A stretch of 64,000 nucleotides of DNA from Chroococcus sp. FPU101 (GTDB lineage Bacteria; Cyanobacteriota; Cyanobacteriia; Cyanobacteriales; Microcystaceae), in NCBI RefSeq assembly GCF_017312365.1, contig NZ_BLJI01000002.1, positions 1 to 64,000 of the forward strand, read 5' to 3'. Of this stretch, positions 1 to 64,000 are shown in pieces. A program made the translations under genes and the position numbers. The notes beneath the pieces were generated by a model. It saw only the letters and a program-made list of their open reading frames with translations, did no database searches and was not told the origin of the DNA. How positions within the stretch are numbered: position 1 is the first letter of the stretch; every line of letters starts with the position of its first letter.

Positions 1-2
1 AC

Positions 3-3000
3 AATTCGCAACTTGGTATCAGTCAATATTGTTTTGGTTGGGATTTAGGGATTGATCAATTATTTTTTCGCGACACCACCGCTTTATTGCCGAATTCCTA
101 TCCTGGCAGAATGGGCATTAATACAGCACTCAATTTCTTGCTGATGGGTTTGGCTTTATTAGCACTCTCTCGTAATACTCATCAGGGAAATTGGCTGGCG
201 CAGATTTTAAGTAGTGTAGCGGCAAGCATTTCGTTGATGGTATTCTTTGGTTATTTTTTTGAAGCTCATGTTCTTGCTCAATGGATAACCTATACAACTG
301 GTCAAGCTCTATCCACAGCAATTACTTTTCTAGTGCTGTATCAAGGAATTTTATGCCTACGACCAGAACAAGCACTCATGCGAGAGATCAGTTGTTTTTC
401 TATTGGTGGGCTAATGGCTCGTCGGCTTTGGTTTTGGCTTTTTGTTTTTCCAGTCTGCCTTAATTGGTTTGTGCTTAAAGGTTATCATCTTGGAAAATAC
501 GACATTAATTTTGCTTATGCCGTTCATTCAATACTAAGTACAATTGTATGTGCTTGTCTGCTGTGGTGGAGTGCGCGTTTATTAAATCAGATTGATCACT
601 ATTATCAAAATTCGATTAATGCTCTTGTAGCAAGTGAACAAAAGCTACAGTTAGCTCTAGAAGCTGCTCATTTAGGGATCTGGGAATGGAACGTCATAAC
701 AGACGAAATCATTTGGTCATCGCAATGCGAGGCTTTATTTGGCTTACAGTCTGGGGATTTTTTAGGGACTTATAAGGCTTTTACTCGCTTTGTTCATCCA
801 GATGACCTAGCTCCTCTAAAACGATCGCTGAAAATGGCGATGCTGAGTCATAGTAGCTGGGAAATGGACTATCGCTCCATTCATCACGATGGCAGCCTGC
901 ACTGGCTCACCTCAATGGGAAAATTTCAATATAATCAAGCAGGACAGGCGGTACAAATGCTTGGGGTCGTTAGAGATACCACCCATCGCAAACACACCGA
1001 AGAAGCACTTAAAAAACTCAATGAAACTTTAGAAAGCCAGGTTGCCGAACGGACAGAGGCTTTAATTCAAATCAATACTCAACTCAAACAACAATTATCA
1101 GAACGGCAACAAATCGAAAAAGCTTTACGAGCCAGTGAAGAACGGTGGCAACTTTCCTTACAAGGCAATCAAGATGGAATTTGGGATTGGAATGTACAGA
1201 CCAATGAAATCTTTTATTCTTCCCAGTGTAAAGAAATGCTAGGCTATAGCGATCATGAACATGGGAATTTCGCACAAAATCGGCTCGATTTATTACATCC
1301 CGAAGACCGAGACTGGGTAGTACAAGCGGTTCAAGACCACTTAGCCAAAAAAACACCCTTTTATCGCTCAGAACATCGTGTGCGCTGTAAAGATGGTAGC
1401 TACAAATGGATATTAGATCGCGGACAAGCACTTTGGAATGATGACGGAAACGCAATACGCATGGTCGGTTCTCATACTGATACGACCGTTCGCCGACAAA
1501 TGGAGGAAGCTTTACGAACCAGTGAAGAATGCTTTCGCAGTGCTTTTGATTACGCAGCGATCGGTATGGCTTTAGTCGCTCTTGACGGCGGTTGGCTTAA
1601 AGTGAACCAATCCTTATGTGAAATGCTCGGCTATTCTGTATCTGAGTTGTTAGCAATTAATTTTCAAGCCATTACTCATCCCGATGACTTAGAAACGGAT
1701 TTAAGATTTGTTCACCAACTTCTGAACGATGAGATTCGTTTTTATCAAATGGAAAAACGCTATTTTTCAAAAAAAGGTGAGATTATCTGGGTGATTCTTA
1801 GCGTTTCTCTGGTTCGCAACCAGGAAGGACAACCACAGTATTTTATCTCTCAAATTCAAAATATTACCGCCCGTAAACAGTATGAACGGGAACTAGCCAA
1901 GAAGACGGCCGAAATGGCTGCTATTTTTCGAGCGATTCCCGATACAATTGTTTTCGCTGATGAGAATCGTTGTATTCGTCAAGTTAATCCCGCTTTTACT
2001 CGATTGTTTGGCTATAGTTCTGAAGAAGTTTTAGGAAAAACTACTGAATTTCTCTATTCTCAGCCAGAGGATTATCTTCAACAAGGAAAAAACCGCTATA
2101 ATCGCAACGCTCAAGAACAATGGCAACCTTATGAAATTTCCTACCAACACAAAAATGGTCAAATTTTGTTTACTGAAACGGTTAGTGCTGTAGTAAAAGA
2201 TAGAACGGATACCCTGATTGGTTTTATTGGCATTGTCCGCGATATTAGTGAGCGTAAACAATTGGAGAAAACGCTACAAAAAAACCTGACGCTGCAACAG
2301 GCAATTCTGGATGGTGCTAACTACTCTATTATTTCTACCACTGTCGAGGGGACGATTCTCATCTTTAATTCAACAGCTGAAAGATGGTTAGGATATCAAG
2401 CTGATGAAGTAATCGGAAAAACTACACCTGTCATCATACATGATCGCAATGAAATCATACGGCGATCGCAAGTCTTATCGGCTCAAATGGGATTTTTAAT
2501 TGAGCCAGGATTTGATGTTTTTGTGACCAAAGCTTGTTTAGGGGAAATAGATGAGAATGAATGGACTTACATCCGCAAAGATGGCAGCTATTTTCCAGTA
2601 CACTTGTCAGTTACAGCTTTGCACGACGAAGAAGGCAATATTACAGGGTTTCTCGGCATTGGTAGCGATATTACTGCAAGAAAAGCATCAGAAGAAGCAT
2701 TACGCCAGAGTGAAGCAAAGCTACGCAGCTTTTTTGATAGCAATTCGATGATGATGGGTGTTGTAGAATTGTATGACCATGATATCAAACATATTTCAGA
2801 CAATGTGGCAACGGCTCAATTTTTTGGAAAAACTCAAGCTGATCTGCAAAATCAATTTGCGAGTGTCTTAGGAGTAACACGCACTCATATCGATTTTTGG
2901 CTTAGTTATTATCGAGAAGCACACCGCACTCAAACCCCTGTTAGATTTGAGTATTTACATGAGTCCCCCAATGTTCAAAAGTGGCTATCGGTTACAGTTT

Positions 3001-4514
3001 GTGCGATCCCCACTACCTTAATTAATCGCCCTTTAAGATGTTCCTATATTGTTGAAGATATTAGTCATCGTAAACAAGCCCAGTTGGAACTTCAACTAGC
3101 AAAAGAAAAAGCCGAAGCTGCTAACCAAGCTAAAACGGTTTTTCTTGCGAATATGAGTCATGAACTTCGTACCCCTCTTAACGCCATTTTAGGTTTTACT
3201 CAATTGATGAGTCGTGAGCATTCCCTAGAAGATTCTTTCCGAGAACGTTTAGCAATTGTTGATCACAGTGGTGAACATTTGCTAGCCTTAATTGACGATA
3301 TTTTAAATTTAGCCAAAATTGAAAGTGGTCAAATCGAATTAAATAAAATTACTTGTGGTTTAGAATCTTTTCTCCTAACACTTGAGCAAACTTATCAATT
3401 TAAAGCTCAATCTAAAGGACTAAATCTTTTTTTAGAATGTTCTTATAATCTACCTAAAATTATACAGCTTGATGAAAAAAAAATACGTCAAGTTTTAATT
3501 AACCTACTCGATAATTCGATTAAATTTACACATCAAGGTCATGTCATTTTACGAGCCAAATATGAGGAAACCGATGCAACTTCAGGTAGTTTAGGCTTAG
3601 AAGTTGAAGATACAGGAGTAGGAATTGCGCCTCAAGAGATCGAGCATTTATTTAAAGTTTTCGTACAAGCGGATGCAGGAAAAAGGTTAAATCAAGGGTC
3701 AGGTTTAGGTTTAGCCATCTCCCAAAGCTTAATACAACTCATGGGAGGGAACATTGAGGTTCATAGCACTTTAGGTCAAGGCAGTGTTTTTTCTTTTAAA
3801 ATTCCTGTCAATACTGTGATTTCAGGTTCTTCTTTAGCACTGTTACACTCAAATCAACGGGTAATTAGACTAGCTCCAGATCAACCGACCTATCGTATTC
3901 TAATCGTTGAAGATATTTGGGAAAATCGCCGTTTATTGGTTGAGCTACTAACTTCTATCGGTTTTGAGGTCAAAGAAGCAATCAATGGTGTTGAAGCGAT
4001 CGCGGTATGGGAAAGTTGGTCACCTCATCTGATTTGGATGGATTTGCGAATGCCTGTCATGGATGGTTTAGAAGCCACTAAACAGATTAAAGCTCAATCT
4101 AATCAACCATCAACTGTGATTATTGCGCTGACGGCTAGTGTTTTCTCCTCTGAACGCGAGAACATTCTAGATGCAGGATGTGATGATTTTATTGCCAAGC
4201 CATTTGACACAACTCTGATTTTTGTGAAAATGGCTCAACATTTGGGAGTGCAGTATCTCTATGAAACAGTATCACTACCTTTAAAAAGGTTTCCAGACCC
4301 TAGTCTGATTTCAGAAGCCTTAGCGTTAATGTCTCTTGAATGGTTAACCCAAGTCCATCAAGCTGCTTATTGCTTAGATGCTGAAGTGATCAATGAGTTG
4401 ATTAAGCAAATTCCAGAATCTGAGCTAAATTTGGCAGAGGTATTAACCGATCTAGTTAATCAGTTTGAGTTTGATCGAATTATGGAATTAACTTCTCTTA
4501 AATTGTCAAGTTAA
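3..4514 (+). CDS. Multi-PAS hybrid sensor histidine kinase (5' end outside window)
   Basis: The reading frame is already open at base 3, so the true start lies to the left; a TTG at 87 is only the first permitted start inside the window. The N-terminal part is hydrophobic with several membrane segments. It is followed by about six PAS/PAC units (for example GIWEWN near 680, GIWDWN near 1180, with HPDD/HPED motifs), a coiled coil near 1020-1120, a HisKA H-box (SHELRTPLN near 3155), the ATPase N, G1 and G2 boxes (NLLDNSIKF, DTGVGI, GSGLGLAI), and a receiver domain (phospho-acceptor in WMDLRMPVMDG near 4040, KPF near 4200). Family knowledge: such proteins autophosphorylate on the H-box His and pass phosphate to the receiver Asp. 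The signal is unknown. No output gene is adjacent, so the partner cannot be named. Confidence 0.93.
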   Translation, partial: NSQLGISQYCFGWDLGIDQLFFRDTTALLPNSYPGRMGINTALNFLLMGLALLALSRNTHQGNWLAQILSSVAASISLMVFFGYFFEAHVLAQWITYTTGQALSTAITFLVLYQGILCLRPEQALMREISCFSIGGLMARRLWFWLFVFPVCLNWFVLKGYHLGKYDINFAYAVHSILSTIVCACLLWWSARLLNQIDHYYQNSINALVASEQKLQLALEAAHLGIWEWNVITDEIIWSSQCEALFGLQSGDFLGTYKAFTRFVHPDDLAPLKRSLKMAMLSHSSWEMDYRSIHHDGSLHWLTSMGKFQYNQAGQAVQMLGVVRDTTHRKHTEEALKKLNETLESQVAERTEALIQINTQLKQQLSERQQIEKALRASEERWQLSLQGNQDGIWDWNVQTNEIFYSSQCKEMLGYSDHEHGNFAQNRLDLLHPEDRDWVVQAVQDHLAKKTPFYRSEHRVRCKDGSYKWILDRGQALWNDDGNAIRMVGSHTDTTVRRQMEEALRTSEECFRSAFDYAAIGMALVALDGGWLKVNQSLCEMLGYSVSELLAINFQAITHPDDLETDLRFVHQLLNDEIRFYQMEKRYFSKKGEIIWVILSVSLVRNQEGQPQYFISQIQNITARKQYERELAKKTAEMAAIFRAIPDTIVFADENRCIRQVNPAFTRLFGYSSEEVLGKTTEFLYSQPEDYLQQGKNRYNRNAQEQWQPYEISYQHKNGQILFTETVSAVVKDRTDTLIGFIGIVRDISERKQLEKTLQKNLTLQQAILDGANYSIISTTVEGTILIFNSTAERWLGYQADEVIGKTTPVIIHDRNEIIRRSQVLSAQMGFLIEPGFDVFVTKACLGEIDENEWTYIRKDGSYFPVHLSVTALHDEEGNITGFLGIGSDITARKASEEALRQSEAKLRSFFDSNSMMMGVVELYDHDIKHISDNVATAQFFGKTQADLQNQFASVLGVTRTHIDFWLSYYREAHRTQTPVRFEYLHESPNVQKWLSVTVCAIPTTLINRPLRCSYIVEDISHRKQAQLELQLAKEKAEAANQAKTVFLANMSHELRTPLNAILGFTQLMSREHSLEDSFRERLAIVDHSGEHLLALIDDILNLAKIESGQIELNKITCGLESFLLTLEQTYQFKAQSKGLNLFLECSYNLPKIIQLDEKKIRQVLINLLDNSIKFTHQGHVILRAKYEETDATSGSLGLEVEDTGVGIAPQEIEHLFKVFVQADAGKRLNQGSGLGLAISQSLIQLMGGNIEVHSTLGQGSVFSFKIPVNTVISGSSLALLHSNQRVIRLAPDQPTYRILIVEDIWENRRLLVELLTSIGFEVKEAINGVEAIAVWESWSPHLIWMDLRMPVMDGLEATKQIKAQSNQPSTVIIALTASVFSSERENILDAGCDDFIAKPFDTTLIFVKMAQHLGVQYLYETVSLPLKRFPDPSLISEALALMSLEWLTQVHQAAYCLDAEVINELIKQIPESELNLAEVLTDLVNQFEFDRIMELTSLKLSS

Positions 4515-4564
4515 TGAAAAAGTGAACAATTGTATTAGTTAAATTTCCCAACAATATAATTGAG

Positions 4565-5803
4565 CTACTGAGCTATAGATAAATCCAAATCTTGAAGGAC
4601 GGCTTCAAGTGCGATCGCGATATGTGTCCAATGAGTACCGCCCTGACAAAAAACAATGTAGGGTTCTCGAAGGGGGCCATCGGCGGAGAATTCGGAGGTA
4701 CTACCATCGATAAATGTCCCTCCAGCCATCACTAAATCACTCTCATAGCCTGGCATGGCTGCGGGTACGGGGTCGAGATAAGACCCGATGGGTGAATGGC
4801 GTTGAATCGCTTTACAGAAGGCAATCAGCTTATCGGGTGAACCGAGTTGAATCCCTTGAATGACATCGCGTCGCGGGGCTAACGGAAGGGGATTTACAGG
4901 ATATCCTAATTGCTCAAAGACATAAGCGATTAAATGACTCCCTTTAATTGCTTCTCCCACCATTTGCGGCGCGAGAAATAACCCTTGGAATAAAAGACGG
5001 TTTTGATCAAAGGTTGCTCCCCCCTCTCGTCCAATTCCAGGGGAGGTTAAACGACAAGCAGCAGCTTCAACCAGTTCCGCTTTTCCTGCGACATATCCCC
5101 CCGCAGTAACGATCGTACCGCCTGGATTTTTAATGAGTGATCCTGCCATCAAATCAACCCCAACGGCTGTAGGTTCTCTAGTTTCGATAAATTCACCGTA
5201 ACAATTATCGACAAAACAAACCGTATCGGGGTTTTGCTGTTTAATCAAATAAACAATTTTTTCGATTTCATCAATTGATAAACTTTGTCGCCACGAATAG
5301 CCGCAGGAACGCTGGATTAAAGCTAAACGGGTATGGGGTTTAATGGCGGTTTGTAAGGCTGTCCAATCAATCGTACCTTGGGGAGTTAGTTCGAGTTGAC
5401 GGTAACTAATTCCAAAGTCTGCGAGTGAACCAAGTCCTGTGCCTCTAATTCCGATCACTTCTTCGAGGGTATCATAGGGCGCACCCGCTACGGCTAACAT
5501 CTCATCACCTGGACGCAAAACGCCATATAAAGCGCAAGCGATCGCATGAGTTCCTGAAACAAATTGTACCCGAACGGCTGCAGATTCGGCTCCCATAATT
5601 TCGGCGAATACTTGATCTAAAGTTTCGCGTCCTAAATCATCATGACCATAACCACTAACACTCGAAAAATGATGGACACCGATGCGATGATTTTGATAAG
5701 CTTGAAGAATTTTTTTAAGATTTTGCTTGACCTTAGCGTCAATATCGGAAAAAATCGGTAATAGTGTTGTTTCTGCTGCTTCTAGTAGGTTTGAACTAAT
5801 CAT
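4565..5803 (-). CDS. Methionine gamma-lyase family PLP protein (aluminium-resistance type)
   Basis: The 412-residue protein has the cystathionine/methionine gamma-lyase-like PLP fold of the 'aluminum resistance protein' family. Visible landmarks are the N-terminal HHFSSVSGYGHDDLGR stretch typical of this family, QFVSGTHAIA (cofactor phosphate region), VDNCYGEF (Asp that contacts the pyridine nitrogen), and SLIKNPGG with the likely Schiff-base Lys near residue 235. The family is cytosolic and homotetramer-like. Real substrates are poorly known; C-S lyase activity is inferred from the fold, and the 'aluminium resistance' name is historical. It converges on the histidine kinase gene and stands alone transcriptionally. 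The start is an ATG followed by SSNLLEAAE, matching family length. Confidence 0.88.
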   Translation of the reverse strand: MISSNLLEAAETTLLPIFSDIDAKVKQNLKKILQAYQNHRIGVHHFSSVSGYGHDDLGRETLDQVFAEIMGAESAAVRVQFVSGTHAIACALYGVLRPGDEMLAVAGAPYDTLEEVIGIRGTGLGSLADFGISYRQLELTPQGTIDWTALQTAIKPHTRLALIQRSCGYSWRQSLSIDEIEKIVYLIKQQNPDTVCFVDNCYGEFIETREPTAVGVDLMAGSLIKNPGGTIVTAGGYVAGKAELVEAAACRLTSPGIGREGGATFDQNRLLFQGLFLAPQMVGEAIKGSHLIAYVFEQLGYPVNPLPLAPRRDVIQGIQLGSPDKLIAFCKAIQRHSPIGSYLDPVPAAMPGYESDLVMAGGTFIDGSTSEFSADGPLREPYIVFCQGGTHWTHIAIALEAVLQDLDLSIAQ

Positions 5804-5987
5804 TGATCAATCTAATTTAACTTTTTTTCTTTAAATCCAACTTTCGAGTGATTTAAAACGACCTTTTTTATGGGGTTCGTTTTGGTAGGGGAAACCGATC
5901 CTTTAGATGAAAACATTCTGAATCTAAATGATGCTAATGTTTAATCTAATGAGTAATTATTTACCTTATCTAAAAATTGTAAATTGT

Positions 5988-6006
5988 GTTGTGTTGCTTA
6001 CACAAC
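5988..6006 (+). repeat. 7-bp inverted repeat in the desC leader
   Basis: GTTGTGT and ACACAAC, separated by TGCTT, form a perfect short hairpin 34 bases before the desC start codon. It could be a leader hairpin or a small operator. Nothing in the sequence decides between these, and a chance palindrome is possible. Confidence 0.3.
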
Positions 6007-6039
6007 CTTATCAAACTTAGTTCCTATTCAGGTTGCTAC

Positions 6040-6861
6040 ATGACTGTTGCTAAATCAAAAAATTACCCTTTAGACTGGAACATTATTTCTTACATGGCGT
6101 TTGTCCACTCAGTGGCCTTACTGGCTTTCTTGCCTGCTTTTTTTAGCTGGAAAGCTGTTGGAGTAATGTTTTTCTTTTATTGGGTTACTGCGTGTCTTGG
6201 AATTACAATCGGATTTCACCGTATGGGCGCTCACCGTAGTTTTCAAGCACCAAAATGGTTAGAATACTTTTTTATACTTTGTGGAAGTCTAGCCTGTCAA
6301 GGTGGCCCACTAGATTGGATTGGTTTACATCGTATTCATCATAAACATTCAGATACTGAAAATGACCCACATGATTCTAATGAAGGTTTCTGGTGGAGTC
6401 ATTTCGGTTGGATGATGTATCACCTTCCCGCTAATGATGATATTCCTCGCTACACCCAGGATATCGCCAACGATCCTTTTTATTTATTCTGTCAAAAATA
6501 TTTTGTACTGATTCAAGTTGCTTTAGGTTTATTACTCTTTGCTATTGGAGGATGGCCTTTTGTGATTTGGGGGATTTTTGTTCGCTTAGTGGTTGTTTTC
6601 CATGTCACTTGGTTTGTCAACAGCGCGACACACAAATTTGGTTACGTGAGTCATCAATCAGATGATAATTCTCGTAACTGTTGGTGGGTGGCATTACTTT
6701 CTTTTGGTGAAGGCTGGCATAATAACCATCATGCTTATCAATATTCCGCCCGTCATGGATTACAGTGGTGGGAAATCGATGTAACTTGGATGATCATTCG
6801 TTCTTTACAAATGCTTGGTTTAGTAACAAACGTTAAGTTAGCCCCGACTATCAAAGAATAA
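6040..6861 (+). CDS. desC: Acyl-lipid/acyl-CoA delta-9 desaturase
   Basis: This 273-residue membrane di-iron desaturase introduces the first double bond (delta-9) into fatty acids of membrane lipids in cyanobacteria, probably with ferredoxin as electron donor. All three histidine boxes are present: HRMGAH, HRIHH and HNNHH. They sit between hydrophobic segments in the usual order. I chose the ATG at 6040 because the protein then begins MTVAKSKNYPLDW, like family members; the frame upstream to 5986 adds only an unlikely Cys-rich extension. A terminator-like hairpin follows. Cold or membrane-fluidity regulation is common for desaturase genes, but no known element is recognisable in the leader beyond a short inverted repeat. 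Confidence 0.93.
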   Translation: MTVAKSKNYPLDWNIISYMAFVHSVALLAFLPAFFSWKAVGVMFFFYWVTACLGITIGFHRMGAHRSFQAPKWLEYFFILCGSLACQGGPLDWIGLHRIHHKHSDTENDPHDSNEGFWWSHFGWMMYHLPANDDIPRYTQDIANDPFYLFCQKYFVLIQVALGLLLFAIGGWPFVIWGIFVRLVVVFHVTWFVNSATHKFGYVSHQSDDNSRNCWWVALLSFGEGWHNNHHAYQYSARHGLQWWEIDVTWMIIRSLQMLGLVTNVKLAPTIKE

Positions 6862-6888
6862 AGTTGACTTTAATATGTTATTTATTTA

Positions 6889-6912
6889 AGGCGCAATATA
6901 GCGTCTTTTTTT
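6889..6912 (+). terminator. Rho-independent terminator after desC
   Basis: AGGCGC and GCGTCT pair (one G-U) around the loop AATATA and are followed by a run of seven T. The hairpin lies 28 bases after the desC stop and overlaps the end of the convergent DUF4332 gene by two bases. Confidence 0.7.
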
Positions 6913-7318
6913 ATAACAATATTTTGGCTTCTTGTACCCACTTTTGTACTAAATCAACCGAAGGACATAAATCTTTTCTTTGTAAGTTAGCTACCTGTAA
7001 GCGTAGTATCTGACGATGAATACGATAAACGGGGGTTTGACTCAGTTGCAGTACAGAAGCAATTCCCGAATGTAATAATAACCCACAGTATTGAGAGCCA
7101 ACACTGGGAATACGGGCTAAATCGGCTAAAGCAATCCATTTATTCAGATATTGAGGATGAATTTGTAATTGACTAGCGAGAGATTGTTTTAATTGTGGAT
7201 TATGGGTTAAGAAAAGTAATTGTTGTGTTGTAGTAACTCCACAAGATTTTAGGTTGTCTTCTTGTTGTTGACTTAAACCAGGAAGTTGCTCAATTTTCCA
7301 ATAACAAGACTGTATCAT
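6911..7318 (-). CDS. DUF4332 helix-hairpin-helix-like protein
   Basis: The 135-residue protein has two helix-hairpin-helix-like segments (IEQLPGLSQQQEDNL and LARIPSVGSQYCGLLLHSGI), as in the DUF4332 family found in cyanobacteria and plastids. The LPGLS...L..CGV and IPSVG...L...GI patterns recall DNA- or RNA-binding HhH repeats, but no function has been assigned to the family that I know of. It lies 30 bases downstream of cofG on the same strand and may be its cotranscribed neighbour. Its 3' end meets desC tail to tail. Confidence 0.8.
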   Translation of the reverse strand: MIQSCYWKIEQLPGLSQQQEDNLKSCGVTTTQQLLFLTHNPQLKQSLASQLQIHPQYLNKWIALADLARIPSVGSQYCGLLLHSGIASVLQLSQTPVYRIHRQILRLQVANLQRKDLCPSVDLVQKWVQEAKILL

Positions 7319-7348
7319 GACCGTTATTAGATAGATTATTTCTCAACT

Positions 7349-8287
7349 CTAGCTAATTGGAAGAATTTTAGATAGCGAGATAGATAGCCAATCATGATAC
7401 TGAGGATAGACGGGAAGACGGGGGACTAATTGCCATCCCGCAGACTCTAGAAGTTTAATCAGGGTTTGATGGGGTAAATGGGGATAGTCGGGGTTAACTT
7501 CGTCTTTGGGATTAATTCCCCCTAAATCAGTTGCCCCTGCTTCTAAACATAAGAGTAAAATATCTGGAGAGGAAATTAAATTCGGTGGAATTTGAATCGC
7601 AATACTTTCTGGTAAGATTTCTCTGGCTTTAGCAACAAGATCAGGAAATTGATTAAGATTAAATTCAGATTCAGTCAAACTTTGCTGACTTCCGACACAA
7701 TGGGGCTGTAGAATAACTTCTTGGATATGTCCCCAACGGGAATGAGTATCAGTAATTGCTTCTAGAGTATCCCACCAATCGGATTGAGTTTCACCAATTC
7801 CTAAAAGTAAACCTGTAGTGAAAGGAATTTTTAACTGACCTGCCCATTCTAACTGTTGTAATCGCACTTCTGGGACTTTTGAAGGTGCATGACGATGAAC
7901 GGTTGTCAGTAATTTCGGGGTAATTTGTTCTAGCATCAAACCCATCGATACATTTACTTGTTTTAATTGTGCCATTTCGCTGTAACTGAGTGGCCCTGCG
8001 TTGGTATGGGGTAAAAATCCCATCGCTAAAATTAATTCACACAAATCATAAATTCTTTGAAACCAAGCGTTTCTCTGGGGTGAATGGGGATGAACTTCAC
8101 CGCTTAAAACTAAAATTTCTAAAACGTTCTGTGATTGAAGTGAGTTTAAGATTTCTTGTGCTTGTGTTAAAGATAACCCCGCTTCTTGACCGACATCAAC
8201 CCGAAAATTACAGTAAGTACAACGATTAAAACATTCATAAGTCGGAACTAAAGTATAAGAAGGACTGTAAGTTACTGTTCTTGGCAT
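7349..8287 (-). CDS. cofG: 7,8-didemethyl-8-hydroxy-5-deazariboflavin synthase subunit 1
   Basis: This is a radical-SAM enzyme of 312 residues. With CofH it joins tyrosine and a ribityl-diaminouracil to make the deazaflavin Fo, the antenna chromophore of some cyanobacterial DNA photolyases and the precursor of F420. The [4Fe-4S] cluster motif CxxxCxxC is at residues 19-26 (ECFNRCTYC), right after VPTYE. LLLGIGET and NFRVDVG also fit CofG. The start is ATG with MPRTVTYSPSYTLVPTYEC, the usual N-terminus. No cofH is in the window. The DUF4926 gene ends 9 bases before it, so the two may share a transcript. Confidence 0.92.
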   Translation of the reverse strand: MPRTVTYSPSYTLVPTYECFNRCTYCNFRVDVGQEAGLSLTQAQEILNSLQSQNVLEILVLSGEVHPHSPQRNAWFQRIYDLCELILAMGFLPHTNAGPLSYSEMAQLKQVNVSMGLMLEQITPKLLTTVHRHAPSKVPEVRLQQLEWAGQLKIPFTTGLLLGIGETQSDWWDTLEAITDTHSRWGHIQEVILQPHCVGSQQSLTESEFNLNQFPDLVAKAREILPESIAIQIPPNLISSPDILLLCLEAGATDLGGINPKDEVNPDYPHLPHQTLIKLLESAGWQLVPRLPVYPQYHDWLSISLSKILPIS

Positions 8288-8296
8288 TTTTGAGAT

Positions 8297-8518
8297 TTAG
8301 GCTTCTAATGAAATAATAGCAGGTTCAATTTGAGATGCAGGAACAGCAATCACTGTAAATCCTTTACCCTGATGATCTAAAACTTCTAAAATATAACCGT
8401 CTTCTTGTCCTTCTGGCCTGGGACAATAATCTACAATAATTGCACTGGTTCCCTGAGCTATTTTATATTCAGGTAATGCAGTTTTTAATCTAACTTCGGA
8501 AAACATTTCAAATTTCAT
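8297..8518 (-). CDS. DUF4926 small protein
   Basis: The 73-residue protein has the DUF4926 pattern: VRLKTALPEYKIAQGT at the front, a G-x-A-x-I-V-D-Y strand, then GYILEVLD and a terminal VAVPASQIEP-like strand. It resembles a small beta-barrel (SH3/KOW-like). Its function is unknown. It lies 23 bases after the DUF6883 gene, and such small pairs often travel together in cyanobacteria. A toxin-antitoxin or immunity role is possible but is only inferred from the pairing and size. Confidence 0.75.
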   Translation of the reverse strand: MKFEMFSEVRLKTALPEYKIAQGTSAIIVDYCPRPEGQEDGYILEVLDHQGKGFTVIAVPASQIEPAIISLEA

Positions 8519-8541
8519 CTTATCTTTCTTTAATCAGGTAA

Positions 8542-8850
8542 TCAAGTGATAAATCGTGTTTCATTACTTAGTGAATCTACAATCCAATAACTTGCTACTC
8601 TTAGCCTAACTCCATTCAATCCTACTAAAACTCCTTTGATTTCATAAATATTACCGAAAGATGTTACTTTGTCTAAAGTGGCTTCGTTAACCAGTAATTT
8701 TTTTAAATCTTGTTTTAACTGTTGCCAGTTTTCTAGGGTATATCCTGCTTGTGCTAAAAAACCTGATTTATCGTCTTTTGGTAGTTTCTTTAGGAGATAT
8801 TTGGTTACTTTGGCTTCTGGTACGGTTGCATTAGGAGATAAATAAGGCAT
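8542..8850 (-). CDS. DUF6883 small protein
   Basis: The 102-residue protein contains KVTKYLL, a GFLAQAGYTLENWQQLKQDLKKLL helix pair, and a C-terminal sheet ending VASYWIVD, as in the DUF6883 family. Some relatives sit at the C-terminus of polymorphic toxins or beside small DUF4926-type partners, so a role in a two-gene accessory module is possible. No catalytic residues can be named. Starting at ATG 8850 it is the first gene of a possible minus-strand run (DUF6883, DUF4926, cofG, DUF4332), divergent from pheS. Confidence 0.72.
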   Translation of the reverse strand: MPYLSPNATVPEAKVTKYLLKKLPKDDKSGFLAQAGYTLENWQQLKQDLKKLLVNEATLDKVTSFGNIYEIKGVLVGLNGVRLRVASYWIVDSLSNETRFIT

Positions 8851-8997
8851 TTACTTTCCAAATCTAGCAATTGATCAGGATAAGTATTAAAACTTATTTT
8901 GGGCTTTTGCAACAGAACTTTTTTTGATTTGGGTTAACTTCCGCTTTTTTTGTAAACTAGATAGAGTAGCTATTCACATGATCGTAACTCTTATTAC

Positions 8998-10002
8998 ATG
9001 ACCATTTCCCTGAGCCAGATTGAAACAGAACTGCAAACTTTACAACAAGAGGCTAAGGCTGCGATCGCACAAACTGCCTCATTAGACATCTTAGAACAGC
9101 TACGGGTGAATTATTTGGGAAAAAAAGGCAAACTTTCCTTAATTTTACGGGGAATGGGTCAGCTAAGTGCAGAAGATCGCCCGCGCATCGGTTCGAGTGC
9201 CAATGAAGTTAAAGAAGCCTTACAAACTCAACTCGACCAACAGTATCAAGTTCTCCAAACCGCCCAAATTCAAGCCAAATTAGCTTCAGAAACCCTAGAT
9301 GTCACGCTTCCTGGGGTCAGTCGTCCTTTAGGTCGCTTACATCCTCTGAATAGCACCGTCGATAAAATGCTTGACATTTTCGTCGGTTTAGGATATGCAA
9401 TCGCTACAGGGCCACAAGTCGAGACAGATTATTATAACTTTGAAGCTTTAAATATTCCTGCTGACCATCCGGCGCGGGATATGCAAGATACATTTTTCCT
9501 TAGCGATGGCAGACTGTTGAGGACTCATACCTCACCTGTGCAAATTCGCTATATGGAAACCCACACCCCACCCATTCGGATCGTAGCACCAGGCCGTGTT
9601 TATCGTCGTGATACAGTAGATGCAACACATTCAGCAGTGTTTCATCAAGTGGAATTACTCGCAATTGACCAAAACTTGACGTTTACCGATCTTAAAGGAA
9701 CACTTAAAGAATTTTTGCGTCAAATGTTCGGCGCAGAATTACCCGTTAAATTTCGGGCTAGTTATTTTCCCTTTACAGAACCCTCAGCCGAGGTTGATGT
9801 CCTTTGGAAAGGAAAATGGTTAGAAGTCATGGGATGTGGCATGGTCGATCCTAATGTGATGAAAGCAGTAGGATATGATCCAGAAGTGTACACTGGTTTT
9901 GCGGCAGGTTTTGGCGTAGAACGGTTTGCCATGGTACTCCACCAAATTGATGATATTCGCCGTTGTTACAACAGTGATTTGAGATTTCTGCGACAATTTT
10001 AA
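8998..10002 (+). CDS. pheS: Phenylalanyl-tRNA synthetase alpha subunit
   Basis: This 334-residue protein is the catalytic alpha subunit of the alpha2-beta2 PheRS, which charges tRNA-Phe in the cytosol. An N-terminal coiled coil (residues 1-85, with [12 protein letters not shown]) binds tRNA. The class II core follows, with motif 2 ([13 protein letters not shown] near 200) and motif 3 (GFGVERFAM near 303). Length and start ([12 protein letters not shown]) are typical. The beta subunit gene pheT is not in the window, as is common in cyanobacteria. A small DUF4870 gene follows 23 bases later. Confidence 0.97.
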
Positions 10003-10025
10003 GTAAGGATTTAGGCTAGATTACT

Positions 10026-10364
10026 ATGGAAGAAACTTTAACGAAACGGAAACTTTTAGCAGCAATCAGTCATGGTTCGATTTTACTGAGTGCGACCTTA
10101 GTTTCTTGGGCGGTTCCGTTGGTGGTTTATTTAGTCACGGATGATGTAATTGCTAAAGACCATGCCAAAGAAGCTTTGAACTTTCATATCAACATTGCCT
10201 TTTGGGGCTTTATTTTCGGTATTTTGACAGGTGTTTTGATTGGTTGGGCTTTCTTAGCAGGTTTAGGTCTTGTTACGATTATTTTCCCGATTTTTGCCCT
10301 GTTATCGGTGTTTAATGATCCTGATAAGGTTTATCGTTATCCTTTGATTTATCGTTTGTTGTAG
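10026..10364 (+). CDS. DUF4870 small membrane protein
   Basis: The 112-residue protein has three predicted membrane segments and the conserved DUF4870 core HAKEALNFHINI between the first and second. An N-terminal AAISHGS segment precedes the first helix. DUF4870 proteins are widespread small integral membrane proteins without a firm function. The gene follows pheS by 23 bases and is followed by a strong hairpin, so it is probably cotranscribed with pheS. Confidence 0.85.
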   Translation: MEETLTKRKLLAAISHGSILLSATLVSWAVPLVVYLVTDDVIAKDHAKEALNFHINIAFWGFIFGILTGVLIGWAFLAGLGLVTIIFPIFALLSVFNDPDKVYRYPLIYRLL

Positions 10365-10370
10365 AGAGAG

Positions 10371-10397
10371 TAGAGACGTGATCACACCGCGTCTCTA
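10371..10397 (+). terminator. Strong hairpin between convergent genes
   Basis: TAGAGACG and CGTCTCTA form a perfect 8-bp stem around a loop of eleven bases, followed by TAAGTTTTT. It lies between the DUF4870 gene and the convergent amidase gene. The stem resembles dispersed cyanobacterial hairpin repeats, so it may be a repeat used as a terminator. Confidence 0.6.
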
Positions 10398-10404
10398 TAA
10401 GTTT

Positions 10405-11223
10405 TTAACCAAAAACACGATGTTGTAAAGAAGGCATTTGTCGGCGAACTTGTTCTAAACGAGAGGCGTTAATTTCTGCGATCGCAACGCCTGTTTCTTC
10501 CCCTGCATCGGCTAAAATAACTCCCCAAGGGTCGATAATCATGGCATGACCGTGAGTATAACGTCTTTCGTAATTGTTTCCCGTTTGGGCGGGTGCAATA
10601 ATATAACAAGTATTTTCGATCGCTCTAGCTTGTAATAACACCTTCCAATGATCTTTTCCTGTATAAGCGGTAAAAGCAGCAGGAACAAACAAGATATCCG
10701 CGCCTTGATCTGAAAGGTGGCGATACAATTCTGGAAAACGCACATCATAACAAATTGATAATCCTATCTTGCCATAGGTATCTGACACATACAAAGGCGG
10801 TAAATCTTTTCCAGCCATAACAGTACTCGATTCTTGATAGGTATTGCCGTCGGGTACATTGACATCAAATAAATGGACTTTGCGATAACGGGCGATTTCT
10901 TGACCACTGGGGGCAACTAATACAGCAGTATTATAAGCTTTTTGGGGTTCGTCTTGTACTGGAACGGGAAAACCACCGCCCAATAAAGTCACCTGAAAGC
11001 GTTGCGCCATTGTTTTAATAAATTTTTCGGCTTTTAGGGCAATATCAGCCGATTGATTCAGCTTATCTGCTTCAGCACCCATAAACGCAAAATTTTCGGG
11101 TAAGCCAATCAATTCAGCCCCGCGACGTACAGCGAGTTCAATTAATTCTTCAGCCTCAACTAGATTTTTATCTAAGTCAGGCTTGCTACACATTTGTATG
11201 GCGGCAGCAAGATAAGATTTCAT
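10405..11223 (-). CDS. Carbon-nitrogen hydrolase (nitrilase superfamily, Nit-like amidase)
   Basis: The 272-residue protein has the Glu-Lys-Cys triad of the nitrilase superfamily: Glu in LPENFAF, Lys in YRKVHLFD, Cys in LSICYDVRFPE. The sequence is closest in style to the Nit1/Nit2 branch, whose members hydrolyse omega-amides such as deaminated glutathione or alpha-ketoglutaramate. A cytosolic repair or salvage amidase is the best guess. I chose ATG 11223 (MKSYLAAAIQMCS) because family proteins begin there; the frame runs to 11250 but adds only SSLLIIVR. It stands alone and converges on the DUF4870 gene. Confidence 0.9.
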   Translation of the reverse strand: MKSYLAAAIQMCSKPDLDKNLVEAEELIELAVRRGAELIGLPENFAFMGAEADKLNQSADIALKAEKFIKTMAQRFQVTLLGGGFPVPVQDEPQKAYNTAVLVAPSGQEIARYRKVHLFDVNVPDGNTYQESSTVMAGKDLPPLYVSDTYGKIGLSICYDVRFPELYRHLSDQGADILFVPAAFTAYTGKDHWKVLLQARAIENTCYIIAPAQTGNNYERRYTHGHAMIIDPWGVILADAGEETGVAIAEINASRLEQVRRQMPSLQHRVFG

Positions 11224-11580
11224 GCGTACAATAATTAAAAGTGACGACAATAATTAACCATAGTACTTTATTGTATCGTTGATGTGCTGTACCGTAGCAT
11301 CAAGCCTAAGCTAATAATATTTGAAAAATGAGTGAGCAAGAATGAACTAACTGCTAAAGCAGCTATAAGTGTATTAAATAGGTTAAATCTGGGAATAGTA
11401 ACAGAATTTATGAGTTTTTTAACTTGAGCTTGACATTATAGTTATTATTTGATAGGTTGACAGGGATTATTATTAGAACAGATTTACTTTTCATAACTTT
11501 TCAGAATTAAAAGATTTTAAGAGAATATTTAAATATAATTAATTATGTCTTGAGTTAAGAAGTAAATATAAGAGAAAAAT
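11224..11580. other. AT-rich intergenic region, no gene seen
   Basis: The divergent spacer between the amidase and glycosyltransferase-like genes holds no convincing ORF or RNA. A TTGACA at 11430 could be a -35 element for the downstream gene, but no good -10 follows at the right distance. Confidence 0.5.
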
Positions 11581-12543
11581 ATGATGAGAATAGCCCATAT
11601 TATTAATCCAGTCATTGTAGGTGAATCATCAGATCTTTTTATCGCTCAACCGATTACGTTTGATAGTCTAAAAGTAGCGCAAGAATATGCCTCTAATCAT
11701 GGTGTAAAAGTTGAGCTTTATTCAAGCCAGTTTTCTGAAGATCATGAGATTATTCCAGAATATTTGATTAAAACACCTGATTTAACTCGTTCTATCTTAG
11801 ACCTTGGCGATTTTAAAATTAAACGTAAATTACCGTTCATTAAAGATATTTTAGATAGACTCAATCAAGCTTCAGACGCAGATTATTTTGTTTATACCAA
11901 TGTAGATATTGCAGTTGTTCCGCATTTTTATGTTGTTGTAGCAGAATTAATCGCCCAAGGTTATGATAGTTTGGTGATTAATCGTAGAACAATTAGTCAA
12001 AATTATAAAACTCCTCAAGAAATTCATTTGATGTATTCTGAAATTGGAACAAATCATCCTGGATATGACTGTTTTATCTTTTCTAAAAATAGTTATAAAA
12101 ATTTCTCCTTATTTAATACTTTTATTGGCGCAATTCCCGTGGGAGCCTGTTTATTAATTAATCTTTATTATACTTCAAAATCTTTTAAAGTTTTTAAAGA
12201 CTTGCATTTAACTTTTCATCTTGGTGATGACGGTTTTTGGAAAACTGGAAAGTTAAATGATTATGAGCTTTTTAATATTCGAGAAACAAATGCAACTTTA
12301 GAGCAATTTATTGCTCAAGGTAAGTCAATTGACAATCAATTTATTCTAAAATATTATAATGAGCTTTATCACAAAGTAAGTCAAGCTAATTTGAATAATT
12401 CAATAGCCATCAACAAGTTAATCTATAGAAAGAGCTTATTATATTTATATTATAAGATTATTGGCTTATCTAATCGATTAAAAACTTTATCTTTGCGAAT
12501 AAAAAATAAACTAGATTTAGAAACAAACGAAAAAGTTATATAA
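11581..12543 (+). CDS. Putative glycosyltransferase-like protein
   Basis: The 320-residue protein is not a clear member of a named family to my eye. It starts MRIAHIINPVIV and has DADYFVYTNVDIAVVPHFY near residue 100, which resembles the DxD region of GT-A glycosyltransferases. A HLGDDGFW motif near residue 218 could be the second active-site segment. There are no membrane segments at the N-terminus. The C-terminus is Lys/Ile/Leu-rich. The gene is more AT-rich than its neighbours and lacks HIP1 octamers, which hints at horizontal acquisition. A role in surface polysaccharide synthesis is inferred only from these motifs. Confidence 0.5.
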   Translation: MMRIAHIINPVIVGESSDLFIAQPITFDSLKVAQEYASNHGVKVELYSSQFSEDHEIIPEYLIKTPDLTRSILDLGDFKIKRKLPFIKDILDRLNQASDADYFVYTNVDIAVVPHFYVVVAELIAQGYDSLVINRRTISQNYKTPQEIHLMYSEIGTNHPGYDCFIFSKNSYKNFSLFNTFIGAIPVGACLLINLYYTSKSFKVFKDLHLTFHLGDDGFWKTGKLNDYELFNIRETNATLEQFIAQGKSIDNQFILKYYNELYHKVSQANLNNSIAINKLIYRKSLLYLYYKIIGLSNRLKTLSLRIKNKLDLETNEKVI

Positions 12544-12674
12544 TGTAAAGCTTCTGATAGTTGACATTTGAAATATTTTTTTCTAAGCTACCAAATTTTA
12601 TAGGTAGTCTAAACCTAAAATCAACGAAATATGATAGCTTAAGAGAAGACTATTTACGATATCTCTATTTTGGT

Positions 12675-12833
12675 ATGTCTTTTTTCCGTCAACATATCGC
12701 CCCTTTAATAACCGTCCTCATTTTTTTATTCGCCTTAGTTGCCGTTAGCGCACGTAGTTTTTTACCGTCTGATTTATCGCAACCTGCCCCAATTACAGAA
12801 AATCAATCGATAACGGTTAATGATCGCGGTTAA
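12675..12833 (+). CDS. Small single-pass membrane protein
   Basis: From ATG 12675 the product is about 52 residues: MSFFRQHIAP, a hydrophobic helix (LITVLIFLFALVAVSA), then a short polar tail. The frame is open upstream to a TTG at 12561, but that part looks noncoding. It resembles small cyanobacterial anchor peptides and has no known function. The end overlaps the GNAT gene start by 14 bases, suggesting translational coupling. Confidence 0.5.
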   Translation: MSFFRQHIAPLITVLIFLFALVAVSARSFLPSDLSQPAPITENQSITVNDRG

Positions 12834-13290
12834 AATGTCACTTCCTGATGGCTATCAGCAACGTAAAGGTTCTCATATTGATCAAACCTTATTGATCGAT
12901 TTTATGTGTAAAACTTATCAAGAATTTTTTCCTGAACAAAAAAAGTTTTCTCATTTAGCGGATACGGTGGCGCAATATTTTTCGGATGCTACCCCTTTAT
13001 GGTGGATTGAGTTTAAAAAAAAGCCGATTGGTTGTTTATGGATGGGCAGTGGAGTTGATCAAGTCACTGGACAAAAGTACGGTCATATTTTTTTAGTATA
13101 TATTAGTCCAGAACATCGTCGTCAAGGCTTGGCTACGGTATTACTCAAACAAGCTGAGATGTGGGCAAAATCTCAAGGCAATTTTCAATTAGGATTACAA
13201 GTTTTTTTGGATAATCAACCTGCGATTAATCTCTATCAAAATTTTGGCTTTCAATCACAATCATTATTAATGGTAAAACCGTTGGGCTAA
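12820..13290 (+). CDS. GNAT family N-acetyltransferase
   Basis: This is a single GNAT domain of about 155 residues. The acetyl-CoA binding motif A is EHRRQGLATVLL near residue 100, preceded by the beta-4 strand HIFLVYISP, and motif B is NLYQNFGF near the end. The acyl acceptor is unknown. Two in-frame starts are possible: ATG 12820, which overlaps the upstream small gene, and ATG 12835 (MSLPDGYQQRKGS), which fits cyanobacterial relatives beginning LPxGY better. It meets the HAD gene tail to tail with a 4-base overlap. Confidence 0.85.
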   Translation: MIAVKMSLPDGYQQRKGSHIDQTLLIDFMCKTYQEFFPEQKKFSHLADTVAQYFSDATPLWWIEFKKKPIGCLWMGSGVDQVTGQKYGHIFLVYISPEHRRQGLATVLLKQAEMWAKSQGNFQLGLQVFLDNQPAINLYQNFGFQSQSLLMVKPLG

Positions 13291-13991
13291 GTAGAACTTC
13301 GATTAAATACGGTTTCAATCCGCTCTAATTCTAAATCTTTTAGATAATCGATCGCCCAATTCGATAAACGTTGCATAAAATGAAAAGGATAAGTATTTGC
13401 TATTCCTACAACCTGCATTTTAGCTCGTTTAGCTGCTTCGATTCCTGCTGGACTATCTTCAATCACTAAACATTCAGTAGGTTGTAATCTAAGGTTAAAA
13501 TCTAAGCGGTTGAAGCGTTCTACAGCAAGTAAATAACCTTCAGGATTCGGTTTACTATTATTAATTTCTTCACCTGTAACAATAATTTCAAAATATCGAG
13601 TCAGTACCGAACGTTGCAAAATAAAATCTACTTCTGAGCGTAAGGCACCAGTTACTAAACCGATTCTTAAACCTTTATTTTTGACCTTTTCTAAACAGGT
13701 TTCTAATCCAGAATAAATCGGTAACTTTTCTAGCTTTTCTAGCTTTTCTAAATAAGAAATCGATTTTTTTTGAATCAATTTAGTTAGATAATCATCAGAA
13801 ACAATGCGACTTCGACGCGCTAAAATATCTCTAAGACAAGTGCGATCGCTTCTCCCTAAACACAACTCCTGAAACTCATAAGCTTTTGGTGTTAAGTTTT
13901 CGCCAAGCAAAATATCTTCTATTAATTCTTGGTGAATTGATTCATCATTAATAATCACTCCATTAAAATCAAATAAAACCACTTTTAACAT
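13287..13991 (-). CDS. HAD superfamily hydrolase (beta-phosphoglucomutase-like)
   Basis: The 234-residue protein has HAD subfamily I architecture: motif I FDFNGVIINDE (nucleophile Asp8), a helical cap, motif II LVTGALRSE, motif III Lys in NNSKPNPEGY, and motif IV VIEDSPAGIEAA. The second acidic residue of DxD is Asn10. That occurs in some HAD branches and may alter phosphatase chemistry. The substrate is probably a small phosphorylated sugar or metabolite, not predictable here. A threefold tandem repeat codes Leu-Glu-Lys near residue 83. It lies 3 bases downstream of panD on the same strand and is likely cotranscribed. Confidence 0.85.
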   Translation of the reverse strand: MLKVVLFDFNGVIINDESIHQELIEDILLGENLTPKAYEFQELCLGRSDRTCLRDILARRSRIVSDDYLTKLIQKKSISYLEKLEKLEKLPIYSGLETCLEKVKNKGLRIGLVTGALRSEVDFILQRSVLTRYFEIIVTGEEINNSKPNPEGYLLAVERFNRLDFNLRLQPTECLVIEDSPAGIEAAKRAKMQVVGIANTYPFHFMQRLSNWAIDYLKDLELERIETVFNRSST

Positions 13992-13994
13992 AAA

Positions 13995-14474
13995 TTAGCT
14001 GAAATAAGAATAAAAATGCTCGAATTTACCGAATTGTGTAGTTTTAGCACCCGTTTCGACCGAATTAAATTCAACTCCTTGATGATCTTTATTCGGAATT
14101 AAAGATTGCTCAAAAAACTGCTGACAATGATTGTTTTCATCGGCGACTAAAACCTTAGCCTGATGTCCTTTTTTCAGCACTTCAGCCCGTTCTTTGGTTT
14201 CATAGGCATAAATAATTAAAACATCACCTGGCTCACACAGTAAAGCCGCCCCCCCATTTGGACAAACTTCACCGCTTCCTCGTTTTCCAGGAAAAACATA
14301 AGTAGAAAAGCGTTTCCCGTTGTTGAGGTTAACGATATCGACTTCTTCAAGCGGAAGAATACCCACTTGCTCAATTAAATTCTGATCAATGGTAATACTC
14401 CCGATATAATTAACATTGGCTTCCGTTACCCGAACTTGATGGAGTTTGGCGTGCATCAATTTAATGGTTCCCAT
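13995..14474 (-). CDS. panD: Aspartate 1-decarboxylase
   Basis: PanD converts aspartate to beta-alanine for pantothenate and CoA. The proenzyme cleaves itself at a Gly-Ser bond to make a pyruvoyl cofactor; here the site is YIGSITID (Gly25-Ser26 from the chosen start). The [11 protein letters not shown] and IIYAYE segments also fit PanD. I chose ATG 14474 ([12 protein letters not shown]), the usual start; an upstream in-frame ATG at 14495 adds seven residues. The protein is about 159 residues, with a C-terminal extension beyond the classic ~125, as seen in cyanobacteria. It is divergent from the DUF3598 gene. Confidence 0.93.
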
Positions 14475-14511
14475 ACTTTTTTCTTTGTAATCCATTAATA
14501 ATCGTAAAGTT

Positions 14512-15333
14512 ATGCTTACTCAATGGGAATGTCTACTTAAAAATCTTGGTGAATGGCAAGGCTCATTTACTCGCTTATCTCCGTCTGGGGAACTAATAGA
14601 AGATACAGCGACTATGGTTTCTTTAGAAGGGTTGGAAAACAATACACTTGTTCATCAAGTTGTTCGTCGTTTTTATCCAGACAAACCGCCACAAGATTTA
14701 GTATTAGATTATCGTTCTTTGAGTCGTAGTATTTTGTTTTTTGAAAATGGGGCATTTTCTCAAGGTTCAATGCAATGGGGGCCATTTTCAGAATTTGGGG
14801 CAGAATTTGGATTAATCGAACAACAAAGACGGTTAAGAATAGTCATTTTATACAATAACGATAGTCAACTTAATAAGATTACCCTAATTCGGGAAAAATT
14901 AGCGAATACCAATGAGCCAGAACGACCTTTACTTACAGTAGAACAATTATTAGGAACTTGGCAAGGAGAAGCGATTACGATTTATCCAGACTGGCGTTCC
15001 CCTGAGCAATATCTTACTCATCTTAGTATAGAACGACAAGGGAGCGAGCGTCTTCATCAACAATTAACCTATGGCGAATTTACGATTTGTTCTAGTGCTA
15101 GGATCGATGGATCTCGATTACTGTTTGAAGAAAGTGAACTACCAGTACAGATTGTATTATTACCTGATGGTGCATCGATTAACGCGCCATTAGTGATTAA
15201 ACCGCGTCATCGTTTTGTCTTAGAGATAGGTTGGTTACTTTCTCCTACACGACGACAACGTATTATTAGAAGTTTTAATGAGAAAGGAGAATGGGTAGGT
15301 GTAACACTGGTAAACGAAGAAAAGGTGGGATAA
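14512..15333 (+). CDS. DUF3598 family protein
   Basis: The 273-residue protein matches the cyanobacterial DUF3598 pattern: two lipocalin-like halves, each opening with a W-x-G motif ([15 protein letters not shown] at the start and [16 protein letters not shown] near residue 147). It is probably a soluble beta-barrel ligand-binding protein. Similar barrels in phycobilin lyases bind bilins, but no such role is shown for this family. It faces away from panD; the two starts are close (14474 and 14512), so they may share a divergent promoter. Confidence 0.8.
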
Positions 15334-15334
15334 T

Positions 15335-16015
15335 CTAAGAAATTGCTTTAATCACCGCATGAGAGTCAGCCACCGCACCAAAAACCCCTCCTTGCATTGT
15401 AACCATCTTGAGAGCCGCTAAATGATTTCCGTAGTCTGTTGCTCCAGTACAATCAGAAAGCAACAAACATTCATAACCTCGATCATTAGCATCTCTCATT
15501 GTGGTGTGAACGCAGACATCCGTTGTAATTCCTGCAAGCAAAATATTTTGAATCCCTTTTCCTTTAAGGATGAGATCAAGATCCGTCGCATAAAATGAGC
15601 CTTTCCCCGGTTTATCGATAACCGTTTCTCCCGCTATCGGGGCTAATTCGGGGATAATTTCCCATCCTGACTCACCACGTATTAGAATCTTACCACAGGG
15701 GCCAAGATCACCAATTCCTGCGCCAATTTGCCGACTACGCCATCTTTTATTTTCGGGTAAGTCTGCTAAATCACTACGATGTCCCTCGCGGGTATGGATG
15801 ATATGAAAACCTTTTTCTCGCATAATAGCCAGAAGATTCTGAATCGGTTCAATCGGCGCACGAGTCAAAGATAAATCATATCCCATTTGAGCGACATATC
15901 CTCCAATCCCACAGAAATCCGTCTGCATATCGATAATGATTAATACTGTGTTTTCGGGTCGTAAATCGCCGTTATAGGGATAAGGATAAGGATTTGCTTC
16001 AATATAACAGCCCAT
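15335..16015 (-). CDS. Isochorismatase-fold cysteine amidohydrolase (biuret/ureidoacrylate hydrolase-like)
   Basis: The 226-residue protein has the Asp-Lys-Cys triad of the cysteine-hydrolase family: Asp29 in IIDMQTDF, Lys135 in [14 protein letters not shown], Cys168 in [20 protein letters not shown]. The TTxVCVxTTMRxANDRGYE signature is shared with biuret hydrolase and ureidoacrylate amidohydrolase-type enzymes, which release carbamoyl groups from ureido compounds. The exact substrate cannot be read. It lies 4 bases downstream of the allophanate-hydrolase-like gene, and a second copy of the family is in the transporter operon at 22865-23551. The operon is preceded by a candidate NtcA box. 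Confidence 0.85.
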
Positions 16016-16019
16016 TTTA

Positions 16020-16409
16020 TCAAACTCCTACGTGTGCTAAGTATTTTTTCCAGCCGCCATGTTTTGTAATTTCTCGTTCTTTGGTACACATGATCGCTTC
16101 ACCGAGTACCCCTAAAACTTCTGTTCCATCTGCTAAACGGACTTTTCCAATCGATAATCCTGGGGGTTCACCGATTAAAACCTCAGCGAAACCCTCTAGA
16201 GGAATCGCCCAAATTTCAAGAGCGATCGCATTTCCCCCTTTAGCAACTCTGAGCATAGCAGGATAGCGATCATCGATGGTAAACAATTTATAGATCGGTT
16301 CTGTAGTGTCTTCTCGAACAAATTGAGCATTAACAGCGATCAGTCGTTCATTAGCGTCCATTCCCCGCATTAAACCGCCATTTACAGCAAGATCAACAGT
16401 TTCAGTCAT
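16020..16409 (-). CDS. Stand-alone allophanate hydrolase C-terminal-like domain
   Basis: The 129-residue protein aligns in pattern with the C-terminal domain of allophanate hydrolase (AtzF/DUR1 type). It has [14 protein letters not shown], a [16 protein letters not shown] strand pair, [30 protein letters not shown], and a terminal HGGWKKYLA. The amidase domain that normally precedes it is absent, and the ORF starts with its own ATG. Family knowledge: the C-terminal domain of allophanate hydrolase handles the deamidated product. As the first gene of the operon with a biuret-hydrolase-like enzyme, it points to breakdown of biuret, urea-like or ureido compounds. That pathway assignment is inference. 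Confidence 0.78.
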
Positions 16410-16436
16410 TGATTAGCCCAGATCAGAAATCAGTCG

Positions 16437-16479
16437 TAGCTTGACAAATTTAGGGCTTGTATTGTGTATTAAATGTTAC
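16437..16479 (-). promoter_or_regulatory. NtcA-type box plus shared 16-mer upstream of the hydrolase operon
   Basis: GTA-N8-TAC occupies 16466-16479, the consensus for the nitrogen regulator NtcA. Thirteen bases away, at 16437-16452, is TAGCTTGACAAATTTA. The same 16-mer at the same 13-base spacing from another GTA-N8-TAC occurs at 25208-25250, before the ABC transporter operon. The element ends 28 bases upstream of the start codon at 16409. The identical arrangement suggests coregulation. A clear TAN3T -10 at the usual 22-base spacing is not seen. Confidence 0.65.
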
Positions 16480-16880
16480 ATTTTATAGAAAAGTGCTTAA
16501 GCTAATGACCAATTGCTTACTGTGCAATTAGTATCAAAAACGCAGATCTTATGAATTAAATAGAAATATTTTTTTTCTAACGCTTAAAAAAATTACAATC
16601 AAACTATTTTACTCAAGCCCATACAGAGCAATTTATTCTAACATAATTATTTATTATTATTTATGAATTTATTTTAAAAATACTAAAGAAAAATAACATA
16701 TTTATTATCCTATCACTCTTCAAGACAAATTTTAATTTTTGCAACCTAACTCGATCTTAAAAACAATGTAAGCTTATATAATTTAGTTGGATAATTTGAA
16801 AAACAGGCTTCTGTTTTAGCAACAACTATCTTGGTCTAATTCACTTTAATGAATCTTCTAATTTACAAAAGGTTGAGTCT
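16480..16880. other. AT-rich divergent spacer upstream of coq4
   Basis: No ORF or known RNA is visible. A TATATAAT-like -10 occurs near 16774. A small hairpin (AAACAG-GCTT-CTGTTT, 16801-16816) lies in the probable coq4 leader. Confidence 0.4.
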
Positions 16881-17642
16881 ATGAGTTTCCGATATATTGA
16901 TCAATTGCTTACACCAGAGAACTTAAAGCAATTCTTAGAGCTAGTCGATTTAGGTGCAGGAGCGAATAAAGACGTTAACAATGTCTTTGACTTGAGTGAC
17001 AAGCTGCATTCCAGTCGTCCGATGCAGTTATGTATCCAAGCCATTAAGTCTAACCCCGCCTCGGCTGAAATCTTGAAGGAGCGATATGTCGGCCCTCCCT
17101 ATGAATTAGAGGCTATGTTGAAGATGCCTAAAGGTTCGCTAGGCTGGACTTATGCTAAAGTCCTTAGTACATTAGGCTACGATCCACAGTTCTATCGAAC
17201 CCCCGATCACTTTGAAAATGACGCAGAGTACATTTCTTTTAGAGTTTATAAGACTCACGATCTACATCATATTCTGACAGGCTTTAGCTTAGATAATCTA
17301 GGAGAACTAGGAGTAATCTCTGTCACAACGGGCCAAACGGCTTATCCTGCCTTTATCTTTATCGCTTTAGTCTCATTTTTAATCAACTTTTTCAAAAGTG
17401 AGCAACTCTATAACAAAGAACTTGAAAGTACCGAAAATGCGAAAACCCTGGGTTATGTTTTTCGGCTCGTCAACCAAGGCATCGATATGGGACAAGCTGC
17501 TAAACCCTTATTTCCGATTAAGCTCGAAGAACACTTAGAACGTCCTCTAGATGAACTCAGACAAGAATTAAACATTCATCCAGTCACCGAAGGAATCTAT
17601 AGCTGGTACAGTAGACCTGAACTACAGGCGGCGATTACCTGA
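16881..17642 (+). CDS. Coq4 family protein
   Basis: The 253-residue protein carries the Coq4 signature HD-x2-H-x11-E exactly (THDLHH...GE near residue 132), flanked by the GSLGWTYAKVL region and the hydrophobic TAYPAFIFIALVSFLINFF segment. In mitochondria Coq4 binds a metal and acts in the ubiquinone pathway as a ring decarboxylase/hydroxylase or scaffold. Cyanobacteria make plastoquinone, not ubiquinone, so the reaction here is uncertain. The family does occur in cyanobacteria. The next gene downstream is an SDR remnant followed by a pterin dehydratase. Start ATG 16881 is preceded by AAAGG. Confidence 0.85.
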   Translation: MSFRYIDQLLTPENLKQFLELVDLGAGANKDVNNVFDLSDKLHSSRPMQLCIQAIKSNPASAEILKERYVGPPYELEAMLKMPKGSLGWTYAKVLSTLGYDPQFYRTPDHFENDAEYISFRVYKTHDLHHILTGFSLDNLGELGVISVTTGQTAYPAFIFIALVSFLINFFKSEQLYNKELESTENAKTLGYVFRLVNQGIDMGQAAKPLFPIKLEEHLERPLDELRQELNIHPVTEGIYSWYSRPELQAAIT

Positions 17643-17644
17643 AG

Positions 17645-17777
17645 ATGAAAGATAAGCAAGTTTTAATCACAGGTGGAACGGGGGTGGACTAGGAATGGAA
17701 CTGTGACGATTCCCTTGCGAAACTCAAAAGAGGTAGAGCGTCTAAAATCTATTACCCAATCTAACAAAACACTATGA
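17645..17777 (+). pseudogene. Short-chain dehydrogenase (SDR) remnant
   Basis: Translation from ATG 17645 gives MKDKQVLITGGTG, the start of an NAD(P)-binding SDR protein (TGGTGG-type loop), then hits a stop at 17687. The next frame continues the motif as GGLGME before a stop. From 17703 a third frame reads VTIPLRNSKEVERLKS, as SDR proteins do after the first helix. A deletion of the helix and at least one frameshift are therefore visible. Its last codons overlap the start of the pterin dehydratase gene as ATGA. Confidence 0.7.
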
Positions 17778-18070
17778 CCTTGCCAAATCCGTTAACTCCT
17801 ACTGAGATTGATCACGCTTTAACCCAATTAAAGGGTTGGAAGATCAAAGATGAAAAACTTCACCGAGAGTTTGAGTTTAAATCTTTTGTCGAAGCTTTTG
17901 GTTTTATGTCTAGTGTGGCACTGGTCGCCGAGTCAATGGGACATCATCCTGAATGGTTTAATGTTTATAATCGGGTCATCATAGTCCTAACAACCCACGA
18001 TGTAGGCGGAATCAGTGTCATGGATGTGGAACTTGCTCTAAAAGTTAATGAATTAGCAAGTCAGGAATAA
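17774..18070 (+). CDS. 4a-hydroxytetrahydrobiopterin dehydratase (PCD/DCoH)
   Basis: The 98-residue protein is a typical pterin-4a-carbinolamine dehydratase, which recycles the carbinolamine formed by pterin-dependent hydroxylases. The catalytic His pair and loop are in [14 protein letters not shown] (residues 55-68), followed by [11 protein letters not shown]. The N-terminal [17 protein letters not shown] and [15 protein letters not shown] helix fit family length and order. The start overlaps the tail of the SDR remnant as ATGA, so it was probably once translated in an operon with that gene and perhaps coq4. Confidence 0.93.
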
Positions 18071-18177
18071 TGGGTAGTGTCATTAATCATTCACGAAAGT
18101 GGTTATGTTGAACTTGATTTCACTCAATCTATCAAAGGCTATCTCTATGCTTAAGGTTTGACTTCAAAAACACAGAT

Positions 18178-18795
18178 ATGTACAAAGAATCATTCATATT
18201 TACCATTTTCTTTTTGACACTTGGCCCAATCAAGATCATTTCAGCTTTTGGCAAACTCACTCAAGGGATGACACTCAAATTTAAACGTGAAGTGGCGATT
18301 AAGGGAATCTTGATTGCGCTCGCTATTTGTCTCTATGTATCACTGCTAGGAGAGGGAATTCTGAAGAAGTATCAAATTTCTCTAGAGAGTTTAGAGATTG
18401 CTGGCGGAATTGTTTTATTGCTATCTGCATTAAAAGCCATCTTCCCTGAGATTCAGCCGACTAATCCGCCTAAATCTCAGCCTAGTGCGCTACAATTGGC
18501 AATTTCACCCGTCGCCTCACCAATTGTCGTTCCGCCCGTAGGGGTTGCTGCTATTCTTATTTTTGTGATGCTCGCTCCCCGTCATCCTGGAATGGGGTTT
18601 GTTATTGCTAAGGCACTATTGGTGATGCTGCTACTAGATTTTTTAGTCATGTTCTTCATCGACCAAATTATTAAAGTGCCAGGTTTAATGCTCGTTCTTC
18701 AAGTGCTTGGGTCTGTACTGGTGTTTGTTCAAGTTGCCTTAGCTATCGAAGCTATTTTAGAGGCTTTTAGGAATTTGGGAGTATTTAAGACATAA
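18178..18795 (+). CDS. MarC family integral membrane protein
   Basis: The 205-residue protein has about six membrane segments and the MarC/NAAT pattern: FFLTLGPIKIISAF at the start, a GGIVLLLSALKAI helix, LAISPVASPIVVPPVGVAAIL in the middle (family signature region), and a final helix. MarC proteins are inner-membrane proteins once thought to be drug or amino-acid transporters; the substrate is unknown. The region just upstream (18071-18154) contains a 27-codon open segment ending DFTQSIKGYLYA that may be a remnant of another gene. Confidence 0.85.
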   Translation: MYKESFIFTIFFLTLGPIKIISAFGKLTQGMTLKFKREVAIKGILIALAICLYVSLLGEGILKKYQISLESLEIAGGIVLLLSALKAIFPEIQPTNPPKSQPSALQLAISPVASPIVVPPVGVAAILIFVMLAPRHPGMGFVIAKALLVMLLLDFLVMFFIDQIIKVPGLMLVLQVLGSVLVFVQVALAIEAILEAFRNLGVFKT

Positions 18796-18848
18796 CTATC
18801 AAAAACAGAGACTACATTCAATCTCAATATAAATTAGGTGATTTTGTA

Positions 18849-19109
18849 TTGGGTAAGGTTGAGTATCATACACCTTTTGGGATTTTTATCGATCTTGGAG
18901 AGTCTGAGATTAAAGGTTTAATCAAAATTCCAGATTTTTTAGACGAGGGAGAAATGATTCAAGAAATGTATCCAGAAATCGGTGCAACCATCGGGGCGGT
19001 AGTTGTTGGATACAATCAAAGTAATGATCGTGAAGTTTATCTAAATGCCAAGCCAAGTGTACTGCATGAGGCTCTTGTCCCTTTTAAAAATCGCACTTTG
19101 ACCGTGTAA
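18849..19109 (+). CDS. S1-like RNA-binding domain protein, start codon unclear
   Basis: The frame encodes one S1/OB-fold domain: GKVEYHTPFGIFIDLGE, GLIKIPDF, a GATIGAVVVGYN strand and VYLNAKPS. The only standard start is TTG 18849, which would cut the first beta strand. The frame stays open to 18789 and adds KNRDYIQSQYKLGDFVL, the normal first strand, without any ATG, GTG or TTG. Either a rare start is used (ATA 18792, overlapping the marC stop, or ATT 18816) or an ATG was lost. Single-S1 proteins often bind RNA; no specific role can be assigned. Confidence 0.55.
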   Translation: MGKVEYHTPFGIFIDLGESEIKGLIKIPDFLDEGEMIQEMYPEIGATIGAVVVGYNQSNDREVYLNAKPSVLHEALVPFKNRTLTV

Positions 19110-19150
19110 TATCGCATCAGTTCAAGATAATCTTATGCAAGAAAAAGATG

Positions 19151-19190
19151 TTAGGGATCTTGTTTGAGAAAATCAGCGATCGCAGTATAA
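19151..19190 (-). pseudogene. Remnant of the 3' end of an NDP-sugar synthase gene
   Basis: Read on the minus strand, the segment ends AIADFLKQDP and a stop, nearly the same as the C-terminus of the NDP-sugar synthase at 25349-26512 (AIADLLKQDP). The nucleotides around the two stops are also very similar over about 45 bases. No further upstream part of the gene is present, so this is a fragment left from a duplication or rearrangement. Confidence 0.55.
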
Positions 19191-19227
19191 CTTACAATTG
19201 AAGAGTAGAAGCTTGAGGAAATCAGTT

Positions 19228-19528
19228 ATGACAGCTAAAGAGCAACTTCTTAGAGAAATCGAGCAAGCACTTCTAGGAACTGATTGAGGCAATTTTAAAT
19301 CTTTTGCGGTCTGTGAAAGCACAATCTAGTCAGAATAGTATTCCAAAAACAGATCGCACTCAGATTACTCCGTCCCCTCCTCAGACAAATCAATCGTTAC
19401 TAAATCTCTTAAATGACTTCGAGCAATTTGCAGAAAGTATTCCTCCTGAAGAACTCATTAACTTACATACAGATAGCGCAGAACAACACGACCAATATCT
19501 TTATCAAACTCCTAAAAAGCTAACATGA
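19228..19528 (+). pseudogene. DUF2281-like small antitoxin-type gene, frameshifted
   Basis: ATG 19228 begins MTAKEQLLREIEQA, the usual opening of a cyanobacterial DUF2281-type small protein, then shifts frame and stops at 19285. One base beyond CTA (19273-19275) the other frame continues ELIEAILNLLRSVKAQ from 19277 to the stop at 19528, exactly the rest of the expected helix pair and acidic tail. Removing one base near 19276 restores an intact gene of about 99 codons. Such proteins are often antitoxin-like partners of PIN toxins; no toxin gene follows. Confidence 0.65.
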
Positions 19529-19549
19529 AGCTTGTTTTTGTAGATATTT

Positions 19550-20476
19550 TTAATTATCACTCCCCAAGGCACCAGGAACACCGCTTAAACTGCGTTTCGG
19601 TGAACAGGTGATAATCATAATGAGTAGTGTCAGAATGTAGGGTGAAGCATTGAATAGGTAATAATAAGAGTCTACACCAACAGCTTGTAAAGTCGGCCCG
19701 ATCGCTTGCGCCCCACCAAAGAGTAATGAGGCATAAAGACATTGAATCGGATTCCAACGGGCAAAAATCACCAAAGCAACGGCCATTAAGCCTTGTCCAC
19801 TGGAAATCCGTTCTGTCCAGCTTCCAGGGTAATATAAAGATAAGTATGCTCCGCCAATCCCTGCTAGAAAGCTCCCCGCAATAATACTAAGCATCCGTAC
19901 TTTAAAGATTGATAAACCCATCGCTTTAGCTGCATCTGGACTATCTCCAACTGCACGAATTAATAAACCCCAACGAGTTGAACGGAAAAACCATTGCATC
20001 AAAGGGGCAAGAATCACTCCGAAGACAAATAAAGGACAGACTTGTAAAGCACTCTTTAGCGCAGCAAAATTACTCCAGTTGCCAAACTGCCAAGAGGGTA
20101 AAGGAGGTGCGACGGGTTGAATAAACGGTTTGCCCAAGAAAAAAGCAATCCCACTACCAAAGATAATCATTGCAATCCCAACCGCAACATCATTAACTCT
20201 CGGTTGTTGACAAAGCCAGCCATGAATTGCCCCTAAAACCATGCCCGAAAGACCTGCAACGATGACTCCTAACCAAGGTAAACCCGTAAGATAGGATATT
20301 GCATAGGCACTCATCGCCCCTGCTAGTAAAGTTCCTTCCAGTCCTAGATTAATTTTGCCGCTTTTCTCGGTTAAACATTCACCTAAAGAGACAAATAAAA
20401 ACGGCGCACTTCCCCGTAAAGTTCCTGCTAAGATACCTAATGGAACACCCCACCATCCGATCGCTTCTGCTGCCAT
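19550..20476 (-). CDS. BMP-type ABC transporter permease (second)
   Basis: This is a 308-residue permease of the branched-chain/ribose type (BPD_transp_2 fold) with about eight to ten membrane segments. The helix-loop GEXLTEKSGKINLGLEGTLL (here LGECLTEKSGKINLGLEG) is the standard signature of the smaller YufQ-like permease of nucleoside/BMP importers. It lies 12 bases after the first permease and is the last gene of the five-gene operon. With the lipoprotein, the other permease and the double ATPase it makes a complete importer. The substrate is inferred below from the neighbouring amidohydrolase. Confidence 0.92.
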   Translation of the reverse strand: MAAEAIGWWGVPLGILAGTLRGSAPFLFVSLGECLTEKSGKINLGLEGTLLAGAMSAYAISYLTGLPWLGVIVAGLSGMVLGAIHGWLCQQPRVNDVAVGIAMIIFGSGIAFFLGKPFIQPVAPPLPSWQFGNWSNFAALKSALQVCPLFVFGVILAPLMQWFFRSTRWGLLIRAVGDSPDAAKAMGLSIFKVRMLSIIAGSFLAGIGGAYLSLYYPGSWTERISSGQGLMAVALVIFARWNPIQCLYASLLFGGAQAIGPTLQAVGVDSYYYLFNASPYILTLLIMIITCSPKRSLSGVPGALGSDN

Positions 20477-20488
20477 TGTCAGTCCTCC

Positions 20489-21562
20489 TTAGACAGTAAT
20501 TGTATTTCTTGAACGCTCAGCCTGTTCTTTAAAAATTGAGAATTTTCCGTACAGTGATTCACTATACAAAACCACTAAAAAGACAATTCCTTGAAAAACC
20601 AGAACCGTTGCATCGGGTAATTCATGAACTCGTTGTAAGATTCCACCACTGGCTAAAATTCCCCCTAATAAAATCGAAACGAGAATCGCTGCTAACGGGT
20701 TATGGCGAGCGAAAAAGGCGACTAAAATCCCACTATAACCATAATTGGCATTGAGGGATTCATTAGCGCGACCATGAATGGCAGCTACTTCCACCATTCC
20801 AGCTAAACCTGCACAGGAACCCGCTAAGAAACATACCGCCATCGTTAGTTTACCGACGGGAATACCTGCTAAACGGGCGGCGCGAATATTTCCCCCTGCG
20901 GTTCTTGCAGCAAAACCAAAAGTAGTCCGTTGGATGAGAAAATAAGCGATCGCACAAGCTACCAAACCATAAATCAAGCCGTAATGAATGCGAGTCCCTG
21001 GGATAGTTGATAACATATCGGCGGGATCTAAGGGATAGCTAGAAGGTTTATTAAGGGAACTTGGATCACGCATCGGCCCATTAACCAGTTGATTGAGAAT
21101 AGCGATCGCAATATAATTCATTAATAAGCTACTAATGGTTTCATTGACAGCGCGATAATGACGGAGTGCGCCGACTGCACCGATCCATAAACCCCCTGCT
21201 ATAATTCCCGCTAACGCCATCGCAATTTGTACGATTAGTGAAGGTGCCGCAGAAATTGCCAGTCCCGCAGAAACCGCCGCTAAACCGCCTAGAACGATCG
21301 CGCCTTCATTGCCGATGATCACTAAACCTAAACGAGCGGGAAGGGCTGTACACAAGGCACTGAGCATCAAGGGAGAAGCTCTGAGTAGGGTGTTTTGCCA
21401 GCTACTCCAATTCCCAAAAGCGGCTTTATAAATTGAGCCATAGACAGCAAAAGGATTCGCCCCTGCTAACCCACAAAATAAGCCAAAGATCAGCAGAGCC
21501 ACTAGAATAGCCGCTAGGGGAATCACGATGCTTTCGGAAGTTTTACGAAAATTTTTTAGCAT
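20489..21562 (-). CDS. BMP-type ABC transporter permease (first)
   Basis: This 357-residue permease is of the YufP-like kind, with about nine membrane segments. GNEGAIVLGGLAAV and MNYIAIAILNQLVNGPMRDPSS are family landmarks, as is the NYGYSGILVAFFARHNPLAA loop near residue 275. It pairs with the smaller permease downstream to form the membrane channel. The start is ATG 21562 (MLKNFRKTSESIVIPLA), 50 bases after the lipoprotein gene. Nothing looks truncated. Confidence 0.92.
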   Translation of the reverse strand: MLKNFRKTSESIVIPLAAILVALLIFGLFCGLAGANPFAVYGSIYKAAFGNWSSWQNTLLRASPLMLSALCTALPARLGLVIIGNEGAIVLGGLAAVSAGLAISAAPSLIVQIAMALAGIIAGGLWIGAVGALRHYRAVNETISSLLMNYIAIAILNQLVNGPMRDPSSLNKPSSYPLDPADMLSTIPGTRIHYGLIYGLVACAIAYFLIQRTTFGFAARTAGGNIRAARLAGIPVGKLTMAVCFLAGSCAGLAGMVEVAAIHGRANESLNANYGYSGILVAFFARHNPLAAILVSILLGGILASGGILQRVHELPDATVLVFQGIVFLVVLYSESLYGKFSIFKEQAERSRNTITV

Positions 21563-21611
21563 AAAACCTACTATTTGTCAATGTATTCTATACTTTTTTT
21601 GGAAATGGGCA

Positions 21612-22808
21612 TTAACTAATACTGCCATCAACACCTTCAACCAGCCAATTCATTTTTTCTAGTTCTACATCTTTTTGCGGTAGGGCTTTTCCAGCAGCAA
21701 CGATCGTTTTTCCTGTGTTATCTTTTATTTCTCCTGTATAAATTACCATTGAGCCATCAAGCAGCTTGGATTTTGCTGCATCACCGTCTTTTTTAGCCAC
21801 ATCAGTCACCGCAGGGCCATAAGGAGAAAGAGCAAGGAAGTTTTCTTTAAATCCTCCGCGAACGATATGAGGAATGCCACCGTTCATCAGGGTTTTTCCC
21901 CCTTGAAACAGATTGACATACTCAGTATAAATACTTGACCAATCCCATTCTGCCCCCGTTAGATAGCCTTTAGGTGCTAGGGAGGATTGATCAGCATGAT
22001 ACCCTGTACTGTAAATGCCCCGTTTTTCTGCGGTTTCGATAATCACTTTCGGGCTATCCACGTGACAAGTAAGTACATCAATACCTTGATCAACCATACT
22101 ATTCGCTGCTTCTGCTTCTTTAACAGGAACTGACCAATCACCTGTAAAAATGACTTGGGTAGTAATGTCGGGTTTGACTGTTCTTGCACCCAAAGTATAG
22201 CTATTAATATTTCTTAAAACTTGGGGAATGGGTTTTGCTGCAATAAACCCTAATTTGTTCGATTGTGACATATGAGCCGCGACAACGCCCGCGACATACT
22301 CAGCTTCATCGATATAACCGAAATAGCTACCGACGTTTTTCGGGGTTACACCCTCTTGATACAATCCTCCTGCATGGAGAAACTGGACATCGGGAAACTC
22401 TTGAGCCATTTTCAAAATATGGGGATCAAAATAGCCAAAAGATGTTGGAAAGAGATATTTTGCGCCATCTTGTTCGATCATACTCCGCATGACTTCTTGT
22501 ACCTCGTTGGTTTCAGGTACACTGGCTTGCTCGACTACTTTCACCCCTGGTAATTTAGCGATCGCTGCCGCACCTTGAGCATGGGCTTGATTATAACCAA
22601 AATCATCTTTTGGCCCAACATAGATAAATCCAACAACAATGTTATTAGCATTACCTGCGGCTGGACTTGCATTAGTTTGAGGAGTCGTATTTTCAGCTTT
22701 TTGATTGCATCCAGTGATTAATTTAGAAGTCGCACTAAAGGCCGTTGCACCGATAATTACTCGAATAATTTGACGACGTGATAGATTCAATGTTCTTCTG
22801 TAGCTCAT
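21612..22808 (-). CDS. BMP family substrate-binding lipoprotein of an ABC importer
   Basis: The protein of 398 residues has a signal region with SRRQIIR (Tat-like) and a lipobox LITGC (Cys34). The mature part is a BmpA/PnrA-like periplasmic binding protein: NNIVVGFIYVGPKDDFGYNQAHAQGA at the N-terminus, FGYFDPHILKMAQEFPDVQFLH, YFGYIDEAEYVAGVVAAHMS and GAEWDWSSIYTEYV. The family binds nucleosides and related purine or ureido molecules. I chose ATG 22808 because the 24 residues from the frame start at 22880 overlap the hydrolase gene and spoil the signal peptide. Confidence 0.9.
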   Translation of the reverse strand: MSYRRTLNLSRRQIIRVIIGATAFSATSKLITGCNQKAENTTPQTNASPAAGNANNIVVGFIYVGPKDDFGYNQAHAQGAAAIAKLPGVKVVEQASVPETNEVQEVMRSMIEQDGAKYLFPTSFGYFDPHILKMAQEFPDVQFLHAGGLYQEGVTPKNVGSYFGYIDEAEYVAGVVAAHMSQSNKLGFIAAKPIPQVLRNINSYTLGARTVKPDITTQVIFTGDWSVPVKEAEAANSMVDQGIDVLTCHVDSPKVIIETAEKRGIYSTGYHADQSSLAPKGYLTGAEWDWSSIYTEYVNLFQGGKTLMNGGIPHIVRGGFKENFLALSPYGPAVTDVAKKDGDAAKSKLLDGSMVIYTGEIKDNTGKTIVAAGKALPQKDVELEKMNWLVEGVDGSIS

Positions 22809-22864
22809 TTTTTCGATTTTTTCCTTTGAAAAACAATATTGATAGATGGATAAATTAATGTTTA

Positions 22865-23551
22865 TTAGCCCGTGTTCCATCCCTTCAAGGCTGAAATAAT
22901 ATCGGTAGAATGTGCCGTCCAGCCTACGATTCCACCTTGAGCGCGTACCATTTCTAATGTTGCTTGTTTAAAAAAAGGAAAATAACTTTCTGTGCCATCC
23001 TCGACTAATAAACATTCATAACCGCGATCGTTAGCTTCTCGCATTGTAGTTTGAACACAAACTTCTGTCGTGACACCAGTGATCATTAAATGGGTAATTT
23101 GTTGATTCTGTAAGTGTTCCTGTAAAGATGTTGCATAAAAAGCTCCTTTACCTGGTTTAGTAATGATGATTTCGTTATTAAGTGGCTTTAATTCATCAAT
23201 AATCTGATTACCCTTTTCACCTAATATTAAAATTCTCCCCATTGTTCCTAGATCGCCAATTTTCTGGCTTCCTTGACCTCGCTTAAGTTTCGCAGGAGGA
23301 CAATCGGATAAATCGGTTTTGTGACCTTCTATCGTGTGAAAAACAGGTAAATTTTTCTCTCGAAATACTGCTAATAATTTCTGAACGGTCGGAATAATCA
23401 CTCGTAAGCGACTAACATCATTTCCTAAAGCTTCGCCAAAACCACCCGATTCTAAGAAATCTCGCTGCATATCAATAATTAATAAAGCGATTTTTCCCTG
23501 TTGCGGAAGTTCATAAGGATAAGGTTGCGCTTGAATCAAGTCCATCATCAT
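22865..23551 (-). CDS. Isochorismatase-fold cysteine amidohydrolase within the ABC operon
   Basis: The 228-residue protein is a paralogue of the hydrolase at 15335-16015, with the same triad: Asp27 (IIDMQRDF), Lys ([14 protein letters not shown]), Cys ([20 protein letters not shown]). Shared features such as the PYPYE N-terminus and [14 protein letters not shown] make them clearly related but not identical. Biuret hydrolase and ureidoacrylate hydrolase belong to this branch. The start follows the ATPase stop with no spacing (TAA then ATG), so the two are translated together. Its position between ATPase and binding protein ties the enzyme to the imported substrate. Confidence 0.86.
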
Positions 23552-25099
23552 TTAATGACCCGCCATGCGCTGACCAATGGTTGTAAAATCAGCTTCATTG
23601 ATCGGACTTTCATAGACTAATTGTCCATCACTGATCACGAAAATCCGATCGCTTAATTTGAGTAATTCGTCTAAATCTTCACTCACCAACAAGACCGCTA
23701 CACCTCGGTTTCTCGCTTCCACAACAGCAGTATGAATAAAATCGACTGCCGCAAAATCTAAGCCAAAACAAGGATTAGCTGCAATCAAAAGATTAATCTT
23801 TTCGGACGATAATTCTCTAGCTAACACGGCCCGTTGCACATTCCCCCCCGAAAGATGACTAATTGGGGTATCAGGTGAAGGTGTTTTGACCGAAAACTGC
23901 TGAATTAAACCCATTGCCGCATGATGAATCGCTTGGAGAATCAGTAAAAAGCCTTTTGCTTGAGGGGGACGGTCAAAGGTTCTCAGTGCCATATTTTCCG
24001 CCACACTCATTTGAGGAACACAGGCATTGCGAAGGGGTTCTTCGGGTAAAGCAAAGACATGATGCTTGGCGATTTCTTTGCGGGTTGCTTGATAGACTTC
24101 GCCATTAACCAGCATTTGACCGTTTGTCGCTGGACGTTGACCCGCTAGAACTTCAACAAATTCTCGCTGTCCATTGCCACTAATTCCCGCAATTCCGACG
24201 ATTTCGCCTTGATAAATTTTTAAATTAACTCTTTTGACCGCGCTAAGTCCATTATCTTTATTAGCCTGTAGTTCTCTGACTTCTAAGACAGGAGTTGGTG
24301 AATTGAAACTGGTTTTATTGACGGGTTGCGGTTGGCGTTTTTCTCCCATCATCATTTCGGCCATATCCGAAATTGTTAAATCTTTGACTAAACCCGACCC
24401 TGCAAACGTGCCTTTTCTTAAAACGGTAATACAGTCAGCAAACGCCATCACTTCACGAAATTTATGGCTAATCATCAATACGCTTAATTTCCCGTCGGTC
24501 ACTTGTTCGCGTAGCAGTCCTAAAACTTCATCGGCTTCCTGTGGTGTGAGTACCGAGGTCGGTTCATCTAAAATTAAAATACGACTTTTTAGATACAGTT
24601 GTTTAAGAATTTCTAGTTTTTGTTTTTGTCCTGCTGCAAGTTGAGTAATGGGAATATCTAAAGGAATTTGAAACGGTGAAGTTTTCATAAAGGCGGTTAA
24701 ATCTTCATACTCTTTGTTCCAGTTAATGAGATGAGTTTGATCAAAACGCGACAAAACTAAATTTTCAGCAACTGTCATCGAGGGAACTGAGGTAAAGTGC
24801 TGATAAACCATACCAATACCGTATTGATGGGCATCACGGGGACTTTTGAGTGTCCTTTCTTGTTGGTCAATTAAAATGTTTCCCTCAGTCGGCGTATAAA
24901 AACCCATGATACATTTGACCAGGGTACTTTTACCTGCACCGTTCTCTCCGAGTAAGGCATGAAAAGTTCCACTCTTTAGCTTCATTGAAACACGATCCAG
25001 AGCGACTAAAGAACCAAATTTCTTAGTCATGTTAACGACTTCGAGTTCGGATGGTGCTTCTATGTGTATCGATGTGCGTTTTGTTAGTGTGTCCATCAA
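23552..25099 (-). CDS. ABC transporter ATP-binding protein with two NBDs (YufO/RbsA-like)
   Basis: The 515-residue protein has two nucleotide-binding domains. The first has Walker A GENGAGKST, signature LAAGQKQKLEI (degenerate) and Walker B ILILDEPTS. The second has the altered Walker A GISGNGQRE and a signature LSGGNVQRAVLARE, as is normal for sugar/nucleoside importers of this class. It energises uptake with the two permeases. It is the first gene of the operon, and a candidate NtcA box lies about 140 bases upstream. The start ATG 25099 (MMDTLTKRTS) is reasonable; the core begins near residue 20. Confidence 0.94.
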   Translation of the reverse strand: MMDTLTKRTSIHIEAPSELEVVNMTKKFGSLVALDRVSMKLKSGTFHALLGENGAGKSTLVKCIMGFYTPTEGNILIDQQERTLKSPRDAHQYGIGMVYQHFTSVPSMTVAENLVLSRFDQTHLINWNKEYEDLTAFMKTSPFQIPLDIPITQLAAGQKQKLEILKQLYLKSRILILDEPTSVLTPQEADEVLGLLREQVTDGKLSVLMISHKFREVMAFADCITVLRKGTFAGSGLVKDLTISDMAEMMMGEKRQPQPVNKTSFNSPTPVLEVRELQANKDNGLSAVKRVNLKIYQGEIVGIAGISGNGQREFVEVLAGQRPATNGQMLVNGEVYQATRKEIAKHHVFALPEEPLRNACVPQMSVAENMALRTFDRPPQAKGFLLILQAIHHAAMGLIQQFSVKTPSPDTPISHLSGGNVQRAVLARELSSEKINLLIAANPCFGLDFAAVDFIHTAVVEARNRGVAVLLVSEDLDELLKLSDRIFVISDGQLVYESPINEADFTTIGQRMAGH

Positions 25100-25207
25100 A
25101 TTCGCTTCATGTAATGAATGTTGCTCAAATCATCGTCTTTTAAGGTTTAGCTTGTTATTGCTTTAAATTTCCTCTTTTTGTGTGCAGTATACTTAGCTAG
25201 TGAGACA

Positions 25208-25250
25208 TAGCTTGACAAATTTACAAATGGTTAAAAGTATCGCAAATTAC
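25208..25250 (-). promoter_or_regulatory. NtcA-type box plus shared 16-mer upstream of the ABC operon
   Basis: GTA-N8-TAC is at 25237-25250, and TAGCTTGACAAATTTA is at 25208-25223, 13 bases away. The same 16-mer and spacing occur at 16437-16479 before the hydrolase operon. This pair of matches in two promoters of related operons is hard to get by chance. The 5' untranslated leader would be over 100 bases if transcription starts just past the 16-mer. Confidence 0.65.
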
Positions 25251-25348
25251 TTTTTTTGTTAAATTTTTTTTCTTTCTTTGGGATAATTCGTAAAAAAATA
25301 AGACACGTTGTGACGCATCTTGATGAAATAATGACGATGAAAAAGATT

Positions 25349-26512
25349 TTAAGGATCTTGTTTAAGTAAATCAGCGATCGCTCTAACTTCTTGACGATCA
25401 TCAAAGGGTAATTTTTCTCTCACATCAGTAATCAACCAATCTAACGCCGCTTCTTGCAAATTAATCGTATGTCCTTCTTTATCAACACAATAGCGACCAA
25501 AGACCAATTTATCAACTAAGCGAACACCAGGGCCGAGACGGGAATACTCAAAAATAATGCTATTATCGACGATCGTACCGCTACAGATTCGGCAATTGGG
25601 GCCAATCATACTCGGGCCGATAATTTTCGCGCCATCTTCTATTTTGGTCATCGCACCGATATAAACGGGGCCTTTAATTTCCACCTTATCCCAATTGACG
25701 GCTACATTTAACCCAGTATAGATATTAGGTTTAACTTCAACACCTGGAATGGCTACATTTTTCACTTCTCGTCGCAAAACTCCACGAATAGCGTGCCAAT
25801 AGTCTGGAACTTTACCAATATCTACCCATTCAAATTCCATATTTAAGGCATAGAACGGCGCACCTTTTTCGACGAGTTTCGGAAATAATTCACTTCCAAT
25901 GTCATATTTTTGATTCGGTGGGATAAAATCAATTACTTCGGGTTCAAAAATATAAATACCAGTATTAATACAAGTGCTAAGGGCTTCTTCTACAGACGGT
26001 TTTTCTTGAAAGCTTAAAATTTTTCCGTCTTCATCACTGACGACAACCCCATAACTCGAAACATCTTCAGATGGTACACTTTTTGTAATAATCGTGGCAA
26101 TTGAACCCTTAGCACGATGCCATTGTACAGCTGCCGTTAAATCAAGATCAATTAAAGCATCACCACACAAAACGACAAAAGTATCATCAAAAAAAGGATT
26201 AAAATCTTGTATATTACGCAATCCTCCAGCAGATCCCAGGGCATCCCCAATTAATGTACCATCTTCGATCCGCCCTTCAAAAGAATAACCAATTTGAACC
26301 CCAAAACGTTGACCATCTCGAAAATAATTTTCGATTTCTGCTGCTAGATGGCTCACATTCACCATAATCTCATTAAAACCATGTTGACGTAATAGTTCTA
26401 ATAAAAACTCCATCACTGGCTTTTGTAAGATGGGAATGAGGGGTTTAGGAATTGTATAAGTGAAGGGACGCACCCGTGTTCCTTTCCCTGCTGCCAGAAT
26501 CATGGCTTTCAT
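25349..26512 (-). CDS. NDP-sugar pyrophosphorylase (mannose-1-phosphate guanylyltransferase-like)
   Basis: The 387-residue protein has an N-terminal sugar nucleotidyltransferase domain (LAAGKGTRVRPFT, then KPLIPILQKP and a GDALIDLDL metal-binding loop) and a C-terminal left-handed beta-helix of hexapeptide repeats (PVYIGAMTKIEDGAKIIGPSMIG). This layout matches GDP-mannose or glucose-1-phosphate nucleotidyltransferases that make activated sugars for cell-surface polysaccharide. The exact sugar cannot be fixed from sequence. It stands alone on the minus strand. A fragment of a paralogue's last codons is at 19151-19190. Confidence 0.9.
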   Translation of the reverse strand: MKAMILAAGKGTRVRPFTYTIPKPLIPILQKPVMEFLLELLRQHGFNEIMVNVSHLAAEIENYFRDGQRFGVQIGYSFEGRIEDGTLIGDALGSAGGLRNIQDFNPFFDDTFVVLCGDALIDLDLTAAVQWHRAKGSIATIITKSVPSEDVSSYGVVVSDEDGKILSFQEKPSVEEALSTCINTGIYIFEPEVIDFIPPNQKYDIGSELFPKLVEKGAPFYALNMEFEWVDIGKVPDYWHAIRGVLRREVKNVAIPGVEVKPNIYTGLNVAVNWDKVEIKGPVYIGAMTKIEDGAKIIGPSMIGPNCRICSGTIVDNSIIFEYSRLGPGVRLVDKLVFGRYCVDKEGHTINLQEAALDWLITDVREKLPFDDRQEVRAIADLLKQDP

Positions 26513-26751
26513 GAATACCTACTTCCTCAAGCTAATGCCACAGATTTTTACATAATAACGCTTAGTTTACCATTTACGTCTCTCAGATGTTATTCATTAG
26601 TCCTCTTTAATGATTTTGTTTAGTAATTAAAATATGCGTTAAGAGGAAAATGATTCCTTTTATTCTCAAAAACCTGATATTTTTGGTTACTTCTGCTCGA
26701 ATTAGATAAACTGAAAGCTATTGACCATCGGCACACAAAAGGCTAGACGAT

Positions 26752-27126
26752 ATGTACAAGGTAACAGAAGCAAAAAACGTACTTGGCGAAACTTTACAGG
26801 TTTGTTCATTGTCTCCCAAGACGGGGTTTTATCGGGATGGTTGTTGTGAGACAGGGCCGCAAGATATGGGGGTACACGTCGTTTGTGCTGAGGTAACCGC
26901 AGAGTTTCTCGCTTTTACCAAGTCTCAAGGAAATGATTTAAGTACTCCTGCTCCAATGTACAATTTTCCTGGACTAAAAGAAGGCGATCGCTGGTGTTTG
27001 TGTGCCTCCCGTTGGAAAGAAGCAATAGAAGCTGGTGTTGCCCCTCCTATCGTCCTAGAAGCTACTCACGAAGCGGCTTTAAAATATGTTGCTTTAGAAG
27101 TTTTGCAAGAACATTCTTTATCTTAA
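26752..27126 (+). CDS. DUF2237 family protein
   Basis: The 124-residue protein fits DUF2237 closely: KNVLGETLQVCSLSPKTGFYRDGCCETGPQDMGVHVVCAEVT, then GLKEGDRWCLCASRW and APPIVLEATHEAAL. Conserved Cys and His residues suggest metal or redox chemistry, but the family has no established function I can cite. The gene is monocistronic, with a HIP1-like GGCGATCGC inside. Start ATG 26752. Confidence 0.9.
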   Translation: MYKVTEAKNVLGETLQVCSLSPKTGFYRDGCCETGPQDMGVHVVCAEVTAEFLAFTKSQGNDLSTPAPMYNFPGLKEGDRWCLCASRWKEAIEAGVAPPIVLEATHEAALKYVALEVLQEHSLS

Positions 27127-27207
27127 ACTCTATCTTAGGGCTGTTTTTAGAATGGGCAACTGAAAGGCTATACTATGGTGAAAATTTCAAATTATTCCAG
27201 CTAAAAC

Positions 27208-27501
27208 ATGAAAAAAAGTACTGTTTTTTCGATTAATTATTTGCTTTTCTCTTTTTTGTTTTTAATGTCTTGGTCTAGTGTAGCCTATGCTGATGAAGAT
27301 CGCGATGTAACTCCCGAAGAAAGAGCTAAGGTGACTCAATCTCTAAAAGAAGCAGGTTGTTCATCTTTCGATGATATAGATTTTTATATTAATCGTAATC
27401 TTTTTAAAGCTGATAATGTCATGTGTAATGATAAGAAAAATTACGACGTTTATCTAGATAAAAACTTTAAGATTGTCTCGAAACGGGAAGATCTAGATTA
27501 A
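27208..27501 (+). CDS. Small secreted protein, function unknown
   Basis: The 97-residue protein has a clear Sec signal peptide (MKKSTVFSINYLLFSFLFLMSW, cleavage likely after AYA near residue 28). The mature part is about 69 residues, acidic/polar, with two cysteines (Cys51, Cys73) that could form a disulfide. A PEERAKVTQSLKEAGCSSFDDIDFY stretch, then a short beta-rich tail, resembles small periplasmic proteins of cyanobacteria. I do not recognise a named family. The gene stands alone with a strong hairpin after it. Confidence 0.75.
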   Translation: MKKSTVFSINYLLFSFLFLMSWSSVAYADEDRDVTPEERAKVTQSLKEAGCSSFDDIDFYINRNLFKADNVMCNDKKNYDVYLDKNFKIVSKREDLD

Positions 27502-27522
27502 AATTTATCGCCCTTAAAAAAT

Positions 27523-27544
27523 TGGGTGGAAAAGTCTCCACCCA
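27523..27544 (-). terminator. Terminator between convergent genes
   Basis: TGGGTGGA and TCCACCCA form an 8-bp stem. On the minus strand it is followed by a T-rich run (ATTTTTTAA), which terminates the DUF4278 gene. It could also serve the secreted-protein gene on the plus strand. Confidence 0.75.
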
Positions 27545-27585
27545 GATTTAATTTAATTAGTTGTTAGTTTGAGTTTTTTTGGTGT

Positions 27586-27909
27586 TTATAGCCCGATGTC
27601 TGTCGCTAAACGAGTCAAGACATTTTGATGACGTTTGCGGGTTTCTTTTTCTTGATTAAAGACTGACAGACGTGCTTTTTCTTGAATCGAAGTAGCCGAC
27701 TTTCCATCGAAAACGGTTTCAACTGTACTCGCTTTGTTGTATGCAACTCCCCGATAAGTTAAATTAACGGTCGGTTGTAAAACAAATGGTTTTTTTAGAT
27801 TGCGGAATCTCCAATCAAGACCCCGATATTTTCCGCCAGTCTCGCCATCTGTCGTTTCAACAACAGGAGGGTTGTAATCGTAGCTAACGCCGCGATAAGT
27901 AAGTTTCAT
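27586..27909 (-). CDS. DUF4278 protein under a glutamine riboswitch
   Basis: The 107-residue protein has two DUF4278 units: MKLTYRGVSYDYNPP at the start and VNLTYRGVAYNKA near residue 50, followed by a basic helical tail (EKARLSVFNQEKETRKRHQ). The chosen ATG 27909 has a good ribosome site GAGGAG and gives the conserved MKLTYRG start; the frame up to 27927 is not needed. A glutamine-type riboswitch lies 40 bases upstream. This fits the 'downstream-peptide' RNA class, which precedes short ORFs in cyanobacteria. A role in nitrogen control is inferred from that context only. Confidence 0.88.
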   Translation of the reverse strand: MKLTYRGVSYDYNPPVVETTDGETGGKYRGLDWRFRNLKKPFVLQPTVNLTYRGVAYNKASTVETVFDGKSATSIQEKARLSVFNQEKETRKRHQNVLTRLATDIGL

Positions 27910-27948
27910 GTTTTTTTCGCTCCTCAAGTTAATGATGTGTGGTTTGAG

Positions 27949-28013
27949 GCGCGTTCCTTCGGGAGTTTTCCCTACTTCCGTCTTTTCTGGAATTTCTAGA
28001 GAAAAGATGAACG
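27949..28013 (-). ncRNA. Glutamine riboswitch (glnA / downstream-peptide motif)
   Basis: On the minus strand the element reads CGTTC..., a CTTTTCT/AGAAAAG hairpin, then GACGGAAGTAGGGA, a GGGA-AAAC-TCCC hairpin, and CCCGAAGGAACGCGCC. CGTTC pairs with GAACG to form P1. The GACGGAAGTAGG and GAAGGAACGC cores match the known glutamine-binding motif. It ends about 40 bases before the DUF4278 start. In this class glutamine binding changes the expression of the downstream ORF; the direction here is not shown by the sequence. Confidence 0.9.
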
Positions 28014-28025
28014 AAATTTATTTCT

Positions 28026-28060
28026 GTATCTATTGTTACTGTTTTACAAAAAAATGTCAA
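28026..28060 (-). promoter_or_regulatory. Promoter with overlapping NtcA box, upstream of the riboswitch
   Basis: On the minus strand TTGACA (28055-28060) is followed after 17 bases by AACAAT (28032-28037), a plausible -35/-10 pair. The NtcA box GTA-N8-TAC at 28026-28039 covers the -10. NtcA at this position would block transcription, as known for the gif genes of cyanobacteria, some of which also carry glutamine riboswitches. Confidence 0.6.
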
Positions 28061-28081
28061 GGGTTAAAATCTTTTTAACCC
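28061..28081 (-). terminator. Hairpin after the 28107 gene
   Basis: GGGTTAAAA and TTTTTAACCC form a near-perfect stem with a very small loop just downstream of the secreted-protein gene on the minus strand. It lies immediately upstream of the TTGACA promoter. There is no strong T-run beyond the stem, so termination is only likely. Confidence 0.45.
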
Positions 28082-28106
28082 CCCAAAAAAAGTAGTAATG
28101 TTACGA

Positions 28107-28703
28107 CTATCTGATACGGTTGGGTTGTAAGCGTTGGTTAGGTAATGGAATTGGCGGTGTGTCAGTCGATGGAACTTGATCCGGATAGGGAAGAGGCACT
28201 AATTCAGCAGGGCTAGGGGTAGGTGGGTTTTTCTCTGGTGTATCTGTCGTCTCAGGTGTATCAGGGGGTTCTGGTGTAAGATCTGAGGTATCTGGTGTCT
28301 CAGGTTCAGATGTCGGAACTTCTATCGGTACACTGGGTTCCATTTGAGCTTGTGGTTGCTCAAAACCCAATAATTCTCTACTAAAAGGGAAATCATTTTG
28401 CCAACGTTTGATACTTGGATCAGTATTCCAATTGTTGCGGTTAACTTCTACGGTTAAAATAGGTGCAATGGCTCCTTTATTTTCCCCGATGACCACCACG
28501 CGAACTTCTTCTAAAGATTGATTATTCTTAAAACGTTGTTGAATGGTATTACTTGTCAGAGTTTGCGCCCTTTGGATAAATTGTTCATAGTTTTCAGTCT
28601 CTTGACGCTTGAGGGATAAATTAACTTCAGAGGGAATTGCCCAAGCGACTCCAGTGGTTAGAATGCCACCAAGGAGAGTAATTAGACCCAAGAATTTATA
28701 CAT
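28107..28703 (-). CDS. Secreted Pro/Thr/Glu-rich protein, function unknown
   Basis: The 198-residue protein has a Sec signal peptide (MYKFLGLITLLGGILTTGVAWA, likely cleaved near residue 22). A folded region of about 100 residues follows (SLKRQETENYEQFIQRAQTL, VRVVVIGENKGAIAPILTVEV), then a Pro/Thr/Glu/Asp-rich tail (EPETPDTSDLTPEPPDTPE) that is probably disordered. No named family is recognised. It lies 46 bases after the FTR1 gene and is probably the third gene of the iron operon, but iron function is inferred only from this position. Confidence 0.75.
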   Translation of the reverse strand: MYKFLGLITLLGGILTTGVAWAIPSEVNLSLKRQETENYEQFIQRAQTLTSNTIQQRFKNNQSLEEVRVVVIGENKGAIAPILTVEVNRNNWNTDPSIKRWQNDFPFSRELLGFEQPQAQMEPSVPIEVPTSEPETPDTSDLTPEPPDTPETTDTPEKNPPTPSPAELVPLPYPDQVPSTDTPPIPLPNQRLQPNRIR

Positions 28704-28749
28704 AGCTTTTTCAGGTGATTACTAAAGAGATTTAAGACTTTCAGTTCTT

Positions 28750-29679
28750 TTATTTTGTTGATGCAATTACAGTTTTTTGAGAGTTAGGGGTTTGACTGCC
28801 AAGACTCTGAAAGTATATCGTTCCAATCGTGAATAAAAAGAGTAGATAGGCGATCGCTTGTCCTAAGTATAGAGTTTGACGATAACCAAACAGTGCTTTT
28901 AGCAGAATACCTGGAAATTGTTGATCGCTTAAAATAGTTGAACCATCCCAAATTTGTGGCCCCAGTAAACAGGATGAACCCGCAAATAAACACCGATTTT
29001 GTCCACTCATCTGAGAGTATAAAGCTACTGCTTGATCAAAATGTTTTAAAACACCGATTAATAAACCACCAACAATTAATAAGAGGAAAATTCCCATTAT
29101 TTGAAAAAATAGACGGATATTGAGCTTGACACCGCCTTTAAATAAAAGAATACCCAGAATCGCGGCTGAAATTAAACCGACGATCGCGCCTAATGTGGTT
29201 GCGGGCAAACCTTGATCGAATTGCGCCAAAATAAACAAAACGGTTTCAAACCCTTCACGGAGAACCGCAATAAACACCAATAAAAATACCGCTTTTCCTG
29301 CTTGTTCATTTTGACTTAAAGCCTTGGTAATTGCGCCTTCTACTTCAGATTTCATTGATTTAGCCTGTTGAGTCATCCAAAGTAACATCCAACTCAACAT
29401 AACAACCGCGACTAAACCAAAAAAAGCCGCTAAAATTTCTTTAACTAAGGGTGTATAAGGACTCGGTGAATGATTGACTCCTTGTAAGACACCTCCTAAA
29501 AGAAATCCAATCATAACACTTGCGAGAATTCCCGCAATAACCCCTCGAGTAACCCAGCGATAGAGGTAAGTTTGTTGTGCTTTGTTCAAACAGGCTAAAA
29601 CAATTCCAACCACTAACGCTGCTTCAAATCCTTCTCTGAGGGTAATGACAAATGTTGGTAAAGCTGCACTGATATTCAT
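28750..29679 (-). CDS. FTR1 family iron permease
   Basis: The 309-residue membrane protein has about seven transmembrane segments and two iron-binding REGFE motifs: LREGFEAALV at residues 14-23 and LREGFETVLF near 140. These are the hallmark of FTR1/EfeU iron importers, which move ferric iron coupled to oxidation. It lies 42 bases downstream of a ferritin-like gene, making an uptake-and-storage pair. A GATAA-type repeat resembling a Fur box lies upstream of that pair. I see no periplasmic partner (EfeO/EfeB). Confidence 0.93.
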   Translation of the reverse strand: MNISAALPTFVITLREGFEAALVVGIVLACLNKAQQTYLYRWVTRGVIAGILASVMIGFLLGGVLQGVNHSPSPYTPLVKEILAAFFGLVAVVMLSWMLLWMTQQAKSMKSEVEGAITKALSQNEQAGKAVFLLVFIAVLREGFETVLFILAQFDQGLPATTLGAIVGLISAAILGILLFKGGVKLNIRLFFQIMGIFLLLIVGGLLIGVLKHFDQAVALYSQMSGQNRCLFAGSSCLLGPQIWDGSTILSDQQFPGILLKALFGYRQTLYLGQAIAYLLFLFTIGTIYFQSLGSQTPNSQKTVIASTK

Positions 29680-29721
29680 ATCAAGATCAAAAGCACAAGA
29701 GAAAAGCTTATATTTTATATG

Positions 29722-30159
29722 CTACTGAATAAAATCGCGCAACATCTTTTTAATCTCAATGTTGTGTAGTTCTTCTTGACCGATCATACCTCTAGCGAAT
29801 TCTTCTAGATAGACGCTGGCATCTTCTACCGTATCGAGCAAAACTTTATATAAGTCTAGGGCTTTTTTCTCGTGGTTGAGGCTTTCTGTCAAAATCGCTT
29901 GTAAACCATGTTCGTAGCTTTCTTCAATTGTGGCTATTTTTAGGCTAGGATGCCCTTCTAGACCTGTTAAAATTTCTCCGACTTGTTGAGCATGAGTTAG
30001 GGATTCTGTGGCTTGCTGCTGAAAAAACTGCACAATGGGAATACGATGGGGCCCTGTGACCATTAGGGAATAGTGAGTGTATCGAACTACTCCAGCCAGT
30101 TCAAATTCCATGATCTGGTTTAAAAGATCAGTTGTTTTTTCTCGGTTTAATTCTCTCAT
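29722..30159 (-). CDS. Ferritin-like / bacterioferritin-type di-iron protein
   Basis: The 145-residue four-helix protein has the ferritin-fold pattern of Glu and Glu-x-x-His ligands: IMEFELAGVVRYTHY on helix A, QQATESLTHAQQVGE on helix B, ESLNHEKKALDLY on helix C, and GQEELHNIEIKKML on helix D. The Met ligand for heme of classical bacterioferritin is not obvious. Such proteins store iron or detoxify it in the cytosol. It is first in an operon with FTR1, so coordinated iron handling is likely. Start ATG 30159. Confidence 0.85.
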   Translation of the reverse strand: MRELNREKTTDLLNQIMEFELAGVVRYTHYSLMVTGPHRIPIVQFFQQQATESLTHAQQVGEILTGLEGHPSLKIATIEESYEHGLQAILTESLNHEKKALDLYKVLLDTVEDASVYLEEFARGMIGQEELHNIEIKKMLRDFIQ

Positions 30160-30210
30160 TGCTTTTATCTATCATAGTTTCTCAACTTATTTTAGCGAAA
30201 AATCTTAAGT

Positions 30211-30226
30211 AAATGATAACGATAAG
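30211..30226 (-). promoter_or_regulatory. Possible Fur box
   Basis: AAATGATAACGATAAG contains two GATAA-type hexamers like the Fur array, 52-67 bases upstream of the ferritin-like gene. The match is partial and the region is AT-rich. Iron control of the operon makes it plausible. Confidence 0.35.
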
Positions 30227-30311
30227 CCGAGGATGTCTTCAATGCTAGGAATTTGTATTTAAAAAATTTTTTATGGTTATTGATAATAGTTACTATTAAA
30301 AAAGGCTTAGA

Positions 30312-30347
30312 AACCATGCCCCTACATTTGATAGTAGGGGTTTGGTC
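30312..30347 (-). terminator. Hairpin downstream of rpsF
   Basis: CCCCTAC (30319-30325) and GTAGGGG (30334-30340) form a perfect 7-bp stem, with outer ACCA/TGGT pairs. It lies 15 to 50 bases after the rpsF stop. A T-run exists only further downstream, so this may be a terminator or a processing hairpin. Confidence 0.5.
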
Positions 30348-30361
30348 TCCAAACCAACTAA

Positions 30362-30790
30362 TTACTCTTCAGCAGAATAAAGATCATCGTCATCCGTTGC
30401 TGCGGGGAACGGTGTATCTACAGCGGCTACAGGTTTAGACTCTCTAGGAAATGATTTTTCTGAAACACCAGAATCAGAAATTGCCGTCACCAAAGGTTGA
30501 TCAGTATCTAGCTTAATCGTCAAATAACGGATCACTTCATCAGAAAGACGCATCGCTCTTTCAATGGGTGCGACTTGTTGTCCATGACATTTGTAATTCA
30601 TTTGGACATAAAAGCCTTCACTGTGTCTTTTGATCGGATAAGCAAGTCTGCGTTTGCCTAAATTTTTGACCTGAATTTCTTCAGCGTTCTGTTCTTGTAA
30701 AAAAGTCTGATATCTTTCAATCTGTTGGTTAACCTGTTCCTCAAGCAAGTCTGGACGCAGGATGTACATCATTTCGTAAGTTTGAGTCAT
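30362..30790 (-). CDS. rpsF: 30S ribosomal protein bS6
   Basis: The 142-residue protein starts TYEMMYILRPDLLEEQVN, the bS6 opening, and contains LGKRRLAYPIKRHSEGFYVQMNY and RAMRLSDEVIRYLTIKLD. It binds 16S rRNA with bS18. The last 45 residues, acidic and probably flexible (TDDDDLYSAEE at the end), extend beyond the usual ~100 and are typical of cyanobacterial versions. The gene stands apart from rpsR. Start ATG 30790, with a GGAG-like site upstream (GTCTCCTTATG on the opposite strand). Confidence 0.96.
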   Translation of the reverse strand: MTQTYEMMYILRPDLLEEQVNQQIERYQTFLQEQNAEEIQVKNLGKRRLAYPIKRHSEGFYVQMNYKCHGQQVAPIERAMRLSDEVIRYLTIKLDTDQPLVTAISDSGVSEKSFPRESKPVAAVDTPFPAATDDDDLYSAEE

Positions 30791-30941
30791 GTCGTTCGTC
30801 TCCTTATGGACAAAATGGCTTCTTTGTCAACTGCTAGACAAAACCTATAGGGATTTGCTATTTAGCATTAAGTAAAGAAGCAAGGATATACGATCTTACT
30901 ACTTCTTTTGTCCCGATCGCTAGTCATTTAGCAAAAAAGAT

Positions 30942-31760
30942 ATGGCGCAACGTTACGTTAGAGTCAAAAACTATCAAGGACAAATCTACTATGGTTTGCT
31001 TCAGCTTAACCGAAGCATCATCGTTTTAGATGCCCCTCCGTGGTTAGGTGGTAAACCGACTGAAATGATTCTTACCGCAGATAGTTATCATCTTCTTTTT
31101 CCCTGTAGTCCCTCGAAAATTATTGCAGTTGGGAAAAATTATTCAGATCATGCCGCCGAAATGGGTACACCTGTTCCATCTGAACCGCTACTCTTTCTCA
31201 AACCTCCTACTACACTGATCGCCCTTGATCAGCCGATTTATTATCCCAAACAGTCGCAAAGAGTAGACTATGAAGGGGAATTAGCCTTAATTATTGGACA
31301 AGAAACAAAAAACTGTTCTCTGTCTCAAGCGCGTCAAAAAATCTGGGGATATACGATCGCCAATGATGTGACCGCTAGAGATTTACAGAAAAAAGATGGT
31401 CAGTGGACGCGAGGGAAAGGATTTGATACATTTTGTCCCCTTGGGCCTTGGATTGTCCGAGAAATTAATGCAGATGCCAAAATAACGACCTTTATTAATG
31501 ATGAAACACATCCTCGTCAGTCGGCGTTACTCTCTGATATGGTTTTTTCCCCTGAAGAAATCGTTTCTTATATTTCCCAGATTATGACACTGCTACCAGG
31601 TGATGTTATTTTAACAGGTACACCAGAAGGAGTGGCAGGTATGCAAATCGACGATCGGGTTCGCGTCGAAATTGAAGGAATTGGAGTCTTAGAAAACTTT
31701 GTTGCGAATTATGTCGAAAATAAAGTAATTAGTCAGGAAAAGCCAACATTATCAACTTAG
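30942..31760 (+). CDS. Fumarylacetoacetate hydrolase family protein
   Basis: The 272-residue protein has the FAH fold landmarks: KIIAVGKNYSDHAAEMG (catalytic His region), PLLFLKPPTT, and metal-binding Glu residues in VDYEGELALIIG and the NDVTARDLQKKDGQW loop. GDVILTGTPEGV lies near the end. Members include acylpyruvases, oxaloacetate decarboxylases and 2-keto-4-pentenoate hydratases; the substrate is unclear. The family is cytosolic. It is divergent from rpsF by about 150 bases. Start ATG 30942 (MAQRYVRVKNYQ). Confidence 0.92.
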   Translation: MAQRYVRVKNYQGQIYYGLLQLNRSIIVLDAPPWLGGKPTEMILTADSYHLLFPCSPSKIIAVGKNYSDHAAEMGTPVPSEPLLFLKPPTTLIALDQPIYYPKQSQRVDYEGELALIIGQETKNCSLSQARQKIWGYTIANDVTARDLQKKDGQWTRGKGFDTFCPLGPWIVREINADAKITTFINDETHPRQSALLSDMVFSPEEIVSYISQIMTLLPGDVILTGTPEGVAGMQIDDRVRVEIEGIGVLENFVANYVENKVISQEKPTLST

Positions 31761-31895
31761 ATATCTGGCTGATCACAAAAATATTTAATATACTCTTGGA
31801 AAGTGCCGCAGTTTGCCAAATTAAAACAGATAAAAACTTGCTCCCTAACCAAACAGTAAAAAATCTAAATTTTTTATTTCAGGAGTAGGCGGCTC

Positions 31896-32666
31896 ATGAA
31901 TTCTTTTGACGCAGAAAAAATTAAAGAGCGTTTTCTCAAGCTTCGTGATGTCAAAAATCCTTATGAGAAAAGGTGTGAACTTTTTCGTATTGCTCGTGAT
32001 TTTAATCTAACTTTAGAAGAAATTAAAGTTTTGTGGGAGGACTACAATACACCTGAAGCTCGTCATAGAAAAAATTTTATAGTTGATTTTTTCAATGATT
32101 ATAAAAATGTTCTTAGTGTTGCTGAAACAATTCTAAAATTTAGTATTTTTACAGGTGCTATTTTGTTTATTGCAGAAGCAGGAACACGAGAAAAGAAAGC
32201 AATTAATGATTCATGGCAAATCCTTAATGAAGTTCAAAACCAAAAATCTGATTTGGGGACACAAAAAGTTAGTTCTGGTGCGATCGGTGCTTTAGAATTT
32301 TTAAATCGTGGTTGTGTAGAGAAAAAAGAATGGTTATGGCCTTTTAATACAGAAATCATTAGAGATAAACTTCCTATACTTAAATATTTCTTTGCTAATT
32401 GCGTTGAAATTAATAATGTTAATCTATCTCAAATGTATCTATCAAATGTTTCTTTAAACTATTCTACTTTGAATAATACCAAATTTCAAAATTCTAATTT
32501 AACAGAGTCCCAATTGAGACAAGCTAATTTGCAAGATTCTGAGCTATCAGGTGCTGATTTAACTCAGTCAGATTTAAAAGGAGTCGATTTATCATTTGCT
32601 AAGTTAGTAGCAACCAATTTAACACATACTAATTTACAAAATGCTATTTTTCTAAATGCGATTTAA
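31896..32666 (+). pseudogene. Pentapeptide-repeat protein, N-terminal part (gene frameshifted)
   Basis: The first 85 codons encode an alpha-helical, charged domain, then a membrane segment (ETILKFSIFTGAILFIAEAG near residue 83). A second soluble domain and pentapeptide repeats A(D/N)LxX follow (NLTESQLRQANLQDSELSGADL). Translation stops at 32664 in LNAI. In the -1 frame, from 32660, the repeats continue without a gap (DLSYANLNKADLRGTNL). Losing one base near 32659 explains this. The downstream part is at 32660-34156. The region is AT-rich and lacks HIP1 sites. The function of such repeat proteins is not predictable; a role in protein contacts at the membrane is possible. Confidence 0.75.
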
Positions 32667-34156
32667 GTTATGCAAATTTAAACAAAGCCGATTTACGAGG
32701 AACAAATTTAATTAATGCAGACTTAACTACGACCAATTTAAAAGATGCAATTTTCGATGAAGTAACAATTAAAGTTATTCCAGGTCTTAAAAAATTATTG
32801 AAAGATCAAAAAAAGGCTATCTTTATTGCTCCTGGTGAGTCTTTAGAGAATAAAGATTTAGAAAATTTAAATTTTTCTAGAAATAACTTACAATCAGTTC
32901 TACTTAAAAAAGCTAATTTAAAAAATTCTATTTTAAGAGATGTTAATTTAAAAGGTGCTAATTTAGAGAGAGCAGATTTAAGAGGAGCAGATCTTAGAGG
33001 GGCTTATTTGGATCAAAAATTTTTAAATAAGATTATATATGATGAAAATACACAATTTAGCATATTTAATTACTATAATAATAAAAATTTCTATTTTATT
33101 AGTAAAAATCAGCCATCTAGAATAAAAGCTGAGATGATAGATCTCAGCAATGCTAATTTAAGTAATGTTAATTTTATAAATGCTGATTTTTTAAAAAATG
33201 CTAATTTAGAAGGAGCTAATTTAAGAGGTGCTGATTTAACTGGTGTAGATTTAAGCCAAGCTAATCTCAACAATGCCTACTATGATGTAAATACCAAGTT
33301 ATCTAATCAAACAAAAATTTTATTAAAAAATAAAAAAGCTTATTATCTTGAACCTTGGCAAGTTTTAAAAAAGGCTAATTTAGAAAATGCTAATTTAGTT
33401 AAACTAAACTTGGCTTCAGCTAATCTTAATGAAGCTAAATTAAATTATGCTAACTTAAGCCAATCTATTCTTAAAGACGCTAATTTAGAAAAAGCTCAGT
33501 TATTTGAGGCTAATTTAAGTTATAGTGATTTATCTAAAGCAAAACTAAAGTCAACTAATTTAGTTGGAGCTAATTTATCCAATACAATCTTGAAAGAAGC
33601 TCAATTAATTCAAGCAAAATTACAAGCAGCTTTTCTAAACAATGCAAATTTAGAAAGAGCAGATTTAACAAGTGCTTTTCTGCAAGGAGCCTATCTAGCA
33701 AAAGCTCAATTAAGAGGAACTATTTTAGAACGAGTTAATTTTGAAGGAGCAGTATTAGATAGTGCTGATTTAGCTTATGCTAACCTAACACGGGCTAACT
33801 TAAGAAATGTTGATTTATCCAATGTTAATTTAAGCAAAGTCAATTTAGATTATGCTTATTATGACGCGAATACTAAGCTTCCTTTAAACTTTAAAAAACA
33901 TAAAAATTTTTATTATTTAACGCAAAGAGCAGATTTAAAAAACGCACAACTCCAAAATGCAAAGATAACAGGTGTTAATTTAAAAGGTGCTACTTTAACT
34001 AATGCTAATCTAACGGATGCAGATTTAACCAATGCAGATTTACGTAATGCTATAGGATTAACAATAGAGCAAGTAAAAAAAGCAAAGAACTGGGATCAAG
34101 CGATTTATAGTGGTGAATTAAAAAAACAAGTTGATGCTGATAAAAAGAAAAAGTAA
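32660..34156 (+). pseudogene. Pentapeptide-repeat protein, C-terminal part
   Basis: This frame carries about 450 residues, mostly pentapeptide repeats in the A(N/D)LxX form. They are interrupted three times by a YYDANTKL-type insert (for example NNAYYDVNTKLSNQTK and LDYAYYDANTKLPLN), which suggests duplicated blocks. It ends with NLTDADLTNADLRNAIGLT and a Lys-rich tail. As an ORF it would need the TTG at 32798, which lacks a proper ribosome site, so it is the continuation of the gene at 31896. A quadrilateral beta-helix fold is expected. Confidence 0.75.
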
Positions 34157-34157
34157 A

Positions 34158-34592
34158 TTAAGAAGTTCTCCCGTCTGCTTGGCGAAATAATGCCCTGATA
34201 AAACTAGCCCCCGCTTGCTTTTCGGGTTCTTTGGTATACCACCATGCCCAAGCAATTAAAACCGCTTGAAAGGGAAGTCTTATCCAGTAAAAAGCTTTGA
34301 TATCGGGAATGCCTTCTATCGCAATACCGTTAATTGCTTGATTGATATTGGCAGGAAAAACCGCGATATAGAGGGCAATCAATCCCCAAGCTGCTGCTAC
34401 ACTAACATAAGGAATCAGTAGACCAATTCCGCCTAAGATTTCAAAAACACCGCTAATATAAACTAATTCAAACGGATGAGGAAGCTGTGGCGGTACGATT
34501 CTGGCATATTGTTCGGGTTTGATAAAATGGGTGATCCCTACAATAATGATGGCTACCGCGTGAATACCTCGAAGAATTTCTTTACGATTCAT
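34158..34592 (-). CDS. DoxX-like small membrane protein
   Basis: The 144-residue protein has about four membrane segments and a DoxX-like pattern: GIHAVAIIIVGITHF, then PHPFELVYISGVFEILGGIGLLIPYV, WGLIALYIAVFPANI, and a final helix. DoxX-type proteins are small inner-membrane proteins linked in some bacteria to thiosulfate metabolism or redox stress, but the function of this branch is unknown. It converges on the pentapeptide gene with one base between. The start ATG at 34592 is plausible. Confidence 0.8.
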   Translation of the reverse strand: MNRKEILRGIHAVAIIIVGITHFIKPEQYARIVPPQLPHPFELVYISGVFEILGGIGLLIPYVSVAAAWGLIALYIAVFPANINQAINGIAIEGIPDIKAFYWIRLPFQAVLIAWAWWYTKEPEKQAGASFIRALFRQADGRTS

Positions 34593-34660
34593 TTATTTAA
34601 TTAAATTATTTTAAAAATAGATTAAAGACGCGAAGTGAGCGCGCCTTTTGTATTCATTAA

Positions 34661-35200
34661 TTATGCTTCTTCCCAAAGTTTACGCACATGAGGAGGAAGC
34701 CAATTAGCTACTTCTTCAATACGTTCTTCAGAAAGTTCATCTTTAGTTGCAGAAAATACTGCTTGTACTGCCACTTCTCGATCTAATCCTGGGGCTAAAC
34801 CGAATTCATTTTCGACGCGGAATAAAAAGCGATCGTCATTGATTTTAAAGATTCCAGGGCCTTGCCAAGGTGGACGAACCCGACTTAAAAATCTGACAAG
34901 GGGGTTAGTATCTCTCCAAAGATCTGCGATTTCAAGTTTTAGTCTTTTTTCTTTGGTATCATAAGCTTCTTGATGCAGTTCTGATTCAACTTCAAGAGCA
35001 TCTTCAGTTGACATCAAATCGCGCATTACACGAAAAACTACTTCTGCAAAGTCCCTAGCATCATAGGGGTCAGCAAATCCACCTTTTACCATTACTTTTT
35101 CTAAAAATGAACCATTTTCATCAGCAATAATGGCTCTACGATCTTCCATTTCGGAAGGATCGAGTTCAGGCCGATTTTTATTGAAAGCTTCATCTGGCAT
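34661..35200 (-). CDS. DUF2267 domain protein
   Basis: From ATG 35200 (MPDEAFNKNRPELDP) the protein is 179 residues. It has an ADPYDARDFAEVVFRVMRDLM helix pair and a C-terminal VAVQAVFSATKDELSEERIEEVANWLPPHVRKLW, the DUF2267 pattern of paired helical repeats. Some members are annotated as stress-linked; no enzymatic residues are known. The frame is open upstream to 35347, but that part encodes an improbable hydrophobic and Cys-rich stretch and overlaps noncoding DNA. Its acidic N-terminal segment (DPSEMEDRRAIIADENG) is species-specific. Confidence 0.8.
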   Translation of the reverse strand: MPDEAFNKNRPELDPSEMEDRRAIIADENGSFLEKVMVKGGFADPYDARDFAEVVFRVMRDLMSTEDALEVESELHQEAYDTKEKRLKLEIADLWRDTNPLVRFLSRVRPPWQGPGIFKINDDRFLFRVENEFGLAPGLDREVAVQAVFSATKDELSEERIEEVANWLPPHVRKLWEEA

Positions 35201-35412
35201 AGTTTTTTTTATGTTTCTTAAAATTGAACAATTAAACTCATAACAGTAAAATCGCATACTTAAAAAACTTTCTGCATCATCCCCAAGTTTTAGATAAGGT
35301 GTAGACAAAAGGAGTAGATAGAGGAAAAAGGGATAGATAGCCATCATGTTGTGAGCTAAACTATCCCTATCGGAGCTACAAGATTAAATTACTGTTAAAG
35401 TTATACTATTTT

Positions 35413-37080
35413 CTAAAAACGTGCCGCAGTGAGGGTAATATCGGCATAAGCCCAAGCTTTTTCCAGACGAGATTGAATGGTTTGGGCTTCTGTTGTTTTG
35501 CCTTGTGCTGCTAGACTTTCAGAGAGTCCGTAGAGTGACCAACCATTCTCAGGATAGATTTTTAATTCTTCACGGAACGTTTTTTCTGCTTCTATCGGTT
35601 GGTTTGCTTCGAGTAATACAGATCCAAGTAACTGTCTGGTGGGATGATACCAATCTTGAGGTTCAGTATAGATGAAAGAATCTTCGATTTGAACGGCTTG
35701 TTGAAGATGTGTAATTGCAGTATGATAATCATGCTGTTTGGCTGCAATTTTAGCAGTTAGTACCTCAGTCGCAATACTCAGAACTTTAGCCGTTGCATTA
35801 AAACCCCAGATTTTCAGTTCTGTCAAAGCGGGTAAAGATGCGATCGCCTCTAGGCTATTTAATTCCTGTTGCGCTTGTAATAGTTTACCTTGGGATGCAA
35901 AAGCCATTCCTCTCGCATAGTGCCATACACCTGTAGGATATTCTAAATCTGATGCGGGGGCTTTAGTGGATAAGATTTTATCCCATAGCCCAAAACGAAC
36001 ATAAGTGTAAAGCGGGATGCTGTAATAATGTTGTAGAGAAGCGGCTAGAGTTGGATCACGCATCAATTCAGGATTAACTTTAGCGGTATGTAAAGCTGCA
36101 TCAAGAGCAATTTGACTTTGACCACTCATCAGGGCAGCAAACCAGAGAAAATGTTGATTATGGGGCATATAAGCTAAAGGATAGATCCCTTGCAGATGAC
36201 ATCCCGCAAGATAGTTTTGATCGGCGATAATTGCATTCTGGTTAGCGACGACTGCATCCTGATAGCGTCCGACTCTGATGTAAATGTGAGAGGCCATATG
36301 TACTAGATGACCCGCATCTGGAGCAAAATTGAGTAGGCGATCGGCTGATTTTTCAGCTAATTGGGGTTTTTCAGCTTCTACAGCGTGAATATAGAGGTGA
36401 TTCGCGCCTGGATGATTTGGATCGCGTTGCAGGATTGATTCTAATGTCGATATGATTTCAACTGCTTCGGGTTTAGGTTCGCCGTTCTCTTGCCAATAGT
36501 CCCAAGGTGTGGTATCCATTAAAGCTTCTGCGTAAATAGTCGCGGCATCGAGATCATCAGGATAGCTTTGAGAAACTTGTTGCATCGCCTTCGCAAAAGC
36601 GAGATCATGGGATTTACGGTCTTCAATTGGTTCAGCCGTATAACGTAAAGATAGCGCATTAATATAGGCTTTTTCTTTTGCCGACGCATATTGACTCAAT
36701 TCTTGGGCTTTTTGGATGGCTTGCCATGCTTGACTAGCCGCAGTTTCATCCATTGGTACGTTAATATTTGGCCCTGAAACAAAAGCAATTCCCCAATAAC
36801 AAATAGCACATTTAGGATCGAGTTTTGCAGCTTCAGTAAAAGCACGGGCAGCTTCAGCATGATTAAATCCATAAGCGAGGATTAATCCTTGATCGAAGTA
36901 TTTTTGAGCCTGTTCAGAAGTAGATGAAATCGGATGATGATGATTACCTAGTTTTTGAAATAATGGTGCATTGGTATGATTAGTATGAGATTGGCTGTGA
37001 TTTTCGGCTTTTAGATAATGATTGACTCCAGATAAACTGAGCGTTAGTAATAAAGTGATTATAAATAGTTTGCGATACAT
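35413..37080 (-). CDS. Secreted tetratricopeptide-repeat protein
   Basis: The 555-residue protein has a signal peptide (LFIITLLLTLSLSGVNHYL) and several TPR-like helix pairs, notably YFDQGLILAYGFNHAEAARAFTEAAKLDPKCAICYWGIAF near the front and EAEKTFREELKIYPENGWSLYGLSESLAAQGKTTEAQ near the end. Such proteins are scaffolds for other proteins in the periplasm. Similar cyanobacterial proteins are simply called tetratricopeptide-repeat proteins. The Met1 start fits the signal peptide. A 57-residue membrane peptide gene ends 5 bases upstream on the same strand. Confidence 0.88.
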   Translation of the reverse strand: MYRKLFIITLLLTLSLSGVNHYLKAENHSQSHTNHTNAPLFQKLGNHHHPISSTSEQAQKYFDQGLILAYGFNHAEAARAFTEAAKLDPKCAICYWGIAFVSGPNINVPMDETAASQAWQAIQKAQELSQYASAKEKAYINALSLRYTAEPIEDRKSHDLAFAKAMQQVSQSYPDDLDAATIYAEALMDTTPWDYWQENGEPKPEAVEIISTLESILQRDPNHPGANHLYIHAVEAEKPQLAEKSADRLLNFAPDAGHLVHMASHIYIRVGRYQDAVVANQNAIIADQNYLAGCHLQGIYPLAYMPHNQHFLWFAALMSGQSQIALDAALHTAKVNPELMRDPTLAASLQHYYSIPLYTYVRFGLWDKILSTKAPASDLEYPTGVWHYARGMAFASQGKLLQAQQELNSLEAIASLPALTELKIWGFNATAKVLSIATEVLTAKIAAKQHDYHTAITHLQQAVQIEDSFIYTEPQDWYHPTRQLLGSVLLEANQPIEAEKTFREELKIYPENGWSLYGLSESLAAQGKTTEAQTIQSRLEKAWAYADITLTAARF

Positions 37081-37085
37081 TTGTT

Positions 37086-37259
37086 TTACCTCTCTTGCTG
37101 CATTCTTTCTAAAAGTATTTTTCCGTGTTGAATTTCTGTAATATGATTTGAATAATCGGTGCTAACCATCCGAACTAAAAGACCTAAAGTAATGATACTG
37201 ATACACAAAGTGATATGATTAGCAATATTTAAAAGGATATCTTTATCAAGTTTTAACAT
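37086..37259 (-). CDS. Small membrane peptide upstream of the TPR gene
   Basis: The 57-residue ORF (MLKLDKDILLNIANHITLC..., one central hydrophobic helix SIITLGLLVRMV, basic/amphipathic ends) stops 5 bases before the TPR gene start, so both are probably on one mRNA. It falls below the usual ORF cutoff. No family is recognised. A single-pass anchor is the simplest reading. Confidence 0.55.
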   Translation of the reverse strand: MLKLDKDILLNIANHITLCISIITLGLLVRMVSTDYSNHITEIQHGKILLERMQQER

Positions 37260-37272
37260 AGCTGGCCTCTGG

Positions 37273-37377
37273 GATGACAGGATAGAGAATTCAAGAAAAG
37301 TAGAGAGGGAAAATTAAATTAGAAGCGAGGGACGTTAGATAACTCATACAGTCTTGAATTCTATCTTTGGGGTCATC
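37273..37377. repeat. Imperfect inverted repeat upstream of the small-peptide/TPR pair
   Basis: The left arm GATGAC...AGAGAATTCAAGA (37273-37296) and the right arm TCTTGAATTCTAT...GTCATC (37352-37377) are reverse complements with a few mismatches, about 55 bases apart. They bound a 105-bp unit. It may be a long hairpin in the leader of the minus-strand genes or a miniature mobile element with terminal repeats. No target duplication is obvious. Confidence 0.45.
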
Positions 37378-37392
37378 TATAGCTATCTAAAT

Positions 37393-37717
37393 TTAATCTG
37401 GTGATTTTACCCATGTGCAAATCAGTTTAGAGTTTTCGTCTAATGTCCATTGCATCATTAAGCGAGGAGTGGTAATTTGTTCTTGGGTAGGATTCACAAG
37501 AGTTTTTTCTGAGTCTTGAATCGGTGGTGTTAGCAGAATAGGAGGTACCATTTTAGTTTGCTCCAATTGATTAAGTTTGTAAAATAAGATTGAGTTGATG
37601 TTGACTAGAATTTGTCCATTGTAGGGATAACTGATAAACTCTGATTTTGGGTTGAGTTTCGGTTATTGTTTTGGGTTGATTATTAGAGCTTTTTTGCTCT
37701 TGGTTTAAATTAAACAT
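37393..37717 (-). pseudogene. Unknown short gene with a frameshift
   Basis: From ATG 37717 the frame reads MFNLNQEQKSSNNQPKTITETQPK, then shifts. The alternative frame reads PKSEFISYPYNGQILVNIN and continues with LEQTKMVPPILLTPP and MMQWTLDENSKLICTWVKSPD to the stop at 37393. The protein would be about 107 residues. In the original frame the product would end at an early stop after LQT. Either a base was lost or gained near 37642, or the shift is a sequencing error. I do not recognise the family. Confidence 0.5.
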
Positions 37718-37757
37718 CAGAATTTCTCCTTGCTAGTGATGACCAAAAAGATTGATT

Positions 37758-37937
37758 TTATGTTTGCCAACGCCAGTTAATCACTTTAGGCTGTTGATAA
37801 GTCATTTTAGGTAAATTATTGTCTTCATATTTTTCCCCAGCAACTCGATAACGCCAGTTGATTGTATGAGGTTTTTCATAAGCGATGACTTGACGAGAGT
37901 GATAAGGAAAAGTTTGACCACGATAGATAAGTTCCAT
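37758..37937 (-). CDS. Short DUF4278-type protein
   Basis: This ORF of 59 residues, just below the usual cutoff, starts MELIYRGQTFPY, the DUF4278 opening, and has two W-containing repeats (TINWRYRVAG and VINWRWQT). It is a relative of the riboswitch-controlled protein at 27586-27909. The start has a plausible upstream site (GATTC...). No riboswitch motif is seen before it. Its function is unknown. Confidence 0.65.
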   Translation of the reverse strand: MELIYRGQTFPYHSRQVIAYEKPHTINWRYRVAGEKYEDNNLPKMTYQQPKVINWRWQT

Positions 37938-37999
37938 TGTTTTTGAATCCTGTAATTTATTTGAAAGTTGATGGAGAGAATTGGTTAGTGATTGTTCTA

Positions 38000-38167
38000 T
38001 TAAATCGTGTAAGCAATACCGCGATATTTTAGATTTTTAGGGGTTAAAGACTGAGTAGCGAGAGAACTAATTTGATATGGAACACCGCGAAATTTAAGGA
38101 TTTTATTAATTGAGAAAGCAGGATAAGATTGAGCATGATAAAATTGACCACGATAAGAAAGAAACAT
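38000..38167 (-). CDS. Short DUF4278-type protein
   Basis: This ORF of 55 residues starts MFLSYRGQFYHAQSY and contains two more YRG/FRG units (LKFRGVPYQIS and LKYRGIAYTI at the C-terminus). It lies 62 bases upstream of the other short DUF4278 gene on the same strand; the pair may form one transcript. The conserved YRG-x-x-Y units are the only evidence for the family, but they occur three times in 55 residues. Confidence 0.62.
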   Translation of the reverse strand: MFLSYRGQFYHAQSYPAFSINKILKFRGVPYQISSLATQSLTPKNLKYRGIAYTI

Positions 38168-38271
38168 TGTTTTGACCTCGTTAATTAAGAAATTGAATTC
38201 CGTTTTTCTGGAGTTGATTGATTTATTTTGTTATCTTTAATATCGCGTCTATTCCTCATTCACACCAGGAT

Positions 38272-38386
38272 TTTTAGGCATCTTCACAGGCAATTTAAGA
38301 AATTTCTCAAAAGTATTGATTTAGCTTGATGGAACCATGTAACATATCTTCGCTACAATGGCTTAAAATGCCTAAAATACCTAAAA
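38272..38386 (+). promoter_or_regulatory. Repeated CCTAAAA motifs upstream of the STAND gene
   Basis: ATGCCTAAAATACCTAAAAG at 38368-38386 holds two CCTAAAA copies nine bases apart. TTTTTAGGCAT at 38272-38282 is an inverted copy of ATGCCTAAAA. The cluster ends 7 bases before the start codon. It may be an operator; the protein's own N-terminal HTH-like region could bind it, but that is speculation. Confidence 0.35.
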
Positions 38387-38393
38387 GTGATCT

Positions 38394-41300
38394 GTGAATG
38401 AATCCAAACAACAACGACAACGAGGAGTCATTCCCACTCCTCAAGGTCTAAAGAAGCTACAAGATGCAATTCTCGTTCTAGAAAAAGAGGATGCTTTTGA
38501 GTATCGTTTTACTCAAGAACGTATTAGCGAACATACAGGGTTAGCAATACGAACCATTCGCAAAGTTTTTAACCGTGAGGGGATGGTTAGTATCAGTACC
38601 CTACAAACTCTGTTTAGTGCATTTAATTTAGAATTGGTCAAGAGTGACTACACAAAACCGATAAAAGAAGATGTTATAGTCAGTCCTTTACCTATTACCC
38701 ATCAAAATCGGATAGATTGGGGAGAAGCGATCGATGTTTCGATGTTCAAAGGTCGCAGTGCAGAACTTGAAACGCTACAAGATTGGATTATTAAGGATAA
38801 ATCTCGCTTAGTTCTCTTGCTTGGAATGGGGGGAATTGGTAAAACTGCTTTATCGGTTAAACTTGCACAAGAATTAGCTGATCAGTTTGAGTGTATTATA
38901 TGGCGATCGCTACGGAATGCGCCAGCCTTACCGATACTAATTAGTGAATTAGTCGAGTGTTTATCGGAACATCAAGAAAAAGCGGGTGATATTCGTCAGT
39001 TAATTTCATACTTGCGATCAATGCGTTGTTTAATTATTCTCGATAATCTCGAAACATTGCTACAACCCCAAGGAACTGCAGGACAATATCGCAAGGGTTA
39101 TGAGGAATACGGCACATTATTACAATCTGTTGCAGAGATTGGACATTCTAGTTGTCTTGTGCTTACCAGTCGTGAAAAACCCTCGGAAATTGCAGCATTA
39201 GAAGGATCAGAGTTTGGAGTACATACACTGATTCTAAAAGGTTGTCCCGAAGCAGCAGAAACCTTATTATCAGCAAGTGGGTTAGTCGGAACCCCGCAGC
39301 AAAAACAAACCCTTGCTAATGAGTACGGAAATAGTCCTCTAGCTGTCAAAATTGTCGCAAATTCGATTAAAGATCTATTTGATGGGGATATTGCCGCCTT
39401 TTTAGAACAAAATACCACTGTTATTAATAATATTCGCTATTTATTAGCCCAACAATTTGAGCGTCTCTCTCCACTAGAACAAACGATCTCTTATTGGTTA
39501 GCGATTAACCGAGATTGGACATCGATTACGACTTTGATTGAAGATATTACACCACCTGTTATCCGTACTGAATTATTATCCGCGTTAGAGTCCCTTAATT
39601 GGCGATCGTTTTTGGAACATCAAACGAGTCGTTACACACAGCAACCCGTCGTCATGGAATATGTCACCGAACGTTTATTAGAACAAGCGATTGTAGAATT
39701 GACACAACATCATCTGAAGCTTTTAAAAAATCATTCTCTTTATAAGGCACTCATCAGCGACACAATTAGAGACATTCAACAACAATTAATCATTGTTCCT
39801 CTCATTCAAGAATTACTAAACCATTTTGGACAAACGAATACAGTACAAGCGTATTTAATTCAACTTTTACAGGAATTGCGTCAATCTAAGGAAATCAATT
39901 ACTTAGCGGGAAATTTACTAAATCTTCTGTGTTATCTTAAAACCGATCTCAGTGATTTTGATTTATCGGGTCTGACGATTTGGCAAGCTGATTTTAGAGA
40001 TATTTCTTTACAAAGAGTCAACTTTACTGAGACTAATTTAGCTAAATCGATTTTTTCTCAGACTTTTGGTACTGTATATGCGATCGCATTTAATCCCAAT
40101 CATCAACAATTAGCGACAGGACACGCAGACGGTACAATACGAATTTGGCAAATCACGACAGGACAATTATTAATCAATCTTAAAGGTCATCAAAGTTCAG
40201 TTTGGACACTTGCTTTTAGTCCGACTGGAGATATTTTAGCCAGTGGAAGTTTTGACCAAACAATTAAACTTTGGAACCTTGCACTCTTTACAGAATATTG
40301 TACTCTGTATGGTCATGAAGATTGGGTAACTGAAGTCGCTTTTAGTAGTGATGGACAACTTTTAGCCAGTTGTAGCAATGATCAAACAATAAAAATCTGG
40401 AATAGTCAAACAGGAAAAGAAATACAAACGTTCTATGGTCATACGGCCCCAGTTACGGCAATTACTTTTCATCCCCAAAATGATTATTTAGTGAGTGGAA
40501 GTGAAGATCTTACTCTTAGATTTTGGAATTTGAGTACAGGTGAATGCCTAAAAATCCTAGACGGTCATACTACCGCGATTTCTTCCGTCAAATTTAGTAC
40601 CGATGGCGAGATTTTAGCTAGTAGCGAGGAACAACGGATCAAACTTTGGACAGTGACAAACGGGGAATGTATTCAAACGATAGAAGATTTAACCTTAGTT
40701 TGGTCTGTTGCTTTTAGTCCTGATGGGCAACTTTTAGCAGGAAGTGATGGACAAACTTTAAGACTATGGGATATCAAAACGGGAAAATGTTGTCAAATTC
40801 TTTCTGGATATACTAGCCAAATTTGGTCGGTCGCATTTAGTCCCAATGGTCAACTTTTAGCCGCAAGCGATAATGAACAAGTAGGATTATGGAATGTTCA
40901 AACGGGAGAACGTTTAAGATATTGGCATGGTTATACAGCTTGTGTCGAGTCTTATTGGTCATTAGCCTTTGATTCAACGGGTCAACGTTTAGTCAGTGGG
41001 GACGCAGCAGGAAAAGTGAGAATATGGGATCTCACGACTGGAGACTGTCTAAAAACCTTTCATCAACCTAAAAAAACAGTTCATACCGTCGCTTTTAGTC
41101 CCGATGGTCAAAAAATAGCCGCAAGTGGTGAAGATAAAAATATCTGGTTATGGAATCTTGAACAAGGAACCATAAATCAATCTTTTTTAGGACATACCGA
41201 AACAGTGTGGACGCTTGCTTTTAGTCCAGATAATCAATATCTTGCTAGTGGAAGTGCCGACCATACAATTAAACTCTGGGATCTCAGAACGGGTCGCTGT

Positions 41301-41912
41301 TTGAAAAATTTAATCGGACATCTGGATCGCATTCTATCGGTCAATTTTAGTCCAAATGGCCAATATCTTGCTAGTGGAAGTGCCGACCATACGATTAAAC
41401 TCTGGGATCTCAAAACGGGAAACTGTTTACAAACTCTAGAAAGTCATCAAGATTGGGTTTGGTGTGTTGTTTTTAGTCCTGATGGCACAAAAATCGCTAG
41501 TGGAAGTGGCGATCGTACTATTAAACTATGGGATATTGAGAAAGGATGTTTAGCAACTCTATCGGATCATACTAAATTGGTTTGGTCAGTTCGTTTTAGT
41601 CTTGATGGCCAAAAGTTACTCAGTGGGAGTGCGGATCAAAGTGCTAAACTGTGGGATCTAAAAACCTTACAATGTCTACAAACGTTTCAGGGTCAGACGG
41701 ATTTTATGTGGGTTTTTCACTATGCTAAGCATGAAGAGATTTTAGTTAGTGGGAGTACAGGGGAAGTGATTCAAGTTTGGAACTTCCAGACGGGAGAATG
41801 TCTGAATACACTGCGTCGTCCCCAACTTTATCAAGATATGATTCTTGCTAGAACGTCTGGTTTGTCTCCCGCAACTTTGTTTAATTTACAAGCATTAGGA
41901 GCTAAAATTTAA
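38394..41912 (+). CDS. STAND NTPase: HTH-like, NB-ARC, pentapeptide linker, 14 WD40 blades
   Basis: The 1172-residue protein has four parts. Residues 1-90 include a helix-turn-helix-like stretch (RISEHTGLAIRTIRKVFNREG). The NB-ARC/NACHT ATPase spans about 115-450, with P-loop GMGGIGKT (144-151) and Walker B CLIILDNLE (212-220). A short pentapeptide-like segment (LSGLTIWQADFRDISLQRV) leads to 14 WD40 repeats, enough for two seven-bladed propellers. Family knowledge: STAND proteins sense a ligand through the repeats and switch on the ATPase. Some defend against phage, others regulate. The start is GTG 38394, since no in-frame ATG precedes the conserved N-terminus. Blades 10 and 11 are nearly identical in DNA. 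Confidence 0.9.
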   Translation: MNESKQQRQRGVIPTPQGLKKLQDAILVLEKEDAFEYRFTQERISEHTGLAIRTIRKVFNREGMVSISTLQTLFSAFNLELVKSDYTKPIKEDVIVSPLPITHQNRIDWGEAIDVSMFKGRSAELETLQDWIIKDKSRLVLLLGMGGIGKTALSVKLAQELADQFECIIWRSLRNAPALPILISELVECLSEHQEKAGDIRQLISYLRSMRCLIILDNLETLLQPQGTAGQYRKGYEEYGTLLQSVAEIGHSSCLVLTSREKPSEIAALEGSEFGVHTLILKGCPEAAETLLSASGLVGTPQQKQTLANEYGNSPLAVKIVANSIKDLFDGDIAAFLEQNTTVINNIRYLLAQQFERLSPLEQTISYWLAINRDWTSITTLIEDITPPVIRTELLSALESLNWRSFLEHQTSRYTQQPVVMEYVTERLLEQAIVELTQHHLKLLKNHSLYKALISDTIRDIQQQLIIVPLIQELLNHFGQTNTVQAYLIQLLQELRQSKEINYLAGNLLNLLCYLKTDLSDFDLSGLTIWQADFRDISLQRVNFTETNLAKSIFSQTFGTVYAIAFNPNHQQLATGHADGTIRIWQITTGQLLINLKGHQSSVWTLAFSPTGDILASGSFDQTIKLWNLALFTEYCTLYGHEDWVTEVAFSSDGQLLASCSNDQTIKIWNSQTGKEIQTFYGHTAPVTAITFHPQNDYLVSGSEDLTLRFWNLSTGECLKILDGHTTAISSVKFSTDGEILASSEEQRIKLWTVTNGECIQTIEDLTLVWSVAFSPDGQLLAGSDGQTLRLWDIKTGKCCQILSGYTSQIWSVAFSPNGQLLAASDNEQVGLWNVQTGERLRYWHGYTACVESYWSLAFDSTGQRLVSGDAAGKVRIWDLTTGDCLKTFHQPKKTVHTVAFSPDGQKIAASGEDKNIWLWNLEQGTINQSFLGHTETVWTLAFSPDNQYLASGSADHTIKLWDLRTGRCLKNLIGHLDRILSVNFSPNGQYLASGSADHTIKLWDLKTGNCLQTLESHQDWVWCVVFSPDGTKIASGSGDRTIKLWDIEKGCLATLSDHTKLVWSVRFSLDGQKLLSGSADQSAKLWDLKTLQCLQTFQGQTDFMWVFHYAKHEEILVSGSTGEVIQVWNFQTGECLNTLRRPQLYQDMILARTSGLSPATLFNLQALGAKI

Positions 41913-42539
41913 AACACTCTCTGCTAACTGAATACGGGCGCAAATCACCTGTTCTGTTTCAGATCCTTTCATTTCCTGAAATCGCTCAAAAATTTTATCT
42001 AGTTCAAATGTACCCTTTGTTGAAACGGCAAAATTCTCTAACCCAACTACCGCAGCATAACGTACCACCCATTCAGGATCATGAGAGACTTTAATTAAAG
42101 CATTTAAGACTTCTTCTTGTGCGGTTTGAGCATCTTCACCAGATATTTTATCCCAACGAATGCTCCCTAACCCTTTAGCAGCAGCACGACGGACACTGAG
42201 GGAAAAATCATTCAATGCTGCATCTAAAAGTAATTCTAATGCACGAGGATCACCAATTCCCGCTAAAGCACGAGTCGCCCATGCTCTTGCCCCATAATTA
42301 TAACCATCCACTTGTTCTAGGATAGGAGAAACCGCAATCTCTCCTATCTCGATTAACCCATCCACAGCAGCAACGGCAGCCCCAGGGTTATTGTATTTTA
42401 GAACCTCGATTAATGTCGGAATCGCTGCTTGGTGACGAACCGCACAGAGGGCTTTTACTGCATCGAGTAAACCCTCCGACGTATCTGCTTTTTCGACTGC
42501 TTGAATCAATTCTGTAACGTGATTTTCCATTGTTTTCAT
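41895..42539 (-). CDS. cpcF: Phycocyanobilin lyase subunit beta-type HEAT protein (CpcF)
   Basis: CpcF forms with CpcE the lyase that attaches phycocyanobilin to Cys84 of alpha-phycocyanin for the phycobilisome. The 214-residue protein is built from HEAT-like repeats: QAAIPTLIEVLKYNNPGAAVAAVDGLIEIG, then VDGYNYGARAWATRALAGIGDPRALELLLDAAL and SLSVRRAAAKGLGSIRW. Gene order and length match cpcF. Its start overlaps the end of cpcE by 4 bases (ATGA). Its 3' end overlaps the WD40 gene end by 18 bases on the other strand. Confidence 0.9.
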   Translation of the reverse strand: MKTMENHVTELIQAVEKADTSEGLLDAVKALCAVRHQAAIPTLIEVLKYNNPGAAVAAVDGLIEIGEIAVSPILEQVDGYNYGARAWATRALAGIGDPRALELLLDAALNDFSLSVRRAAAKGLGSIRWDKISGEDAQTAQEEVLNALIKVSHDPEWVVRYAAVVGLENFAVSTKGTFELDKIFERFQEMKGSETEQVICARIQLAESVLNFSS

Positions 42540-43354
42540 AGTAGTCCGTCCATCAGTCCCATCACGTGTTTACTTTCATCAGATAAAACATTATTGTGAT
42601 CTTTAAGATGATTTTCGAGTAATCCTTTGAGGGCGATCAGTTTTAAACTATTTTCAGCCAAAGTATTATAAATCGGTTCAGCCGCACTTAAATAGCCGAT
42701 CGCACCTAAATCCATTAAAGCAGAACGGCGTAACTGTAAGTCTTTTCCGTCTAAGGCTTGAATTAAGCGATCGCCATAAATATTTTGACCTGTCAGTTGA
42801 TACAACGCCCGCGCCGCAGCATATTGTACCTTCTCTGTAGAATGGCCTAGAAATGGTTCTATTAATAAAATGCTGTTTTTTACTCCAAGTGTCCCCAACG
42901 CTTCTAAAATCGCTTCATAGGGTTGTCTCAAATGAGGTTTACCTACCACCTGCACTGCTGCTTCTACCCCGCCATCTAGTAAATCGATTAAGGCTGGAAT
43001 CGCTCTTTGATCCCCAATCATTTCGAGGGCTTGGGCGGCAGATTCTCTGACATAATAATCTTCACAAGTTAAACAGTCGATTAGTGCTGGAACGGCGGTG
43101 GTTGCTTCGAGTTTACCTAATGCGGTGGCTGCATTGCGTCGGAGTGGATAACCCCCATCGGGTGTACGATCGGTATCATCGGTTAATGCTTCCATTAATA
43201 GGTTCATTGCTTTGGGTTCAGAAACGCGAAACCGTCCTAACCACCAAGCAGCATAATAGCGTAAACCTAAATCCTCTTTTTGTTGTAAGTTCGTCAAAGC
43301 TTGTTCGACAGTGAGCGATGGGCTATTTGACTCGTATTCGGGAAAATCTGACAT
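42536..43354 (-). CDS. cpcE: Phycocyanobilin lyase subunit alpha-type HEAT protein (CpcE)
   Basis: The 272-residue protein is the larger lyase partner. It has HEAT repeats throughout: LRYYAAWWLGRFRVSEPKAM, YPLRRNAATALGKLEATTAVPALIDCL, DYYVRESAAQALEMIGDQRAIPALIDLLDGG and VQYAAARALYQLTG. DGGYPLRRNAA and KPHLRQPYEAILEALG are typical CpcE stretches. Together with cpcF it forms an overlapping two-gene operon away from the phycocyanin genes, which are not in the window. The start ATG 43354 (MSDFPEYESN) is reasonable. Confidence 0.9.
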   Translation of the reverse strand: MSDFPEYESNSPSLTVEQALTNLQQKEDLGLRYYAAWWLGRFRVSEPKAMNLLMEALTDDTDRTPDGGYPLRRNAATALGKLEATTAVPALIDCLTCEDYYVRESAAQALEMIGDQRAIPALIDLLDGGVEAAVQVVGKPHLRQPYEAILEALGTLGVKNSILLIEPFLGHSTEKVQYAAARALYQLTGQNIYGDRLIQALDGKDLQLRRSALMDLGAIGYLSAAEPIYNTLAENSLKLIALKGLLENHLKDHNNVLSDESKHVMGLMDGLL

Positions 43355-43504
43355 TAGAATTTAAGATTTATAAAAATTCTGTTTTAGTGTAGAGGGAAAT
43401 ATTTGACCTGTGATCTATTATATGACAAGCTTCCACACAGATTCGCGTTGATGGACTTAATCTAGTACAGTAGATAAAAAATCCTTTTATTGAAATTAAT
43501 TTCT

Positions 43505-43882
43505 ATGCGCGTATACGTCTTATTGTTTAATGCCCGAACGGAAAACGAGGGAATTCATACGGTGCAGGTGGGTTCACAAAATAAAGTTTTAATGTTTGAA
43601 TCCGAAGATGATGCCACCCGTTACGCTTTGTTATTAGAAGCACAGGATTTTCCCTCTCCAACTGTTGAAGCGGTGGACTCTGAAGAAATTGAAGAATTTT
43701 GTCGAGAGGCAAATTACGAATCAGAACTAATTAAAGATGGTATGTTGGCGATTCCACCAGATCAAAATGTTGTTAGTCCAGATTGGACAGAAGAAGGGGA
43801 ACCAATGGAGGTTGAATCAGAGTCGGAAATGACTGAATCAGAACTTGATCGCATTCGTCGTCAACTCGAAGGATTAGTCTAA
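43505..43882 (+). CDS. DUF3110 domain protein
   Basis: From ATG 43505 the protein is 125 residues and starts MRVYVLLFNARTENEGIHTVQV, the DUF3110 opening common to cyanobacteria and plants. VLMFESEDDATRYALLLEAQDF and VEAVDSEEIEEFCREANYE follow, then an acidic tail. The family has no firm function; a role in the photosynthetic apparatus is only guessed in some annotations. It is 7 bases upstream of murQ and opens a co-directional run to 46330. The frame from TTG 43490 is rejected because ATG 43505 gives the conserved N-terminus. Confidence 0.88.
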   Translation: MRVYVLLFNARTENEGIHTVQVGSQNKVLMFESEDDATRYALLLEAQDFPSPTVEAVDSEEIEEFCREANYESELIKDGMLAIPPDQNVVSPDWTEEGEPMEVESESEMTESELDRIRRQLEGLV

Positions 43883-43889
43883 AATATCG

Positions 43890-44807
43890 ATGGAAACACT
43901 CGAAAATAGAGGATATCTCCTCACCGAACAAGTTAACCCCAATAGCCAAAATCTTGATGAACTAACAACCCTGGAATTAGTTGATCTATTTAATCAAGAA
44001 GATATTCAAACTTTAAAAGCGATTTCTTCTGCTCGTCAAGAACTTGCCCAAGCCATTGATCTCACGAGTGAATCACTCTTTAAAGGTGGTAGGCTCTTTT
44101 ATATTGGTGCGGGAACCAGTGGACGATTAGGAGTACTCGATGCTGCCGAATGTCCGCCCACCTTTTGTACGCCACCCGAATTAGTACAGGGAATTATCGC
44201 AGGTGGTACATCTGCACTGGTTAAAAGTTCCGAAGACTTAGAAGATAAACCAGAAGATGGCGCGGCAGTGATGGCACAAAGAAATATTACAGTCGTTGAT
44301 GTCGTAGTGGGAATTACGGCAGGTGGCACAACCCCTTATGTACACGGGGCATTAGCTGAAGCCAAACGTCGAGGCGCAACGACGATTTCTATCAGTTGTG
44401 TTCCATCTGAACAGGTGAAGATTATTGCTGATGTCGATATCCGCTTACTCACAGGGCCAGAAATTTTAGCAGGTTCGACTCGTCTCAAAGCAGGGACAGT
44501 AACCAAAATGGCACTGAATATTTTATCGACTGGCACAATGGTTAAACTGGGGAAAGTCTACGGTAATCGCATGATCGATGTTGCTGTAACAAATCGTAAA
44601 CTACACGATCGCGCTTTACGCATGATCCAAGATTTAACCGAATTAAATCGAGATGAAGCAGGATTATTACTAGAGAAAAGTGGCAGGCGCGTTAAACTAG
44701 CTTTATTAATGCACTGGAGTGGTTTAGAAGGAGAAATGTGCGATCGTTTACTCAATGATCATCAAGGTAACTTGCGTTCTGCCCTTTTAGCCAGTCATAA
44801 ACTTTAA
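43890..44807 (+). CDS. murQ: N-acetylmuramic acid 6-phosphate etherase
   Basis: The 305-residue enzyme cleaves the lactyl ether of MurNAc-6-phosphate to GlcNAc-6-phosphate, recycling peptidoglycan. The SIS-domain signature GRLFYIGAGTSGRLGVLDAAECPPTF (in RLFYIGAGTSGRLGVLDAAE) and the catalytic Glu in that loop are clear. The second motif is SRKTIS-like in SCVPSEQVKIIADVDI and LTGPEILAGSTRLKAGTVTKMALN. The C-terminal UBA-like helices end LLNDHQGNLRSAL. It follows the DUF3110 gene closely and precedes the protease by 20 bases, so cotranscription is likely. Confidence 0.95.
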   Translation: METLENRGYLLTEQVNPNSQNLDELTTLELVDLFNQEDIQTLKAISSARQELAQAIDLTSESLFKGGRLFYIGAGTSGRLGVLDAAECPPTFCTPPELVQGIIAGGTSALVKSSEDLEDKPEDGAAVMAQRNITVVDVVVGITAGGTTPYVHGALAEAKRRGATTISISCVPSEQVKIIADVDIRLLTGPEILAGSTRLKAGTVTKMALNILSTGTMVKLGKVYGNRMIDVAVTNRKLHDRALRMIQDLTELNRDEAGLLLEKSGRRVKLALLMHWSGLEGEMCDRLLNDHQGNLRSALLASHKL

Positions 44808-44827
44808 AATTCATTATTTTTAAACGA

Positions 44828-46330
44828 ATGTTAAACGCCTCCGAAACGACTGCTATTGTTCTAATTCTTTTACTTGCCCTAGGGATCTTGATCTGGGGCT
44901 ACAATCGCTCTAGAGTTTATGGCAAGTTGGGTCTACTAGCGTGGTTACAATCTGTTATTTTAATGGCTCCTTGGCTACTCTTTTTTGGACTCTTTGCGGC
45001 AGGAATTTATTTGAATCTTGCAGGGATTCTTTTATTGCTGATTCTCAGTACGATCGTTTATATTTATCTGGGAAAACGTTTACGGGCTGCTGGACAAGAT
45101 ACCATCCTTAGAGAACGTGCCGCACAACGCATCCAAAGCGAACAGCTAGAAAATCATACCAATAATTTTAAAGCAACACCCAACGTTGATGGTAAAGTTA
45201 TTCCCGACGTTTTACCCATCCCCGAAGAAGATTTAAAAACTATTAAAAGTATTTTTGGGATTGATACCTTTTTTGCAACAGAAACCATTCCCTATCAAGA
45301 GGGAGCAATTTTTAGAGGAAATTTACGCGGGGAAACAGAAGAAAGTTTTAATCGTCTTTCAGAAAAATTAAAAGAGCATTTTGGTGAGAAATATCGTCTT
45401 TTTTTAGTCGAAGGTGTCGAAAATAAACCCGTAGTGATTATTCTCCCTAGTACAAATGACCCGCAGCCCACTACCACAGCGCAAAAATATATTGCAATCA
45501 TTCTCTTTGTCGCAACCATTCTCACCAGTTTAGAAGCAGCAGGATTATTATTAGGATTTGATATTTTTTCTAATTGGGGACGTGCTATCGAAACTATTCC
45601 CATGTCTTTAGGACTTTGGGCTGTTTTAGGGGCGCATGAAATGGGACATCGTTTTCTAGCCAATCGTTATAATATTCGTTTAAGTCTGCCCTTTTTCCTC
45701 CCTACTTGGCAAATCGGATCTTTTGGTGCAATTACTCGTTTTGAATCTTTAGTCCCCCACAGAACAGCCTTATTTGATGTCGCATTTGCAGGCCCAGCAT
45801 TAGGGGGTTTAGTATCGCTTATTTTATTAATTATCGGTCTTACATTATCTCATACTGGAAGCCTTTTTCAAATCCCTAGTCAGTTTTTCCAAAGTTCGAT
45901 TTTAGTCGGTTCACTAGCAAGAGTTGTGTTAGGTGATGAATTACAAAAAACCATTGTTGATATTAATCCTTTAACAATTGTCGGATGGCTAGGATTAGTG
46001 ATTACTGCCCTAAATCTTTTGCCCGCAGGTCAACTTGATGGGGGTAGAATTGTACAGGCTATTTATGGTCGTAAAGTAGCGCGTCGTACCACAATTATTA
46101 CTCTAGTGATTTTAGGGGTTATTGCTATTATTAACCCGATTAATCCGATTCCTTTGTATTGGACAATTTTAATTCTTTTCTTACAAAGAGAATTAGAACG
46201 ACCTAGCTTAAATGAAATTTCTGAACCCGATGATACCCGTGCAGCTTGGGGTTTACTTGCTCTATTTTTGATGTTAGCGACTCTCATTCCTTTAAGTCCT
46301 TCTTTAGCGGGACAATTGGGGATTGGTTAG
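44828..46330 (+). CDS. Site-2 protease (M50) family membrane metalloprotease
   Basis: The 500-residue protein has about eight membrane segments. The zinc motif is HEMGH (in LGAHEMGHRFLANRYN near residue 270), and the third ligand region is LLPAGQLDGGRI near residue 398, the M50 NPDG-type loop. A soluble domain of about 120 residues (positions 115-235: TETIPYQEGAIFRGN) lies between the first helices and the catalytic core, as in plant EGY1 and cyanobacterial relatives. It cleaves membrane-embedded substrates; the target is unknown. It is 4 bases upstream of the ABC gene. Confidence 0.93.
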   Translation: MLNASETTAIVLILLLALGILIWGYNRSRVYGKLGLLAWLQSVILMAPWLLFFGLFAAGIYLNLAGILLLLILSTIVYIYLGKRLRAAGQDTILRERAAQRIQSEQLENHTNNFKATPNVDGKVIPDVLPIPEEDLKTIKSIFGIDTFFATETIPYQEGAIFRGNLRGETEESFNRLSEKLKEHFGEKYRLFLVEGVENKPVVIILPSTNDPQPTTTAQKYIAIILFVATILTSLEAAGLLLGFDIFSNWGRAIETIPMSLGLWAVLGAHEMGHRFLANRYNIRLSLPFFLPTWQIGSFGAITRFESLVPHRTALFDVAFAGPALGGLVSLILLIIGLTLSHTGSLFQIPSQFFQSSILVGSLARVVLGDELQKTIVDINPLTIVGWLGLVITALNLLPAGQLDGGRIVQAIYGRKVARRTTIITLVILGVIAIINPINPIPLYWTILILFLQRELERPSLNEISEPDDTRAAWGLLALFLMLATLIPLSPSLAGQLGIG

Positions 46331-46333
46331 AGA

Positions 46334-47089
46334 ATGAATGATAATTTTATCCTAGAACTTAAACAAGTTGGTTTAACCGCTTCAATCGGTTTGGATTATT
46401 TGTTAAGAGATATTTCGTTTAAAGTGGATAGAGGCGATCGTATTGCAATTATTGGTTCATCAGGTGCAGGAAAAACGACTCTTTTACGTCTGCTTAATCG
46501 CTTAATTGAACCCACAGAAGGAAGAATATTTTATAATCATCAACCGATTCAAAAAATACCCGTTATTTCTCTTCGTCAACAAATCGTTTTAGTTCCCCAA
46601 GAACCGAAATTATTAGGAATGACCGTTCAAGAATCCTTAGCTTATCCATTAGTTTTACAAAAACGTTCTCAGCAAGAAATATCAGATAAAATGAATACTT
46701 GGCTGAATCGTTTATTAATACCTTTTGAATGGTTAGAACGCAATGAATTGCAACTTTCTTTAGGACAACGCCAAATTATTTCGATTGCGCGGGGTTTAAT
46801 GATGCAACCGCAAATTTTATTACTTGATGAACCCACCTCAGCATTAGATCTCGGAATAGCCAATCATTTAATCGATATTTTAAAAGAATTGACTGAAAAT
46901 AAAGTGATGTCGATTTTAATGGTCAATCATCAATTAGAAATTACTAAACAATTCGCGTCAAAAGTCTTTTATCTCGAACAAGGTAAATTAGAAGCTACAA
47001 TGAGTCATCCTGAAATTAATTGGCAAGAAATAAAAGAAAAACTAATTCAAACTCAACAAAATAAACTAGATGAATGGGGAGAAATATAA
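46334..47089 (+). CDS. ABC transporter ATP-binding protein
   Basis: This is a 251-residue single ABC domain with Walker A GSSGAGKTTLL (39-49), signature LSLGQRQIISIARGLM, and Walker B ILLLDEPTSALD. It resembles small phosphate/FetA-like ATPases. No permease gene is adjacent, so its transporter partner is unknown. It lies 4 bases after the protease and 4 before a GNAT gene. Its last codons (QEIKEKLIQTQQNKLDEWGE) recur at 49774-49833 as a diverged copy. The start ATG 46334 is normal. Confidence 0.92.
   Translation: MNDNFILELKQVGLTASIGLDYLLRDISFKVDRGDRIAIIGSSGAGKTTLLRLLNRLIEPTEGRIFYNHQPIQKIPVISLRQQIVLVPQEPKLLGMTVQESLAYPLVLQKRSQQEISDKMNTWLNRLLIPFEWLERNELQLSLGQRQIISIARGLMMQPQILLLDEPTSALDLGIANHLIDILKELTENKVMSILMVNHQLEITKQFASKVFYLEQGKLEATMSHPEINWQEIKEKLIQTQQNKLDEWGEI
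47024..47083 (+). repeat. Upstream copy of a 60-bp direct repeat
   Basis: This is the 3' end of the ABC gene. It matches 49774-49833 at 52 of 60 positions in the same orientation, with the GNAT and methyltransferase-endonuclease genes between. Both copies code the same QExxExLIQxQQxKLDExGE pattern. Confidence 0.8.
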
Positions 47090-47092
47090 TAC

Positions 47093-47560
47093 ATGAATAT
47101 TCGCCCTGCTAATCCGAATGACGTAACATTAATTTACTCATTTATCAAAAAGAAGGCAGAATTTGACAGAAATATTGGTGCTTTTCAAGGGGTTTTAGAA
47201 GTTACAGAAGAAAAAATACAGAAAACACTTTTTGGGAATATTCCTTTTTCTTATGTTCTATTTGTGGAAAACGCAGGTAATGAAATTGGCTTTGCTTTGT
47301 ACAACTTTCGCTATTCTTCTTTCTCTGGACAACCGAGTATTTGGATTGATGATTTATATGTAGATGAATCTCAAAGAAGTCAAGGTGCAGGTTTAATTTT
47401 AATGAATAAACTAGCTCAAATTGCTTCAAGAACAGATTGTACTCATCTTGCTTGGAATGCTGATGTTAGAAATATTCGCGGCTTAAACTTCTATAATAAA
47501 ATCGGTGCAAAAATAAATAAACAAGAAGAAAATCGCTGTTTTTTAACATGGTTGCCTTGA
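47093..47560 (+). CDS. GNAT family N-acetyltransferase
   Basis: The 155-residue protein starts MNIRPANPNDVTLIYSFIKKKAEFD and has a GNAT core: IWIDDLYVDESQRSQGAGLILMNKL (motif A, with RSQGAG) and LNFYNKIGAKI near the end. It resembles diamine/thialysine acetyltransferases, which modify small amines, but the substrate is inferred only. It starts 3 bases after the ABC stop and precedes the restriction gene by 49 bases. It lies inside the segment bounded by the 60-bp repeat and may have arrived with it. Confidence 0.85.
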   Translation: MNIRPANPNDVTLIYSFIKKKAEFDRNIGAFQGVLEVTEEKIQKTLFGNIPFSYVLFVENAGNEIGFALYNFRYSSFSGQPSIWIDDLYVDESQRSQGAGLILMNKLAQIASRTDCTHLAWNADVRNIRGLNFYNKIGAKINKQEENRCFLTWLP

Positions 47561-47609
47561 GACTAATTTAGAAATTTGCTATTATTTATATAATATTTTT
47601 GATTATACT

Positions 47610-49730
47610 ATGTTAACTTTTATCGATTTATTTGCAGGTATAGGAGGATTTAGAATTGCCCTAGAAAAATTGGGATGTAAATGTGTTTTCTCATCTGAAA
47701 TTGATCCTTTTGCCAGAAAAGTATATTTAGAGAATTTTGGTCATCTACCTGAAAACGATGATATTAGACAGTTAAATGAAAATGATGTTCCAGAACATGA
47801 TATTCTTTGTGCAGGATTTCCCTGTCAAGCGTTTAGTATTGCTGGTAGAAAAAATGGCTTTGAGGATGCGAGAGGAACTTTATTTTTTGAAATTGCTCGA
47901 ATTATTAATGTTAAAAGACCAAAAGCATTTTTATTAGAAAATGTTCAAGGTTTATTAAATCATAATAAAGGTAAAACTTTAAGAATTATCTTAGATATTC
48001 TAGAAAATGATTTGGAATATTATGTTCCATCTCCTAAAATTTTAAATGCAAAAGATTTTGGTGTTCCTCAAAAGAGACCTAGAATATTTATTGTAGGTTT
48101 TAGAAAAGATTTAAACATTTTTAGTTTTTCATATCCTAAACCAGTAGGACAAATTGTTACTCTAAAAAATATCTTAGAAAAAGATGAAGTAAGCGTTAAA
48201 TATTATTTATCCGAGCAATATTTACAGACTTTGGTAAAACACAGAGAGAGACATGAAAATAAAGGTAATGGGTTTGGTTATGAAATTATTTCTAATAATG
48301 GAGTTGCTAACTCTTTAGTTGTTGGAGGAATGGGCAAAGAAAGAAATTTAGTAATTGATGAACGATTAACTAATTTCATACCTGTTACTCGGATTAAAGG
48401 AGAAGTTAATAAATCATTAGTTAGAAGAATGACACCAAGAGAATGGGCAAGACTACAAGGATTTCCTGAAGATTTCAAAATAGTGGTTAGTGATGTACAA
48501 GCTTATAAACAATTTGGAAACTCAGTCGCTATTCCTGTAGTTCAAGCTGTAGCAGAACAAGTTATAAAAACTTTATCATTTCCTGAAATAAACACTGGAT
48601 ATTTAAAGGATATGCAAGGTGAACAATTAGAATTATTTTCAAAGGAAAATGTTATGTATAAAACTTTTAATAAAGGAGAATGGACAGAAATCTATGTTCT
48701 TTTTTATCTACTAGGAACAGGAAAGCTTTATAAAGGTGATTTTCAATTTAAAATTATTCTAAATTCATTTTATAACATTAATAAGATTTTACGGTTAGAG
48801 AATTTAGATAATCTTGAATTTACTATTCAAGACACTGAGTCGAAAATCATTATTAGTAGAAATGGTAAAGATACTAAAATCATACCTATGAGTGATTTTA
48901 TTGATAAAGCTAATAACTTAATAAAAGAAATTAGAAATAATAGTAATACGTTTGCTTTGCCAAAGGTTGAAGATTTTCTTAAAAGTATTCATTGCGTATC
49001 TATTAAGAGTTCCTCTAAAAATATTAAAGATATAGAAGTTGAAATTATAGATCACGATATACAAGCCTCAGAAAAATTAAGTTTTTCCATAAAATCTAAA
49101 TTAGGAAGTTCTCCGACAATTTTTAATGCTAATCTAAAAACTAGCTTTATTTATCAAATTGAAGGAATTAATAAACAAGAAGTTAAAGAATTAAATCAAC
49201 TAAGCTCGGGAAAGCAAATTCTTAAAAAAATTAGAAATAATAAATTAATTATATTTGATGAAGTGAAAACCAATAATTATACTGAAATACTTTATAGAAA
49301 TTTAGTTCTTGTAGATAGTCAAATGCCAGTCATAGTATCAAGTTTATTACTTAACTTTTATAGTGATGATAAAAGTAATATAGTTGATTTACATCGGAAA
49401 ATTGTACTAGATAATCCTTGCAATTATCAACTTGACAATATTAATGACATTTATGAAAGAAAAATAAAAGATTTCTTAAATAGTATAACTTTAGGTTTAA
49501 GAGCATCAGAAAACTGGAAAACAGAAGAAGCTCCTAATGGATTTCTAGTTGTTAGACAAGATGGCGAAATAGTTTCTTATCATTTATTAGACAGAAAAAT
49601 CTTTGAAGATTGCTTATTTCATCAGACGAAGCTAGACAGCCCCTCAAGCACAAGACATAAATATGGCAAAATATATGAAGAAAATAATCAATTTTATATA
49701 AAATTATGTCTTCAAGTTAGATTTAAGTAA
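47610..49730 (+). CDS. HpaII-like DNA cytosine-5 methyltransferase fused to HpaII-like restriction endonuclease
   Basis: Residues 1-340 are a C5-cytosine methyltransferase: FAGIGGF (motif I), FPCQAFSIAGR (motif IV, catalytic Cys72), FLLENVQGL (motif VI, Glu110), target recognition region 190-290, then RLQGFP and QFGNSVAIP (motif X). From about 349 the frame continues as an HpaII-type endonuclease: NKGEWTEIYVLFYLLGTGKLY and a C-terminal HKYGKIYEENNQFYIKLCLQVRFK-like pattern. Expected target: CCGG, by family. Normally M and R are separate genes; here they are one 706-residue ORF. An AAAGGA site 7 bases before an internal ATG at 48654 could also produce the endonuclease alone. It is AT-rich and lacks HIP1 sites. 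Confidence 0.9.
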   Translation: MLTFIDLFAGIGGFRIALEKLGCKCVFSSEIDPFARKVYLENFGHLPENDDIRQLNENDVPEHDILCAGFPCQAFSIAGRKNGFEDARGTLFFEIARIINVKRPKAFLLENVQGLLNHNKGKTLRIILDILENDLEYYVPSPKILNAKDFGVPQKRPRIFIVGFRKDLNIFSFSYPKPVGQIVTLKNILEKDEVSVKYYLSEQYLQTLVKHRERHENKGNGFGYEIISNNGVANSLVVGGMGKERNLVIDERLTNFIPVTRIKGEVNKSLVRRMTPREWARLQGFPEDFKIVVSDVQAYKQFGNSVAIPVVQAVAEQVIKTLSFPEINTGYLKDMQGEQLELFSKENVMYKTFNKGEWTEIYVLFYLLGTGKLYKGDFQFKIILNSFYNINKILRLENLDNLEFTIQDTESKIIISRNGKDTKIIPMSDFIDKANNLIKEIRNNSNTFALPKVEDFLKSIHCVSIKSSSKNIKDIEVEIIDHDIQASEKLSFSIKSKLGSSPTIFNANLKTSFIYQIEGINKQEVKELNQLSSGKQILKKIRNNKLIIFDEVKTNNYTEILYRNLVLVDSQMPVIVSSLLLNFYSDDKSNIVDLHRKIVLDNPCNYQLDNINDIYERKIKDFLNSITLGLRASENWKTEEAPNGFLVVRQDGEIVSYHLLDRKIFEDCLFHQTKLDSPSSTRHKYGKIYEENNQFYIKLCLQVRFK
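48641..48656 (+). promoter_or_regulatory. Internal ribosome site and start codon for the endonuclease half
   Basis: AAAGGA (48641-48646), then seven bases, then ATG at 48654, in frame with the endonuclease region (MYKTFNKGEW). Translation from here would give a 358-residue protein, about the size of free HpaII. This may be the original start of a separate gene, still in use or left after fusion. Confidence 0.5.
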
Positions 49731-49736
49731 AGAAAA

Positions 49737-49836
49737 ATTAGTAGCAGATATTACTCATTTATATTTCAAAGTTCAAGAAATCAGAGAAAGACTAATTCAA
49801 TCTCAACAAGACAAACTAGATGAATATGGAGAATAA
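49737..49836 (+). pseudogene. Remnant of the ABC gene 3' end
   Basis: Translated, it reads KLVADITHLYFKVQEIRERLIQ and continues SQQDKLDEYGE to a stop, against KLEATMSHPEINWQEIKEKLIQ in the ABC protein. About 19 of 33 residues match. It starts just after the methyltransferase-endonuclease stop and has no start codon. It is the downstream half of a direct repeat bounding the GNAT/R-M segment. Confidence 0.7.
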
Positions 49837-49837
49837 A

Positions 49838-50032
49838 TTATTTTATTGTCAAATTCAATTCATTAAATTGTTTAATGAGTTCTTGACATTTTTTTGAGGC
49901 TGCTACTGCTTCTTTCATCAAAGTTTTACCCTCACTTCTTTGATTATTCTCAAAAGCGATTGATGCTTCTTTACTTAATTTAGCTGCTTGGCTAGATTCA
50001 TATTTTATTTGTACTTTTAATTCTTCCATCAT
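49838..50032 (-). CDS. Small helical protein
   Basis: The 64-residue protein (MMEELKVQIKYESSQAAKLSKEASIAFENNQ...) is mostly charged helix with a coiled-coil feel. No family is recognised. Starting with a double ATG, it lies 4 bases after a partial ORF at 50037-50255 on the same strand. Two such small helical proteins together may be a remnant of a larger gene or a toxin-antitoxin-like pair; neither is shown. Confidence 0.5.
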   Translation of the reverse strand: MMEELKVQIKYESSQAAKLSKEASIAFENNQRSEGKTLMKEAVAASKKCQELIKQFNELNLTIK

Positions 50033-50036
50033 TGAT

Positions 50037-50255
50037 TTAATCCTCTTGTTCTGACAATATCGTTTCTAGATTCTCTACCACTTCATACAGTAAATCTGCT
50101 TGACTTTGAAGTAAACTAGCATCATTATAATTTTCTTGCTCAACTGCGTTATCTGCTTCACTATATAAATCAGTCACAATACGATGAAGTGATAAAGCAG
50201 CCCGTTCTAAAGCGTTAAACGTCTGTCTTTCGATAGCTATATTTCCAATATAAAT
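50037..50255 (-). pseudogene. Partial small helical ORF without a start codon
   Basis: The frame encodes 72 residues (IERQTFNALERAALSLHRIVT then DLYSEADNAVEQENYNDASLLQ), a coherent helical protein, but has no ATG, GTG or TTG after the upstream stop at 50256. An ATT start or loss of the 5' end is possible. It is followed 4 bases later by the 49838-50032 gene. Confidence 0.45.
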
Positions 50256-50279
50256 TTATAATTATTATCGCAAAGTTAG

Positions 50280-50582
50280 ACAAAAATTTCCACAAGCCAA
50301 ACACAGCAAGAACTTTTACAATTGATAGAGACGATCTTAGTTTACAAGTTACCGAAAGTCAGTAGGCAGGAGATAGAAGCAATGTTTAGTTTAAATGATT
50401 TAAAACAAACTATAGTGTATCACGAGGGTCGAGAAGAAGGTCGAAAAGAAGGGAAAATAGCCGCAAAATTAGAATCTGTACCTCGTTTAGTCGCGTTAGG
50501 ATTGAGTTTGGAGCAAATCGCACAAGCTTTAGACTTAGAAATCGAACAAGTTAGACAAGCAACTCAAGAAACCCACAAATAA
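50280..50582 (+). pseudogene. Rpn-family recombination-promoting nuclease, C-terminal remnant
   Basis: The frame opens after a stop at 50277 and gives TQQELLQLIETILVYKLPK, then RQEIEAMFSLNDLKQTIVY, GREEGRKEGK and a Leu-rich C-terminal helix. This is the standard tail of the cyanobacterial Rpn/DUF4351-type PD-(D/E)XK proteins of about 300 residues. The nuclease domain is missing. Translation as annotated would need the TTG at 50322. It is a mobile-element scar near the R-M segment. Confidence 0.65.
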
Positions 50583-50584
50583 TC

Positions 50585-50821
50585 ATGTCAAACACAAAAT
50601 CGCTTAATGTTTGGGACTATAAACCTTGGTGGTGTCAACCTTGGTCAATTTTACTGACTGGCATCGTTATTATCGCGGCTAGTTGGTTCCTTTTTCAAAA
50701 AATTTGGCTTGTTGTCGGGGTTTCTTTCCCTATCCTCGTTTGGTGGGTGTATTTTTTAATTATTTACCCAAAACTTGTACAACAAGCTTTGATAGCCTCG
50801 CAACAGCCTATTAAAGAGTAA
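50585..50821 (+). CDS. DUF6737-type small membrane protein
   Basis: The 78-residue protein has two hydrophobic helices and a WDYKPWWCQPWSILLTGIVIIAASW start typical of a small cyanobacterial membrane family (DUF6737). The function is unknown. It starts 2 bases after the Rpn remnant and converges on ilvH with one base between stops. Start ATG 50585. Confidence 0.75.
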   Translation: MSNTKSLNVWDYKPWWCQPWSILLTGIVIIAASWFLFQKIWLVVGVSFPILVWWVYFLIIYPKLVQQALIASQQPIKE

Positions 50822-50822
50822 A

Positions 50823-51341
50823 CTACACTTTGGCTTCTAAAGATTTGAGGTATTCTGTATTGACACCAGACTCACGAATTAAGGCGATTTTACCCGTTCT
50901 TGCTACTTCTCGAATGCCAAATTTATTCAACATTTGCATGATAGCGACCATTTTACCTGGGTCACCGACGACCTCAATTGTCAAGGTTTCTTCAGAAATA
51001 TCAACAATTCGGGCGCGGAAAACTTGAGCGAGTTCAATAACTTCAGCGCGACTGCTGGCATTCGCATTCACTTTAATTAGCATCAATTCCCGTTCAACGG
51101 CGGGGGTTTGGGTGATATCTTGTACTTTTAGGACATTAATCAGCTTGTAGAGTTGTTTAGTTAGCTGTTCAATATCATCTTCACTTCCAGGGACAACCAT
51201 CGTAATTCTAGAAATGCCTAATTGTTCCCCAGGCCCTACTGCTAAACTCTCAATATTAAAACCGCGACGCGCAAATAAGCCAGCGATGCGACTTAAAACT
51301 CCAGCCTCATCTTCCACTAAAACCGAAAGGGTGTGTTTCAT
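50823..51341 (-). CDS. ilvH: Acetolactate synthase small (regulatory) subunit
   Basis: The 172-residue protein is the ACT-domain regulatory subunit that makes acetolactate synthase sensitive to valine in branched-chain amino-acid synthesis. Its start [36 protein letters not shown] is the ACT domain, followed by [10 protein letters not shown] and the second ACT-like half ([28 protein letters not shown]). I chose ATG 51341; the frame from TTG 51350 adds three residues. The catalytic subunit gene is elsewhere. It lies downstream of the alpha/beta hydrolase gene on the same strand. Confidence 0.95.
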
Positions 51342-51402
51342 GGCAATCAATTTTTATCTCTACTTCTAAGCAATCGGCATTCCAGCTAGATTTTGTATTT
51401 TA

Positions 51403-52335
51403 TCACACATCTAAAGCCTTTTTAAGATGAAAATGTTTCTTAATCCAGGCTAGCAAGATAGCATTAAAGCGATCGGGACATTCATCGTGCAGACAATGAC
51501 CCGCTTGCTCAAAATCAACTCTTTCAATTCTAGGATTAAGATCACTGAAAATAGAAGCTAGGGCAAAAGGAACCATTTTATCTTGACTACCCCAACACAA
51601 CAGCATCGGTATCGATAAATTAGGTAAAAGTTGCCGAACTGAAGGCGAAAAACTTGGATTACGCGAGGTTTCAAACAAAGCACAAAAAGCTCGTTCTGCC
51701 CCTTCATCTTGGGCGGGGGCGGCTAAAATATGTATTAATTCATCGGTGACAGCTTTTTTGTCTTCATAAGCAATACCAGCCCATTTTCGCAGGATTTCAG
51801 GACGACGCAAAAAGCGAAATAAAGGTTTTAAAAGCAGGGGTGAAGCAAATAAATTTTCAATATTCGTCACCAGAGGAGATAAGAAACCTGGAAGGGCTTC
51901 TTGTCTGAGGGAAACATCGGGTAAACTAAGCATAGCAATTCCTTTCACCATTTCGGGATAGCGAGATGCAGCCAATAAACAAACCAGAGAACCTACCGAG
52001 TTACCGACTAAAATTACAGGTTTTTTAATAAAAGTCCGCCAAAAATCATAAACTTGCTCAACCCAAAGCTCTGTGTTATAGGTAACATAGGCTTTTCTCG
52101 ATGCACCAAAACCCAATAAATCTAAAGCATAAACTCGATGTTGCTGACTCAGAACAGGGATATTGTATCGCCAATGTTCGATCGCTGCTCCAAAGCCATG
52201 TAGTAGAATAATAGGGGGATTCACTTGTTCTAATTCTGAAGAGGAGCGCATAAAAGTGTAACGAATTTGCCAACCCCGCCAGACCCAATCCCTCTGATTA
52301 CCGATACGCTGTCTCCAATGCGTCGCAACGGTCAC
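51403..52335 (-). CDS. Alpha/beta-fold hydrolase
   Basis: The 310-residue protein has the oxyanion HGFGAAIEHW near residue 46, a nucleophile elbow GNSVGSL (Ser in VLVGNSVGSLVC), an acid in WGSQDKMVPF, and the catalytic His in AGHCLHDECP. This is the classic alpha/beta hydrolase pattern, with a cap domain around residues 130-210 rich in Leu/Arg. Substrates could be esters, lipids or haloalkanes and cannot be chosen from motifs. It stands upstream of ilvH by 61 bases. Start ATG/GTG near 52335 (MTVATHWRQRIGNQRDWVW), the N-terminus seen in cyanobacterial homologues. Confidence 0.88.
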   Translation of the reverse strand: MTVATHWRQRIGNQRDWVWRGWQIRYTFMRSSSELEQVNPPIILLHGFGAAIEHWRYNIPVLSQQHRVYALDLLGFGASRKAYVTYNTELWVEQVYDFWRTFIKKPVILVGNSVGSLVCLLAASRYPEMVKGIAMLSLPDVSLRQEALPGFLSPLVTNIENLFASPLLLKPLFRFLRRPEILRKWAGIAYEDKKAVTDELIHILAAPAQDEGAERAFCALFETSRNPSFSPSVRQLLPNLSIPMLLCWGSQDKMVPFALASIFSDLNPRIERVDFEQAGHCLHDECPDRFNAILLAWIKKHFHLKKALDV

Positions 52336-52553
52336 ACTTTATCCCTCAACGTAAAAAATGTTTACAATCTCTCTTATCCTATTTTAGTCACATGAACGTA
52401 AGCGGAAGAAATTGGATTAAGTTCAATTAAAAACAAATCCAAACAGTTTAAGTACAATTAAAATTAAAGAACATAGAGTCAATGCCAAACCGTTTATTGA
52501 TCACTGACTCAAATTCTATTTTATATACTCATCGGAGACGATAACAAAAGCCT

Positions 52554-53090
52554 GTGACTGAAAGAAAACGTAATCAACGCGATCTGCCTCAAATTAACGA
52601 AAGAATCCGCTTTCCGACTATCCGCGTCATCGATAGCGATGGTGGACAGTTAGGTATATTAACGCCTGACGATGCGTTACGGATGGCCGAGGAAAAAGAA
52701 CTTGATCTTGTTTTGGTCAGCGAAACAGCCGACCCGCCCGTGTGCCGTATTATGGATTACGGTAAATATAAATTTGAACAAGAAAAAAGAGCCAGAGAAG
52801 CGAAGAAAAAGCAGCATACAGCAGATGTAAAAGAAGTCAAAATGCGCTACAAGATCGATGACCATGATTATCATGTTCGCGTTAACCAAGCAAAACGCTT
52901 TCTCAAAGATGGAGATAAGGTCAAAGCAACCATCACTTTTCGTGGGCGAGAAATTCAACACTCTAACTTAGCAGAAGAATTACTCAAACGCATGGCGATT
53001 GATTTAGAGGAACACGCTGAGATTCAACAAGCCCCTAAAAAAGAAGGGCGTAATATGATGATGCTACTGTCACCGAAAAAAGAAAAATAA
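52554..53090 (+). CDS. infC: Translation initiation factor IF-3
   Basis: The 178-residue protein is IF-3, which binds the 30S subunit and checks initiator tRNA and start codon. The N-domain ([58 protein letters not shown]) and C-domain ([40 protein letters not shown]) follow the standard order. The start is GTG 52554 ([17 protein letters not shown]). Unusual start codons are a known feature of infC genes and allow autoregulation; here it is GTG. A bidirectional hairpin follows. Confidence 0.96.
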
Positions 53091-53100
53091 TATGTAATCT

Positions 53101-53123
53101 AAGGGTTTGGTCTTCAAACCCTT
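53101..53123. terminator. Bidirectional terminator between infC and the 53-62 kb operon
   Basis: AAGGGTTTG and CAAACCCTT form a perfect 9-bp stem around GTCTT, 10 bases after the infC stop and 15 bases after the end of the minus-strand operon. Flanking A/T-rich bases would let it act on both strands. Confidence 0.75.
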
Positions 53124-53137
53124 ATTTGACAAAGACT

Positions 53138-54028
53138 TTAACTGGCTTCTGTATTTTCAAAAAAGCTTTGACACTTTCGTTTTTGAGGGCAAAGATTACA
53201 TAAATGAGGATGAATGGTAGCAGGTGGCGGTTCTGAGTCTCCACTTTCCCAAGTTAACCATTCTTGCATCTGTTGTAATTTGTATAGAATAGATTGATAG
53301 ATTGTTTCTTCTAGTTTTTCCCAACTATAAAAATCTGTTTTCAAGTTAGGAAAGATATAGGAAACTTGGGCATCGACAGGAATTCCTTTCGTTTGTTGTA
53401 GCATGTAGCTGTATAGTGCTACTTGAACAAATTGAGCGATCGCATTAGAAGCAGGATAGGTTTTATAATCAACAACAGCGAGACGGTTTCTAGAAAAGTT
53501 AAAAATTAGACTATCCAGTTTTCCTCGTACAATTTGCTCTTGATTATTAGGTAATTTAAAATTATATTTGAGAACATATTCTTGCAAAATGAAGGTTTTT
53601 TTAATAACTTTATCAGCCGAACAAAAATGGCGATTCAAAATCAGTAATGTTGTCCAATCATCAATTAAACTGGTTAAACCCTGCCACAGTTTTAGTAAAA
53701 AATCAACTTTTTTATGATAATTTTTTTTGATTTCACGTAAATAAGGTAAAAAGATCAGTTCATATAATAAATTTTTAATCTGTTGATTTAATTTTTCTTG
53801 ATTAATTTGTTCTGGTGAACCTTCTAAAAATTCGCTAAATTTTGGCTCGTGTCGCATCGCATCAAGACATTTTTCTGCTAAACCATGATAAGTAATGCCA
53901 ATTCCTAGAGTTTTTTCAGGTGAATTACACATTAGCTTTCCACCAAACTTATGACCCAAATAGAATAATCTAGGACATTCAAAAGCAACTTTAACTTTAG
54001 TGACACTAAATGAAGGATTTTGAGCCAT
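53138..54028 (-). CDS. RecB/Cas4-like PD-(D/E)XK nuclease with iron-sulfur Cys cluster
   Basis: The 296-residue nuclease has an N-terminal Cys18 (AFECPRLFYLG), a motif His48 in ITYHGLAEKC, Asp172 (GKLDSLIFNF), Asp187-x-Lys189 (VVDYKTY), and a QxxxY-type motif at QFVQVALYSYML. Three C-terminal cysteines (Cys277, 280, 286 in LCNLCPQKRKCQ) complete a 4Fe-4S site. This matches the Cas4/AddB-like exonuclease family, which resects DNA ends. It is the last gene of the operon, 18 bases after the kinase gene. All expected catalytic residues are present, unlike the related domain in the FtsK protein. Confidence 0.85.
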   Translation of the reverse strand: MAQNPSFSVTKVKVAFECPRLFYLGHKFGGKLMCNSPEKTLGIGITYHGLAEKCLDAMRHEPKFSEFLEGSPEQINQEKLNQQIKNLLYELIFLPYLREIKKNYHKKVDFLLKLWQGLTSLIDDWTTLLILNRHFCSADKVIKKTFILQEYVLKYNFKLPNNQEQIVRGKLDSLIFNFSRNRLAVVDYKTYPASNAIAQFVQVALYSYMLQQTKGIPVDAQVSYIFPNLKTDFYSWEKLEETIYQSILYKLQQMQEWLTWESGDSEPPPATIHPHLCNLCPQKRKCQSFFENTEAS

Positions 54029-54046
54029 TATATTTTTGATAATTAA

Positions 54047-55840
54047 CTAAGCGATTACACTTTTAAGATTAATTAAATATTTCGTAGTATTGAATAATTG
54101 AAAACTTTGATAATTTTGTAATGATTGCAAAATATCTTTAATCTTAAGTGAAAAATTAATTCCCACTGCCACTGATATTGATAGTCCCCGTGTCGAAATA
54201 CCAATAATTTCGCCAAATTCATTAATCGTTGGGCCGCCCGAATTTCCAGGATTAATTAGAATATTATGTTGAATTGTTCCTCTAGTAATTGATGGATGTT
54301 TACCTTCTTGATAATCTTCATGAATCTGGCTAACAATTCCATTAGACATGGCAAAACCAAACCCTTTGGGATAACCAAAAGCATAAAGTGTATCACCTAT
54401 TTCTAGTTCTGAATTTTTAGCAATCCCAAAGAAGTCTAAAAATTCTGTATTATCTATATCAATATGGAATAAAGCAAAGTCTAAATGTTGTACATCAGCT
54501 TGAGAACCATCAATTTTTGTAATGGCATTTTTAGGGATAATAAATTGCTCAATTAAAAATTCTTGTTGATTCCAAATCGCTACAATTTTTAAATCAATAT
54601 CAGCTTTAAAATTTAAGTATTTTTGAATAAATTCTGGCCAATTAAGTATCTGACTAATAACGTGTAAATTAGTCATAAAGTAACAACGCGATTTGTGTTT
54701 ATTCAAATCAATTATTTGTTTATACATAAAACTACTGCCACTGGATATAGCAGAATTATTTAGACGCATTTCGAGCAGGGGTACAGAAAGTTTTGCAATT
54801 CTGACTAATTCTTTTTTCTCAGCTTGTTCTAAAACAATTTCGCTAACTTCACGATAATTATTACTTCTTTGTATTCTTCTTGGAGAATATTTTAAATTCA
54901 TTGTAGTTTGAGGAAGTTGTTGTATTTTCTTTAAATCATTAAGAACTTCATCGGCATTTTGGTATCTATCTTTAACGGTTCTTTGTATTAATTTATCTAA
55001 AATTGATTTAAGTTGCTCACTGATCTTTATTTCTGGATGTATATAATCTCGCCATTTCCACCGTCCTGTAGAAGTATCATATAAAACGTCTGATATACTA
55101 TGATTATATAATTTTCCAGTCAATAATCGAATACAAGTTACCCCTAAACTATACAAATCACTACTAAAAGAAACTTCACCCATCGTTATCTGTTCGGGAG
55201 GTGCATAACCAATAGTTCCGATAATTGTACCTATTTGATTTTTAGATTCACTAATTAATTTTTTAGAAATGCCAAAATCAATTAAAACAATTTCACCCAG
55301 ATTTTTTTCTGATGATATCGTAGAACGACAAATAATATTTTCGGGTTTAATATCTCTATGAATAATGTTATGATTATGTAGTAATTTTAAAACTGGTAAT
55401 AGTTGTTTTAATAAATGAATAATTTTTTCTTCATCAAAAGTACCATTACTTTTTAATTCAGTTAATAAATTTTCACCTGAAATAAATTCCTGAATCAAAT
55501 ATAATTGTTTATTGTGTTCAAAAAAAGCATAAAGATCAGGGATTTGAGGATGTTTACCAAAGTCATGTAATTGTTGCGCTTCTTGGTTAAAAAGAGAAAT
55601 AATTTGATCATCTGGCTTTTGACCTAGAGGAGATAAATGTTTAATTACACAAGGATAATTAAATTTGTGAATATCTCTGGCTTCATAAGTTCTACCAAAC
55701 CCTCCACTACCTAATTCACGAATGATTTGATACTGATGATGAAATAGAGATAATAAGTTAGATGAGCCACAGTTACGGCAGGTTTGAACATTAACAGGGT
55801 TAAACGGTTGCGAACATTGAGAGTTGTTACAATAAAGCAT
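54047..55840 (-). CDS. Zinc ribbon / Ser-Thr kinase / trypsin-like protease fusion
   Basis: The 597-residue protein begins with a CxxxxC...CxxC ribbon (Cys4, Cys9, Cys21, Cys24). A Hanks-type kinase spans about residues 38-310, with GSGGFG (44-49), Lys67, HRDIKPEN (161-168), DFG (188-190) and YAPPEQ. Then comes a chymotrypsin-fold protease with complete triad: His393 (TNLHVIS), Asp454 (HLDFALFHI), Ser534 (PGNSGGP). Both halves look active. Kinase/protease fusions occur in multi-gene conflict systems; here the context is an operon of DNA-handling enzymes. Its role may be sensing and effector control by phosphorylation and proteolysis, which is inference. It starts 34 bases after the FtsK gene. 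Confidence 0.87.
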   Translation of the reverse strand: MLYCNNSQCSQPFNPVNVQTCRNCGSSNLLSLFHHQYQIIRELGSGGFGRTYEARDIHKFNYPCVIKHLSPLGQKPDDQIISLFNQEAQQLHDFGKHPQIPDLYAFFEHNKQLYLIQEFISGENLLTELKSNGTFDEEKIIHLLKQLLPVLKLLHNHNIIHRDIKPENIICRSTISSEKNLGEIVLIDFGISKKLISESKNQIGTIIGTIGYAPPEQITMGEVSFSSDLYSLGVTCIRLLTGKLYNHSISDVLYDTSTGRWKWRDYIHPEIKISEQLKSILDKLIQRTVKDRYQNADEVLNDLKKIQQLPQTTMNLKYSPRRIQRSNNYREVSEIVLEQAEKKELVRIAKLSVPLLEMRLNNSAISSGSSFMYKQIIDLNKHKSRCYFMTNLHVISQILNWPEFIQKYLNFKADIDLKIVAIWNQQEFLIEQFIIPKNAITKIDGSQADVQHLDFALFHIDIDNTEFLDFFGIAKNSELEIGDTLYAFGYPKGFGFAMSNGIVSQIHEDYQEGKHPSITRGTIQHNILINPGNSGGPTINEFGEIIGISTRGLSISVAVGINFSLKIKDILQSLQNYQSFQLFNTTKYLINLKSVIA

Positions 55841-55874
55841 ATGTTGATATCAATAAAGCAGTTAATTTTAATTA

Positions 55875-58373
55875 CTAAATAAAAAATTTTTCGACAAACA
55901 ATGATTGTAGTCGTTCTAATTTACCAGCCATTTTATAAAGTAAATCGCCTTTTCCAAGGAGTTTAGCCGCTAATTTATCGCCTAAAATAATTTGTGAATC
56001 AGCTTCGCTATTTGTTCTAAGTGCAATTCTTCCAGGTAAATTAGACCGAATCAAAGGTGTAACAACTGTAGCATCTGGACGCTGTGTAGAAATAATTAGA
56101 TGAATTCCTGCTGCTCTCGCTTTTGCTCCTAAACGTTTTATACTATTTTCTAATTGAGTACGGCTTTCTTTTTCGGTCATAAAATCAGCGTATTCATCGA
56201 AAATACAGACAATTCTCGACAAAGGAGAATCAGTCAATTGATTATAGGTTTTCAGATCGGGACATTTGGCTTTATCTAAGATTTGATAACGTTCCTCCAT
56301 GATTTCTACTAATTGATTCATTAAATTAATTGCGTCTTCGGTGTCTTTAACAATTGGTGCATATAACCAAGGCAATTTTTCACACTCAGAAAATGTCACA
56401 CGTTTAGGATCGACTAAGGCAATTTGTAACGTATCGGGTGAATGACGAACTAATAAACTCAGTAATAACGATCGCAAAAACTCACTTTTCCCGCTTCCTG
56501 TACCCCCTGCAACTAGGAAATGACACGTATTCGGATCGGCTAAATCTGCTTCTATTAGCTTTCCATTTAAGTCAATTCCGATAGCGATTGTCATTTGCTC
56601 ACTGGTAGATTTAGAAATATACTGCTCAAATCTTGCAGTTTGGCGATCTTTTCGCGGAATATCTACACTGATAAACCCTGCTTGAGGTTGTAGCATTGGT
56701 GGTGATTCTAAACCTAGATGCACCTGTAAATCATCTGAACGATTGACAATTGTTACAACTTTTACTCCTGGTGCGGGCTTAATTTTTACTCTGATAAAAG
56801 AAGGAGCCAGAACCGAACCAATATACTCAACTTGAACACTAAAAGCTTTTAAAATCGATACTAATTCTTGTCCGATTGTGTCTGTAACAACAGGTGGAGG
56901 AGGTGGAGATATTATAACAGAATGAGGATTGAATAAGCTTTGACAAGTCTTCTGTTGAGGGCAAATAGTACAAAGTTGTTGATAAGATGTAGAAGGTGGA
57001 GAATTAGGGTTAGGATCTTTCCACTCTAGCCATTGATGTAACTGTGGTATCTTCTGGGTAATAAATTGCCAAAAAATGGATTCAATTTGACACCAAGAAT
57101 AAGTTATCTCTTTAGCATCTGGAAGTCTTAAATAAGTAACTGAACTAATTGGAATGTTTAATTGTTTTTGTAGCAAATAACTGGATAGAACAAGATCTAT
57201 TTCTTGAGAAAGTGAATCAATTAATGAATTAGCTTGATAACGAATCATTAGTAATTCTTTTTGTTTCCAGTTATACACAAAGTCGCGTAAACTTCCTTTA
57301 ATAGTTTGCTGTTGATTAGCTAACTTAAATTGATGTTCTACTGAAATATTTTGAGCAACAAACGTTTTAGCAAAAACTGTATCACTTGAATAAAAATGGC
57401 GATTATCGATTAAAATATCTGTCCATCGTTTGAATAAATCGGTGAGTATCTGCCAGATAGCCTGAAAAATAATAGCTTGCTGTGGATTTGTTTTAATATG
57501 TGTTTGTATATAATTAAAAATTACAGATATATAAGATAATTCTTTTATTTCTTGAGCTACATTTTCAGTGTTTAGTTGGTCTGTTGATAAATTTAATAGC
57601 TGACTAAAACGGTTATCTGTAAGAACTTTGCTTATCAGTTGATCTAACAATTCATTAAATAACTGCTTAGACGATTCCTGCTCGTGCTTAAAATTAGTTT
57701 CACCTCCTTGATGAGAAACTAAATAAAATAAACGTGGACATTGCTGTGCTAATTGGATATGTTTTAAATTTAAAGAAGGTAAATTGATGGGGTCTATAAG
57801 ATCGACACAAATAGGGTAATATTCTTGGATGATTTCATCAGTAGTAGTTTGACATTCTAGTAAGTCTTCAATATTGTCCTTTTGCGGTTCGTTAAGTATA
57901 GACTCAATTAGAGGAAGATAAATTTTTACTTGCTCAAAATTATCTTCAAAAAGATTTTGAAGAAGTTCAGAAGTTAAGCGATCGTCTTTTACCATCAGAC
58001 TATTTTGAAAAATGATTAACTGATTCGTAAAATCGATTTCAAAATTGCCGAACAGAATATGAGAATTAAGACTCATCAAAAATTTTATGACTTCTGATTG
58101 TTGATGAGAAGTGAATTGATAAGGAAGAATAGAAGATAAAGTGACTTGCTGATTATCTTCATCTATATCCAAAAATACATCAATAAAAACTATCCAATCT
58201 GTCTCACTTTTTGATTGGGAAGTAACAAAACTGATTACCGATCGTTCTGGCTCTTCTTTAAATTTAATTTTTTGCTCACGTAGCCATTTTTTTGTAATTT
58301 GATATAGATTACCTTGTGTATTTTCGGTTTCCTTTCTAAAAATATTGCCAAAAGATACAAATAATTTATTCAT
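55875..58373 (-). CDS. FtsK-type ATPase with YbjN-like and inactive RecB-like domains
   Basis: The 832-residue protein has three regions. Residues about 20-160 look YbjN-like (KKWLREQKIKF, EVIKFLMSLNSHILFGNFEI). Residues 200-480 are homologous to the RecB-like nuclease of the same operon, with cysteines 212, 468, 471 and 477 kept. The catalytic residues are changed: Asp172 is Arg363 here, Asp187 is Arg378 and Lys189 is Gln380, and the His is lost. Residues about 500-832 are an FtsK/SpoIIIE-like motor with Walker A GGTGSGKS (623-630) and Walker B CIFDEYAD. No membrane helices are seen, so it is a cytosolic DNA pump, not a divisome FtsK. Confidence 0.85.
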   Translation of the reverse strand: MNKLFVSFGNIFRKETENTQGNLYQITKKWLREQKIKFKEEPERSVISFVTSQSKSETDWIVFIDVFLDIDEDNQQVTLSSILPYQFTSHQQSEVIKFLMSLNSHILFGNFEIDFTNQLIIFQNSLMVKDDRLTSELLQNLFEDNFEQVKIYLPLIESILNEPQKDNIEDLLECQTTTDEIIQEYYPICVDLIDPINLPSLNLKHIQLAQQCPRLFYLVSHQGGETNFKHEQESSKQLFNELLDQLISKVLTDNRFSQLLNLSTDQLNTENVAQEIKELSYISVIFNYIQTHIKTNPQQAIIFQAIWQILTDLFKRWTDILIDNRHFYSSDTVFAKTFVAQNISVEHQFKLANQQQTIKGSLRDFVYNWKQKELLMIRYQANSLIDSLSQEIDLVLSSYLLQKQLNIPISSVTYLRLPDAKEITYSWCQIESIFWQFITQKIPQLHQWLEWKDPNPNSPPSTSYQQLCTICPQQKTCQSLFNPHSVIISPPPPPVVTDTIGQELVSILKAFSVQVEYIGSVLAPSFIRVKIKPAPGVKVVTIVNRSDDLQVHLGLESPPMLQPQAGFISVDIPRKDRQTARFEQYISKSTSEQMTIAIGIDLNGKLIEADLADPNTCHFLVAGGTGSGKSEFLRSLLLSLLVRHSPDTLQIALVDPKRVTFSECEKLPWLYAPIVKDTEDAINLMNQLVEIMEERYQILDKAKCPDLKTYNQLTDSPLSRIVCIFDEYADFMTEKESRTQLENSIKRLGAKARAAGIHLIISTQRPDATVVTPLIRSNLPGRIALRTNSEADSQIILGDKLAAKLLGKGDLLYKMAGKLERLQSLFVEKFFI

Positions 58374-58386
58374 GTTCTTCCTTTAC

Positions 58387-59382
58387 TTAAGCAACAATTT
58401 TAGTCTGTAATACTTCAGTCATTTTTCTCCCCATACTAACCTCTTCTATTTTTTTGATAAAACTGTCCATTACTTGTATATTCATATAAACAATATTTTT
58501 AATCAAAGCTTGACTTAATACATAATTTGTCACTTTAATGCTAGTTTTGTAATAAATTTTCGTAAGTTGCTCATTCATTTCAAAATTTCCAAAGTTAACG
58601 ACAGCATTAATTTGCATTAAAAACTCTGCAACAGATAAAGTATTTTGTTGTGGAATTGGCTTCGGATAAACAGAATAAAAAATAAAGTAATCTTGCTCTT
58701 CTACTGTTTTTGCGAAACAATCCCATTGTTCTTCATCTCCCTGAACACTCAATATTAATACATCTTCATCTGAACTTTTTTGATAACTCCAGTTTTCGTC
58801 TTGAAAAAATTGAATTACAGCATCTAGTAATCGACTCATTTTAATTTTTCCAAAGTTTAATAAATAATCATGAACATGAGCTAAATAAATTACATCCATT
58901 GTGGCGTAACTAAGTTGTTCAGGTGTTAGAGGACGTTTACCCCAGTCACTTGTACCCTTATCATCAACCAGAGAAAAATTACATAATTGAGCAGCTAAAG
59001 TTTTAAGTTTTAAATCTGAAACTTTCAATTTTTCACGAGTGATGTTTTTAGCTATTTTTAAAGTACAAGTTATATTTTTGGTTGGTTTTCCTCCTAAAAA
59101 TCTTAAATCATAACTAGCATTGTGAAAAACTTTCTCGATATCCGAATTCATCATAATCTGCTCGATAAAATAATCTATCAGATCTGACTTATCTAATACA
59201 TCAAGAATATAGACATTAATTCCCGAAAAATCTTGTAAATTTGCTGAAATTTGAATAATAGATAAGCGAGGTTTACGTGTTCTCCAATCTGCTATTTCTG
59301 TATCTAACCAGAGAACAGGATAAGACGAAAGATGATTAATTGCATTTACGATTTCACTAGCTTGAGTTAAGTATTTTGGCAT
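58387..59382 (-). CDS. RNase D-like DEDD 3'-5' exonuclease with C-terminal YbjN-like domain
   Basis: The 331-residue protein has the DEDDy catalytic set: Asp27 and Glu29 (LWLDTEIADW), Asp92 (HNASYDLRFLGG), and Tyr159-x3-Asp163 (YATMDVIYL). This resembles the RNase D/WRN-type exonuclease domain, without an HRDC domain. Residues about 181-325 resemble a YbjN domain (AVIQFFQDENWSYQKSS, AEFLMQINAVVNFGNFEMN), similar to the N-terminus of the FtsK protein. It degrades DNA or RNA; which is not shown. It starts 57 bases after the ATPase gene and ends 13 bases before the FtsK gene. Confidence 0.83.
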   Translation of the reverse strand: MPKYLTQASEIVNAINHLSSYPVLWLDTEIADWRTRKPRLSIIQISANLQDFSGINVYILDVLDKSDLIDYFIEQIMMNSDIEKVFHNASYDLRFLGGKPTKNITCTLKIAKNITREKLKVSDLKLKTLAAQLCNFSLVDDKGTSDWGKRPLTPEQLSYATMDVIYLAHVHDYLLNFGKIKMSRLLDAVIQFFQDENWSYQKSSDEDVLILSVQGDEEQWDCFAKTVEEQDYFIFYSVYPKPIPQQNTLSVAEFLMQINAVVNFGNFEMNEQLTKIYYKTSIKVTNYVLSQALIKNIVYMNIQVMDSFIKKIEEVSMGRKMTEVLQTKIVA

Positions 59383-59439
59383 GAGGGTACATAGAATTAA
59401 GGTTTATTGTTTGTAAAAAATTAGTCTAATTTAGAGAAA

Positions 59440-60564
59440 TTAACTAGACTGAGGAACCCAAGCAACAAGCTGTTCTTTAGGTTTGGCTGGTGAAGGATTG
59501 ATAATAGTTAATGAGCCTCTTATATGCACATCTTGTAAAATTTCCTCACAATCAACATCACTTAGAGCAATAAATTGATTTCTCAGTTTTCCAATAATAA
59601 AAGAGCGACCTAATAAACATTCTTTTTGTAATAAGTTGATCAAAAATTTTTGAGCTTTTTCTTTCATCTGGACATCAGGAGATGGAGGAGCTTCAAACAG
59701 CCCTAATTTTTGCAATAACTGACAATCTTTTAAGACACCTGAATCTCTAACTAACTGTTCTAGTGTCGGTAAATCAATTGTCTGAAAGTTAACGTTTAAA
59801 TCTCCTGATTCAGCTTCATAGGCTAATTTTTGATAAGTTCTGAGATAGTGAACATCTTCTAAAGAAGGAATGATATGTGTATGGGGAGTAGTAGCACCGA
59901 ACATACTTTCATACAGTTGATAACCTTTAGTATTTGGCTTACCTAATTTTGCGGCTCTGATCAGTATAAACAAGTCGCAGTAGTTGTTATCAATTACTAT
60001 TTTACTAGCATTCATAGCATGAAAAAAACTACTCATATGCGGTGCTTCATACCAAAATATCCCAGTTTTTTTCTGAGAATTTTCAGAAAGATTACAACTC
60101 AATGAATAATTAGTATAGCTCAGACTCTTTAAAAGCCTTGACTTAATATTTTTAGCCTGTAAAGCTTTTAGATTTTTTTGTAGCATATCAATTAGTTGTA
60201 CTCCTGAAAAATCACATATTTGTTGCACTACAGACTTTGTTTTATTAAATTCATCTTGCCAAATTAATTTAAAAGCTATAATTGGGTCGATAGGTGGTTT
60301 GATTATTTCTATACTTGATTTATACTCTGCATATAAGATTCCACCATAATTTAATGATGCTCTTAAATTAGCTTTTCCACTAGGAAAGTTAGCATCTAAT
60401 TTTTTTTTGTCTAATGGTGCAATTAAAGAATCTGGCAGAGGATTAATTTGAGAATGTATCGGATAAAGTCGATTTGACCAAAGTGCTTCTACTTGCTCCA
60501 AGCTAATTTTTTTGAGTGAAATCTTTTTTTGAATTCGGGTTAAATCAGACTGTGGAATTGTATT
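59440..60564 (-). pseudogene. AAA-type ATPase, C-terminal part after an in-frame stop
   Basis: This frame continues directly from the ATPase at 60565-61416 after a single TAA (60565-60567), reading NTIPQSDLTRIQKKISLKK then SLEQVEALWSNRLYPIHSQ. LEQVEALWSNRL is the sensor-2/arginine-finger-like end of an ORC/Cdc6-type ATPase. The remaining 300 residues are winged-helix-like and unassigned (LYESMFGATTPHTH, LRNQFIALSDVDCEEILQDVH). If translated alone it would need the TTG at 60501. Either the stop is a mutation or error, or the two parts are made separately. Confidence 0.7.
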
Positions 60565-61416
60565 TTAATACCTGTTCCAGTTGTTTCTTTCAATACTAAT
60601 AATTACGAGAAAGTTTTTAAATTGATTATTGTGAAAAGTTGTGTTAATTTTGAAAAAACCACTAATATCACGAGAACCATTAGATAATTGTGGCCCGAGT
60701 TCTACTTGATCGAAGCACAGTACAATTGGGATAGTTGCATCTGTAATTTTACCAAAATTACCTAAAATTAATCTGGCTATAACTTCATCATCGATTGCAC
60801 GATGAACTCCCAAATTTTCTAGATCTTCTTCGCTAAGATCGTCTCCTCTTAGCCATTGATAAGCCAAAAAAGATTTATCTGGTTGTGTCAATTCGTATAA
60901 AATGCTAAAGAACTGCTGCGCTTGATCTAGATGAGGATATTGAGTAGTTAGTTGATTAATAAAAGCTTTTCTTTCTCCGAGCAAAAGTTTAATTAATCCT
61001 TGATCATAAAAGACAGGTAAACTTTTTAACCAAAGAAGCAATTGAGATTCTTGTTGTCCTTTGGGTGTATAAATTAAACTATTTACAACATAGCGGAGAG
61101 TATGTCTCCACATATAATCGTTACTCGGCCAAGGTTCGATATAAGCAAAAAAAGCTTCTGAGTTTAGTTTCTTTTTAAGACGACCCAAAAGATAACTTCT
61201 TCCAGAACCTCTGTCACCCTCTAATATAATGCTACGAGTTGCATGATCTTTCTTCATTTCCACAAGCGTTTCTGTAACTTGATTAATTGCCTCTTGATGA
61301 ATAGATTCAACTAAAGATGAGGTAGGTTGGTTATCTGTCCAGAAATTGCCAGTTGTAAAAGTTATAGGATCGAAAGGATTACCTTCTTTTAAAATGATGT
61401 CATCTAAAGTCGCCAT
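60565..61416 (-). pseudogene. AAA-type ATPase, N-terminal part, truncated by an in-frame stop
   Basis: The 283-residue frame has an ORC/Cdc6-like or STAND-like ATPase: P-loop region LEGDRGSGRSYLLG (residues 65-78), with Arg73 in place of the usual Lys, and a Walker B-like IPIVLCFDQVEL near residue 237. It ends FLVIISIERNNWNRY and TAA. The same frame continues without other stops to 59440, giving 658 residues in total. The gene follows the winged-helix gene by 49 bases. The changed P-loop may mean weak ATP hydrolysis or a structural role. Confidence 0.75.
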
Positions 61417-61465
61417 GTTAGTACATTAAAAAGTGTATAGAGAAAACAAAGAAAAATCACAGAAA

Positions 61466-62293
61466 TTAGTTAGTAATCAAGAAAAATAAACAACCGCCGA
61501 TACCTTGCGGTATACCTGCTTGAATTTGCTCAGGGGTATAATGAACAGATTCAACTAAAGTACTCAATTCTAGTTTGTCTTGCTTCTCCAAACGATAAAG
61601 TGCTTGATCTAATTCATTTCGTGACAAGGGTGGCTGTAATTTTTCTCTTAGATAAAAAATCGGTAGAAAGTTTTCGGTTCCAAGTTCTTGATCAAGGTTG
61701 ATAATAGTCTGTAAGATTTCATCATCATTGGGTTTCGGAAGATTTAAGTCTTGATTAATAATTTTTTGATGCTCAATCCCAACTAAGATAAATTTACGAA
61801 TCAAAGATAAATAACCTTTTAACATTGATGAACTCAGAATAAAATTTTCTTCACCCGTTGGTTGATATTCATTGGCTAAAAATTCTTGTCCCTTTTCTGA
61901 TAGCGATACTTCCTTGATCTCTGTACTTGCTACTTCTAAATAGCCTTTGTCTATAAATTTCTGGATCAGTTCATCTCGTGTTTTTGCAAGAATTTTTTTG
62001 ATTTGGCTTGGTTTGATCGCTCCTTGTTGGCAAGCTTGCAGGATTTTTTGTTCTTCTCTACTCAGAGGATACGGGGAATTTTCCAGTTTGAGTACATTTT
62101 TACCATCAGGTGTCAGCTTAATGGTTTTAATTTCTTCCTTACAGTCTATTAATTTACGATCGCGCAACTGACGACAAATCTTATTTCTTTCGGCTGCCTT
62201 GGTTTTATCATTAAGTTTAATCTCACTCAAGGAAGCTTGATAATTATCCTTGCTCAAAAGTTTGAGAAGAAATTTTAGTTCTAGGGTATCCAT
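61466..62293 (-). CDS. Multi-winged-helix protein, first gene of the operon
   Basis: The 275-residue protein contains two or three winged-helix-like units (LSEIKLNDKTKAAERNKICRQLRDRKLID with TIKLTPDGKNVLKL, then SREEQKILQACQQGAIKPSQIKKIL with SLSEKGQEFLA, and a final LSRNELDQALYRLEKQDKLEL). No enzymatic motif is present. It may be the DNA-binding subunit paired with the ATPase next to it, as in several ATPase-wHTH modules, or a regulator of the operon. Start ATG 62293. The spacer upstream to fumC (225 bases) probably holds its promoter. Confidence 0.75.
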   Translation of the reverse strand: MDTLELKFLLKLLSKDNYQASLSEIKLNDKTKAAERNKICRQLRDRKLIDCKEEIKTIKLTPDGKNVLKLENSPYPLSREEQKILQACQQGAIKPSQIKKILAKTRDELIQKFIDKGYLEVASTEIKEVSLSEKGQEFLANEYQPTGEENFILSSSMLKGYLSLIRKFILVGIEHQKIINQDLNLPKPNDDEILQTIINLDQELGTENFLPIFYLREKLQPPLSRNELDQALYRLEKQDKLELSTLVESVHYTPEQIQAGIPQGIGGCLFFLITN

Positions 62294-62518
62294 GTTTTTA
62301 CGACTACAACTGACGGAATAAGCTAGACTAGGCAGTATAGAAAGGTTCTAGCGATTTTAGATGACACGCTTGACTTCTTGTTCAACCTAGCTACGTGGAT
62401 TTACAGTGTTAGTATTCCCAGAAATAGCCGCAAAAATCACAGTTTTAAAAAATTTATGACTTTGACTTTCTTCTAAAATATCTAATATTGAAATTTGTTA
62501 AGGACTGATTTTACTTTT

Positions 62519-63904
62519 ATGACGCATCGTATCGAAAAAGACAGTATGGGTGAGATCGAAGTGGAAAACGATCGCTACTGGGGCGCACAAACACAACGTT
62601 CTTTGATTCATTTTGATATCGGTAATGATCAGATGCACCCAGAATTGATCCGCGCTTTTGGTATCCTAAAAAAAGCCGCAGCAATGGTGAATCATGATTT
62701 AGGAAAACTTCCCACAGAACAAGCACAATTAATTATATCTGTTGCGGATGAGGTGATAGAAGGGAAATTAATGGATCATTTTCCCTTAAGAGTTTGGCAA
62801 ACGGGAAGTGGCACCCAAACTAATATGAACGTTAATGAAGTGATCGCCAATCGTGCGATAGAATTAGCGGGTGGAACGATGGGCAGTAAAAAACCGATCC
62901 ATCCGAATGATCACGTTAATATGTCCCAATCTTCTAATGATACTTTCCCGACGGCGATGCACATTGTCGCGGCTACAGAAATTATTAATCAACTCATTCC
63001 TAATGTTAGTCAATTACGGGATGCGATCGCACAAAAAGCCGAAGAATTTCAAAATATTATTAAAATCGGTCGCACTCACTTAATGGATGCGGTACCTTTA
63101 ACCTTGGGACAAGAATTTTCAGGATATGTCGCCCAATTAGACCAAAGTATCCAACGAATTAAAAATAGTTTACCTGATTTATATGAATTGGCTCTCGGTG
63201 GAACCGCAGTCGGAACAGGTCTAAATACTCATCCCGAATTTGCTCAACGTTCTGCCGAAAAGATTGCTTTATTGACGGGACTACCTTTCACTAGCGCACC
63301 GAATAAATTTGCAGCTTTAGCAAGTCATGATGCTCTAGTTGCAACCAGTGGTACCCTCAAAACCATAGCCTGTTCCTTGATGAAAATTGCGAATGATATT
63401 CGTTGGTTAGGATCAGGGCCTAGATGTGGCTTAGGTGAATTAATTTTACCTGAAAATGAACCTGGTTCCTCGATTATGCCTGGAAAAGTCAACCCGACAC
63501 AAAGCGAGGCGATGACGATGGTTTGTCTACAGGTCATCGGGAATGATACCACAATAGCGATCGCAGGTACACAGGGAAATTTTGAATTAAATGTCTTTAA
63601 GCCTGTGATGATTCATAATTTGTTACACTCAATTGATTTATTAGCAGATGCTTGCCGTTCTTTCAAGGAACATTTAGTCATCGGTATTCAACCTAATCAT
63701 CAACAGATTGAGTATTATCTAGAAAATTCCTTGATGTTAGTTACAGCCTTAAACCCTCATATCGGCTATGAGAATGCCGCGACAGTTGCTAAAAAAGCTC
63801 ATGCAGAAGGAAAAACTCTAAAACAAGCTTGTTTAGAATTAGGTTTTTTAACCTCCGAAGAGTTTGAACAATGGGTTAGACCCGAAAAAATGATTAATCC
63901 GTAG
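62519..63904 (+). CDS. fumC: Class II fumarate hydratase
   Basis: The 461-residue enzyme interconverts fumarate and malate in the TCA cycle. Its start is [28 protein letters not shown], the conserved fumarase/aspartase opening. [41 protein letters not shown] and the signature [13 protein letters not shown] follow. I chose ATG 62519 because the upstream frame to 62495 adds eight unrelated residues. The gene stands alone, facing away from the 53-62 kb operon. Confidence 0.96.
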
Positions 63905-64000
63905 CAAGAAGGTCAAAAAATGTTGAAAAATTTCTCAAGTATGTTAGAATAACGAATAGAGAAATAAACTCGGTGTCCAAGCTCGGTGTCAGTGTTAACT

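Follow-up and report, generated by a model that had tools for sequence, protein, structure and literature searches.

In the 64,000-nucleotide window of Chroococcus sp. FPU101 DNA (the whole stretch that was analyzed), a small gene on the minus strand has, judging from its sequence, the architecture of gifB/IF17: a DUF4278 domain followed by the core of IF7, an inactivating factor (IF) of glutamine synthetase (GS). It probably encodes a gifB-like, tailless IF17-type factor that acts on GS and is controlled by both NtcA and a glutamine riboswitch. Since the predicted control matches what has been published for gifB, the result is chiefly a clear identification, and the tailless gene raises the question of whether the arginine helix alone stops, slows, or shields GS. 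The sequence-only reading had described a complete riboswitch core, a DUF4278 gene behind it, and a TTGACA-N17-AACAAT promoter covered at its -10 hexamer by GTA-N8-TAC; all of these elements, including both riboswitch cores, were found again at the positions listed in Table 1. The IF core and the absence of the tail were both missed by that reading.

Table 1. Features of the gifB-like locus (positions in the window)
Feature	Position	Strand	Remarks
-35 hexamer TTGACA	28055..28060	minus	Promoter call
-10 hexamer AACAAT	28032..28037	minus	N17 from -35; promoter 10/12 consensus
NtcA-type box GTAACAATAGATAC (GTA-N8-TAC)	28026..28039	minus	Predicted; overlaps -10
Type-1 glutamine riboswitch aptamer	27948..28015	minus	RF01739
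Anti-Shine-Dalgarno strand CGCGCCTCAA	27944..27953	minus	Sequence and fold; follows aptamer
Shine-Dalgarno strand TTGAGGAGCG	27918..27927	minus	Complementary to 27944-27953 except for one G.A mismatch
gifB-like gene, 107 aa	27586..27909	minus	ATG 27909; stop included
DUF4278 domain (PF14105), aa 1-57	27739..27909	minus	Pfam, 92 bits
IF7-type core, aa 74-107	27589..27690	minus	R80, K92, R93, R100; no C-terminal tail
Terminator-like hairpin	27523..27544	minus	~40 nt 3' of gifB-like gene

The ATG at 27909 is likely the start codon; a TTG at 27927, the start in a mechanical list of open reading frames, lies inside the Shine-Dalgarno hairpin. A second terminator-like hairpin (28059-28083) abuts the -35 hexamer and probably belongs to the upstream gene. 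By eye, a hairpin with matching base changes is also seen at this place in L052, from the same-genus relative.

IF17, the gifB product, is described as a DUF4278 domain joined to an IF7-like moiety (PMC6316151), its size is given as 149 aa (PMC7760959), and its lysine K102 and three arginines are tied to GS binding (PMC6316151). In the Chroococcus protein, residues 74 to 107 matched a profile of relatives at 49.7 bits, a profile that includes the protein's own core. Independently of that profile, the same residues matched positions 2 to 35 of 66 in the NCBIfam equivalog IF7A (NF052599; E 1.2e-4), a weak match (22.2 bits, under the cut-off of 70) that was in register. The three arginines were conserved in 62, 63, and 63 of 63 IF cores (62 riboswitch-linked cores plus that of the host genome's own IF7); in the host protein they are R80, R93, and R100, and K92 is the K102-equivalent lysine. 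Another protein of this family, 149 aa long, has its lysine at 102 and an arginine at 110, the numbers used for IF17, and the host protein grouped with this relative (83/87, open fork) in a tree of 45 proteins, for which tails had been removed first, the partial-tail proteins L083 and L116 had been left out, and L041 was not included. With an IF7-type core as its C-terminal half, the gene itself is gif-like. Sequence searches of the PDB returned no relative of the gifB-like protein (best E, 1.3) or of the host IF7 (best E, 0.87). An AlphaFold model made from 7 sequences (mean pLDDT, 69; pTM, 0.31) was too weak for a fold search; it predicted a long helix at residues 69 to 104, with block means of 87 and 90 at residues 81 to 100, and was unsure for DUF4278.

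In comparison with a same-genus relative, dN/dS was ~0.08 for DUF4278, 0.14 for the IF core, and 0.81 for the linker, all from small counts (5 nonsynonymous and 8 synonymous differences in the IF core). Because dN/dS is low in both DUF4278 and the IF core, selection maintains the protein in its shortened form, which bears out the earlier proposal of a nitrogen-control peptide rather than a random open reading frame. The same values argue against a decaying gene that has lost its tail and whose remainder is drifting. The tail is indeed gone, and in a profile search that read through stops at the host locus, the match ended at position 35 of 65, so that no tail remnant was seen there; however, the same-genus genome has the same protein end, and the promoter, riboswitch, and Shine-Dalgarno site are intact, making decay extremely unlikely. 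The closest named relative was that of Aphanothece hegewaldii (79% identity in the best segment), in which three genes neighboring the gifB-like gene are also conserved. Gene neighbors were conserved in one of the five loci tried (L037, and not L038, L039, L011, or L133).

By itself, the NtcA-type box is unremarkable. GTA-N8-TAC showed no clear excess in the window (10 seen versus 9.0 expected), and TTGACA-N14-17-GTA-N8-TAC showed no clear excess in the genome (4 versus 2 for a backwards control pattern); therefore, we surveyed the position of the box across 134 riboswitch loci. These came from matches in 291 genomes of the host class and 50 genomes of the host family, in which 172 and 29 genomes, respectively, had a riboswitch match. 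Ninety loci (30 + 60) were taken from the best ~150 riboswitch matches of a longer list, and all 48 places on a second list were used, 4 of them already among the 90. Two duplicates, L062 (= L075) and L150 (= L065), were removed, and related genomes are over-represented in the survey. Downstream genes were sorted by profiles to which some of the surveyed loci had themselves contributed; the first downstream gene encoded DUF4278 at 87 loci, an IF core at 62, and both at 43, while 3 of the 134 loci had no open reading frame of 40 aa from an ATG within 260 nt.

A strict box starting 18 to 32 nt upstream of the aptamer was found at 67 of 87 DUF4278 loci and was absent from the other 20. It was present at 5 of 28 loci with neither DUF4278 nor an IF core and at none of the 19 IF-core loci that lack DUF4278; shuffled sequences gave ~0.3 for the DUF4278 loci and ~0.1 to 0.2 per locus group. 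Just one further strict box occurred in the survey between -150 and -40. TTGACA with at most one mismatch stood 12 to 26 nt before the box at 51 of 71 box loci (a set that excludes L070, a box-bearing DUF4278 locus read from L151 and counted among the 67), versus a mean of 6.2 and a maximum of 15 in 200 shuffles, and the exact hexamer stood 15 to 16 nt before it at 38 of them. The box thus stands above chance, because it is found in the same place at 67 of 87 DUF4278 riboswitch loci. With the transcription start that we infer at 28025, the center of the host box (28032.5) would lie at -7.5 and coincide with the position reported for the NtcA site of Synechocystis gifB (-7.5; PMC6316151).

The aptamer matched the full RF01739 model (positions 1 to 53 of 53; 58.6 bits versus a cut-off of 35; E 2.4e-10), and no further RF01739 riboswitch was found elsewhere in the 5.29-Mb host genome (98.94% complete). 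This model describes the type-1 glutamine riboswitch (glnA motif), for which a DUF4278 gene is the main setting reported in PMC6316151, and here, too, it adjoins one. The host aptamer has no notable difference from this type, whereas the Shine-Dalgarno hairpin contains a G.A mismatch. In the fold, CGCGCCTCAA and TTGAGGAGCG form 6+3 base pairs flanking this mismatch. The anti-Shine-Dalgarno strand begins with the two bases that end the 3' strand of the aptamer P1 helix, and these two, together with the next C, make the three outer pairs of the hairpin. The isolated hairpin came to -10.2 kcal/mol when the three aptamer-side bases were included and to -4.3 kcal/mol when they were left out; hence, it would be expected to loosen as the aptamer folds. 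By analogy, the C after P1 may be the counterpart of C60, opposite which, according to a review (PMC11477058), a junction G is inserted into P1 in a ligand-driven manner. The whole leader was no more stable than its shuffles (z, -1.02; equaled by 33 of 200), and when the aptamer was enforced in the fold model, the Shine-Dalgarno site was still paired at 0.93 to 1.0, the mismatched base excepted, so that the predicted switch has the energy difference as its sole basis.

Pairing of the Shine-Dalgarno site with the stretch after the aptamer is common to most relatives. Among 105 leaders (loci with DUF4278 or an IF core plus GGAACG, a set that does not include L070), the six bases following GGAACG had a perfect six-base partner near the start codon in 82, versus 0.35 expected with shuffled sequence; 18 leaders had five pairs and 5 had four. 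Where the anti-Shine-Dalgarno bases had changed (13 leaders), the change was fully compensated in 3 (6/6; L073 and L074, which share a genome, and L118), with one pair fewer in 6 and two fewer in 4. The host gifB-like leader is not among the 82 perfect pairings; its helix passes through the G.A mismatch.

The proposed control combines these elements. When nitrogen is scarce, active NtcA would occupy the box over the -10 hexamer and block transcription; when nitrogen is plentiful, NtcA would leave, and mRNA would be made from about 28025. As glutamine rises, the aptamer would fold and reclaim the last P1 bases and the next base from the hairpin that hides the Shine-Dalgarno site, and the freed site would allow more translation. 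Through the arginine-rich helix in the IF core, the protein would then bind GS and damp its activity, closing a feedback loop, and DUF4278 probably stabilizes the protein, a role reported for the N terminus of IF17 (PMC6316151). Synechocystis gifB is repressed by active NtcA and switched on by glutamine, a dual control that has been published (PMC6316151). The earlier suggestion that the DUF4278 protein would be made when NtcA is inactive and glutamine is high agrees with this logic, and the position of the box, its conservation, and the riboswitch platform fit the analogy.

The likeness to gifB/IF17 of Synechocystis sp. PCC 6803 takes in the DUF4278 N terminus, the IF7-like C terminus, the three arginines plus the lysine equivalent to K102, and the type-1 glutamine riboswitch of the 5' untranslated region; a putative NtcA box would lie at -7.5 if transcription starts at 28025. 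In contrast, the host protein has 107 aa and lacks the C-terminal tail of ~31 residues. The arginine-rich core and a predicted NtcA box are shared with gifA/IF7, but IF7 has a tail and no DUF4278, and the only riboswitch match in the host genome is at the gifB-like gene. The host genome also encodes NtcA, GlnA, and a canonical IF7 (L043; 107 bits), upstream of which is a separate box, GTAACATTATATAC (by eye). Another small, basic, NtcA-repressed nitrogen regulator is PirA (Ssr0692; PMC8092223), which differs from the host protein, as far as its description in that source goes, in having 51 aa and in binding PII, whereby it blocks NAGK activation. We rejected PirA as the identity because the host protein has an IF core and DUF4278, and DUF4278 goes unmentioned in the PirA papers found (e.g., PMC8092223).

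A full IF tail extends 30 to 31 residues past core position 34. The gifB-like protein stops at position 34 of the 65-position model and has no tail, and the tail motif YW..IQGK...YDRS...S is absent from it. Among 62 surveyed IF proteins, 36 had a full tail, 24 had at most 7 residues, and 2 fell in between. The tailless proteins made up 24 of 31 in the host order versus 0 of 31 outside it, a comparison in which denser sampling of the host family inflates the 24, and 19 of the 24 have no DUF4278. On the tree, the tail state of the seven tailless DUF4278 proteins needs 2 changes; since the well-supported branches force just one, they may have a single origin. Many IFs of the host order thus end right after the arginine helix, a natural deletion that poses the question of how GS binding and GS inactivation are divided between the parts of an IF. 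Judging from literature listings, we recognized no paper on tailless IFs; as far as these sources go, the tailless IF17-type variant would be new, and the dual control is already known.

Because the tail measures 30 to 31 residues in 36 of the 62 IF proteins, it probably does something, and a protein without it could bind GS through the three arginines without inactivating it, competing with IF7 and buffering or delaying inactivation to an extent set by glutamine. The presence of a full IF7 in the host genome is in line with such a role, as are G311 (L166) and G312 (L165), where a full-length IF7 and an IF with a short tail are tandem genes of one strand, preceded by a GTA-N8-TAC box. However, G327 to G329 (L059 to L061; 2.5 to 3.1 Mb) have kept a tailless IF core under riboswitch control and yielded no IF at E<=0.001 in a profile search with alignment A1, and in G296, G297, and G333 the sole IF found has a short tail. 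An antagonist acting alone is hard to see in these genomes, in which no full IF was found, and we consider competition with IF7 unlikely compared with direct damping of GS. A broader reading, which we offer tentatively, is that tailless IFs could form a distinct and recurrent class in the host order, with or without DUF4278, under a riboswitch and/or an NtcA box and sometimes beside a full-length factor. The arginine helix alone would bind GS in this class and provide a graded or competitive brake at a dose set by glutamine, in contrast to the full stop of IF7/IF17. In the host family, an IF was found at E<=0.001 in 40 of 50 genomes. Eight further places were read in this family: G231, G296, G297, G308, and G333 each have a short-tailed factor extending 6 to 16 residues past the core (by eye), close to a box and with no visible aptamer core; G311 and G312 have the tandems described above; and for the IF match in G295, pattern searches found no reading frame.

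DUF4278 has other uses, since 44 of the 87 DUF4278 riboswitch genes lack an IF core, and the gifB-like protein could have moved to another target, as PirA has PII, keeping nitrogen control and giving up control of GS. Retention under selection of the arginines and the lysine linked to GS binding argues against this, and we regard a change of target as very unlikely; action on GS remains the preferred reading.

Other genes also follow the same riboswitch. A protein of 74 to 76 aa with two hydrophobic stretches (by eye) is found behind it at 16 loci in the host family (L064 to L066, L069, L135, L136, L138, L140, and L142 to L149), none of which has a strict NtcA box. One representative matched no Pfam family above the cut-off and no NCBIfam entry, and the host genome has just a distant relative (31% identity) that is not riboswitch linked. 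In the sister genome of the same genus (G298), a second riboswitch with a box (L132) precedes an 89-aa protein that was sorted by profile as having neither DUF4278 nor an IF core. The host genome itself has five further DUF4278 genes, at 38009-38167 (minus strand) and in C4, C11, C26, and C36 (L003 to L007), and a genome search found no riboswitch at any of the five. The C11 protein has a different C terminus (RRLE...GD..L), which resembles by eye those of riboswitch-linked proteins of other genomes, such as L081, L091, and L107.
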